DNA of 38,489 nucleotides, from IMG/VR virus record IMGVR_UViG_3300025266_000015, positions 1 through 38,489 of that record; one strand, given 5' to 3'. Below the pieces are notes generated by a model. It was not told where the DNA came from and searched no databases. It saw only the letters and a program-made list of their open reading frames with translations. Shown piece after piece: positions 1 through 38,489 of the stretch. The DNA comes from a virus. The position numbers and the translations under genes were made by a program. How positions within the stretch are numbered: the first letter of the stretch is position 1; each line of letters starts with the position of its first letter.

Positions 1-2
1 TT

Positions 3-161
3 GCAACAACTTCAACCGTCACAAGTATTCAGCAAAAGCGAGCTAAGCAATTAGAAGACGCTGCTGGGGTTCGATCTAAGCCAGGGCCAGGGGCCACTGG
101 AGTAATCCCACCAGATGATTTCGACACTGCGTTTGAAATGTTTGCTGCTGATAATCGCTAG
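3..161 (+). CDS. C-terminal fragment of a probable scaffold-like protein upstream of the capsid gene (partial)
   Basis: An open frame enters from the left edge and stops at TAG 159-161, 21 bp before the capsid start. The visible 52 residues are polar, with a charged stretch (QQKRAKQLED), a Gly/Pro-rich linker and an acidic end (DDFDTAFEMFAADN). Position immediately before the major capsid gene fits a scaffold or head-assembly protein, but no diagnostic motif is visible, so this is inference from gene order. The N-terminus lies outside the window. Confidence 0.6.
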   Translation, partial: ATTSTVTSIQQKRAKQLEDAAGVRSKPGPGATGVIPPDDFDTAFEMFAADNR

Positions 162-182
162 TTAAATTATTAGGAGGCCATC

Positions 183-1166
183 ATGGCTAACACAGAATAT
201 GGTGATATTTCACCACGTACCGCAGCATTTGCTGCTAAAGAAATGCTTAAACGAGGCATTCCATACTTAGTATTAGAGAAGTTCGGTCAGGCACGTCCTT
301 TGGCCAACAAGTCTTCAAAAGTACAGAAGTTCCGTCGCTATTCCAGCTTGGCATTAGCCACTACTGCATTGACTGAAGGCGTAACGCCAACAGCTAAGCA
401 GCTAGCCGCTGTTGATGTAACGGCCACCCTACAACAGTACGGTGACTTAGTAACCATCAGTGACGTGATTATCGACACTCACGAAGATCCAGTATTGCGT
501 GAAGCCGCTGAAGTATTGGGCGAGCAAGCTGCACAAAGCATTGAGACGATTCGTTTCAACGTGTTGAAAGCAGGTACTAACGTACAGTACGCAAACGGCG
601 CTGCACGTAACGCTGTAAACACTGAGATGACACTAGCTACCCAGCGTAAGGCAACTCGTACACTGAAGCGCCAGAATGGCCGTGCCATCACTTCCGTAGT
701 GAAAAGCACTCCATCTTACGGCACTGAAGCTGTCGCACCTTCGTATGTTGGTTTAATCCACCCTGATATGGACGCTACCGTTCGTGGTTTCGCTGGATTC
801 GTTCCAGTTGAGAAGTACGGCACGATGACTCCGTTTGAAGGTGAGATTGGTAAGGTAGAGGACGTACGTTATGTATGCTCCACGATCTTTGCTTCATTCG
901 CCAACGCTGGTGGTACTAAGGGTGCAATGATCTCTGCTGCCGGCACTTCTGCTGACGTTTACCCAACGTTGATCGTTGCGCGTGACGCTTACGGCATTGT
1001 TCCACTGAAAGGTGGTGCTTCACTAAGCCCAGCAGTTGTTAACCCTAAGCCTTCCGATAGCGATCCATTGGCCCAACGTGGTCATGTTAGCTGGAAGTCT
1101 ATGCAGACCGCAGTAATTCTAAACGACGCCTTTATGGTGCGTATTGAGTCCGCTGTAACTGACTAA
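183..1166 (+). CDS. Major capsid protein, N4-gp56 family-like
   Basis: This 327-residue protein forms the icosahedral shell of the head. The N-terminal pattern (MANTEYGDISPRTAAF, then a Leu/Lys helix and KFRRY about residue 50), the central QYGDLVTISDVI segment and the HPDMDATVRGFAGFVPVEKYG segment near residue 195 resemble the N4-gp56 family of HK97-fold capsid proteins, as I recall that family. Length is slightly short for the family. ATG 183 is preceded by a strong AGGAGG-type ribosome site at 171-176. It is followed by an intrinsic terminator, so the capsid transcript can end here, consistent with the high expression a capsid gene needs. Family assignment is by pattern recognition, not by search. 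Confidence 0.88.
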   Translation: MANTEYGDISPRTAAFAAKEMLKRGIPYLVLEKFGQARPLANKSSKVQKFRRYSSLALATTALTEGVTPTAKQLAAVDVTATLQQYGDLVTISDVIIDTHEDPVLREAAEVLGEQAAQSIETIRFNVLKAGTNVQYANGAARNAVNTEMTLATQRKATRTLKRQNGRAITSVVKSTPSYGTEAVAPSYVGLIHPDMDATVRGFAGFVPVEKYGTMTPFEGEIGKVEDVRYVCSTIFASFANAGGTKGAMISAAGTSADVYPTLIVARDAYGIVPLKGGASLSPAVVNPKPSDSDPLAQRGHVSWKSMQTAVILNDAFMVRIESAVTD

Positions 1167-1186
1167 CCACTAGGTTAGTTTTTCCC

Positions 1187-1216
1187 CAAAGGGCGCCCTA
1201 ATCGGCGCCTTTTTTT
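1187..1216 (+). terminator. Intrinsic terminator after the capsid gene
   Basis: GGCGCC at 1192-1197 pairs with GGCGCC at 1204-1209 around a 6-base loop, and seven T residues follow at 1210-1216. It lies between the capsid gene and the next gene of the same strand, so it probably attenuates rather than fully stops late transcription, leaving capsid mRNA in excess. Confidence 0.85.
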
Positions 1217-1230
1217 ATTGGAGTAAAGAA

Positions 1231-1530
1231 ATGACTGATGTAGATACCGTTGAGGTTACTAACGAAAAGCCAGCCGCTAATAAGCGGAGCGCTACCAAAC
1301 CCAGCCGTGTAAAAGTGATCTTCCATAATCAGGAAGGCGACCTTGGTAAACTTGACATCGTTGTAGTTGTGAATGGTTATGGCTACCAGATCAAACGTAA
1401 TAAGCCAGTGGCCCTGCCGCCTGAAGTGATTGAAGCTATCAACAACGCGGTCGTAACACATATTGAGCGAGTTAATGGGGTCGATGAATCCCGTGACTTA
1501 CAACGTTTTACCTACTCATTGGTGGGTTAA
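1231..1530 (+). CDS. Small head-region protein, unknown function
   Basis: A 99-residue protein between the capsid and adaptor genes. The first 30 residues are polar and Lys/Ala-rich (NEKPAANKRSATKPSR). The remainder looks beta-rich, with a VVVVNGYGYQIKRNKPVALPP segment followed by a helix (EVIEAINNAVVTHIERV). ATG 1231 follows GGAG at 1220-1223. Small proteins in this position in podoviruses are often head decoration or completion proteins, but nothing in the sequence proves that. It is the first gene after the capsid terminator. Confidence 0.75.
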   Translation: MTDVDTVEVTNEKPAANKRSATKPSRVKVIFHNQEGDLGKLDIVVVVNGYGYQIKRNKPVALPPEVIEAINNAVVTHIERVNGVDESRDLQRFTYSLVG

Positions 1531-1533
1531 GCT

Positions 1534-2187
1534 TTGAACTATCTGGCACTTTGCGACAAGCTGTTAATAGAAACAGGATTAAGCGATCAGGGCGTAACTT
1601 CGGTTGTTAGCCAAACGGGCCTTAACAGGAAATCCGTTGATTGGATTAACCGCGCATGGGTTGAAATCCAAAATCTTAATGATTGGAGTTTCCTATGGCA
1701 GACTGGATCTTTTGACACAGTAGATGGCCAGCAAAACTATGATCCAGTCATTAACTTGGCGCTATCGCCAACGTTAAACAAATGGGTTACAGGTTCTGTA
1801 CGCATCACGGACAACGGACAGACAGGTTACTTAACCTATGTTCCTTGGGTGAGTTGGTCGCGTACTACATTTTCCAGCGGGAAGCCTACTAGCTTCACGC
1901 TTAGACCAGACAATAAGCTGTCATTCAATACACTGCCCGACGCGGTGTACGGGATCAGCTTTGACTATTACCGGACACCACAGCAGTTATCCGCAAACAC
2001 GGATGAGTTGTTGTTGCCGGAGCAGTTCCATGACGCGGTTCTCTACAAAGCTATCCTCTATGTGGCTGCTGAGCAAGACGCGCCTGAGTTATATCAGGAT
2101 GCACAAGCACAACTTAACATTAGGCTATCTGCTATGGGCGTCACTGAATTACCTACAATCACGTTAGCTGAAAGACCGGTGGCATAA
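1534..2187 (+). CDS. Head-tail adaptor protein, SU10-type
   Basis: The 217-residue product has the opening YLALCDKLLIETGLS and a VDWINRAWVEIQNLNDWSFL helix near residues 35-55, typical of phage adaptor proteins (the SU10 adaptor family). These form the ring between the portal and the tail nozzle in short-tailed phages. The only in-frame start near the previous stop is TTG 1534, three bases after it, with a G-rich GGTGGG upstream, so translation is probably coupled. The C-terminal helices (LPEQFHDAVLYKAILYVAAEQDAPELYQDA) also fit the family. An ORF in another frame at 1961-2167 is a shadow. Confidence 0.8.
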   Translation: MNYLALCDKLLIETGLSDQGVTSVVSQTGLNRKSVDWINRAWVEIQNLNDWSFLWQTGSFDTVDGQQNYDPVINLALSPTLNKWVTGSVRITDNGQTGYLTYVPWVSWSRTTFSSGKPTSFTLRPDNKLSFNTLPDAVYGISFDYYRTPQQLSANTDELLLPEQFHDAVLYKAILYVAAEQDAPELYQDAQAQLNIRLSAMGVTELPTITLAERPVA

Positions 2188-2189
2188 AA

Positions 2190-3665
2190 ATGGCAGTTCA
2201 GTCTCAAGCTTGGGCGTTAAGTGGTGGTTTAGACCTCGTCAGCCCCTCATTACAAATCCCCCCAGGTAAGGCGATCTTAGCTCAGAACTATGAGTGCGCT
2301 ATGAACGGCGGATACCGCCGCATGGAAGGCTACACGATCTACGATGGTCGTACGAGTGGAACGCCCTTAGCTGTTACTGGAAGTGGACCGATTCTAGGCG
2401 TATGGGAATATAACAATGTTCTGTACGCATTCAGAGACAACGCAGGTGGAACAGCCTGCGTTATGCACAAAGCGACATCCGCTGGATGGGTTGTTGTAAC
2501 AACGCCAGCGCTTGCTGCTGGTGGCGCTTACGAGTTTGTTAATCATAACTTCGCTGGCCACTCAAGCACATTAACAATGTTCGGCTGTGATGGCTTAGGT
2601 AAGGCGTTTAAGTTTGACGGCACAACGCTTACGTTACTCACAACCGGCATGACCACGGATACCCCATCGCATATCGGTGTACATAAGAACCATTTGTTCT
2701 TATCGTTCGCTGGCGGTTCGATCCAGCACAGTGCGCTAGGCGATCCAACAAGTTGGACGCTAGTGACTGGTGCAGGCGAAATTGGTATTGGTACTGAAGT
2801 GACCGGCTTTAGCAGTATGAAAGGTAACTCCTTAGCGATTACTGGTATCAATCAAATATCTATTCTATACGGCGCCTCTGCGTCCGATTGGGATCTGAAG
2901 TTGTTCTCTCCTGCAATCGGGGCAGAGCCTCGGACCAACGGACAGATGGATTCAGACCTTTACTTCTTTAATGGCGATGATCTGAGCAGCCTAACCGCTA
3001 CACAAGCCTTTGGTGACTTTGAGTCTGCCAGTGTGTCTGCGGTTGTTAAGCCGTTCATAGACGCTAGGAAGAGAGAGATTGTTGGCGCAGCAGTTAACCG
3101 TGATAAGAACCAATACCGTTTGTTCTTTAGCGATAACGCTGTATTAGTCGGCACGATTATTAACAGGCAATTAGTTGGCTTCAGTACGTGGAGACTAGAG
3201 CATACGCCTAGCTTTATCACTGAAAAGTACATGGGCTGCACAGATGGCAGCATCATGTTGATGGATAGTGGCACGTCGTTTAATGGCGTTGCTATTCAGT
3301 CATATCTTCGACTTCCCTTTACTAACTTCAACACTCCACATAGAAAGAAGCGTTTTCGTAAAGCCACATTAGAATTAGAGGCTGGTAGCCAGGCAACACT
3401 AGACTACTTGGCGGACTATAACTACGGCTCTGGCGGTTCATCTTCAGGTGAACAAACCACAGTTTACGGCGGTGGTGGATTCTGGGACGTGGCGAACTGG
3501 GATAACTTTGTTTGGTCGAGTGCTGTAGTGGCCTCGGCAGAAGCCTACCTAAACGGCAGTGGTATGAATGTTAGTTTATTGATTGTTCATACGAGTGCTA
3601 CTGACCCCTCATTCACGTTGCAGGGTGTCCAATTGAACTACTCCTTACGAGGCTTAAATAGATGA
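2190..3665 (+). CDS. Tail nozzle / tail tube-like structural protein
   Basis: A 491-residue beta-rich protein directly downstream of the adaptor. The N-terminus reads GGLDLVSPSLQIPPGKAI then NYECAMNGGYRRMEGY, a pattern I associate with podoviral nozzle or tail-tube B-type proteins. Many repeated Gly/Thr/Val strands suggest a beta-propeller, and the C-terminus (SFTLQGVQLNYSLRG) resembles a closing strand. It starts 3 bp after the adaptor stop and ends with an ATGA overlap into the tail-fibre gene, so the three are one translationally coupled tail module. The exact tail role is inferred from order and composition. Confidence 0.72.
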   Translation: MAVQSQAWALSGGLDLVSPSLQIPPGKAILAQNYECAMNGGYRRMEGYTIYDGRTSGTPLAVTGSGPILGVWEYNNVLYAFRDNAGGTACVMHKATSAGWVVVTTPALAAGGAYEFVNHNFAGHSSTLTMFGCDGLGKAFKFDGTTLTLLTTGMTTDTPSHIGVHKNHLFLSFAGGSIQHSALGDPTSWTLVTGAGEIGIGTEVTGFSSMKGNSLAITGINQISILYGASASDWDLKLFSPAIGAEPRTNGQMDSDLYFFNGDDLSSLTATQAFGDFESASVSAVVKPFIDARKREIVGAAVNRDKNQYRLFFSDNAVLVGTIINRQLVGFSTWRLEHTPSFITEKYMGCTDGSIMLMDSGTSFNGVAIQSYLRLPFTNFNTPHRKKRFRKATLELEAGSQATLDYLADYNYGSGGSSSGEQTTVYGGGGFWDVANWDNFVWSSAVVASAEAYLNGSGMNVSLLIVHTSATDPSFTLQGVQLNYSLRGLNR

Positions 3666-5704
3666 GTAATACTTACACCAAACCCTCAAATCTCATCGCC
3701 GGTACAACTGCCCGTGCAGAAGATATTAACAACAGAGCAGGGGCAGCAGAGACTGGCTTTGATAACGTTGAGGCGATCACCAACCGGACGATTAAACTTC
3801 CAGTGGGTACAGCAGGCGACCAGCTTATTTCTGAGTCTGGTCCTAACCGTGCTAGTAAAGAGATTGGCTTTGATGCCAGTGGTAACTTAGTTCTTATTGG
3901 TTCAGCCTTCCAATGGAAAGGTGATTGGGCAACATCAACAGCTTATATAAAGAACGATATAGTTCGTGACAGTAGCACTAAGAACCTTTACGCAGTCGTT
4001 GTAGATCACACCTCTGGCGTATTAGCGACAGACGTTACCGCTGTTAAGATGTCGATGGCGATTAATGTTGTGGACGTTGAGACTGCAAAGACCGCAGCGC
4101 AGACAGCACAAGCCTTATCCGAAGACTGGGCAGAGAAAACCACAGGCGCAGTTACAGGCACAAGCTATTCCTCAAAGCATTGGGCCACTACAGGCACAGT
4201 TCAAACTGTTAGCACAAACATCGCTGACATCAACACCACAGCAGATAACATTGCCTCCGTTAACACGGTAGCAACCAACATTGTCAAAGTGGTAAAAGTT
4301 GCAGACGATCTCTTAGAAGCTATCTCTGAGATAGAAACAGTTGCAGCAGACCTACAAGAAGTCAGCAGTGAGATAGAAGTAGTTGGCGCATCCATAGCTA
4401 ACGTAGACACTACAGCAGTCAATATTGCTAATGTAAACACTGTTGCCACCAACATCACCAACGTTAACAAAGTAGGAGTTATTGATACCAACGTCACAAC
4501 CGTTGCAAACAATGACGCCAACGTAACGATCGTTGCAGGCAATACTTCAAACATCACAACCGTTGCAGGTAACAATGCGAACGTGACAACCGTTGCAGGT
4601 ATCTCAGCAGATGTTACTTCTGCCGCAGGCATCTCAGCCAACATCACAACCGTTGCAGGTAATACTTCAAACATAAACATTGCTGCTGGTATTTCAGCCA
4701 ACATTACTACGGCAGCAGGCATCGCCTCAGATATATCGACTAACGCAACCAACATCGCCGCAATCCAAGGCGCAGACGCTAACGCTACGACAGCGACTAC
4801 TCAAGCAGGCATAGCAACAACCAAAGCAAGTGAAGCATCTACAAGCGCCTCTAATGCGGCGACAAGCGAAACGAATGCAGCGACAAGCGAAACGAATGCT
4901 GCTACTTCGTATGATAACTTTGATGATCGTATGCTCGGCTCAAAGTCTTCAGCGCCCTCAGTAGACAACGATGGAGACGCGCTCCTTACAGGTGCTATGT
5001 ATTGGGATACTGTTGCTAGTGCTATGAAAGCTTATGATGGCTCCGCGTGGGTGGCAGTGGCGCCTAGTGCAGGAGACCAAGCTTTCATTAACATTGTTGG
5101 TGGTGAACTCGTCTACTCTGAGGACTTGGGTTCTATAGCTACAGCAGTTACTACAGGGTCAGGCAACTCAATTTCTATTGTTGGTGCTGCAATTGCCAAT
5201 GTTAATTCGGTTGGGGGGTCAATCGCTAATGTTAATGCCGTTGCAGGCAACTCAACTAATATTAATGCCGTTAACACTAACTCAACTAACATCAACATAG
5301 TTGCTGCTGGTATTGATAACTTAGACGCTGCTGCTGCAAACTCTGCAAACATAAGCTCTGTAGTGGCTAATGAAACTAACATTAACCTGGCAGCAGGCTC
5401 AATCACCAATGTTAACACTGTGGCTAGTTCAATAGCTGATGTTAACCGATACGCCAATGAGTACAAGATTGCGGCAACCGCTCCTGCTGGCCCTAGCGCT
5501 GGGGACTTATGGCTCGACACTACTGCGAGCATCCTAAAGTATTACACAGGTTCTACTTGGTCTGGGATTGTCTCAGGAATAACTTCTGTCGTGTCTGACA
5601 CCACGCCCCAACTAGGTGGTGCGTTAGATGGGCAAAACAACAACATGACGAATATTGGAACCGTATCTGGTTCAAACTTACAGATTGACTTTGGAGGTCT
5701 ATAA
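3662..5704 (+). CDS. Tail fibre/appendage protein with 11-residue repeats
   Basis: This 680-residue protein has an N-terminal region with a Trp/Tyr motif (FQWKGDWATSTAYIKNDIV, about residues 83-101). It is followed by two long blocks of degenerate 11-residue repeats of the form N-[ITV]-T-x-[VA]-A-G-N-x-[SA]-N (about residues 180-365 and 490-600). Between them is an Ala/Ser/Thr coiled-coil segment with repeated SETNAAT and a YWDTVASAMKAYDGSAW segment; a second copy of the latter type (LWLDTTASILKYYTGSTW) is near the C-terminus. Such repeats form trimeric shafts in phage fibres. It overlaps the nozzle gene by ATGA and is 2 bp from the next fibre gene. Long minus-strand ORFs here are shadows of the repeats. 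Confidence 0.8.
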   Translation: MSNTYTKPSNLIAGTTARAEDINNRAGAAETGFDNVEAITNRTIKLPVGTAGDQLISESGPNRASKEIGFDASGNLVLIGSAFQWKGDWATSTAYIKNDIVRDSSTKNLYAVVVDHTSGVLATDVTAVKMSMAINVVDVETAKTAAQTAQALSEDWAEKTTGAVTGTSYSSKHWATTGTVQTVSTNIADINTTADNIASVNTVATNIVKVVKVADDLLEAISEIETVAADLQEVSSEIEVVGASIANVDTTAVNIANVNTVATNITNVNKVGVIDTNVTTVANNDANVTIVAGNTSNITTVAGNNANVTTVAGISADVTSAAGISANITTVAGNTSNINIAAGISANITTAAGIASDISTNATNIAAIQGADANATTATTQAGIATTKASEASTSASNAATSETNAATSETNAATSYDNFDDRMLGSKSSAPSVDNDGDALLTGAMYWDTVASAMKAYDGSAWVAVAPSAGDQAFINIVGGELVYSEDLGSIATAVTTGSGNSISIVGAAIANVNSVGGSIANVNAVAGNSTNINAVNTNSTNINIVAAGIDNLDAAAANSANISSVVANETNINLAAGSITNVNTVASSIADVNRYANEYKIAATAPAGPSAGDLWLDTTASILKYYTGSTWSGIVSGITSVVSDTTPQLGGALDGQNNNMTNIGTVSGSNLQIDFGGL

Positions 5705-5706
5705 AC

Positions 5707-6255
5707 ATGAGTAAATTACTACGACTACGAGGCGGCACGACTTCCGAGCATTCTACATTCACAGGTGCATTACGAGAGGTTACTGTTGACACGACCAAAG
5801 ACACTCTGGTAGTCCATGATGGTTCTACTGCTGGTGGTTTTGCATTAGCTACTGCTACGGATGTTGCAACAGCACTACCTAAGTCGGGTGGAGCAATGAC
5901 GGGTGCAATTACAACCAACAGCACCTTTGATGGTGTAGATATAGCTACTAGGGATGGTATCTTAAGCTCCACTACTACCACAGCAGGTGCAGCACTCCCA
6001 AAGGCTGGTGGAGCAATGACGGGTGCTATTACCACTAACTCTACCTTTGATGGGCGTGATGTAGCTACGGATGGTACTAAATTAGATGGCATAGAGACTT
6101 CAGCTACAGCAGACCAAACCAAGGCAGATATTGAAGCACTAGGCATTGCAGCCAGTTCAATCACAGGCGCATTACCAGCAATAAGTGGAGCGTCATTAAC
6201 TAACTTACCGGGGTTCACCCCACTATTTGATAAAGTATTATTTGGAGGAATTTAA
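5707..6255 (+). CDS. Short tail fibre protein with Mtd-N-like domain and fibre repeats
   Basis: The first 50 residues (LLRLRGGTTSEHSTFTGALREVTVDTTKDTLVVHDG, split about residues 4-40) resemble the N-terminal domain of the major tropism determinant of Bordetella phage. Two copies of the phage fibre motif LPKSGGAMTGAITTNSTFDG follow (about residues 58 and 98). The end SGASLTNLPG is the usual terminal segment of longer fibres, so the protein is probably one segment of a modular receptor-binding fibre. GGAGGT at 5694-5699 precedes ATG 5707. A minus-strand ORF at 5553-6218 is a shadow. Confidence 0.75.
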   Translation: MSKLLRLRGGTTSEHSTFTGALREVTVDTTKDTLVVHDGSTAGGFALATATDVATALPKSGGAMTGAITTNSTFDGVDIATRDGILSSTTTTAGAALPKAGGAMTGAITTNSTFDGRDVATDGTKLDGIETSATADQTKADIEALGIAASSITGALPAISGASLTNLPGFTPLFDKVLFGGI

Positions 6256-6256
6256 C

Positions 6257-6640
6257 ATGGCATTAGTAATTAGTTCAGTAAAAGTAACAGGAACATCGAC
6301 AGCCTATACGGTTCCTTCGGGTAAAATAGCAAAAGTTAGGGTGGCGGCTATTAACTTTTTTCCTGTTAGCGCTACATTAGAGATTGGAAACTACAAGGTA
6401 GTAAACCTACTAGGAAACCCTAATGCTGTATATGGTGAGAGGCAGGGAATGGGCAATGGCAACACCAGCACTCTTGGCCTGCCAGTCACAGGGTTTGTCC
6501 GAGCATCGTATAGCGGGGCTGACATGGTAAGTAAGTTCATTTATATGAAAGAAGACCATGTGTTAGTGGCTGGTGAGACAGTTGTCGCAACAGGTTCTAC
6601 GACAGTAATGTCATATACAATTTTCGAGGAAGATGTCTAA
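6257..6640 (+). CDS. Tail-fibre-associated protein, unknown
   Basis: A 127-residue, beta-rich protein lacking charged helices, containing VTGTSTAYTVPSGKIAKVRVAAINFF and a Gly/Asn-rich middle. I chose ATG 6257 rather than an in-frame TTG 6227 because GGAGG at 6244-6248 sits a normal distance upstream and the TTG start would overlap the preceding fibre gene. It is one base from the preceding stop and shares a TAATG junction with the next gene. Its position between fibre and chaperone genes suggests a distal fibre or tip component; function is not recognised. Confidence 0.7.
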   Translation: MALVISSVKVTGTSTAYTVPSGKIAKVRVAAINFFPVSATLEIGNYKVVNLLGNPNAVYGERQGMGNGNTSTLGLPVTGFVRASYSGADMVSKFIYMKEDHVLVAGETVVATGSTTVMSYTIFEEDV

Positions 6641-7044
6641 TGTTATTGCACGGCTACAATACGTCAGATGGGAGTTTTATAGGCACTAGCGTCTTTTCAA
6701 ACCCAGTGATGGAAGAGGCGCAAAAAGGCGATTCAATTACTGTTGATGAGTTTGATTTCGTTGAAGGTCAAAAACTGTATAAAAGTGATGGCGTTACATT
6801 TAGCTTAATAGATGGCTGGGAAATAATTAAAGCCGCTGATGATGCGTTAACTGCTTCCTTATTAGAGGATGCTAATGCGGCTAGTGTACGTTCTGAACGT
6901 GATGCACTTCTCGCTGGCACAGATTGGACAGGTACATCAGATCTAGTGATGACATCTGCCATGACCGCTTACCGCCAAGCACTTCGTGATGTACCTGCAC
7001 AAGCAGACTTCCCTACCACAATCACTTGGCCTGACGCACCTTAG
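6640..7044 (+). CDS. Tail fibre assembly chaperone-like protein (Phage_tail_APC type)
   Basis: The 134-residue protein ends in the recognisable assembly-chaperone block RSERDALLAGTDWTG, then AYRQALRDVPAQADFP and ITWPDAP (about residues 86-134), seen in tail-fibre assembly proteins of many phages. It starts at ATG 6640 overlapping the previous stop by one base (TAATG), so synthesis is coupled to the fibre genes it probably helps fold. The N-terminal half (GYNTSDGSFIGTSVF, EGQKLYKSDGVTFSLIDGW) is less conserved and may read the client fibre. Confidence 0.75.
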   Translation: MLLHGYNTSDGSFIGTSVFSNPVMEEAQKGDSITVDEFDFVEGQKLYKSDGVTFSLIDGWEIIKAADDALTASLLEDANAASVRSERDALLAGTDWTGTSDLVMTSAMTAYRQALRDVPAQADFPTTITWPDAP

Positions 7045-7061
7045 ACTGGAGAACAATCAAC

Positions 7062-7556
7062 ATGAGTGAAGATAAGAAAACAGGCCCAAAGGCATGGTAT
7101 GAGGATTTCCATATCAAGCAAGAATTACAGATGTACTACACATCTTACCTCAGCAGAGCCTTGCCTGATGAAGATGCAGAGATCTATGTAGATCGTGTGC
7201 GTAATAGCTCACAGATGATCTGGAAAGAGATCAGTGAGATTGGTGAAGAGATCCAACGTAGTCAGGAAGCTATTAACCATGCGGCTGATAGTCCGTCTAG
7301 CGTAGTTCATAAGCCTGTAGCAGCGATTAAGGCGACTCCTAAAGTTGAAGCAGTAGTAGCGCCTAAAGCTAAAACCAAAGCTAAAACCAAAGCTAAAACC
7401 AAAGCTAAAACCAAAGCTAAAACTACTAAAGCCGAACCAGCCCCAGTTGTCGTTCAAGAGGCTAAAGGTATTAAGCAGCTAGTTGAAAAGCACATGACTG
7501 TAATCATCATTGTCGGTTTCGGCATTATTGCATTAACCCAGTACCTCAAAGCCTAG
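7062..7556 (+). CDS. Small membrane-anchored protein with Lys-Thr-Lys-Ala repeat
   Basis: A 164-residue protein with a charged helical N-terminal half (KQELQMYYTSYLSRALPDEDAEIYVDRV). A strongly basic low-complexity stretch of KAKT repeats follows at about residues 103-121, and a single C-terminal hydrophobic segment (MTVIIIVGFGIIALTQYL, residues 145-162) probably spans the inner membrane. GGAG at 7048-7051 supports ATG 7062. It sits with the lysis genes, so it might act at the membrane during lysis or adsorption, but no family is recognised. The KAKT stretch is encoded by a perfect 12-bp tandem repeat. Confidence 0.65.
   Translation: MSEDKKTGPKAWYEDFHIKQELQMYYTSYLSRALPDEDAEIYVDRVRNSSQMIWKEISEIGEEIQRSQEAINHAADSPSSVVHKPVAAIKATPKVEAVVAPKAKTKAKTKAKTKAKTKAKTTKAEPAPVVVQEAKGIKQLVEKHMTVIIIVGFGIIALTQYLKA
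7365..7424 (+). repeat. 12-bp tandem repeat (AAAGCTAAAACC x 5)
   Basis: Four identical copies of AAAGCTAAAACC and a fifth with one base change encode the KAKT repeats of the gene around it. The unit is a multiple of three, so slippage would change repeat length without a frameshift. Confidence 0.95.
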
Positions 7557-7571
7557 CCAGAGAACAATAGC

Positions 7572-7844
7572 ATGGAAAACAGCGCACGTTTCGACAGATT
7601 AGAAGCCAAGATCGACAAACTAGCTGAGGCAATGATTAAGCTGATTGAGCATGATACGAAACTGGACGGGCTTGTGGGACATAATGTAACTCAAGATAAC
7701 CGTCTTAATCGCCATAGTGAAACCATTGATAATCACGCCATTAAACTTGCCACTATAGGTAAGACTAGCGGTACTAACGAGTGGTTTGTTCGTATTCTGA
7801 TTGCAGTCTTAGTCTCTGCTGCGGCCTTTATGTTAAGGAGCTAG
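7572..7844 (+). CDS. Small coiled-coil protein with C-terminal membrane segment
   Basis: A 90-residue protein with an N-terminal amphipathic heptad pattern (ARFDRLEAKIDKLAEAMIKLIEHD, residues 4-27), a polar middle and one C-terminal hydrophobic helix (WFVRILIAVLVSAAAFML, about residues 71-88). The architecture resembles XhlA-like or other accessory lysis/holin-associated proteins: cytoplasmic coiled coil anchored by a tail. It lies a few genes before the lysozyme and holin. Function remains inference; a weak GAGA at 7559-7562 precedes ATG 7572. Confidence 0.6.
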   Translation: MENSARFDRLEAKIDKLAEAMIKLIEHDTKLDGLVGHNVTQDNRLNRHSETIDNHAIKLATIGKTSGTNEWFVRILIAVLVSAAAFMLRS

Positions 7845-7846
7845 TC

Positions 7847-9022
7847 ATGGATTTAGAGAGTTTGAAGCAGTTCGCAACAGAACGTCAGGGTCAGATTATT
7901 GACGCTGTTATAAAGCATGGCTCTCAAGCGAAAGCAGCTACAGCATTAGGTATTAATCACCGTGGCTTAGAGCGCACATTGAAGCGCGCAAAAGAGCAGG
8001 CTTCTAGGCGTGGATGGAGTCCTTCCAATGATATGACTAAAAGCGTACCTAGTACACACGTTGCTAAAGGCATATCCACTTATTACGATTTACAGACAGG
8101 AGAACCACTGCGGCAGTGGGTGAAGAGTTCACTCAGAACGGAGAGCCTCGTGGCTGACTTGCAGGGCGTGGCAGACGGTTTAAGCCAAGAGTTAAAGAAG
8201 TATAAGCCGCTATCATTAAAGCCTGACAAGGGCGTTAAAGAGCGCCTAGCTACCGTAATCATCGGTGATGCTCATATAGGAATGTTGGTTAAGCGCAATT
8301 ACGGTGGAGGCGATTGGGATTTATCCATTGCAGAAAAGGTGACGTTGCAGGCCATTAAGCAACTCATAACTAACTGCGGTAAAGGCACTGAGTTTTTGCT
8401 TTTAAACGTGGGTGACTTTTTACATTGCAATACCCCCAATATCACTGCCGCAGGGACGAGCCTCGATAGCTCAGGGCATTGGATTGACTCGGTAGAGTCA
8501 GCCGTTAGAATCTATCGACAAGCCGTTGATTGGGCCTTGGAGCTAAATCAAACCGTAACCCTCTTAAACACCCGTGGCAATCACGATGAAGACCTAAGCA
8601 TGGTCGTAAACTCTATGTTATCCGTCTTTTATGAAGACCAGCCCAGAGTGTGCGTTTTAAATAATACGTCCAAATTCATGCACTACCAATACCACCGCGT
8701 ACTTCTGACAAGTCACCACGGAGACAAGGGCATTAAACATCAGCGCATTTATGAATACTTTACACGAAACTTTCCCAAGCTCTGGGGTGACACCACACAA
8801 CGATACTGCCACCTCGGTCACATACACCACAAACAAATGTTAGAAACTGGTGGGGCAATGACATTTGAAAGCTGGAATACTCTCGCAGCCGTTGACGAAT
8901 ACCACCACCAAGCGGGTTACGGTTCAGGACGTTCAATGTCTGCCGTGATCTACGACCCAGTGTGGGGAGAAATCCAACGATTCAGAGTAGGTATAACTCA
9001 GTTATACGATGAGGCAGCATGA
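7847..9022 (+). CDS. Calcineurin-like metallophosphoesterase with N-terminal helix-turn-helix
   Basis: The 391-residue protein contains the full metallophosphoesterase signature: GDAHIG, then VGDFLH, then RGNHDED, a SHHGDKG histidine segment and GHIHH. These residues bind two metal ions. The first 60 residues (IDAVIKHGSQAKAATALGINHRGLERTLKRAK) look like a Fis/HTH-type DNA-binding helix pair. ATG 7847, three bases after the previous stop and with AAGGAG upstream, is preferred over a longer in-frame opening at 7781 that would overlap the previous gene. Its substrate is unknown; similar proteins occur near virion genes of other phages and may act on nucleic acid. It overlaps the lysozyme gene by ATGA. 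Confidence 0.85.
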   Translation: MDLESLKQFATERQGQIIDAVIKHGSQAKAATALGINHRGLERTLKRAKEQASRRGWSPSNDMTKSVPSTHVAKGISTYYDLQTGEPLRQWVKSSLRTESLVADLQGVADGLSQELKKYKPLSLKPDKGVKERLATVIIGDAHIGMLVKRNYGGGDWDLSIAEKVTLQAIKQLITNCGKGTEFLLLNVGDFLHCNTPNITAAGTSLDSSGHWIDSVESAVRIYRQAVDWALELNQTVTLLNTRGNHDEDLSMVVNSMLSVFYEDQPRVCVLNNTSKFMHYQYHRVLLTSHHGDKGIKHQRIYEYFTRNFPKLWGDTTQRYCHLGHIHHKQMLETGGAMTFESWNTLAAVDEYHHQAGYGSGRSMSAVIYDPVWGEIQRFRVGITQLYDEAA

Positions 9023-9438
9023 GCAAGATCATCGAGATTCTAAGAGCGCATGAAGGTGTAGAGACTCACGCTTATAAGTGTACATCTGGCAAAACCACCA
9101 TTGGCGTTGGCCGAAATATAGAGGCTGGATCAGGCCCAGGCTTGTCTACAGATGAGATTAATTACTTACTAGCCAGTGATATTGAGCGTGTTGAGGCAGA
9201 GCTTCTAGCCGCGTTTAACTGGTATAGGACGCTAGGCACTGCTCGCAAAGATGCCATTATGGATATGTGTTTTAACATGGGTTTGCCTCGCTTCAAGAAG
9301 TTTAAGAAAGCACTGGCAGGAATGGCTAAGGGTGATTACAAAACAGCAGCGATAGAGTTCCTTGATAGTCGGTGGGCTAACCAAGTAGGCCAAAGGGCTA
9401 TCACGGTCACGGACATTATCAGATCAGGAAAGTATTGA
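9019..9438 (+). CDS. Endolysin, GH24 (T4-type) lysozyme with Glu-Cys-Thr catalytic residues
   Basis: A 139-residue muramidase that cleaves peptidoglycan at lysis. Glu12 in AHEG, Cys21 in YKCTSG and Thr27 in TTIGVG fall at the spacing of the T4 lysozyme triad (Glu11, Asp20, Thr26), with Cys in place of Asp. Downstream MCFNMG and SRWANQVGQRA are the usual GH24 helices. There is no signal peptide or N-terminal anchor, so it should need a holin for export, and one follows directly. The start overlaps the phosphoesterase stop (ATGA). Confidence 0.88.
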   Translation: MSKIIEILRAHEGVETHAYKCTSGKTTIGVGRNIEAGSGPGLSTDEINYLLASDIERVEAELLAAFNWYRTLGTARKDAIMDMCFNMGLPRFKKFKKALAGMAKGDYKTAAIEFLDSRWANQVGQRAITVTDIIRSGKY

Positions 9439-9439
9439 T

Positions 9440-9841
9440 ATGGGCTGGCTTTCAAGTTTAATAGGTGGCGGCAGCGTAGTAGAACCTATTGTTGCTGTGG
9501 GCAATATCATAGATCAGATATTTACCAGTGATCATGAACGTGAGCAAGCGGCTATCATTAAGCAGCGTTTGGCTATGCAGCCCGCTTTACTGCAAGCTGA
9601 GATCAGCAAGGTTCAAGCAGGCCATAGATCAACATTCGTAGCAGGGGCCAGACCGTTCCTTATGTGGGTATGTGGATTCGGGTTCCTATTTGCATTTGTG
9701 ATCAACCCTATTCTCCAATGGCTTGCACCAGAACTTGGTTCGCCTGAACTACCCCTAGAAGCAATGATGGAGTTGACCCTTGCGATGTTAGGACTGGCTG
9801 GCCTACGTACAGTAGAGAAGGTTAGAGGGCTGTCTCGATAA
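9440..9841 (+). CDS. Holin of the three-transmembrane (Holin_3TMs) type
   Basis: The 133-residue protein begins MGWLSSLIGGG, has a charged middle helix (DHEREQAAIIKQRLAMQPALLQAE) and then GARPFLMWVCGFGFLFAFVI, followed by two more hydrophobic stretches around residues 80-125 including LTLAMLGLAGLRTVEKVRG. This layout is typical of the phage three-TM holin family, which opens the inner membrane for the endolysin. It starts two bases after the lysozyme stop. Membrane topology is judged by eye. Confidence 0.8.
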   Translation: MGWLSSLIGGGSVVEPIVAVGNIIDQIFTSDHEREQAAIIKQRLAMQPALLQAEISKVQAGHRSTFVAGARPFLMWVCGFGFLFAFVINPILQWLAPELGSPELPLEAMMELTLAMLGLAGLRTVEKVRGLSR

Positions 9842-9975
9842 AACATAACGTAGTTTAAAGTAACCTTACTTAACACCAAATTAACACCCCACCTCTAAAT
9901 GCTTGGCCTTATGGTCGATTTGAGTGTGGGCCATTTAAAACATGCTGAACATCAGCGACAAATAGGAGAGCCATT
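9842..9975 (+). other. Intergenic gap between lysis genes and internal virion genes
   Basis: This 134-bp AT-rich gap is the largest in the late region before 14.9 kb. I see an imperfect inverted repeat (AAATG..TTGGCC around 9897-9909 against GGGCCATTT at 9929-9937) with no T tract, and an AGGAG ribosome site at 9964-9968. It may carry a late promoter, but no convincing -35/-10 pair is visible. Confidence 0.4.
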
Positions 9976-11307
9976 ATGGCCCTTGGTTTTCAAAATCCCA
10001 CTAATAACGCACCGTTGACGCAGGTCAATGCGCCAACGCTGAAAGGTCCGACTACGCGACAAGTGTCGGCGAATGAAACTGTATCCGGCCAAATGGACAA
10101 GATCCTCGCCTCAAACTCACCCTTATTGCAACGCGCCAAGACGAGAGCAGCCCAAGCGGCAAACTCTCGTGGACTGTTAAACAGTTCAATGGGCGTACAG
10201 GCAGGTGAAGAGGCTGTATTAACAACAGCGATGCCTATGGCTCAGCAGGACGCATCAACATTTAACAAACAAGGTTTGACTAACCAAAGTGCGCAGAATC
10301 AATTCGCAGCCGCTGCTAATAAGTACGGCACTGATACTGCGATGAACCAGCAGCAGTTTGGAAATCAGTTCCAACTGTCTAATCAGAACTATCAACAGCA
10401 AACGGGTACAGGTGATTACTCAGGGAACGGCCTGATCGGCACTAACCTGAAGAGTCAACTAGCGTTGCAAAAGAGCGCTCAAGACTTTAACACTGGTGAG
10501 GCAGCCCTAAACCGCACACAGCAGACTGCACTTCAGACAGCTCAACAAGGTTTTGCCTCTGGTGAAACTGCGTTAGGTAGAGCGCAACAGGTTAGCGAGT
10601 CGGCCCTTGGTAGAGCGCAACAGGTTAGCGAGTCGGCCCTTGGTCGATCACAGCAGACTGCGCTTCAGTCAGGTCAGCAAACCTTCGCATCTGGTGAAGC
10701 TGCGTTAAACCGCTCACAGCAGACCACTATGTTGGCAAATCAGCACAAGAACAGCGTAGCAACAGCGAAGAATCTAGATGCGTACCAAACAGCGAACGTA
10801 ACGCTACAGAATAAGTTGCAGATTGAGCTGACCAAACTGGGTCAAACCAACAGTATTGAACTGACTAAGTTGAATGCAGACCTCGACGTTGGAAAGCTTG
10901 ATGCACAGGTCTACGCCAATACGCGAGGGGCATACTTGCAGTCAGTGAGTGAGCTTGTTCGCCAGTCGCAGATAACTGTTGGCGAGCTTCAGGTGAAAGA
11001 AGGGATTAGCGCCGATGATAAGGCGTTAATGCTGAAAGACCAAGCGACGCTTTTGACCTCACACCTTACCGCACAGAAGGCGCTGTATTCATCTTCGGCA
11101 ACTTGGGCGAAGGACTGGGCGAAACTTCCATCCGCTGGAGTATTGGATAACAAAACTAGAATTAACAATCTTTACCAGCGTGTACTAGGTAGGCCCGTAG
11201 GTCAGGATGGTCTTAATTATTACGGCCCTCGATTGGCCACTGGTATGACAGACGCAGAACTAATGACTATTTTGCAAAATAGTGATGAGTTTAAAAGTAA
11301 AACATAA
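9976..11307 (+). CDS. Probable internal virion protein with C-terminal DUF4214 domain
   Basis: A 443-residue protein. Residues about 1-290 are Gln/Ala/Asn-rich and predicted helical, with repeated units such as FASGEAALNRSQQ and GRAQQVSESAL. The last 45 residues (INNLYQRVLGRPVGQDGLNYY, then MTDAELMTILQNSDEF) match the DUF4214 pattern, which is found mostly in secreted or surface proteins. In podoviruses, Gln/Ala-rich helical proteins in this position are commonly virion-core or ejection proteins; that role is inferred. AGGAG at 9964-9968 supports ATG 9976. Part of the repeat region is a recent 33-bp DNA duplication. Confidence 0.7.
   Translation: MALGFQNPTNNAPLTQVNAPTLKGPTTRQVSANETVSGQMDKILASNSPLLQRAKTRAAQAANSRGLLNSSMGVQAGEEAVLTTAMPMAQQDASTFNKQGLTNQSAQNQFAAAANKYGTDTAMNQQQFGNQFQLSNQNYQQQTGTGDYSGNGLIGTNLKSQLALQKSAQDFNTGEAALNRTQQTALQTAQQGFASGETALGRAQQVSESALGRAQQVSESALGRSQQTALQSGQQTFASGEAALNRSQQTTMLANQHKNSVATAKNLDAYQTANVTLQNKLQIELTKLGQTNSIELTKLNADLDVGKLDAQVYANTRGAYLQSVSELVRQSQITVGELQVKEGISADDKALMLKDQATLLTSHLTAQKALYSSSATWAKDWAKLPSAGVLDNKTRINNLYQRVLGRPVGQDGLNYYGPRLATGMTDAELMTILQNSDEFKSKT
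10576..10641 (+). repeat. 33-bp perfect tandem duplication
   Basis: Two identical 33-bp units encode GRAQQVSESAL twice, and a diverged third partial copy follows (GRSQQT). The identity at DNA level points to recent duplication, and the reading frame is kept. Confidence 0.92.
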
Positions 11308-11319
11308 CAGGGTGATGAT

Positions 11320-11610
11320 ATGAGTTGGAAAGATATTTGGGACTACGGTACAGAAGCCATAGGTAATGCGTTTGACTGGTTAGGTAAAAACGAAGCCGCC
11401 GCTGACTTCGTTAGTGGCGCTGCGGTGCAGATGCTCAAAAACCAAGCGGCGTCAGACCAACGTGAGGCGGACATGAAAATAGCTGAAATGAAACAGCGTC
11501 GTGAAGATGACCGTACCAAAGTTAACTACGCTGGCATTGAAAACTATACCGGCAACCTAACGGCTGATGGCGGTCTACTTACTAACGGATTGCTTTCAAA
11601 AGCTAACTAG
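11320..11610 (+). CDS. Small virion-region protein, unknown
   Basis: A 96-residue protein with an aromatic N-terminus (MSWKDIWDYGTEAIGNAFDWLG), an Ala-rich helix and a highly charged helix (READMKIAEMKQRREDDRTK), ending in a Gly/Leu-rich tail (GLLTNGLLSK). It sits between two repeat-rich probable internal virion proteins in an unbroken + strand run. The ribosome site is AGGGTG upstream of ATG 11320. It might be a small core component; no family recognised. Confidence 0.65.
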   Translation: MSWKDIWDYGTEAIGNAFDWLGKNEAAADFVSGAAVQMLKNQAASDQREADMKIAEMKQRREDDRTKVNYAGIENYTGNLTADGGLLTNGLLSKAN

Positions 11611-11619
11611 GAAAACGAT

Positions 11620-13320
11620 ATGGCTACTCAAGCACAAATGCGGGCGATGCATGCCTCCGGCGCTACTCAAGCACAAATGAAGGCTGCGGTAGATAGCAGC
11701 GGTGGCTACAATGGCGTTGATAGCAGTAAAAGTGGCGATAGCTCTGCTGCTAATAGGACGGCTGCGGCTAAACGACGTATAACTCAGGCTGAAGATGCTG
11801 CCAAGAAGGCTTCTGCTTCTAAGCTTCGTTCGGATAACGAAGCTGCTGCTAAACGACGTATAACTCAGGCTGAAGATGCTGCCAAGAAGGCTGCTGCTTC
11901 TAAGCTTCGTTCGGATAACGAAGCTGCTGCTAAACGACGTATAACTCAGGCTGAAGCTGCTTCTAAAGCTGCTACTCTTCCTAATACTCCACCACCAGGC
12001 ACGGGTACTGGTCTCACTGCGGCTGAAATAGCTGCTGCTGCTGCGGATGCTCAAGCGGCGGCTGATAAAGCGGCTGCTGAAGCACTAGCTGACCTTGAAT
12101 CACAATTCAAAGCTGCTCAGGCTGAGGCTGCTGCTGCGGCTGCTGCTGCTGCGGCTGCTGCTGCTGCGGACAGAGTTGAGGCTAGGAGAATTGCTAAAGG
12201 AGCGGCTGAGGCGGCTGAAAAGCTTCGTATTAAGTTAGGAAACGCAGCATCTGCGGCTAAGCTTGGCGCAAGAAACGATGACAGAACCAAAGGCGATGAC
12301 CTAGCAAACACGTCTGGCCTAATCAGTTCAAACATGCCCGATGCCACCTCTGATCCCTTAAACGCCAACTACAACCCAATCTCGGTGGCTGAGAGTAATG
12401 TTGCTGCCCCTCAGAGTGCAGAGGAACTAACCACCTCTAATCAAACACCGAGCGGTAAGTCCAACATCACAGACAAGTACGGCAACGCGATCGGCGGAGT
12501 AGTGAATAGCCAAGATAACACGGCTATGCAAGATCTGGCAGCGGGGGGAAGTACAGACCCGCTAGGCGATCTTTCTAGCCAAGTGAGTGATACAACTGGA
12601 TTAGATACAACGTTCTCTGGTGCATGGAGACAGGCCATAAACGGCGCTGATGGACACAACTATGAGGGTGGTTCAGGACTGCTAAAGTTCTCACAAGATG
12701 GTGGCGCGTCAGACCAAGTTGATAGTTTCACTGAGGCTGATAGGTTCGGTGATAGCAATGAGTTTGCAAAGGTTAATACCTCAGCTAATACAGGTGCTAA
12801 TACCTCAGCTAATACAGGAGATATTGATTCTGCGGAATCAACCACTCTTGATATATCTAAGTTTAGAGATAACCTTGGATTTGCAAGCAACTCAGAAGCA
12901 GAAGCCTTTTGGTCATCTATGACGCCTGAAGCTCAGGCAATCTTTAACAGCAAAGAAAACCCTAGCAACGCCGATAGGATACTCCAAGGTGTGTTTGGTT
13001 TATTCATTCCAGGATTTGGATTGCTGAATGAGTATATGTATAACGACAAGATGACGTTGCAAGAGAAGCTAGACTTTTCGATCAAGACAGCCAACACAGT
13101 CGCTACAAATAACTTAAAAGCTGGCACTGGCGCTGGCACTGCCGCAGGCGGCGGCGGCGGTGGTAGTAATAATGAGGTAGTGGACACTGGCACTGGCGAC
13201 GGTACTGGAGTTGACGATGGAACCGATGGTTCAGGTGACACCACTGTAAATGACGGTAATACCGTTGAGTACAGCTCTTTAGACAGCTATTTAGAACTCT
13301 TCAATAACTACAAGTTTTAG
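11620..13320 (+). CDS. Ala-rich coiled-coil repeat protein, probable internal virion protein
   Basis: The 566-residue product has three sequence styles. Residues 48-118 hold 27-residue basic/Ala repeats (KRRITQAEDAAKK, then SKLRSDNE). Residues about 135-200 are nearly pure Ala coiled coil. Residues 200-566 are acidic, Ser/Thr/Asn/Asp-rich, with a hydrophobic helix (GVFGLFIPGFGLLNEYMY, about residues 450-467) and a Gly-rich linker. Long Ala coiled coils next to a possible membrane-active helix would suit an ejected core protein, but this is inference. The start follows AGGAAAA. Minus-strand ORFs here are shadows of the repeats. Confidence 0.68.
   Translation: MATQAQMRAMHASGATQAQMKAAVDSSGGYNGVDSSKSGDSSAANRTAAAKRRITQAEDAAKKASASKLRSDNEAAAKRRITQAEDAAKKAAASKLRSDNEAAAKRRITQAEAASKAATLPNTPPPGTGTGLTAAEIAAAAADAQAAADKAAAEALADLESQFKAAQAEAAAAAAAAAAAAAADRVEARRIAKGAAEAAEKLRIKLGNAASAAKLGARNDDRTKGDDLANTSGLISSNMPDATSDPLNANYNPISVAESNVAAPQSAEELTTSNQTPSGKSNITDKYGNAIGGVVNSQDNTAMQDLAAGGSTDPLGDLSSQVSDTTGLDTTFSGAWRQAINGADGHNYEGGSGLLKFSQDGGASDQVDSFTEADRFGDSNEFAKVNTSANTGANTSANTGDIDSAESTTLDISKFRDNLGFASNSEAEAFWSSMTPEAQAIFNSKENPSNADRILQGVFGLFIPGFGLLNEYMYNDKMTLQEKLDFSIKTANTVATNNLKAGTGAGTAAGGGGGGSNNEVVDTGTGDGTGVDDGTDGSGDTTVNDGNTVEYSSLDSYLELFNNYKF
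11761..11970 (+). repeat. 81-bp tandem repeat, about 2.6 copies
   Basis: Units begin at 11761, 11842 and 11923, spacing exactly 81 bp. The first two encode the 27-residue AAAKRRITQAEDAAKK-type unit and the third diverges after about 45 bp. Copies differ at only a few bases, so the expansion is recent. Confidence 0.92.
12774..12818 (+). repeat. 24-bp tandem duplication
   Basis: TAATACCTCAGCTAATACAGG occurs at 12774 and again at 12798, 24 bp apart, encoding Asn-Thr-Ser-Ala-Asn-Thr-Gly twice within the acidic part of the same gene. Confidence 0.9.
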
Positions 13321-13329
13321 GAACAGATC

Positions 13330-13905
13330 ATGCCAACACCTAACATGCAGCAGCCACAGCAGTCGGCTCCACCTCAAAACGGTCAACAGCCAGAGCAACA
13401 AGGTCTCATCCAAAACGCTCAACAGCCAGAAGAGTCTGGAGCTGACAATGACGAAGGCTATAAAATCATCTCTGGTCAAATGCTGAACCTTCTGTACGAT
13501 TCTAAGGATTCAATCTTAGACACAATGCGTACCGGCGGACAGCAAGAGTCAGCAGTGTTACTTGCAAGAATCATGGTGATGTCTATCAACAGCCTGAAGA
13601 TGTCGGGTAAACGAATAGAGCCTGGCATGATGCTTATGGCGATGGTCGAGTTATCTAAAGCCCTTGGCGAACTAGCTATAAATGCGGGTGTAATGGACAA
13701 AGACCCACGAATGGTTGAAGAGTCGTTCTTTGCGGCAATCGCCAAAGCGGATGATGAGCTTCAAAAAGAAGCACTAAGCGATGAGGACCGAACAACTTAC
13801 GCAGCGTTAATGAAGAAGCTTAGGTCTCTACAGCAAGCTAAAGAACAACAGCCAACAGGCCAACCACAGGCTACCGAACAGCCACAGCAGGAGGCAATAG
13901 CATGA
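13330..13905 (+). CDS. Gln/Pro-flanked helical virion-region protein, unknown
   Basis: A 191-residue acidic protein with Gln/Pro-rich ends (MQQPQQSAPPQNGQQPEQQ at the N-terminus, QPTGQPQATEQPQQEAIA at the C-terminus). Between them is a folded helical core of about 120 residues (GQMLNLLYDSKDSILDTM, MVMSINSLKMSGKRIEPGMMLMAMVELSKALGELA). Disordered Gln/Pro tails on a compact core suggest a virion assembly or packaging adaptor. AGGAA upstream supports ATG 13330, and it overlaps the next gene by ATGA. Function not recognised. Confidence 0.68.
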   Translation: MPTPNMQQPQQSAPPQNGQQPEQQGLIQNAQQPEESGADNDEGYKIISGQMLNLLYDSKDSILDTMRTGGQQESAVLLARIMVMSINSLKMSGKRIEPGMMLMAMVELSKALGELAINAGVMDKDPRMVEESFFAAIAKADDELQKEALSDEDRTTYAALMKKLRSLQQAKEQQPTGQPQATEQPQQEAIA

Positions 13906-14891
13906 GCTTTGCAGGATTATTAGGTGCAGGACTATTGGGTGGAGCAGGCAATGCTGCTAAAGGTATAGGCGATCGTCTTCGTGAAGAGGCTAAAGCAAAG
14001 CGGGTTATGGCTCTGCAAGAAAGCGCTAACGCACAAGCTAAACAAGTTGCTAAGACAGCAAACGACAATGCAGTGACTGCTGCAAGAGAGCGACGGGTAT
14101 TCGATGGTCAACAAAACGACTTAACCAGAGCCGCCACACTCGCAGGTCAGAACAATGCAGGTTATATAGCTGCTACTGCTGCCACTGTTGCAAACGGCAG
14201 GGGTGTTGTGAACAACGAAACAGCAACAGGTGTAGCTGCGGATGTAGCTGCATTGCAGAACGACAACGTAGTCACTAATGCCGCAACAGCAACAGGTGTA
14301 GCTGCGGATGTAGCTGCATTGCAGAACGACAACGTAGTCACTAATGCCGCAACAGCGACAGGTGTAGCTGAGACAGTAGCCGCACAAGCCCACGCAGACG
14401 CAATGGAAGTGGCTGGAATCCAAACGGGTTCAAAGGCTACAACATCTAAGCAAGCGAGAGCCTATTTCACTTCGCAGGCGAAGTTCCTTATTGGTGGCAG
14501 CTCAAACAAGTACGGTATTAAAGAAGGACTAACTGATGCTGATGGTGTCGTAGTCAAGAAATGGATAAATGACGCTATGGCTCAGTTTAACAAAACTGGA
14601 AATATGGCAGACATATCATCTATAGTAAATACTATATTTGTTAAACCGTTTAATGAGAAAAACGTCGTAGTAATGGACGTTGACTATCGTGCAGCCAAAA
14701 CTGAGTCTAATGAAAGTGATGATAGTTGGTTCGGTGCTGACGAGAATGTCGTTGATAATCTAGCGAGGACTAAAGCGATTGCGCGTGAACGTGCATACTT
14801 TGACGCCAGAGAGGCCATAAGACTTGGTGCAGATAGGGATGCCGTAATGGAACGGCTAAAAGAATCTGGTATTGATGTTAGCTTGTTTTAG
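13902..14891 (+). CDS. Repeat-containing probable internal virion protein
   Basis: A 329-residue protein with a glycine zipper-like N-terminus (SFAGLLGAGLLGGAGNAAKGIG), which could be membrane-active. A helical Ala/Lys/Glu region, 22-residue repeats (GVAADVAALQNDNVVTNAATAT) at about residues 110-160 and a charged C-terminal domain (DYRAAKTESNESDDSWFGADENVVDNLARTK) follow. Together with its neighbours it resembles an ejection-protein set that lines the DNA path during infection; this is inference from composition and position. Coupled by ATGA to the preceding gene and followed by a strong terminator. Confidence 0.68.
   Translation: MSFAGLLGAGLLGGAGNAAKGIGDRLREEAKAKRVMALQESANAQAKQVAKTANDNAVTAARERRVFDGQQNDLTRAATLAGQNNAGYIAATAATVANGRGVVNNETATGVAADVAALQNDNVVTNAATATGVAADVAALQNDNVVTNAATATGVAETVAAQAHADAMEVAGIQTGSKATTSKQARAYFTSQAKFLIGGSSNKYGIKEGLTDADGVVVKKWINDAMAQFNKTGNMADISSIVNTIFVKPFNEKNVVVMDVDYRAAKTESNESDDSWFGADENVVDNLARTKAIARERAYFDAREAIRLGADRDAVMERLKESGIDVSLF
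14220..14371 (+). repeat. 66-bp tandem repeat, 2.3 copies
   Basis: Copies start at 14220, 14286 and 14352 (partial). The first two are almost identical at DNA level and encode the 22-residue repeat of the surrounding gene; the frame is preserved. Confidence 0.93.
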
Positions 14892-14924
14892 CGATAACTC
14901 TAGTAAATAAACCCACCAAAGTAT

Positions 14925-14948
14925 GCCCGACCAAGTGTCGGGCTTTTT
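14925..14948 (+). terminator. Intrinsic terminator before the giant gene
   Basis: GCCCGAC at 14925-14931 pairs perfectly with GTCGGGC at 14937-14943 around a CAAGT loop, followed by TTTTT. It separates the internal virion genes from the 8.6-kb gene, so that gene depends on readthrough or on a promoter in the short gap that I cannot identify. Confidence 0.88.
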
Positions 14949-14978
14949 CGTTTCTGGCCCTCAATAAAAGGCAGCAGC

Positions 14979-17900
14979 ATGACTGATAACCTATTCGCTG
15001 ATCTCATCCCTAATAACGCGTACCTCTCCGACGACGAAAGTGTTAATGCCAACAACAGCATGACTGATAATCCATACGCTGAGTTCATTCCAGGCACTGA
15101 CGCTTTCATCGCTGCGAATGCTAAACCCATAGATCAACCAAAACCGGAAGTGTTAGCTCCGGTGGCACAGCCACAAGCCGAAGCGCCTGTTGAGCAAGAA
15201 AACGATAGCCCTAACTCGCCTGTTACTGACTTCTTACTTCGAGACCCAGACACCTTCTTCGGTGAAGTAAACCGAGGTATGGCGGAAAGTGCGTCTGATC
15301 TTGGTGGCGGTCTTGTTCGCTTTATTGGGCAGTCAGCCGATGAGTTAGGTGATTGGTTAGAAGAGCGCATACCTCTAGGTGTAATCGACATTGATAGTGA
15401 CGGCATATCTTGGCGCCCATCAACTAAAGAAGATATTGCACAGCCATCTTTTTTACTTCCATTGGCAAGAACTATGGAAGGGGCAGACTTTGGGTATAAA
15501 GAAAGTACAACGATAGAAGATGTGAAAAACGAGCCATTAACTAATGCGCTTCCTTGGGCTTTGAAAACTGGTTTAGTATCACTCCCTCATACGGCAGCAG
15601 CGCTACTCGCAATGCCAGCGTACATAGCCGCTAGAGATGGACAGATAGGCCAAAACCGAGCTGAGAACAAAGGTAAAGAAAACGCTACGTTCCAAGACTT
15701 TATTGAGGTTCTTCCATCGGCAGTAGGTTCAGCAGTATTAGAACGTTTTGGTGGGTCAAAGGTATTAGGTCTCAATACACCTGCTAAGAGTATTGCCGAA
15801 GTGCCAGGGGCGCTGCTCAAGCGTGGTCTAACAGAAGGTGGAACTGAGGCAATTGACGAAGTTGGAGAGTACGCCGCTGAGACTGTGGGTACTAACGTAG
15901 CGTTTGAGCCAGATGTTGCTGGTGAGAAAGCGCTGTTTGGTGCCCTATCTGGAACAGTTACAGGCACGGCCATTGCGTCGGCGGTCCTCCCTGGTGAAAT
16001 TGCTCTTAACGGTGGGCGAGATAGCGGTCCTAAGAAGAACAGCGATGGATCTGGCAGCGCCGCAGATACGCGTAATCCAGCATTTAACGACCCCAATGTT
16101 ATCGCCGTAACAGGCAATGGCACAGTTGTTTACAAAGAAGGCACGGCCCCAGAAGTAACAACCCCCGACCAACCCACCAGTGAAGCGCCAGACATTGCCC
16201 AAGTAGAAGTCGATATTAATGCGCAACGCGCAGAGCTTGATGACGACTTGGCAAAGATAATGGCTGACCTAGACAAGCCATTAGGTATTAGCGTTCCCCC
16301 TCCATTTGACGTAACTACTACAGACGAAGTGGTTGTTGACGAGACTACCCCTCAAGTAGAGTTAAATCCTTTTTCTATTACTGATGACGCACCCCCGCTT
16401 GACGCGGATGCGCTTACCATTACCGCCGATGATATGGCGCAAATGGACTTAGACTCTGTTGAGGACCAAGCTGGTATAGACAAAGACATAGCTGCTTATG
16501 AAGCGAGTATCGCTCCCTTGGCCAGTGGTATGCAAAGCGTAACGGGGATACAAAGAGATTCTGATGGTGTTGCCCAGCGTGTAGAAATGCAAGTGCCAAG
16601 TTTGGCACTATCTTCATCCGAACCCGCCGCCCCAGTTAAGAATAAGCTTTTATCTAATACTGAAAAAGCTGAGAAGAAAGCAGAGCAAATAGCTCAGCGT
16701 AAAGTAGTTAACCCCGCCAAAGATGACTTCTTAACCGCTATAGCTAAAAGTGGTGGTATTGCGCGGGAAAGCGCTGACGGTGTTGATCCAGCAGATTTCC
16801 GTATGCTCAGAGGTGGATTAAACCCTGTCTTCAGATTAACTGGAGGCACGTCACTAGATGACATGAACACGCTTATGTCTCAGTATGGTTATATAGAACC
16901 TAACTCAGACGTAAACGAGTTTTCAAACCTTTTACAAGAGGCGCTGCGTGGCGGTGATGTAGTATCCACAGCAAATACTGAGCTTAATGAAAGACGAGAA
17001 GAGGGGAGAACAGAAGACTTTGTTGCTCAAGGTGGAGTTGTACCCGAAGCACAAGACCCAGTTATATCTCAAGATCAAACCATTACGTCTGCGCTAGAAG
17101 AGGCTCGCAATCTTGGCTTGCCAGAAAGTGATATTGACTCTATCCTAACCAACTACCCCAAAGAATCTGACGCTGTTCTCCAGCTACAGATGTCTATGGG
17201 AGGTATTGAGTTAGGAGATAGCAGTGGCACATCAAACCAAACCGCCAGGGTGGGAGACATACGACCAGAACGAGATGTTCAACAGGTCGCAGGAACTCAA
17301 GGATTGGCAGGACAAAATACAAATGACCGAACTGGATCGGGCGATAATGGAACGCAGGATGGCACAAATGAGGTGGGAGTATTACTCAGCCCTAGTGCTA
17401 CATCTGGAGACCCCATTGCAAACAGCGAAGCGGGAAGCGGGGGAGGAAGCGATAGTGCTGGATTGTCTGGGACCAATGCCGGAGAAACAGTACCACTAGA
17501 TGGGACCATGCTTCCGACTGAGAGAAGTCGGATTGAAACTAAGCTATCCGCAATGTCTACGAAAGACTTCGCAACGACTTTAAAGAAAACAGGTCTATTA
17601 AAGACTGGAACTAAACAAAGCAAGATCAAGCGCATAGTAGACGCCAGAGAAGGCGCGGAAGCTATGGCTCAGTTTGAAAGCTTTCAAGCGTTTGTGGACG
17701 CGGTAAGTGATGACCCCACATGGCAAGATCGTATCTCAACAACTACAATATCCAAAAGTGACCTTTTGCGATGGGCTAATGCGACCAAGATGAAAGGCGA
17801 GTTATACTCTCTTGAGAGTGTTATGAAAAACGCTGATAACTTGTACGGTTGGGCGACAGCTACAGGTGCTTTAAATATCCCACGAACTTCTGAGAAGTCT

Positions 17901-20900
17901 CAGTACGAAGGGGAAAGCTCGATGCAAGCCAGTGCGAGGGCGACAGACGAGCGGATAAAAGCCAGCAAGAAAGCGACTGAATCATACTCACATTTTAGTC
18001 GTCTTGACGATCCTAGTTTGACTCAAGAACAGATTCAAACAAACTATGAGGCTATGGTAGCAGGTGAAGATAAACGAATTGTCCAAGCCGAGAAAGACAG
18101 CAAAGCACTGGAATCCGTAGACACTGAAACACAGACCGAAGAAACGTCAGTAGACTTATTGCAAACAGTCCGCATGGGCCTAATGAGTAGAATGAAAGCG
18201 CCACAAGCAAAGTTCTTTCTGAAAAGAGGTAATTTCCCAGAGCCTAGCGCTGCGCGTATGGACGAGCTTATCACTAAAGCCGGATACATGGGTGCGTCAT
18301 CGCAAGGTCCAGATTTTGAGTTAATCAGCGCTAATAGTCCTAGTTACCAAGAACTTGGTATTGAAGAATACACTGAGAGTGAGAAGGTTTGGGTTCAAGT
18401 AAAGCTTTTATCTGATAAGAAGCTAAGGTACAGAGGCGACTTTTTATCACCGACAGACTCTTTTATTGAAGAAGTAGCGAACAACAAGGCTAACCTTAAA
18501 GCACAAACTGAAGAGTCTTTTGGCCTTGAAGCACAGACCGAACAGTCCTTAGCAGCCAGCACAGAGTTGGCTGCTACTGCCGCCACTGAGGCGGCTGCTA
18601 AGACCAAGGCTATATCAAGTAGAGCTAAAGCTGACGCAGAGCTTAGCGGCTTTATGTTAACTGGCAGTGACGCACCAGCAGATATAGCGGCGGCTAACGG
18701 CCAAGACGATATGTTTGCGGCTGACTCTAATGGTACAGGCCAAGACACCTTACGAGAAGATGATGCGTTCATAGATAGCGAAGATAGTGCGCCCGAAGAT
18801 GGGGGTCAGAAGTCACTGTTCGGTGGTTTGTTTACTCCTAAAAACATACCTAAAAAAGCAAAGCTTCAGCAGATTCAAGATAACTTCCGAATCCGATATG
18901 AGCAGGTAGAATCTGGCCAGATTGCTGTTGGGTTAGACACGATTACTAACCCTAATGATGCCGCCCACGTTGTTGCCTCCATTCGCAAACAAGCCCAAGA
19001 AACCTTAATGGCCGTGGTAACAGACGAGAAAGGCAAAATCCTTAATGTTATTCGCCATAGTAAAGGTGGTAACGCAGAGGTTATGATTTATAACGTCGAG
19101 TTGGTGGGGGCAGTAGCTGCAACAAAAGGCGCTAAAAAGGTATGGTTTGCGCACAACCACCCATCTGGTGAATACGGCCCATCAACGGCTGATGCTTTAT
19201 CTCAACAAACTCTTGAGGACACGCTAGACGGAACAGGTATTGTCCCACAAGGGCATATCGTTGTAGCACCAGGGTCTAAGAAATTAGGCTACGTCAAAAT
19301 AGTTGGTGTAAATAGACAGCAAAGATTGGAAGGCGACATTACTCCGCTGGCCCGTACCCGATCTTTAAAAGTAACTGAGCGAATACTACGAAAGCGCAGA
19401 ATGAAGGACGCGCCAGTAGTTAAAAATGACCAACAAGTAATGGCTGCGGCTAAGAACATTGAGTCTTCTAACGCAATAATACTAATGTCAAAAAACAACA
19501 TTATTGGGTCGATAACAATGTCGTCCAGTGAAATGTTGACCCTGAGAAAAGATGGGCAAGTAACACGAATACTAGCTGCAATAAGTGAAACTAATGCGAA
19601 CGGAGTTATCATTAAAACTGATAATGAAGCCGCAGCAGAAAACGTCAATAGGTTTCTTAACCGAGAACAGATAAATATCATAATCCAAGACTGGGTGGTA
19701 AATGGCCGCTCGTTGGTAGGCACTGGTGATAGAACTAAACTAAATACCAAAGGCCCGTTCTTCAGCAAGTCTGCTATACTTTCCAAAGGTGCTAAGCCTA
19801 GAGGGGTTAGTGAGGATCAAGCCAGAAGCCGCGTAAATGTCTTTTTGGGAAAGTATAAGGGAGCCGATGATGTCCAAGTGTGGGTACGTGCTACGCAAGA
19901 AAGTGCCTTTGGTCCCGATTCCCGAAAGCGAGATGGTGATATTGTGGCAGGGTTCTACCCAGATCAGAACGCCGTCGTACTCATCCTTGAAAATCTCGAC
20001 TCACTACAAGACATTGATGCCGCCATCCAACACGAACTTTTGGTACACAAAGGCTTGGGCCTTTTTAAAGCGGAAGATGTCACTGGACTCATCGACGTAA
20101 TCAAAGAGAACGCTGCGAATAGCACTACCCTTAAAAAGATGTGGGCAGATGTTCAAGACAAGTACAAGAAAGAAACGCTTGAGGTTCAAGCCGAAGAACT
20201 ACTGGCCAAGGTGGCCGAGAAGAAGATGTCTAAACCAGATAAATACTGGAACAAGATCGTCACCTACATACGCGATATGCTTCGCAAGATAGGCTTCGTT
20301 AAAGAGATTAGCTTTTCAGACTTACGCAAACGCGTCTACGATATGGGTGAAGCATTCATTGACGGGCGACGAGCCGAACGACGAGAAGGCTTTACAGCCA
20401 AGACCAATGAAACAAAAAGCCCATCTTCTGATGGGCTTTCTGGTTCTAAGGGCTTCAATATGAAGAAGGACAAGGACAGTGTACGTCCTAACCCTTCAAT
20501 GATAGATATGTCTAAGCGCCCAGATAAAAGCGTGAAGAGTAAGACCAGCAATACGCTTGGGTTCACTACGAACGATAAGGACGTCCAGGCGAAGATTCCG
20601 AAAACTAATGAAGGTGACGGAACTGCTGATGTGACCATTTATGGCGTAGACGCGGATGGCAAGCGAATGCTGGTTGCTAAGAACCGGAAAGGCGGGTGGG
20701 ATATAGTCGTTGATAGACGAGTCGATGGTGAGATGTTCACCGATGGCAAACCTATTGAGTACACAGCTAAAAACCGTAAGGGCGTAGCGAACCGCATTGA
20801 GTCTTTAGGGCTTACTCTGGAAGAAGTCATCAACAAGTACCCACCAGCGCAACGCGAGGTATTAAACGAAGCAGATTCATTCTTTATGGCTTCATCTACT

Positions 20901-23546
20901 TTCCTTGAAAGGCGACGTTTTGATTTCCAAGATCGTTTCTTGAGCGCATTAAAAGTACAGAAGGCAATTGAAGATTTTACGTTTGAACAAATATCAGAAG
21001 ATATGGACTTCTATAATAGGGAGACATTAAAGCACGGTGTAACTACGGCTCAAATAACTGAGTTCAATGACGTATTTATTGAACCTTTGTTTGACCTGAT
21101 AAAAAAGAACGACCTAACCATAACAGACGTTGGAAACTTTTTGTACGCTCGCCATGCGCCAGAAGCTAACGCTGAGATGAAACGCAGAAACGCTGCCTTT
21201 GAAGACAACGAGTCTAAATCTGGTATGAGCGATGTAGATGCCGCCAAGATAATGGCCGACTTTAAAGCCGCCGGTAAGATGGATATCTTAAACGGTATTG
21301 CGGCTACTACGGATAGAGTCATCGAGCGCACCCGTCAAATATTAGTAGAGACTGGATTGCTTAGCGAGGCTACAGTTCAAGGCTATCGTGACCAGTACGA
21401 CGTGTACGTTCCACTTCTGGGAGATCCAATGGACCCAGAAGGTAAGGAAAAGATGAAGAAGTCAAAAGACGAATCAAGATTTGGGCGCAGTTCTAGGGCT
21501 GATAACGTCTTGATTAACCTTATTGTTCAGCACGAACAAACGATTATTCGTGGTGAGGCTAACGTTCTAAAGCGGGTAATGCTGAAGCTAGTCGAGCAAA
21601 ACCCTAACCCTGACTTTTGGGTTATTGATAAAACTACTGAAGAGAAGGTACTAGATCCTGTCACAGATTTATTCAAGCTCAAGGAAGTTCCAAACAAGGG
21701 TAACTCTAAGCACGTTGTAGGTGTGAGAGTCGCGGGAGAAGAACATCTGATTGTGTTTGAACAATCTAATGACCATGCGATGATGCTTGCTGGATCAATG
21801 AATAACATTAACGCCCAGCAAGTCAATATGATTACGCAAGCTGGTCTGAAGTTTAACCGCTACGTTTCTATGATTAACACGCAGTACAATCTGGAGTTTA
21901 TGCCTACGAACTTGGCAAGAGACATACAGACCGCGTTAATAAATGTGTACCAGTATGACGACGTTGATAACGCTATGGTTGGGCGAATATCTAAGAACGT
22001 TAGAAAATCTATTAAAGGTATAAGGGATTATCAAAAAGGCCGCAGGGATGGAGAGACTGCGCGTTGGTACGACGAGTTCTATAAGAATGGCGCACAGACT
22101 GGATGGCTTGATAACTACGAGTCGATGGCGTCCCGTGGCCGTCAGCTTGATATGATGATGAAACGAAGAAACTACGCGTCATTAGATTTTGCGTATAACG
22201 TTGTTGAATATATATCTGATATGAACACTGCTTATGAAAACGGTGTGCGTTTATCCACATACATTGAGCTTCGCAAAGCTGGTTACAGCATACAGAAAGC
22301 GTCCATTGCGGCTAAAAACTTAACTGTTAACTTTAACCGAAGAGGTGACAAGGCTCTGCTCGCTGGATCACTTTACGTTTTCTTTAACGCGAGTATGCAG
22401 GGTAACGCAGCAATCATCCAAGCGGCGCAGCATAAGGCTGTTAGAAAAGCGATGATGGCCGTGTTCGGGATGCAAGTCGCGCTCGAAATGATGAACCGCT
22501 TACTCGGTGGCGAAGATGAAGATGGGCAGTCTGTTTACAGTAAAATTCCACTATACATTAGGAATAATAACTGGGTGTTCTTACTTCCAGATTTTGGAGA
22601 CAGTAATGACGCTGCAAAAAGATTGTACATTAAGATACCCGTCCCATACGGATACAATGTGATAAACGTTGCGGCCCAAGTGACCGGAGCAGCCGCGTCT
22701 CAATTACTTGGTAATAGAGACTATGATGGACTCGACGCTGGGGTTGGACTAACCCGAATATGGGGTGCGTTAGTACACGGATTTAACCCAGTAGGCAGTG
22801 ACGCTTCTGTTCTACAAGCTTTTTCCCCTACGCTATTAGATCCACTTGTCCAACAAGCTACAAATGAAAACTTTGCTGGCTCGCCTATTCAGCCAGAGCA
22901 AATACCCTTCGGGCCTCCTAAGCCTGATAGCATGATGTTCTGGAAATCAACGCCGGAATATATTAAGTCAATATCTTCCATGTTAAACAACATATCTGGT
23001 GGAACTGACATAAGACCTGGTGCATTAAGCGTATCTCCAGAAGCTATAGAACACTACAATAGTTTCTTCGTTGGTGGTGCGGGACGTTTTGCTAAAGATA
23101 TGGTGTCTACCCCAGCAATGGTCGTTACCTCCCAAGAGACTGAGCTTAGGGACTACCCTTGGATTCGTAAGTTCCTTGGCCAAGTAGGTGATAGATCCGA
23201 TGTAGATAATTACTACAAGGCGACTACTGACGTGACCTACGCCCAGCGAGCTTTTGATGCAGCGAAAAACTCCAGCGATAATGAGTTGGAAGCTGAAGCT
23301 GCTATGGATAAAGTTTTAAAGTCAGAAGGACACTTGATTGATCTAGTTCGACAAGTTAATGCTGCTAATAATTTTATTACAAGTGAGAGAGCGAGAAAGG
23401 CAGACTATGAGCTTAACGAAGAGGGGCTGAGTGCTGAAAGAAATAAGGCCCGAATAAATGGTGTTGATCGAGACATTAGAAAAAGAAGGACCACGTTTGT
23501 TTCATTCTACCGCAGAGCGATAGAAAGGCATGAGAGAAATAACTAA
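14979..23546 (+). CDS. Large polyvalent protein (2855 aa): RadC/JAB-like and zincin-like sites, C-terminal LPD38-like domain
   Basis: A giant multidomain protein at the end of the late genes. In order: duplicated MTDN-type motifs (residues 1-40); hydrophobic helices (about 195-222, 318-343); an AIAKSGGI domain seen in other large polyvalent proteins (580-665); a SAP-like helix pair (850-885). A RadC/JAB-like domain follows (1300-1430) with the metal motif HNHPSG, His1392 and Asp1405; then a zincin-like domain with His1685-Glu1686 and His1690 in HELLVHKGLG and a downstream EEL glutamate. Next are a long helical region containing FLYARHAPEAN and an LPD38-like domain with KNLTVNFNRRG (2290-2580). 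Polyvalent proteins are thought to be delivered into the host to counter defences. No RNA polymerase motif is visible, unlike N4's similarly large virion protein. Functions of individual domains are inferred from motifs. Confidence 0.85.
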   Translation: MTDNLFADLIPNNAYLSDDESVNANNSMTDNPYAEFIPGTDAFIAANAKPIDQPKPEVLAPVAQPQAEAPVEQENDSPNSPVTDFLLRDPDTFFGEVNRGMAESASDLGGGLVRFIGQSADELGDWLEERIPLGVIDIDSDGISWRPSTKEDIAQPSFLLPLARTMEGADFGYKESTTIEDVKNEPLTNALPWALKTGLVSLPHTAAALLAMPAYIAARDGQIGQNRAENKGKENATFQDFIEVLPSAVGSAVLERFGGSKVLGLNTPAKSIAEVPGALLKRGLTEGGTEAIDEVGEYAAETVGTNVAFEPDVAGEKALFGALSGTVTGTAIASAVLPGEIALNGGRDSGPKKNSDGSGSAADTRNPAFNDPNVIAVTGNGTVVYKEGTAPEVTTPDQPTSEAPDIAQVEVDINAQRAELDDDLAKIMADLDKPLGISVPPPFDVTTTDEVVVDETTPQVELNPFSITDDAPPLDADALTITADDMAQMDLDSVEDQAGIDKDIAAYEASIAPLASGMQSVTGIQRDSDGVAQRVEMQVPSLALSSSEPAAPVKNKLLSNTEKAEKKAEQIAQRKVVNPAKDDFLTAIAKSGGIARESADGVDPADFRMLRGGLNPVFRLTGGTSLDDMNTLMSQYGYIEPNSDVNEFSNLLQEALRGGDVVSTANTELNERREEGRTEDFVAQGGVVPEAQDPVISQDQTITSALEEARNLGLPESDIDSILTNYPKESDAVLQLQMSMGGIELGDSSGTSNQTARVGDIRPERDVQQVAGTQGLAGQNTNDRTGSGDNGTQDGTNEVGVLLSPSATSGDPIANSEAGSGGGSDSAGLSGTNAGETVPLDGTMLPTERSRIETKLSAMSTKDFATTLKKTGLLKTGTKQSKIKRIVDAREGAEAMAQFESFQAFVDAVSDDPTWQDRISTTTISKSDLLRWANATKMKGELYSLESVMKNADNLYGWATATGALNIPRTSEKSQYEGESSMQASARATDERIKASKKATESYSHFSRLDDPSLTQEQIQTNYEAMVAGEDKRIVQAEKDSKALESVDTETQTEETSVDLLQTVRMGLMSRMKAPQAKFFLKRGNFPEPSAARMDELITKAGYMGASSQGPDFELISANSPSYQELGIEEYTESEKVWVQVKLLSDKKLRYRGDFLSPTDSFIEEVANNKANLKAQTEESFGLEAQTEQSLAASTELAATAATEAAAKTKAISSRAKADAELSGFMLTGSDAPADIAAANGQDDMFAADSNGTGQDTLREDDAFIDSEDSAPEDGGQKSLFGGLFTPKNIPKKAKLQQIQDNFRIRYEQVESGQIAVGLDTITNPNDAAHVVASIRKQAQETLMAVVTDEKGKILNVIRHSKGGNAEVMIYNVELVGAVAATKGAKKVWFAHNHPSGEYGPSTADALSQQTLEDTLDGTGIVPQGHIVVAPGSKKLGYVKIVGVNRQQRLEGDITPLARTRSLKVTERILRKRRMKDAPVVKNDQQVMAAAKNIESSNAIILMSKNNIIGSITMSSSEMLTLRKDGQVTRILAAISETNANGVIIKTDNEAAAENVNRFLNREQINIIIQDWVVNGRSLVGTGDRTKLNTKGPFFSKSAILSKGAKPRGVSEDQARSRVNVFLGKYKGADDVQVWVRATQESAFGPDSRKRDGDIVAGFYPDQNAVVLILENLDSLQDIDAAIQHELLVHKGLGLFKAEDVTGLIDVIKENAANSTTLKKMWADVQDKYKKETLEVQAEELLAKVAEKKMSKPDKYWNKIVTYIRDMLRKIGFVKEISFSDLRKRVYDMGEAFIDGRRAERREGFTAKTNETKSPSSDGLSGSKGFNMKKDKDSVRPNPSMIDMSKRPDKSVKSKTSNTLGFTTNDKDVQAKIPKTNEGDGTADVTIYGVDADGKRMLVAKNRKGGWDIVVDRRVDGEMFTDGKPIEYTAKNRKGVANRIESLGLTLEEVINKYPPAQREVLNEADSFFMASSTFLERRRFDFQDRFLSALKVQKAIEDFTFEQISEDMDFYNRETLKHGVTTAQITEFNDVFIEPLFDLIKKNDLTITDVGNFLYARHAPEANAEMKRRNAAFEDNESKSGMSDVDAAKIMADFKAAGKMDILNGIAATTDRVIERTRQILVETGLLSEATVQGYRDQYDVYVPLLGDPMDPEGKEKMKKSKDESRFGRSSRADNVLINLIVQHEQTIIRGEANVLKRVMLKLVEQNPNPDFWVIDKTTEEKVLDPVTDLFKLKEVPNKGNSKHVVGVRVAGEEHLIVFEQSNDHAMMLAGSMNNINAQQVNMITQAGLKFNRYVSMINTQYNLEFMPTNLARDIQTALINVYQYDDVDNAMVGRISKNVRKSIKGIRDYQKGRRDGETARWYDEFYKNGAQTGWLDNYESMASRGRQLDMMMKRRNYASLDFAYNVVEYISDMNTAYENGVRLSTYIELRKAGYSIQKASIAAKNLTVNFNRRGDKALLAGSLYVFFNASMQGNAAIIQAAQHKAVRKAMMAVFGMQVALEMMNRLLGGEDEDGQSVYSKIPLYIRNNNWVFLLPDFGDSNDAAKRLYIKIPVPYGYNVINVAAQVTGAAASQLLGNRDYDGLDAGVGLTRIWGALVHGFNPVGSDASVLQAFSPTLLDPLVQQATNENFAGSPIQPEQIPFGPPKPDSMMFWKSTPEYIKSISSMLNNISGGTDIRPGALSVSPEAIEHYNSFFVGGAGRFAKDMVSTPAMVVTSQETELRDYPWIRKFLGQVGDRSDVDNYYKATTDVTYAQRAFDAAKNSSDNELEAEAAMDKVLKSEGHLIDLVRQVNAANNFITSERARKADYELNEEGLSAERNKARINGVDRDIRKRRTTFVSFYRRAIERHERNN
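20416..20439. terminator. Terminator-like perfect hairpin inside the giant gene
   Basis: AAAGCCCATC (20416-20425) pairs with GATGGGCTTT (20430-20439) around TTCT: ten perfect base pairs inside coding sequence. On the minus strand it is followed by TTTTTG, a good intrinsic terminator; on the plus strand the T tract is short (TTTCTGG). It falls after the zincin-like region at about residues 1813-1821, in a Ser/Gly-rich linker. Confidence 0.7.
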
Positions 23547-23763
23547 CTCCAAAGATGGCCTCCACAAAGCACTGATTGCTACTTTATTGATACTTAAATA
23601 AGTCAAAGGTTTGAATGCCTTGCGCTGTGTGGTTTTCAATCTGTGTACCACCCATCAATCATGGGCGCCACACAGAAGCGTCTTGATAGGTAAGGGCTTG
23701 ATTTTAATGGGTTTATTTGAGTATCTTGGAGGGCTGTCATGTTAGTATAATTGTTCTTTTCTG

Positions 23764-23793
23764 TTGATTATTGTTACTTCTTGGGGTTATTAT
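23764..23793 (+). promoter_or_regulatory. Candidate integrase promoter
   Basis: TTGATT at 23764-23769 and TATTAT at 23788-23793 are separated by 18 bp, giving a predicted start near 23800, just before the repeat cluster and 50 bp before the integrase ATG. A perfect TATAAT at 23746-23751 without a good -35 is an alternative. Confidence 0.4.
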
Positions 23794-23802
23794 GCTACAA
23801 GA

Positions 23803-23837
23803 TTGATACATAATTTCGTGTATCAACCATGTATCAA
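23803..23837. promoter_or_regulatory. TTGATACA inverted/direct repeat cluster upstream of the integrase
   Basis: TTGATACA at 23803-23810 is inverted as TGTATCAA at 23819-23826 and repeated directly at 23830-23837, 11 bp on, which is about one helical turn. The cluster ends 15 bp before the integrase start, so it can be an operator for integrase expression or arm-type sites for integrase or the excision factor. Confidence 0.6.
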
Positions 23838-23852
23838 CTCAGGGAGGATCGT

Positions 23853-24974
23853 ATGTCGCAAGTAACCACCATCAAAAATAAAGTAGGCACTACATCTTAT
23901 AGGGGAACTGCAAAGGTTTCAGAAGATGGGGTTGTAGTTTACAACAAGTCGAAAACGTTTGCCAAAAAGAAGCTTGCTAACGAGTGGGCAATTAAAGCCG
24001 AAGCTAATGCCCGAAAAACAAAGCCGTGGTTGAAGTCTAAAAGAAGCGGGCTTTTAATGGGGAAAGCGTTAGTCGATTACGTTGCAGAACTGGAAGATAC
24101 TCCTAACGGGATTGGCCCAACTAAAAAACAATGCACGTTGTACATGGCTAAAGATGAACTGTTAAAAGATATTCCTATCGAAGAACTAGGGACTGACGAT
24201 TTAATGGCGTACATAAAAGCCAGGGCAAAAGTTGTTGTCCCGTCAACAGTAGGGTCGGACCTTTCATATATTAAAACTGCGATGGACTACGCAAGAATTG
24301 TTTGGAAGCTTGATACTTCTTCAGAGTTTATTAATGACGTTAAATATTTAGGGGGTCGGCTTGGCCTCATTTCTAAATCAGAAAGTAAAGAAAGACGCCC
24401 CACGCTTGAAGAGTTAGATAAATGTCTAGCGTACTTTACTGAGGAAGGTCGTCCTTATCTTATACGCACAAAACTTCCTCCGAACATGATACCCATGAAG
24501 AAGCTTATTCCTTTTCAGATATTTAGCACTCGCAGGATTTCTGAAACGTGTCGAATCGAATGGCCAGATCTGGACCTAGAAAAGAAGAGGGTACTGGTTA
24601 GAGATGCAAAACACCCCCGTCACAAAAAGGGAAACCATAAGTGGGCGTCGTTATGTGATAGGTCCATAGCGATTATTCTATCTATGCCCAAGGTTGAGGG
24701 TGAGCCTCGCATATTCCCTTTTAACTCGCACTCTGTTGGGTCTACATGGCAAAAGGCTAGGAGCTGGGCGAGGGTTACGGATTTGAGGTTGCATGATATG
24801 CGTCACGAAGGGATAAGCCACCATTTTGAATTGCAGAAATCAATCCAAGACGTGGCTAGTATATCTCTACACGAAAAGTGGGATACGCTTAAAAGGTATA
24901 CCCATGTTACTGAGCTTGGATATATTGACAAGTACGAAAACTGGTCTTGGTTTAATGAGATAGTTGATCCTTAA
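23853..24974 (+). CDS. int: Tyrosine-family integrase
   Basis: The 373-residue recombinase catalyses site-specific insertion and excision of the phage genome. The N-terminal 60 residues look like an arm-binding domain, followed by a SAM-like core-binding helical domain. The catalytic domain has Arg in STRRISETCRIEWPDLD, the HDMRHEG (H-x-x-R) motif, a His in SLHEKWDTLKRYTH and the nucleophile Tyr in KRYTH, so the active site appears complete. ATG 23853 is chosen over an in-frame ATG at 23829 because GGGAGG at 23841-23846 sits 6 bp upstream of it. The stop overlaps the PrtN-like gene tail-to-tail in TTAA (24971-24974). Confidence 0.93.
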   Translation: MSQVTTIKNKVGTTSYRGTAKVSEDGVVVYNKSKTFAKKKLANEWAIKAEANARKTKPWLKSKRSGLLMGKALVDYVAELEDTPNGIGPTKKQCTLYMAKDELLKDIPIEELGTDDLMAYIKARAKVVVPSTVGSDLSYIKTAMDYARIVWKLDTSSEFINDVKYLGGRLGLISKSESKERRPTLEELDKCLAYFTEEGRPYLIRTKLPPNMIPMKKLIPFQIFSTRRISETCRIEWPDLDLEKKRVLVRDAKHPRHKKGNHKWASLCDRSIAIILSMPKVEGEPRIFPFNSHSVGSTWQKARSWARVTDLRLHDMRHEGISHHFELQKSIQDVASISLHEKWDTLKRYTHVTELGYIDKYENWSWFNEIVDP

Positions 24975-25231
24975 CCATTCATTCGTCGCCAGTCCTTCAA
25001 AGCCAGAGCGTGTTGGCTGTCAATATGCTCAGCTAAATCTTTTAAGTGAACCATTCTAGGGGACTTTTGGGAATCTCTTAATCTAAAGGTTGGGATTGGT
25101 AAGCGATTAAGCCCAGCGTTTCGGTTAGCTTCAACCTTGCTGTACCCCAAATGCTCTAAGCACTCGTCAAGTAGTATGGTTGGCGACCCATCGTACCGAA
25201 GCATTAACATTAATTCTGTTTTGCTAGTCAT
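24971..25231 (-). CDS. PrtN/pyocin-activator-like DNA-binding protein, possible excisionase or regulator
   Basis: The 86-residue product follows the PrtN family pattern: LMLRYDGSPTILLDECLEHLG, then NRLPIPTFRLRDSQKSPRMVHLKDLAEHID. In Pseudomonas, PrtN activates pyocin genes. Small PrtN-like proteins next to phage integrases more likely act as excision directionality factors or switch regulators, which is my inference here. It is the last gene of the leftward operon, facing the integrase. AGGAAG at 25237-25242 (read on the minus strand) precedes ATG 25231. Confidence 0.75.
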   Translation of the reverse strand: MTSKTELMLMLRYDGSPTILLDECLEHLGYSKVEANRNAGLNRLPIPTFRLRDSQKSPRMVHLKDLAEHIDSQHALALKDWRRMNG

Positions 25232-25259
25232 TGTTTCTTCCTATATATCTCAATGTGTT

Positions 25260-25655
25260 CTACTGGTAGAAAATGTGGCGCCCAATCTGGGCAACTTGAG
25301 TTTGTGTGCTGGCCCAATAAGGGCTAACGTAGTCTGCATGGTAGTGAGTAGCCCCATCCACTAGATCAGGGAAGTCTGGGGTTAACACTAGACTTGCTAC
25401 TTGATTCGCTTCTACCCAAGCCGCAGCGTCTCTTGGAGTGTCAGACTGGCCATCGCAAAACCAAGAAAATTGACATTTGTGTAGCCGGTTTGGAACGTGA
25501 TTCTCGTAAACAACACCACACACACTGTCTGGGTAGTGCTGTGAGCTAACACGATTAAGCACCACCTGAGCTACTGCGACTTGCTCGATTAACGGCTGTG
25601 ATCTAGCTTCGTGATAAACGTTTAATGCTAGACAGAATAAAGCTTCAGTGATCAT
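25260..25655 (-). CDS. SleB/CwlJ-type cell-wall hydrolase
   Basis: The 131-residue protein contains the family's YHEAR motif with candidate catalytic Glu16, the helix EQVAVAQVVLNRVSS, CQFSWFCDG and a C-terminal GATHYHAD...PYW...IGRHIFY block. This family cleaves peptidoglycan as lytic transglycosylase-type enzymes (spore cortex hydrolases and phage relatives). There is no signal peptide. Unusually it lies in the leftward early operon, far from the GH24 lysozyme and holin. Coupled to the upstream gene by ATGA (25652-25655). Confidence 0.82.
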   Translation of the reverse strand: MITEALFCLALNVYHEARSQPLIEQVAVAQVVLNRVSSQHYPDSVCGVVYENHVPNRLHKCQFSWFCDGQSDTPRDAAAWVEANQVASLVLTPDFPDLVDGATHYHADYVSPYWASTQTQVAQIGRHIFYQ

Positions 25656-25945
25656 TCTCTATCTCTCCCGATGTAATGGTTCTTTAAAGCGTATCGAACA
25701 CCACTATAGCTGCAACCAACCAAGCGGCTGATCTTTGTGCGGGGCATACCCCTAGCGTTAAAGTTAATAATGGTATTAACTGGAAGCTCTATTTTGTGCT
25801 TCAGATTAGATTTTAATCCCATGCGGTGAGCCTTAATCCTTACGGCGGGTGCAGACTTACCAATGAGTAAACACAGCGCAACCACGGGGAGCTTGCCGTA
25901 CTGTTCCCGCAGTAGTTTTATCTGGTTGTAGGTCCAGTTCTTCAC
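25652..25945 (-). CDS. Small protein with two helix-turn-helix-like segments
   Basis: From GTG 25945 it encodes 97 residues. Residues 3-42 (WTYNQIKLLREQYGKLPVVALCLLIGKSAPAVRIKAHRMGL, in two parts) resemble a Myb/SANT- or GcrA-like DNA-binding helix set, and RTKISRLVGCSYSGVRYAL near residue 70 is a second HTH. I chose the GTG because it forms a GTGA overlap with the previous stop and has GGGAG eight bases upstream; an ATG at 25978 would overlap by 37 bp. Possibly a late-gene or host-gene regulator; unproven. Confidence 0.72.
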   Translation of the reverse strand: MKNWTYNQIKLLREQYGKLPVVALCLLIGKSAPAVRIKAHRMGLKSNLKHKIELPVNTIINFNARGMPRTKISRLVGCSYSGVRYALKNHYIGRDRE

Positions 25946-26412
25946 GCCGCAGTCTCCCACGTCGCTAGTGAATCCCAAGCGTTGAGCTTAGAAAAGATGT
26001 CACCAGCTAGCTTCTCCGTCCACTCTCTGGATGCTGGAGACGCGAGCCATCCAACATTAACCAAATGAGATTCATTGCACTCAGACAGTAAAGCTAAATG
26101 GTTCTCATGCAATGGATCAAGCAGTTCTTTTTGTTGTCTTGGTTCGGTTGTCTCGATGACAATACTCTTCATGTACTCGCTACCATTTTGGTCACGGCAA
26201 AATACTGCGCAGATGATTGACCATGAGTAGCGTCCAGTCTCAATCGTTTGAGCAAGTGCAGGGCCAGGGTTAAACGAACGCTTTGTTTTAACGTTAATTA
26301 AGCTACAGGTTCTATCTGTTCCAGCTATAAAGCTAATGGCGCAGTCTTTTAATATGGCGCTACCTAATCGGTTTAGGCGGCGTTGTTTGGTGTGTGTCTT
26401 TCTTTTACTCAT
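25942..26412 (-). CDS. Unknown early protein with basic N-terminus
   Basis: A 156-residue protein that starts with a dense basic stretch (SKRKTHTKQRRLNRLG, residues 2-17). A probable beta-rich domain follows (SFIAGTDRTCSLINVKTKRSF, YSWSIICAVFCRDQNGSEYMKSIVIET) and then a helical C-terminus with three Trp. The basic start could bind RNA or DNA, but no family is recognised. Its ribosome site is AGGAGAAAA at 26415-26423, exactly complementary to the loops of two hairpins farther upstream in the same operon. It overlaps its upstream neighbour by 8 bp and the downstream one by GTGA. Confidence 0.7.
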   Translation of the reverse strand: MSKRKTHTKQRRLNRLGSAILKDCAISFIAGTDRTCSLINVKTKRSFNPGPALAQTIETGRYSWSIICAVFCRDQNGSEYMKSIVIETTEPRQQKELLDPLHENHLALLSECNESHLVNVGWLASPASREWTEKLAGDIFSKLNAWDSLATWETAA

Positions 26413-26590
26413 TATTTTCTCCTAAGCTAAACCATTCATGTATTTCTTCGATCACATAATTAGTCAGCGTGACGATCAACTCATCCTCACTAAGACTGTC
26501 TAGGTCCGCGCTCTTTAAAGAGTACAATCCTTTCTTTACACCATCTTCCACAACCATAGTCATAATTCGTCGGTAGTTAGGCGTCATCAT
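26405..26590 (-). CDS. Small acidic early protein, unknown
   Basis: A 61-residue, mostly helical protein (YRRIMTMVVEDGVKKGLYSL, DSLSEDELIVTLTNYVIEEIHEWF) with an acidic C-terminal half. It overlaps the next gene by 8 bp and starts inside an ATGA overlap with the upstream gene. Tight packing on both sides argues that it is translated. No function is recognised. Confidence 0.62.
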   Translation of the reverse strand: MMTPNYRRIMTMVVEDGVKKGLYSLKSADLDSLSEDELIVTLTNYVIEEIHEWFSLGENNE

Positions 26591-26814
26591 TTTTGCACCA
26601 TTACCAAGTCGTCAAAGTCAGCCTCTATCCAAACGTGTGCGCCGCAAGACAAAGGCTTGTCTAAGCTATACACCACTTTGCTTGGTCCGTTTAACTGGAC
26701 CTCATGGCAGTAGCTGTTCGACTTGTATGTCTTCACTGTAATGCACGGATGGTTTTCACCATTTTTGCGGTTACTACGAATGACGTGCTGGTTAATATGG
26801 ATCTTGGCTTTCAC
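26587..26814 (-). CDS. Small beta-rich early protein, unknown
   Basis: A 75-residue protein with a basic N-terminal half (HINQHVIRSNRKNGENHPCITVKTYK) and a short beta/acidic end (AHVWIEADFDDLVMV). The start is GTG 26814, which overlaps the stop of the 52-residue gene upstream as GTGA; the stop overlaps the next gene as ATGA. The composition could suit a small nucleic-acid-binding protein, but this is weak. Confidence 0.62.
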   Translation of the reverse strand: MKAKIHINQHVIRSNRKNGENHPCITVKTYKSNSYCHEVQLNGPSKVVYSLDKPLSCGAHVWIEADFDDLVMVQK

Positions 26815-26969
26815 AATAATGCTTCCGCTTTTTTTCGATTCTGCTGGGCTTCAATAGCCCGCATCCTGTCTACCTTGGCCGACTTCTGCCTAGCCGTTAG
26901 TTTGTCAGTAAGCCTTCTAACTAATACCAACTGGTCTGATGACAATATCGGAAGCTCAGAGCAGGTCAT
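26811..26969 (-). CDS. Very small basic helical protein (52 aa), unknown
   Basis: An ATG at 26967-26969 opens 52 codons to TGA at 26811-26813. The product is helical and basic (LVRRLTDKLTARQKSAKVDRM, IEAQQNRKKAEALL). Reality is supported by exact coupling on both sides: ATGA with the upstream gene's stop at 26966-26969 and GTGA with the downstream start at 26811-26814. It fills what would otherwise be a 150-bp gap in the operon. Function unknown; an RNA/DNA-binding role is possible from charge alone. Confidence 0.65.
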   Translation of the reverse strand: MTCSELPILSSDQLVLVRRLTDKLTARQKSAKVDRMRAIEAQQNRKKAEALL

Positions 26970-27304
26970 TTCCACGCTCTGGACAGAACGTTTCTAGGCG
27001 TTATACTTCCAGTGGAAAGGGGGGCTTTCTTGCGATCTTCTTTACGTTTTAAGTTACGAGCTATGCGGCATTCATTGCACTCAGTAACACCTACTCGCTT
27101 GCGGAGTAAGTCAATTTGAAACCATTTACTTTCATCGCCGCACTCGCATTCAACTTCATACAAATGTTGTAAGCCAGGTTCACCGGATGGGTTATGCTCG
27201 CGGCCCACGTAGTTAATGATAGTAAGTCGTCCAATAAGGTTGCCCCCTTTAAATCTAGGGTCAGCTAAGTAGGGTCTTTTCTTTTTAACCATGTTCATTT
27301 TCAC
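26966..27304 (-). CDS. Small zinc-ribbon-like protein, unknown
   Basis: A 112-residue protein with the pattern GNLIGRLTIINYVG, then YEVECECGDE, and later ECNECRI. The two Cys pairs (CEC and CNEC) about 30 residues apart suggest a treble-clef or zinc-ribbon site like those in the N-terminal parts of phage HNH/AP2 proteins, but here no nuclease domain follows. The tail is basic (ARNLKRKEDRKKAP). GTG 27304 forms GTGA with the upstream stop; ATG at 27298 is an alternative start. Confidence 0.65.
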   Translation of the reverse strand: MKMNMVKKKRPYLADPRFKGGNLIGRLTIINYVGREHNPSGEPGLQHLYEVECECGDESKWFQIDLLRKRVGVTECNECRIARNLKRKEDRKKAPLSTGSITPRNVLSRAWK

Positions 27305-27564
27305 AATTTGTGGCCCTTATTTTCGTTCTCGATCATCCAGTCTATGTAGACCTTTGCTTTATTTAGGTCTTGTATCTGATCTTTTCGGGTCCATCTACTT
27401 GTGTACTTAATGACGTTCCCCCAGCAGTACCCGCGCATTTCATCTTTGGATAGGCAGTCACGAATGTAGTCAATCGTTTCAATCTCCCCAGTTGCATAGT
27501 GCGGCGGCGATAAAACTAAATCTGGGTTGTCAATTATGGGTTCAATCTTTGTCATAGATTCCAT
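27301..27564 (-). CDS. DUF3310-family protein
   Basis: The 87-residue protein shows the DUF3310 pattern: SPPHYATGEIETIDYIRDCL, then GYCWGNVIKYTSRWTRK and DLNKAKVYIDWMI. Members are common in phage replication regions and have been annotated as possible nucleotide-kinase-like proteins, without firm biochemistry that I know of. AGGAGAA at 27569-27575 precedes ATG 27564. Its leader contains one copy of the CCCACCAT motif that recurs in front of other early genes. Confidence 0.8.
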   Translation of the reverse strand: MESMTKIEPIIDNPDLVLSPPHYATGEIETIDYIRDCLSKDEMRGYCWGNVIKYTSRWTRKDQIQDLNKAKVYIDWMIENENKGHKL

Positions 27565-27584
27565 CTTAATTCTCCTATGGTGGG

Positions 27585-27692
27585 TTATTCGATTGTCTCG
27601 CCAATTACGCCATTCTTACGACGGCGCCAGGTCTGGGTTAACTTTCGGTATTGTTTAAGAAACCATTCTTTGATTGCTTTGATTGCTTTCAT
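27585..27692 (-). CDS. Tiny Lys/Arg-rich protein (35 aa)
   Basis: ATG 27692 with AGGAG five bases upstream (27698-27702) opens 35 codons ending at TAA 27585-27587. The product is a strongly basic amphipathic helix (KAIKAIKEWFLKQYRKL, then TWRRRKNG). It overlaps the 3' end of the helicase gene by 38 bp in another frame. The near-ideal ribosome site is the main support. It could be an RNA-binding peptide, but that rests only on composition. Confidence 0.5.
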   Translation of the reverse strand: MKAIKAIKEWFLKQYRKLTQTWRRRKNGVIGETIE

Positions 27693-29025
27693 TACTACTC
27701 CTGTACTTCAATGCGTCTTTTAGTGCGTCTTGCACGGTCTTTTTATTAATTAATCGGTCAATCACTATCTCGTCAACGCTGTCAGGCACGACGAGGTGGT
27801 GGACTGTTACGGGTTTGGTTTGCCCTTGGCGGTAGAGTCGGGCATTAAATTGTTCGTATAACTCTAGCGACCAGTTGAGGCCGAACCAAACGATCCGGCT
27901 TCCACCAGCTTGAAGATTAAGGCCGTGTCCTGCGGATGCAGGGTGAGCTAGTAGAATAGCGATCTCACCCTTGTTCCAGCGATCTACAGCCTCACCTTTG
28001 CTGTCCACTTGAACAGCGTTAGGAAAGCGTTCCTTGAGTCTGGCAAGGTCGCTTTGAAAGTTGTATGCCACAAGCACTGGCTCGCAAGCTAGATCAATAA
28101 TCTCTTCTAAGGCATCCAGCTTGGCGTCATGTATCTGTTCCCATGCGCCGTTCTGTTCGTCTAAGTAAAGGGCGCCGTTAGTAAGCTGCATACATTTACT
28201 AGACAGCACGGCAGCGTTAACCGCAGTGACATCGCCGGAATCGAATTGAATAAACATATCGTCTTGCAGTGTGTCGTAGCGTGTCCTAACACCTTTGGGT
28301 AGCTGCACCGGTTCTGTTACTGATAAGTATTCTGGGAGAGTCAGGTAATCTTCAGAACTCATGCTGATAACAACATCATCAATCGCTTTGTGGATCTGAG
28401 AGTCAGCGGTATCTTTGGGGGTCCACTTATGGCCGAAGTAATCGACAGTGAACCAGCGGTTCTTAAACGCAGAAAAGGTCTTACCTAATCGTAAGCCTTG
28501 ATCGAGCAGATAAATCTGACTCCACAGATCAATCAGGCCGTTGCTGGCTGGTGTGCCTGTAAGGCCGATGACTTGAGTGATATTTGGGCGCAGACGTTTG
28601 AGGGCTTTAAATCGCTTTGAGCTTGGAGCTTTGAGTTTTGATAGTTCATCGAACACTACAGTCTCATAGGGCCACTTCTTGCCATAGGCGGTAATCAACC
28701 ATACTAAGTTCTCGTAGTTGATGATGTGAATATCCTCAGTTCCCTGTGCAGCGGATGCTCTTTTAGCGACTGGCCCAGTGAGCAAGGCGCTGGTAAGATT
28801 GATGTGATCCCACTTCTCAATCTCTTGCTGCCATACCATGTTAGCAACACGCAGGGGTGCGACAATCAGAATCCGGCTCGCTTCGTAATCACGATGAAGG
28901 TCTTGAAGCGCGGTCAAAGTTGTAACTGTCTTACCCAGTCCCATCTCAAGAAAGAGTGCGCAGTTGCGCTTCTCTTTGATAAAGTCTATCGCTGCGTTCT
29001 GGTAGTCGTGCGCGATGAATTTCAT
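27655..29025 (-). CDS. SNF2-family DNA helicase/translocase
   Basis: The 456-residue protein has a complete SF2 SNF2-type core. Walker A EMGLGKT is at residues 27-33; then come IVAPLRVANMVWQQE (motif Ia), VVFDELSKLKAP (motif II, DEL-S variant) and GLTGTPASNG (motif III). C-terminal ASAGHGLNLQAGG and WSLELYEQFNARLYRQGQTKPV are motifs V and VI. It is an ATP-driven translocase on duplex DNA, probably in replication or recombination, paired with the VRR-NUC nuclease upstream, a gene pair I associate with other phages. ATG 29025 is coupled to it by ATGA. Confidence 0.9.
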   Translation of the reverse strand: MKFIAHDYQNAAIDFIKEKRNCALFLEMGLGKTVTTLTALQDLHRDYEASRILIVAPLRVANMVWQQEIEKWDHINLTSALLTGPVAKRASAAQGTEDIHIINYENLVWLITAYGKKWPYETVVFDELSKLKAPSSKRFKALKRLRPNITQVIGLTGTPASNGLIDLWSQIYLLDQGLRLGKTFSAFKNRWFTVDYFGHKWTPKDTADSQIHKAIDDVVISMSSEDYLTLPEYLSVTEPVQLPKGVRTRYDTLQDDMFIQFDSGDVTAVNAAVLSSKCMQLTNGALYLDEQNGAWEQIHDAKLDALEEIIDLACEPVLVAYNFQSDLARLKERFPNAVQVDSKGEAVDRWNKGEIAILLAHPASAGHGLNLQAGGSRIVWFGLNWSLELYEQFNARLYRQGQTKPVTVHHLVVPDSVDEIVIDRLINKKTVQDALKDALKYRSSNESNQSNQRMVS

Positions 29026-29297
29026 ACACTCCCCACAATGTCATCGACCAACTGTTTAGAGTCAACCACGAACACTTTTTGACCAAGGTTTCTTAGCCGA
29101 TCAATTTCATGCTCTTGAAGCACTGATGGTTTCTTCTTGGGCGCTTTGCACTCAATAAATACAGAGACTCCATCTGGGAATACACAAAGCCGGTCGGGTA
29201 CACCACGGCGGGAAGGCGATGTAAATTTATACGCAACGCCTCCAACGTCCTTGACGCGCTTAACTAGGTAGCGTTCGATGTCTCGTTCTAAGATCAT
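29022..29297 (-). CDS. VRR-NUC domain nuclease
   Basis: The 91-residue protein is a stand-alone VRR-NUC PD-(D/E)XK nuclease. The motif RRGVPDRLCVFPDG supplies the catalytic Asp, and VFIECKAPKKKPSVLQ supplies Glu-x-Lys and the conserved Gln. Family members resolve or cleave branched DNA; here it probably works with the adjacent SNF2 helicase. ATG 29297 is followed by an ATGA overlap at its 3' end. Confidence 0.88.
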   Translation of the reverse strand: MILERDIERYLVKRVKDVGGVAYKFTSPSRRGVPDRLCVFPDGVSVFIECKAPKKKPSVLQEHEIDRLRNLGQKVFVVDSKQLVDDIVGSV

Positions 29298-29326
29298 GCT
29301 GGTTTTCCTTCTTGTTTACTAATGGG

Positions 29327-29491
29327 CTATTGAAACCACAACCAAGTTCCATGCGCCCAAGCTATTGGAAACATAATGGCTCCGGCGATTAGGAAGCCCC
29401 AGGCTTCTTCGGTAAAGCAGGTCAGAACATGGGTTATCCATGATATGACTATCCACATCACCATTACGGATTGAATTAGACTAGCTATCAT
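29327..29491 (-). CDS. Small two-helix membrane protein (54 aa)
   Basis: ATG 29491 with AGGAG at 29499-29503 begins 54 codons ending at TAG 29327-29329. Two hydrophobic, Trp-rich segments (about residues 9-25 VMVMWIVISWITHVLTC, and 31-47 WGFLIAGAIMFPIAWAH) flank a short TEEA turn, so both ends probably face the same side. It overlaps the upstream 58-residue gene by ATGA. Small membrane proteins in early operons can act in exclusion or membrane remodelling; nothing specific is visible. Confidence 0.62.
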   Translation of the reverse strand: MIASLIQSVMVMWIVISWITHVLTCFTEEAWGFLIAGAIMFPIAWAHGTWLWFQ

Positions 29492-29664
29492 GTTGATTCT
29501 CCTTGTTCGTTAAGTGCATCTATCTTTGCTTGAAATTCTTTGGCTTTTCCAGTGTAAAAGCCTGTGAAATTAGCGTTTACTTTCCCTGCTGCAAGGTAAA
29601 AGTCACGCTCAATTTTGTACTTATTAACCAATTTAGATTTGGCTAGCTTTTCTTTTAATGTCAT
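29488..29664 (-). CDS. Small basic protein (58 aa), unknown
   Basis: ATG 29664 overlaps the DNA polymerase stop as ATGA, and its own stop overlaps the next ATG the same way, which strongly supports translation. The 58 residues are basic at the start (TLKEKLAKSKLVNKYKIERD) and helical with a KAKEFQAKIDAL end. Function is not recognised. Confidence 0.65.
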   Translation of the reverse strand: MTLKEKLAKSKLVNKYKIERDFYLAAGKVNANFTGFYTGKAKEFQAKIDALNEQGEST

Positions 29665-31616
29665 TTTGAATATCTCATTCCTTCAAAGCCTTTGGCGTCT
29701 AAGGGTAGGCCGTCAGCCCAACTAGGTGATGTGGAAAGTAGTGCAGATAATGCGGGGGCGCTATACTGTTCTTCGTCAGGGCATAGCGTCACCACTTCGT
29801 CGTGAATGGTAGCGACTATCTCGTAGCCAGCAGCTTCGATCACGCTAAGGTTTGCAGCCAGTACATCGCGGGCAACCGCTTGGGTGACATTCTCTACAAT
29901 CTTGCCGCCGTATGTATCAATGCGCATAAACTTACGAGAAAATCCAATCCCCATAAAAGTGGTCTTCATGTTCCCACTGTTCTCATGCACTTCAGTCATG
30001 GGCTTGTAGTAAGCCAACTTGCGGCCAGAAGGTAGGCGCACTGTAAGCCAGTCATCTTCAATGTTAATCAGTAACTTGCCTACGGTTTTGAGCATTAGTG
30101 TACGATCAACAACATCCATCACACCGTCGTTCATCTCACGCCACAGACCGACGATCCGCTTGTTGGCTCTGCGGTAGTTGCGTACCGTCTCAGTCGCTAA
30201 CGTCTCGTCGATGTCTACGCCGTAGTTTTTGCCCATTGACATAAACGCATTGACGCCACCTTGGAAGCCAAGAGCAAGCGTTGCAACTTTGCCCACAAAG
30301 CGCATATCACTATCTATTTCTGAATAATCTTTGTTGTAGATTCCAGAAGCCGTGTGCTTGTAAATGTCTTTGCCGGAGCGAAACACGTCGAGTGTCTTTT
30401 CATCACCAGCCAGCCAGGGTAAGACGCGAGCTTCGATACTGGCTAAGTCAGTCACCACCAGCTTCATTCCCTTGGGTGCGCAGATCATCGCCCTAACGCA
30501 GCTTGATAACGCTTCCATTGGGTGGTCATAGGCTAGGTCGAGCGTGTTGTTGTGAATATGAGCAACGCCAACATCAAGATCGCTGATAGTAGGGCGGGCT
30601 AGGTTCTGAGGCTGGAATAGACGGCCAGCCCATCGGCCAGTGCGGTTCGCGCCGTAGAACTGTAAGGTTCCGCGTAGTCGCCCGTCCACGCACGTACCCA
30701 TTGCCAGTGTGCTGTACTTCTTAACACTGGTCTTGTCGGCTTGCTGTCGGATTTGCAATAAGCGTCTAGCGCGAGGTGAGATGTCGTCTCGCAGTAGCAC
30801 GGCAGCAACGTCGGCCTTGGCCAGTGAGGGCATCGTAAGCCCTTCATGTTCTTGCAGGTAGTTAACCAGCTTTGTGACTGCTGCGCTGTTAGCGAGTAAG
30901 CCGTTGGTCAGTTTCACCAGTTGTGCGGTTAACTGTTCTTTTTCTGCTGCTACCCGCTGAATTGCTAGAGCGACTGTGTCTAAATCAATCGGCATACCAC
31001 GATCATTAATTTCTTGATCCAAATGCCATAGGTCCATCTCATGGTCCAGATCATTGATGTCGGGCATGAGCTTCCAGATGGTGCGCATGGCCTCAACGTC
31101 TTGACCGCAGTATTCAATAAAGCGTAGCCACTCTGCGGGGTGAGTTGTCGCGTCGTACTTAAAGGCTTTGTGGTTGACTGGTGCTGGCTTACAGAACTTC
31201 ATTACCAGTTTGTGGCCGTCAGACATCTTGGCTTCGTCGTCAGACAGCCCCAGTGCTTGGCCCAACTGGGCAAGCGAGCCTGGCAATCCCAGCGTATAAG
31301 CTTTGACCATGCTGTCGCGCCAGCGGTGCATAGGCAATTTAATATCGAGGGTGTGTTGCATGACAGGTCTGTCAAACATACTGTTGTGGGCCAGAACAAG
31401 ACGGTTGTCATCGTCTAGCGCTTCACGTAAATCGGTTGGCATCGGTGTGCCGGTGGTAACATCCCACACTTTCGCAGGAGCATCATCAATCGCGTATCCA
31501 AACAAAGTGACACGCGTGGTTGGGTCTTGGGCGTAACGATAGCCACCGCACTTCTTCAACTCGCACTCGGAGTAGGTTTCCGTGTCTAGATATAGCATTT
31601 TGCTTTGCGCGGTCAT
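29661..31616 (-). CDS. Family-A DNA polymerase with 3'-5' exonuclease domain
   Basis: The 651-residue replicative polymerase carries LYLDTET (exo I, Asp11/Glu13), AHNSMFDRPV (exo II) and YCGQDVEAM (exo III) in the N-terminal third. The polymerase core has YGANRTGRWAGRL, motif A VVTDLASIEARVLPWLAGD, motif B MRFVGKVATLALGFQGG and motif C TIHDEVV, so it appears complete. I start at ATG 31616, which overlaps the HNH gene's stop as ATGA; the longer frame from 31652 lies inside that gene. It forms the centre of the leftward replication module. Confidence 0.93.
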   Translation of the reverse strand: MTAQSKMLYLDTETYSECELKKCGGYRYAQDPTTRVTLFGYAIDDAPAKVWDVTTGTPMPTDLREALDDDNRLVLAHNSMFDRPVMQHTLDIKLPMHRWRDSMVKAYTLGLPGSLAQLGQALGLSDDEAKMSDGHKLVMKFCKPAPVNHKAFKYDATTHPAEWLRFIEYCGQDVEAMRTIWKLMPDINDLDHEMDLWHLDQEINDRGMPIDLDTVALAIQRVAAEKEQLTAQLVKLTNGLLANSAAVTKLVNYLQEHEGLTMPSLAKADVAAVLLRDDISPRARRLLQIRQQADKTSVKKYSTLAMGTCVDGRLRGTLQFYGANRTGRWAGRLFQPQNLARPTISDLDVGVAHIHNNTLDLAYDHPMEALSSCVRAMICAPKGMKLVVTDLASIEARVLPWLAGDEKTLDVFRSGKDIYKHTASGIYNKDYSEIDSDMRFVGKVATLALGFQGGVNAFMSMGKNYGVDIDETLATETVRNYRRANKRIVGLWREMNDGVMDVVDRTLMLKTVGKLLINIEDDWLTVRLPSGRKLAYYKPMTEVHENSGNMKTTFMGIGFSRKFMRIDTYGGKIVENVTQAVARDVLAANLSVIEAAGYEIVATIHDEVVTLCPDEEQYSAPALSALLSTSPSWADGLPLDAKGFEGMRYSK

Positions 31617-32056
31617 GCTGGTGGCCTCACTTCTTTCCATGTTTTGCCACACCAGATGTCGCTAATAGTTCCGCCGCATACCCCATAAGCTCTAGCCACC
31701 ATCAAACCATCACCACGGACTCGGTTAACCCCAGCCGCTTTAATCTCCCTCACTTGTTCTATTGTTAATATTGTACTTTTACCACGTCTAACGCTTTCTC
31801 TGGGACTCAAAGGCTCCAAGTGTTTTGGATTAACGCACGTTGGGTTTCGGCACAAATGGCTGAGATGTAGCCCTTCTGGGACGGGTCCACATTCTTGCTC
31901 GTAGCTCCATCTGTGCGCTCCTATTTGTCTCCCGTTAAACCATGCTTCACCATAGCCGTCTTGATTTAAGCAGCCGGTCCAAGGCCAGCATGCATCTGGC
32001 CCTGCTGACTTGTCGACAAATCCTTTGGGTTTCCTTATGTACACACCTGTTGGCAT
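31613..32056 (-). CDS. HNH endonuclease with C-terminal HTH
   Basis: The 147-residue protein holds CWPWTGCLNQDGYG, GAHRWSYEQECGPVPEGLHLSHLC, then NPTCVNPKHLEPLSP (residues about 20-90). This is an HNH_3-type homing nuclease fold with paired metal-binding Cys and catalytic His residues. The C-terminal LTIEQVREIKAAG and GTISDIWCGKTWKEV look like a DNA-reading HTH. ATG 32056 follows GGGAG; a longer in-frame start at 32095 lacks one. It stands between SSB and polymerase genes and may be a mobile free-standing nuclease, although its ATGA coupling to the polymerase shows it is well integrated. Confidence 0.85.
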   Translation of the reverse strand: MPTGVYIRKPKGFVDKSAGPDACWPWTGCLNQDGYGEAWFNGRQIGAHRWSYEQECGPVPEGLHLSHLCRNPTCVNPKHLEPLSPRESVRRGKSTILTIEQVREIKAAGVNRVRGDGLMVARAYGVCGGTISDIWCGKTWKEVRPPA

Positions 32057-32117
32057 GGCAATCTCCCTACTTATTTTGATACCGGAAAACCCCATTTAAG
32101 GGGTGTGTTAGTGGGGT

Positions 32118-32183
32118 GGGGCGCTCACTCAGGAGAAAATGAGCGCCCCGTGTTGAGTGCGTCGCAAGGAGAAAACGCCGCAC
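32118..32183 (-). promoter_or_regulatory. Twin hairpins with CU-rich loops between the SSB and HNH genes
   Basis: Arms 32118-32127 and 32140-32149 make a perfect 10-bp stem (GGGGCGCTCA). Arms 32157-32164 and 32176-32183 make an 8-bp stem with one mismatch. In the leftward RNA both loops read UUUUCUCCU, although the stems are unrelated. No T tract follows either, so they are not ordinary intrinsic terminators. They fill most of the 139-bp gap between the two coding regions. Confidence 0.7.
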
Positions 32184-32195
32184 CCGAACTCGGTC

Positions 32196-32714
32196 TTAAC
32201 TAAACATTGATTCATCTTCGTCTACGATGTCGAAGTCATTAGCGTCTGCTACACCAGCAGCCCCGCCAAAGGCGTCGCCATCCCGAACAAACTGAATACC
32301 TTCCAACGAGAAGTTAATACGTTTGCCGTAGGCATTATCTTGCGCCCAAGGTTTAATTATCGCGTTGACATAGCATCCAGCGTAGGGCTTGCCGTCATCT
32401 TCGATGAGTGGCGAGCGGTCCTTATCAACTAATGTTGGGCGTTTAGTGTTACTGGCGTTAAAGAAGAACGTACCTTCCCCAAAACCATCTAGGTCTTTCT
32501 CGTCACCATTTCGTAGTGGTAACTTCAGTGATGAAGGGATCTTCTTATCCCACTTATCCTTCGCAATCTTCTCTACGGCGCTCTTCAGCTCTGCCATTTG
32601 AGGATGATCGTCATCCATAATAAAGGTTGCTGAAAACTTCTTGGTTTGCCCCTCAGAAAATGCTGAAGCTTGAAAGATATTCGGAAAACTAATTCTTACG
32701 TTTTGTACTTGCAT
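32196..32714 (-). CDS. DUF2815-family single-stranded DNA-binding protein
   Basis: The 172-residue protein starts VRISFPNIFQASAFSEGQTKKFSATFIMD, typical of DUF2815 (T7 gp2.5-like SSBs). It also shows GYGK-type NAYGKRINFSLEGIQFV and an acidic C-terminal tail ending DFDIVDEDESMF, similar in character to the protein-interaction tails of SSBs. It should coat ssDNA and coordinate polymerase and nucleases. AGGAG at 32723-32727 lies upstream of ATG 32714, and its leader contains the CTAACCCACC motif. Confidence 0.87.
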   Translation of the reverse strand: MQVQNVRISFPNIFQASAFSEGQTKKFSATFIMDDDHPQMAELKSAVEKIAKDKWDKKIPSSLKLPLRNGDEKDLDGFGEGTFFFNASNTKRPTLVDKDRSPLIEDDGKPYAGCYVNAIIKPWAQDNAYGKRINFSLEGIQFVRDGDAFGGAAGVADANDFDIVDEDESMFS

Positions 32715-32747
32715 GGTCGAAACTCCTAATCGTTTTTAAACGGTGGG

Positions 32748-33917
32748 TTAGCTACTAATTACATCGAACTCTAAAGCTGGGGTAAGCGTGGGGCGCTTGT
32801 CCGACTCTGGTGCGATGGTGGGTTTACCTGCTGGGCGGCTCACGTCATCCGCAAACAACTCAGCAAATTCTTTCTTGCCAATCAACTTCTCGGCTTGCGC
32901 CACGGTGATTAGCTTGCGCTGCCAGACATCGTCCTCGTCCAAGGATGCGGACAGTTTGTCTGATACTTCTTTTTCATCAGCCCAGCGGCGCAATGAACGC
33001 CCCTCGACCATCTTGTAACCTGGCACATCATGCCCAGCCTCAAGCGCTTCATACGCACGGTGTTGAACAGCCTTAGTCCACTGCTCAAGTAACTTTAGAT
33101 TCGGTAGGATCTTCTCGCCAATCTCAGCCAAAGTGAGCGTATCAACTTTCTCGATGATGTCGAGATTGTCGAACTGACTACCTATTAACTGGTGCTGGTG
33201 GTCGGCCAAAGCGCGGCAGTTACCTTTATTCAAACACCAACTGCATTGCTTCTCGCCAGCGTTAAACGCAGCGTTAGGCTTTAATGCAGCAGCGGCTGCA
33301 ACCTTTACAGTCTCGCCAAAGGCCAGTAACTCGGTGCGATTAATAATCCACTCAGGAAAGTGATTCAATCGTGGCTGGTAAATACCAATTACAATCTCAT
33401 CAATCTCTGTATAGATGTCGTACTCAGCTAATGCGCCAAGAGCGTACATCATCGCCTGTTCATTGCCTTCAGCTTCTACCTTCACACCTTTGCCGTACTT
33501 CAAGTCTCCTACATACAGGCGCTTGTTCTTGGCGTCGAGCGTGACGGCGTCAGCAGTACCGAATGAATCTTTCGCATACGCACGAAGATCAAGGCGTACT
33601 TCAATATCCAGATTGCCTTCCAGTGAATGGATGCGATCAACGTATTGCTGTACGAACATGGCCATCTCATCATCGACAGTAAAGCCGTTGAAGACATTGC
33701 CGGTGTAATGAGCAGCATTGGTTTCTGGGTTACGCAGCACAGTCTCAGCCAATTCGTGGGCAGCAGTGCCTTCTTCAGCATGAATGCTCGACGTGTCTTT
33801 AATGTCACGACAAGCTTCAATCGAAGCAGGGCATCGCAGCCAGCGGTGCGCCGATGAAGGCGACAGCCTGGCGTGAGCGCGTTGCTCATGGTTTTCAACT
33901 AGCTTCATTTGATTCAT
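32748..33917 (-). CDS. DUF2800 RecB/Cas4-like nuclease
   Basis: The 389-residue protein opens with AHARLSPSSAHRWLRCPAS and EEGTAAHELAE, the DUF2800 hallmark. The PD-(D/E)XK core shows GTADAVTLD and YVGDLKYGKGVKVEAEGNEQAMMYALG. A Cys cluster CSWCLNKGNC (with RCP near the N-terminus) suggests an Fe-S site like that in Cas4/AddB nucleases. It probably processes DNA ends in phage recombination with the neighbouring SSB. I start at ATG 33917 because GGAG lies 7 bases upstream; ATG 33908 is possible. The stop codon TAA is part of the CTAACCCACC motif. Confidence 0.85.
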   Translation of the reverse strand: MNQMKLVENHEQRAHARLSPSSAHRWLRCPASIEACRDIKDTSSIHAEEGTAAHELAETVLRNPETNAAHYTGNVFNGFTVDDEMAMFVQQYVDRIHSLEGNLDIEVRLDLRAYAKDSFGTADAVTLDAKNKRLYVGDLKYGKGVKVEAEGNEQAMMYALGALAEYDIYTEIDEIVIGIYQPRLNHFPEWIINRTELLAFGETVKVAAAAALKPNAAFNAGEKQCSWCLNKGNCRALADHQHQLIGSQFDNLDIIEKVDTLTLAEIGEKILPNLKLLEQWTKAVQHRAYEALEAGHDVPGYKMVEGRSLRRWADEKEVSDKLSASLDEDDVWQRKLITVAQAEKLIGKKEFAELFADDVSRPAGKPTIAPESDKRPTLTPALEFDVISS

Positions 33918-34149
33918 CTTCAAACTCCAACGATAGCGCAAAGGCTTGGCACAACTCTCTAACTACGACGCTTAGCGCCATATCTCTTTGATCCGGCACA
34001 GTGGTCATAACTAGAGACATACCGAAAGCCCTAGACAAGCTGACAATAGCCATCTTGCCCGCGTCTTCATGGTCTTTCATAAAAGTAAGAAGTGCTTTGC
34101 TTGCAGCAATTTGAGTTTCGTCTGAATCATACATCCAGTCGCTGTTCAT
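33895..34149 (-). CDS. Small acidic early protein, unknown
   Basis: An 84-residue acidic helical protein (MYDSDETQIAASKALLTFMKDHEDAGKMAIVSLSRAF, in parts) with a Glu/Asp-rich end. It begins in an ATGA overlap with the upstream gene and its 3' end overlaps the nuclease gene by about 20 bp. No family recognised; expression is tied to the nuclease. Confidence 0.65.
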   Translation of the reverse strand: MNSDWMYDSDETQIAASKALLTFMKDHEDAGKMAIVSLSRAFGMSLVMTTVPDQRDMALSVVVRELCQAFALSLEFEDESNEAS

Positions 34150-34535
34150 GCTGCCCCCTGCTGAAGTTCCACATGGATAGCTTCAATAAAGGCAGAACGT
34201 CGATCTTCCGGAATATCACTAGCTCGCTTACTATTAAAAGCAATCATTAGTTTATCTAAAATAGGACGGTCAGTTATTCCTCGCATCTCGTCGATAACTA
34301 CTTCTAACGATGGAAAGTTAGCGTCAGATTCCGCTAGTGCGACTGGGGTGATAAGTTCGACTGTCTTTGCAGGGGAAGGTTTCCCTTGTTTAACTGATAC
34401 AGGTGTTGGTGTGTGGGCGTTTTGGGCGCTCATTACTTGAATAAGCGTCTGTACGTGGGCGTTTTGGGCGCTCATTACTTGAATAAGCGTCTGTACGGAC
34501 GCGTTGAGGTCGGTTATACTATTTTCCAGTGACAT
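34146..34535 (-). CDS. Early protein with internal 14-residue duplication, unknown
   Basis: The 129-residue protein begins with a Leu/Ser helix containing two identical copies of VQTLIQVMSAQNAH (residues 14-41), probably a coiled coil. A Pro/Lys linker and a helical domain (SLEVVIDEMRGITDRPILDKLMIAFNSKRASDIP) follow. AGGAG at 34542-34546 precedes ATG 34535, and the leader carries the CTAACCCACCAT motif and a GGACAAG-loop hairpin. Function unknown. Confidence 0.7.
   Translation of the reverse strand: MSLENSITDLNASVQTLIQVMSAQNAHVQTLIQVMSAQNAHTPTPVSVKQGKPSPAKTVELITPVALAESDANFPSLEVVIDEMRGITDRPILDKLMIAFNSKRASDIPEDRRSAFIEAIHVELQQGAA
34413..34496 (-). repeat. 42-bp perfect tandem duplication
   Basis: Two identical 42-bp units starting at 34413 and 34455 encode VQTLIQVMSAQNAH twice in the leftward frame. 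Perfect identity indicates a recent in-frame duplication. Confidence 0.94.
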
Positions 34536-34548
34536 AACTGGTTCTCCT

Positions 34549-34560
34549 ATGGTGGGTTAG
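34549..34560 (-). promoter_or_regulatory. Leader motif CTAACCCACCAT, one of four copies
   Basis: Read on the minus strand, CTAACCCACCAT lies just 5' of the ribosome site of the 129-residue gene. Sense-oriented relatives lie at 27577-27588 (-, ATAACCCACCAT), 32741-32752 (-, CTAACCCACCG) and 36417-36428 (+, identical). A common regulatory or processing signal for early mRNAs is possible; the function is unknown. Confidence 0.6.
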
Positions 34561-34579
34561 CAAAGTGTGTGGCTACTGT

Positions 34580-34607
34580 CCCAGTGCGCCTTGTCCGCGC
34601 TACTGGG
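34580..34607 (-). promoter_or_regulatory. GGACAAG-loop hairpin in the leftward leader, copy 3
   Basis: On the minus strand CCCAGT-A-GCGC pairs with GCGC-ACTGGG around the loop GGACAAG: ten base pairs with one bulged A. It lies between the first and second genes of the leftward operon and shares its loop exactly with the two hairpins at 34992-35032. The inner part (GCGC-G-GACAA-G-GCGC) closely resembles the phage P22 boxB stem-loop as I remember it. Confidence 0.75.
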
Positions 34608-34618
34608 GCAACCAATTC

Positions 34619-34963
34619 CTACTCTAATTCGCCAGATTCGGCAGCAGCCATCAAAACGGCTGTACTTCCATCCATATGATCTTGAAAGTAATCCTTCAGA
34701 TTCTTAACGTTCTTGACCAAATCAACCATTTTGTCGTTTGAAAACAGTTCGTAAAGTTCTGACAAAACACATTCGTCTTTTAATACGTCAGAAATTACAG
34801 TATCAATATCTATTGACTTGCCGCGAGCAATAAAGCTTTCGCCATTGAAAAGCTTATATTCAAATCTTTCACTCTGAATTTCATTCATCGAATCATCGTC
34901 AATAAATTTCTGGGTTAATCCAATTGACGGATTACTAGCGATACTTGGTGGGTTTAATGACAT
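34619..34963 (-). CDS. First gene of the leftward early operon, acidic protein of unknown function
   Basis: A 114-residue acidic protein (SLNPPSIASNPSIGLTQKF N-terminus; FEYKLFNGESFIARGKSIDIDTVISD; helical end DLVKNVKNLKDYFQDHMDG). I start at ATG 34963, six bases after AGGAG; an ATG at 34969 abuts the ribosome site directly. It is the immediate early gene behind the leftward promoter, the position of N in lambdoid phages, but it has no arginine-rich segment. It could counter host defence or redirect host functions; nothing specific is visible. Confidence 0.68.
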   Translation of the reverse strand: MSLNPPSIASNPSIGLTQKFIDDDSMNEIQSERFEYKLFNGESFIARGKSIDIDTVISDVLKDECVLSELYELFSNDKMVDLVKNVKNLKDYFQDHMDGSTAVLMAAAESGELE

Positions 34964-34991
34964 GGTCATCTCCTATTATGCTGTTTAATAC

Positions 34992-35032
34992 AAGCCCTTG
35001 TCCGGCTTACAATCTATCTCTTGTCCAGATAG
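34992..35032 (-). promoter_or_regulatory. Tandem GGACAAG-loop hairpins at the 5' end of the leftward transcript (boxB/nut-like)
   Basis: Read on the minus strand, CTATCT-GGACAAG-AGATAG (35014-35032) and AAGCC-GGACAAG-GGCTT (34992-35008) are two hairpins with unrelated perfect stems and identical 7-base loops, eleven... bases apart by less than two helical turns (five bases separate the arms). The first begins at the predicted transcription start. Conserved loop with changing stems is the signature of a protein-binding RNA site. The loop contains GACAA, the P22 boxB pentaloop. Confidence 0.75.
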
Positions 35033-35039
35033 TCTCACC

Positions 35040-35068
35040 AATATATAGATATACATAATAGGTGTCAA
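35040..35068 (-). promoter_or_regulatory. Leftward early promoter (PL-like)
   Basis: On the minus strand TTGACA (35063-35068) and TATATT (35040-35045) are separated by exactly 17 bp, a near-consensus sigma-70 promoter with predicted start near 35033. It lies between the repressor's terminator and the first early gene. TTGAC-type half-sites at the -35 (GGTTGACACC) and at 35099-35105 face each other and recall the half-sites in the repressor/Cro region, so repressor control is likely. Confidence 0.75.
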
Positions 35069-35108
35069 CCAGAATAACAGTATATTTGTAAATTAAATGT
35101 TGACCAAT

Positions 35109-35136
35109 AAAAAACCCGCACTAAGGCGGGTTTTTT
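35109..35136. terminator. Bidirectional intrinsic terminator downstream of the repressor gene
   Basis: AAAAAACCCGC (35109-35119) and GCGGGTTTTTT (35126-35136) pair perfectly around ACTAAG, with T tracts on either strand. It ends the repressor transcript 33 bp after its stop codon and insulates it from the leftward early promoter. Confidence 0.93.
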
Positions 35137-35168
35137 AAGCTGCAACATATAGTTGCTTGGGTATCGAG

Positions 35169-35951
35169 TTATCCGTTTCTAGCTTTTTCCACAGCGTCTA
35201 CTATGTCTTTCGGCCAGCGTTGTATCCCGTCTTCAAAGTGAGGATCAGCGATTAGATTTGATATTTCTTTCGCGTCCGCACTATCTCTTATCCCCACCTG
35301 GACCCCCATCATCCGTGACTGGTATGCAAACGTACTATAAACATCAAAATTAACCAGTGGAGGGTTAATCAGCATAAGTTGGTAACGCCTATGTTTCTTA
35401 CCGTTAATCTCATCTATTTTCTTGGCTATAAACAAAGGCCAGACAAGTTCAGTTAACGTATCTAAAGTGCGCGTTGTCTTTTTAGATATATCCAAAGCTA
35501 GAACAAGGCTGCCATTAACATAATCAAATTCAAGGGAACTGCTACTAAACCCTTCCCCCATATAGCCTATAGAGCAATCATCAAACCCGACAGCTAGGAA
35601 ATCTGCGGCTTCTTCATCAACAAAAGTTCTGATTTGTTTTAAAAACTGTTCTTTCGTCGGAAGGTATTCTAATTCATGCCGTAATTCTTCTTTTAGTGAA
35701 AGGTCCATATCTGGGCCTCCTGTTTCAGACACGCCGACTATCCAGTCTGGGGTGACGCGGAGAACCCCCGCCATTGTTTCTAAGGCAGAGGCACTAATCG
35801 CTGTCCGTCGGTCTATATCCCTATTTAACCAAGACGATACCGATGCGCGTGTAACGCTCATCTTATCCGCAAGGTCCGATTGGTTTAATTTTAAAGCGGT
35901 CATCGCTAAACGAATCCGCGTAGGAGTGTTTAAAGAATCAGTTGTTAACAT
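35169..35951 (-). CDS. Lysogeny repressor (cI-like) with N-terminal HTH and unusual C-terminal domain
   Basis: From ATG 35951 it encodes 260 residues. Residues 10-60 form an HTH_3/XRE domain (RIRLAMTALKLNQSDLADKMSVTRASVSSWL). The C-terminal 180 residues (EYLPTKEQFLKQIRTFVDEEAADFL, FDYVNGSLVLALDISKKTTRTLDTLTE, PHFEDGIQRW) do not resemble the LexA/CI S24 self-cleavage domain; no Ser/Lys dyad context is apparent. It should hold the TTGAC-type operators in lysogeny. A longer frame from 35987 would sit deeper inside the upstream gene. Its transcript ends at the 35109-35136 terminator. Confidence 0.82.
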   Translation of the reverse strand: MLTTDSLNTPTRIRLAMTALKLNQSDLADKMSVTRASVSSWLNRDIDRRTAISASALETMAGVLRVTPDWIVGVSETGGPDMDLSLKEELRHELEYLPTKEQFLKQIRTFVDEEAADFLAVGFDDCSIGYMGEGFSSSSLEFDYVNGSLVLALDISKKTTRTLDTLTELVWPLFIAKKIDEINGKKHRRYQLMLINPPLVNFDVYSTFAYQSRMMGVQVGIRDSADAKEISNLIADPHFEDGIQRWPKDIVDAVEKARNG

Positions 35952-36225
35952 TGGGTGTCTCTTCTGGTTGCCCTTGTGTTGTTTCACCTTTGTTTCTTGC
36001 GAATGCGCCGAAATTTAACTCAGACCCTGCAAAATCAGGCTTATTTGCTATGTATAAAGGTGTGGTATTTTCCATGTGATCTACCAAGGAGTAATACAGC
36101 GGCCATTCGGCACACTCCATCCACGCCATGTAGCGATGGCGTAGCTTACTAATGATATACGCCACCTTCATAGCTTTCGGCGGCGGCGGGTGGAGTGTTC
36201 GACCTACTGTATTTACATTAATCAT
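35938..36225 (-). CDS. Repressor-operon companion protein, unknown
   Basis: A 95-residue protein upstream of and overlapping the repressor gene by 14 bp, so both are made from the same lysogenic promoter. It has a Pro-run (LHPPPPKAMK), a tyrosine/tryptophan-rich middle (YIISKLRHRYMAWMECAEWPLYYSLVDHM) and a polar C-terminus. AAGGAA at 36231-36236 precedes ATG 36225. Being expressed with the repressor it might give superinfection exclusion or tune the switch; this is inference. Confidence 0.65.
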   Translation of the reverse strand: MINVNTVGRTLHPPPPKAMKVAYIISKLRHRYMAWMECAEWPLYYSLVDHMENTTPLYIANKPDFAGSELNFGAFARNKGETTQGQPEETPNVNN

Positions 36226-36452
36226 TTATATTTCCTTTGTTTACGAGACACTAATTGTCCTTCCAGGTTAACAACTCATTGTCATAGGCCCGTGATGCCT
36301 CTCTGGCAGTATGCAACTGTTGATTGACACGGTCAACTGTTTATTGACACTCATTACATAATATGGGGAACATTTACTTGACAAAAGCTTTTGTCAATCT
36401 CAGTATCTGATGCTGACTAACCCACCATACATTTAAATATCAAGGACTTGAC
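36226..36452. promoter_or_regulatory. Divergent operator/promoter region of the lysis-lysogeny switch
   Basis: The 227-bp gap separates the leftward repressor operon from the rightward Cro-like gene. It contains TTGAC-ACG-GTCAA (36324-36336), TTGACA (36344-36349), a 20-bp palindrome (36378-36397) and GACACTAATTGTC (36247-36259). A leftward promoter is suggested by TTGACC (minus strand, 36331-36336) and CATACT (36308-36313) 17 bp apart. A rightward one is suggested by TTGACA at 36378 and CAGTAT at 36401, also 17 bp apart. Both -35 boxes lie inside operator candidates. Confidence 0.72.
36378..36397. promoter_or_regulatory. Perfect 20-bp palindrome TTGACAAAAG|CTTTTGTCAA (operator)
   Basis: The two ten-base halves are exact reverse complements. 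The left half supplies a consensus -35 for the rightward promoter, so a protein dimer bound here would block transcription of the Cro-like and primase genes. It is the most symmetrical operator candidate in the window. Confidence 0.85.
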
Positions 36453-36677
36453 GTGAACCAGACTCAAAAAAACCTCATGCTCGCCACTCTTCGTTTAGCA
36501 ATCGACGAGGCGGGTGGGATTTCAGCACTCGCTAGACTTATGCCGGACTCCCCCTCAAGACAAGCTGTCGATAACTGGACAAAGAAGGGTTTGCCAGCAA
36601 AACGCGCTGTTCATATTGAAATAGCGCTGAAGGGACGGGTTCGCCGTCAGGAGTTACGCCCGGACCTATACGCTTAA
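36453..36677 (+). CDS. Cro/YdaS-like small DNA-binding protein
   Basis: The 74-residue protein shows the pattern LRLAIDEAGGISALARLMP, SRQAVDNWTKKGLPAKRAVHIEIAL and RRQELRPDLYA, typical of YdaS/Cro-type HTH proteins of lambdoid switch regions that bind operators opposite the repressor. GTG 36453 has AAGGA six bases upstream. The first gene of the rightward operon, with a CTAACCCACCAT leader motif at 36417-36428. YdaS proteins are sometimes called toxins; here the location favours a Cro role. Confidence 0.82.
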   Translation: MNQTQKNLMLATLRLAIDEAGGISALARLMPDSPSRQAVDNWTKKGLPAKRAVHIEIALKGRVRRQELRPDLYA

Positions 36678-36700
36678 ATCACTGAGGACAAGACTGTGAT
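36678..36700 (+). promoter_or_regulatory. Weaker GGACAAG-loop hairpin spanning the primase start
   Basis: ATCAC (36678-36682) pairs with GTGAT (36696-36700), with one further G-C pair and two mismatches closing on the loop GGACAAG (36686-36692). The loop includes the ribosome site GAGGA and the 3' arm includes the start codon. It sits directly after the Cro-like gene, the nutR position in lambdoid phages. Confidence 0.45.
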
Positions 36701-38489
36701 GACTGACTTTATGGCCGACTTCGGCCCCATGCTAATCGACAACGGCTACAACATAATACCTGTAGCTAAAGGAACCAAGCGGCCAGCGCTTTCAAACTGG
36801 TCAAGAATTAAATCCACTCAAGAGTTAATCGAAACTTGGGACGCAGACGCCTCGATAGGTATAACTACTGGCGAAGTAGTTGCTATAGACATCGACTGCT
36901 ACGATAAAGACACTACCAATACCATTGTGAAGTATTGCAATAAGCACATCGGTAAAGGCTTAGGCCGTATTGGTAAAGCCCCCAAGGCTCTTCTTTTATA
37001 TCGTACAGACACACCTATGTCTAAATCTGTGTCGGCTAAGTTTACCGATGATGAAGGCAACACTAATTGTATTGAAGTCTTAGGGAAAGGGCAGCAGCTT
37101 GTCGCTTACGGTATCCACCCAGAAACTCAGCAAGAGTACCGATGGCCTAAAGCCTGTCCTTATACTGTGCCAGTAGACAATTTACCTACTATTAATGCAG
37201 ATCAAATAACTGACCTGTTTAATTTCTTTGATAAATCAGCACCTTTAAAGTGGGATCGAAGCTCAACTGGCTCAGCTTTAACTCAGCACCCCGCAGCTAA
37301 CCAAGATAACGTCTTGAATTTCGAGAACATGCGCCAACCCACGGGCATCTCAACCAAAGAGTTAAAACGTCACCTATCACTAATGGACCCAGAGCCATAC
37401 GACGAATGGCTCTTAGTTGGTCAGGCGTTACACCATGAGTTCGATGGCGGTTACGATGGGTTAACGCACTGGCTTGAATGGTCCTCTAACGCCTCTTCTT
37501 TCGATGGCCATGAGTTACTTGAATCTAAGTGGGCGTCATTCTCTACGCTAAGAGATGACGCTGTTGTCACCATGCGTACCATTATCGCTACCTCGCAAAC
37601 CCGTATCAAAGAAGACCAGCAGCAAGTCGCTATAGATCAAGCCACTTCGCTTGAAGCCTCAACGCTTCCAGATTTAGACCTCGAAAACCTTGCAGTCCCA
37701 GAACGTAAGTGGGTGTTAGGCAATCGTCTCTTAGCCGGTTACATCACGGCCATGTTCGCGCCAGGTGGTGTGTCTAAATCCATGTTCTCCATGATTACCG
37801 CAGCGTCTATCGCTACTGGCAGATCCCTCACTGGTGAGACGGTACACAAGCAAGGCAAAGTCTGGCTCATCAATAATGAGGACGACACCGACGAGCAGCT
37901 TCGACGCTTAGCGGGTATCGCTATTCATCACGGTATCCCTTGGCAAACCCTCAAGGAAAACCTTTTCCTTACCTGCGGTTACGGCAACCCTTACATCGTC
38001 GCGCACGAAGGCCCAGATGGCGTCATCGCGCACCCGAACGCTGAGAAGATCATCGCTGAGGCTTTAGCTAAGGGCATAGACTACATTGTCTTCGACCCGT
38101 TCATCACAGTGCATGACACGGAAGAGAATGATAATGGTGCAATCCAGCAGGTAGCCAACGTCCTCAAGCACATCGCTAAAGAGACTGGCGCAGCTATCGA
38201 GGTTGTGCATCATACAAAGAAGGGCGGTGCGAAGACCGATTCAGAGACACACGCTGGCGATGTTGAGTCAGGCCGTGGCGCATCTTCCCTTAAAGACGCG
38301 TGTCGAATTGCCACTACCTTGGCTCGTATGTCTCCCAAAACTGCCGACAAGTTAGGCATTAATTATGAGGAAGAGGGCAGGTTCTTAGTTCGCTTAGACC
38401 ACGGCAAGGGTAACTTCTCTGGCCCACCAGAAGGCGCTACCTGGTTCAAGCAAGTCTCAGTCACCCTATCTAATGGCGATACGGTTGGC
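36699..38489 (+). CDS. Primase-polymerase/helicase replication protein (partial at 3' end)
   Basis: The frame is open to the window edge (597 codons). Residues about 8-180 look like a bifunctional primase/polymerase domain: NGYNIIPVAKGTKRPA, GITTGEVVAIDID with catalytic-type Asp64 and Asp66, and VLGKGQQLVAYGIHP. A middle segment has a PriCT-like DPEPYDEWLLVGQALHHEF. The C-terminal part is a RepA/AAA_25 helicase with FAPGGVSKSMFS (Walker A, Lys360), DYIVFDPFITVH (Walker B) and EVVHHTKKG. It should prime and unwind at the origin. ATG 36699 and the adjacent in-frame GTG 36696 share the GAGGA site at 36684-36688. Confidence 0.87.
   Translation, partial: MTDFMADFGPMLIDNGYNIIPVAKGTKRPALSNWSRIKSTQELIETWDADASIGITTGEVVAIDIDCYDKDTTNTIVKYCNKHIGKGLGRIGKAPKALLLYRTDTPMSKSVSAKFTDDEGNTNCIEVLGKGQQLVAYGIHPETQQEYRWPKACPYTVPVDNLPTINADQITDLFNFFDKSAPLKWDRSSTGSALTQHPAANQDNVLNFENMRQPTGISTKELKRHLSLMDPEPYDEWLLVGQALHHEFDGGYDGLTHWLEWSSNASSFDGHELLESKWASFSTLRDDAVVTMRTIIATSQTRIKEDQQQVAIDQATSLEASTLPDLDLENLAVPERKWVLGNRLLAGYITAMFAPGGVSKSMFSMITAASIATGRSLTGETVHKQGKVWLINNEDDTDEQLRRLAGIAIHHGIPWQTLKENLFLTCGYGNPYIVAHEGPDGVIAHPNAEKIIAEALAKGIDYIVFDPFITVHDTEENDNGAIQQVANVLKHIAKETGAAIEVVHHTKKGGAKTDSETHAGDVESGRGASSLKDACRIATTLARMSPKTADKLGINYEEEGRFLVRLDHGKGNFSGPPEGATWFKQVSVTLSNGDTVG

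Follow-up and report, generated by a model that had tools for sequence, protein, structure and literature searches.

In a temperate phage, the leftward early transcript carries three hairpins with one and the same seven-base loop, GGACAAG, on unrelated stems. A related phage preserves their pairing. We tentatively read these hairpins, H1 to H3, as docking sites for one RNA-binding factor that would control the left early operon via read-through, in a boxB-like manner without a canonical boxA (probability roughly 0.4).

Hairpins of the left early leader

We analysed a stretch of 38,489 nucleotides (the window), which is the linear virus record IMGVR_UViG_3300025266_000015 of IMG/VR and reads as a temperate phage from its gene matches. 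The main features are summarized in Table 1. Tail genes were also annotated, and the layout of repressor, cro, pL and pR is P22-like. The leftward operon contains P1, P2, P3, a DUF2800 exonuclease, an Enc34-type ssDNA-binding protein, HNH, DNA polymerase A, VRR-NUC, SNF2 helicase and small genes. P1 (pI 4.3) and P2 (pI 5.0) gave AlphaFold models that were not informative, with pLDDT values of 36 and 66. A primase gene downstream of cro is cut off by the end of the window. No terminase gene was identified within the window, and in a related contig (L133) primase is followed by an additional cluster of leftward genes and by a terminase-like gene; thus, part of the phage genome is absent from the window.

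Table 1 Features of the window (P, protein-coding gene of the left operon; H, hairpin, with the loop in parentheses).
Feature	Position	Strand	Remarks
Major head protein	183-1166		Left end of window
Integrase	23829-24974
Excisionase-like protein	24971-25231	-	Same product also matches the pyocin activator PrtN family
Leftward early operon	34963 down to 24971	-	About 10 kb
54-aa small basic product	26811-26975
35-aa basic peptide	27585-27692	-	MKAIKAIKEWFLKQYRKLTQTWRRRKNGVIGETIE
P2	34146-34535	-	Second left early operon gene; acidic, helical, without family
Tandem duplication in P2	34413-34494		42 bases, VQTLIQVMSAQNAH twice; absent from L002
H3	34578-34609	-	GCCCCAGTAGCGC(GGACAAG)GCGCACTGGGAC; P1-P2 intergenic spacer; folding z -4.3
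P1	34619-34963	-	First left early operon gene; acidic, without family
H2	34989-35011	-	TGTAAGCC(GGACAAG)GGCTTGTA; 8 bp including two G-U
H1	35014-35032	-	CTATCT(GGACAAG)AGATAG; 6 bp; at predicted transcript start
Predicted leftward early promoter pL	35040-35068	-	TTGACA-17-TATATT; 11/12 consensus
Intrinsic terminator between repressor gene and pL	35110-35134	-	L002 counterpart 5076-5096
CI-like repressor gene, upstream of pL	35169-35987	-	HTH_3 and PHROG repressor matches
Palindrome TTGACAAAAGCTTTTGTCAA	36378-36397	+	At predicted cro promoter; likely repressor/Cro operator
Cro-like (YdaS/P22-Cro) gene	36453-36677	+
Possible H4	36678-36700	+	ATCACTGA(GGACAAG)ACTGTGAT; between cro and primase gene; weak fold, z -0.9
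AACCCACCA sites	34558-34550, 34954-34946, 27586-27578, 32749 region	-
AACCCACCA site	36419-36427	+

GGACAAG occurs on the minus strand at 35026-35020, 35003-34997 and 34596-34590, each time as a loop closed by a stem, at the places where the first-pass annotation had put three hairpins with this identical loop. The pairing described there for H2 was found as well, and its stem is 8 bp rather than 5 bp long. The H3 stem consists of GCGC/GCGC and CCCAGT/ACTGGG with one bulged A. Three hairpins sharing one identical 7-nt loop were not obtained in any of 2000 dinucleotide shuffles of the 500-nt region (0/2000), and two same-loop hairpins with stems of at least 5 were obtained in three (3/2000). 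The whole window holds eight copies of GGACAAG, compared to 4.15 expected; the five further copies are near the chance expectation and have no comparable stem.

The pL sequence was the top match of the promoter scan, and such matches were no commoner than in shuffles. H1 starts 7 nt past the -10 hexamer of this near-consensus promoter, at predicted +1 to +3, which agrees with the earlier placement of the first two hairpins at the predicted transcript start. The folding z-score of H1 and H2 together was -2.4. In a longer leader fragment, the closing-pair probability was 0.05 for H1, 0.96 for H2 and 0.995 for H3. H1 taken alone is the weakest of the three according to this prediction, because the minimum-energy fold of the longer fragment opens it. 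Covariance models of Rfam 15 assigned the hairpins to no family at the gathering score.

Stem pairing in a related phage

Further relatives were searched for. INPHARED contained none by DNA, P1 or P2, GTDB gave one distant match only, and 398 sampled genomes contained nothing close. In IMG/VR, one relative carrying the whole leader (L002) was recovered by the exonuclease, P1, P2 and the leader pattern. A further IMG/VR search with the leader cassette TAACCCACCAWAGGAG and primase yielded the fragments L122, L129 and L132, all of which end short of the left leader. Same-loop hairpin pairs were also sought in about 80 distant DUF2800-exonuclease loci, where no comparable leader element was found.

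L002 is about 80% identical to the window in DNA, 67% in the leader and first gene, and its P1 and P2 proteins share 64% and 62% identity with those of the window. Its pL retains both hexamers and their spacing (TTGACT-17-TATATT), and the alignment places all three of its hairpins in register with those of the window. In L002 H1, CCAGCC(CACCAAG)AGTTGG, two pairs show two-sided compensation and one pair is broken. L002 H2, TACACGCC(AGACAAG)GGTGTGTA, shows one two-sided and three one-sided pair-keeping changes, and none of its pairs is broken. In L002 H3 the loop GGACAAG is kept, the inner GCGC/GCGC has become ACGC/GCGT by a compensatory change from G-C to A-U, and the outer C-A has become C-G. 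Altogether, 24 of the 25 stem pairs stand in L002 despite substitution of 13 of the 50 stem positions, and four pairs are changed on both sides. Under 13 random substitutions, survival of pairs at this level has a probability of about 1.5e-5, and at least four compensated pairs a probability of 0.001. When the partners were slid by one to three columns, pairing fell from 96% to 22-46%. A per-column shuffle control was weaker (32/500), as expected with two sequences, the window and L002 being the whole basis of the covariation.

The comparison of these two sequences indicates that the hairpins are real and that selection acts on stem pairing, most simply in the RNA transcribed leftward, because pairs are kept through compensatory changes and slid registers pair far worse. 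The claim that the stems vary while pairing is kept was thus borne out by the homologous leader. Loop conservation, looked for in the same leader, was found only in part. Among the six loops of the window and L002, CAAG is present in all six and GACAAG in five, GACAA having been lost from the H1 loop of L002.

The distance from the hairpin end to the start codon is also nearly constant, at 50 and 50 nt for H1, 25 and 25 nt for H2, and 44 and 42 nt for H3 in the window phage and L002, respectively.

A second repeated sequence was observed in this phage group. AACCCACCA occurs in eight copies in the window, compared to 0.19 expected, and is conserved in L002. Several copies adjoin ribosome-binding sites of early genes, typically as TAACCCACCA(A/T)AGGAG, in which TAA is often the stop codon of the preceding gene. 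Many copies of this leader cassette are present in related contigs, namely L129 (reverse-strand offsets 5225-7183), L099, L110 and L007 (215 and 632), and in some copies AACCCACCAA is separated from the Shine-Dalgarno sequence by a hairpin, GGGGC-GAAA-GCCCC. The cassette is a repeated gene-leader element of this group.

Comparison with nut sites

The loop had been related to the boxB pentaloop of P22, and the P22 record does show GACAA in both nut sites. The flanking U-A pair ascribed to P22 is correct for nutL; in nutR, GACAA is closed by C-G. The solved structure of the P22 complex shows the C of GACAA looped out and in contact with N (PMC12550061). The leader resembles P22 nutL and nutR in having a GACAA loop on a short stem, stems that differ between sites, a position behind pL and a similar sequence just behind cro. 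It differs from them in that GACAA, present in five of the six hairpins, is part of a seven-base loop and flanked by G.G or A.G rather than forming the GNRA-like pentaloop of boxB, and in carrying additional copies, one of which lies in the P1-P2 spacer.

In the 40 nt preceding each hairpin, in the window as in L002, the scan for boxA (CGCTCTTTA-like) gave at best 5-6 of 9 matching positions, which equals the random level. The same scan found boxA of P22 nutL at 9/9, 11 nt before the boxB stem in the P22 record. H1 leaves no space for an upstream boxA inside the transcript. A canonical nut site was therefore rejected. No arginine-rich N-like product, such as P22 N (gene 24), was found among the first left genes, where P1 and P2 are acidic, and the Pfam N36 model had no match; because the window and its relatives are fragments, this does not prove that an N gene is absent. 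A search of the minus strand from 24 to 35 kb revealed no clear intrinsic terminator within the operon. The first-pass annotation is supported for a loop-recognised RNA element, which agrees with the stem covariation, the kept loop core and the several copies. An N-like nut system is not established, as the searches found no boxA, no N-like gene next to the leader and no clear intrinsic terminator, and H1 of L002 has lost GACAA. N/boxB identity is partly supported, and boxB-like action is possible. The non-lambdoid temperate phage mEp021 (mEpimmI) likewise has more than two hairpin sites, with three nut sites, but these combine boxA with a boxB whose loop is A-rich, and their N-like protein has been identified as Gp17 (PMC11893012).

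A further GGACAAG (36686-36692) lies immediately behind the stop codon of cro, where P22 has nutR. The possible hairpin around it, H4, overlaps the Shine-Dalgarno sequence and start codon of primase, and GGACAAG itself is the primase ribosome-binding site. The sequence follows cro in three of four phages (the window, L002 and L129) and is GGAAAAG in L132. The stem pairs of H4 differ and partly fail between the phages.

Several small basic products conserved in relatives might bind the hairpins. The 35-aa basic peptide contains RRRK, is conserved in L002 and has no known family; its C-terminal part is visible upstream of the leader cassette in L122. The 54-aa product is conserved in relatives and has no family match. 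A 52-aa protein with an arginine-rich SRMASRRAELLSLIVSRTKRQ is encoded in L133 (16260-16418, minus strand) and L132 (8035-8193, minus strand), in the extra leftward cluster beyond the window, and has no family match. We take it to resemble arginine-rich N peptides, which makes it a lead as a candidate RNA-binding protein.

Possible roles in early gene control

In the mechanism we propose, H1, H2 and H3 would represent one recognition hairpin that the left early transcript carries in three copies. One RNA-binding factor acting in trans, probably a protein of the phage, would recognise the loop (R-GACAAG, with invariant CAAG), and the stem would need only to pair. Bound during synthesis of the leader, the factor would most likely be tethered to the elongating polymerase, and the operon of about 10 kb would then be read through Rho-dependent stops. 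Recognition of the loops by one factor is a good inference, and a protein presumably binds them. Docking of an antitermination type is suggested by the three identical loops on unrelated stems whose pairing is kept in L002. This reading is favoured by the two hairpins at the start of the pL transcript, by the combination of the P22 boxB core GACAA with a P22-like layout and GGACAAG after cro, and by the ends of H2 and H3, which at 25 and 44 nt from the start codons are too far away for simple ribosome blocking. It is weakened by the lack of boxA, of an N-like gene near the leader and of a clear intrinsic terminator downstream. The two-sequence covariation with its column shuffle result, the loss of GACAA from L002 H1, and the weak folding and L132 variant of the cro-side copy weaken it as well. 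The constant spacing to the start codons fits a translational role equally.

Such a role is nearly as likely as boxB-like docking, given this spacing and the location of the cro-side copy in a ribosome-binding site. The hairpins would then be a post-transcriptional operator, at which a bound protein represses or activates translation of the P1 and P2 messages, or sets their decay, and acts on primase via GGACAAG. In favour of this, every copy precedes the start codon of an early gene, and H1 forms the 5' end of the transcript. On the other hand, H2 and H3 end beyond the reach of direct ribosome blocking, plain 5'-end protection needs no conserved loop, and the cro-side copy folds weakly.

Antitermination by RNA alone, as with HK022 put, is improbable; here the tandem hairpins of the leader would themselves make contact with RNA polymerase. 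The pL transcript does begin with two stem-loops, as in putL, but put is an RNA of about 70 nt with two stems and a V-shaped architecture (PMC9378689). Against this description of putL and putR, the leader has about 46 nt with two short, separate hairpins that stand 2-5 nt apart and share identical loops, and a third copy lies on its own 400 nt downstream.

Sites for host CsrA/RsmA are even less probable. GGA is present in all three loops of the window and in the primase ribosome-binding site, as in CsrA/RsmA leader sites with GGA in hairpin loops near ribosome-binding sites. However, it is lost from two of the three L002 loops (AGA in H2, CAC in H1), and the part conserved here is CAAG. Moreover, GGA here opens the loop on its 5' side and abuts the stem, unlike in the CsrA hairpin consensus.

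We give very little weight to an ANTAR-type dual-hairpin antiterminator or to pairing of the loops with another RNA. A leader with small hairpins in tandem and similar loops recalls ANTAR sites, and with a shorter H2 stem the linker would come near their 5-12 nt range, but in the ANTAR motif the loops have six nucleotides, with A1 and G4, and overlap a terminator (PMC3369931). The loops here are GGACAAG heptaloops, the leader has no terminator and the third copy is single. Loop-loop or antisense pairing was rejected since CTTGTCC is absent elsewhere in the left transcript.

Chance hairpins are the least credible explanation; seven-base motifs are common and the promoter and terminator scans were no richer than shuffles, but no shuffle reproduced the three hairpins and all three stems show compensatory changes in L002.

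Beyond the docking of one factor, it is conceivable, albeit unlikely, that the hairpins represent a new class of leader RNA, a boxA-independent array of loop-identical hairpins through which a factor not of the N type sets the whole early operon and possibly primase. N/boxB is a known system in which small phage proteins recognise hairpin loops, and is also widely used as an RNA tether. If the docking reading is true, a covarying set of related loops without boxA or an N gene would mean that non-lambdoid phages use such signals in other ways, and the hairpins would offer a small, clearly delimited RNA with which to fish for the protein.
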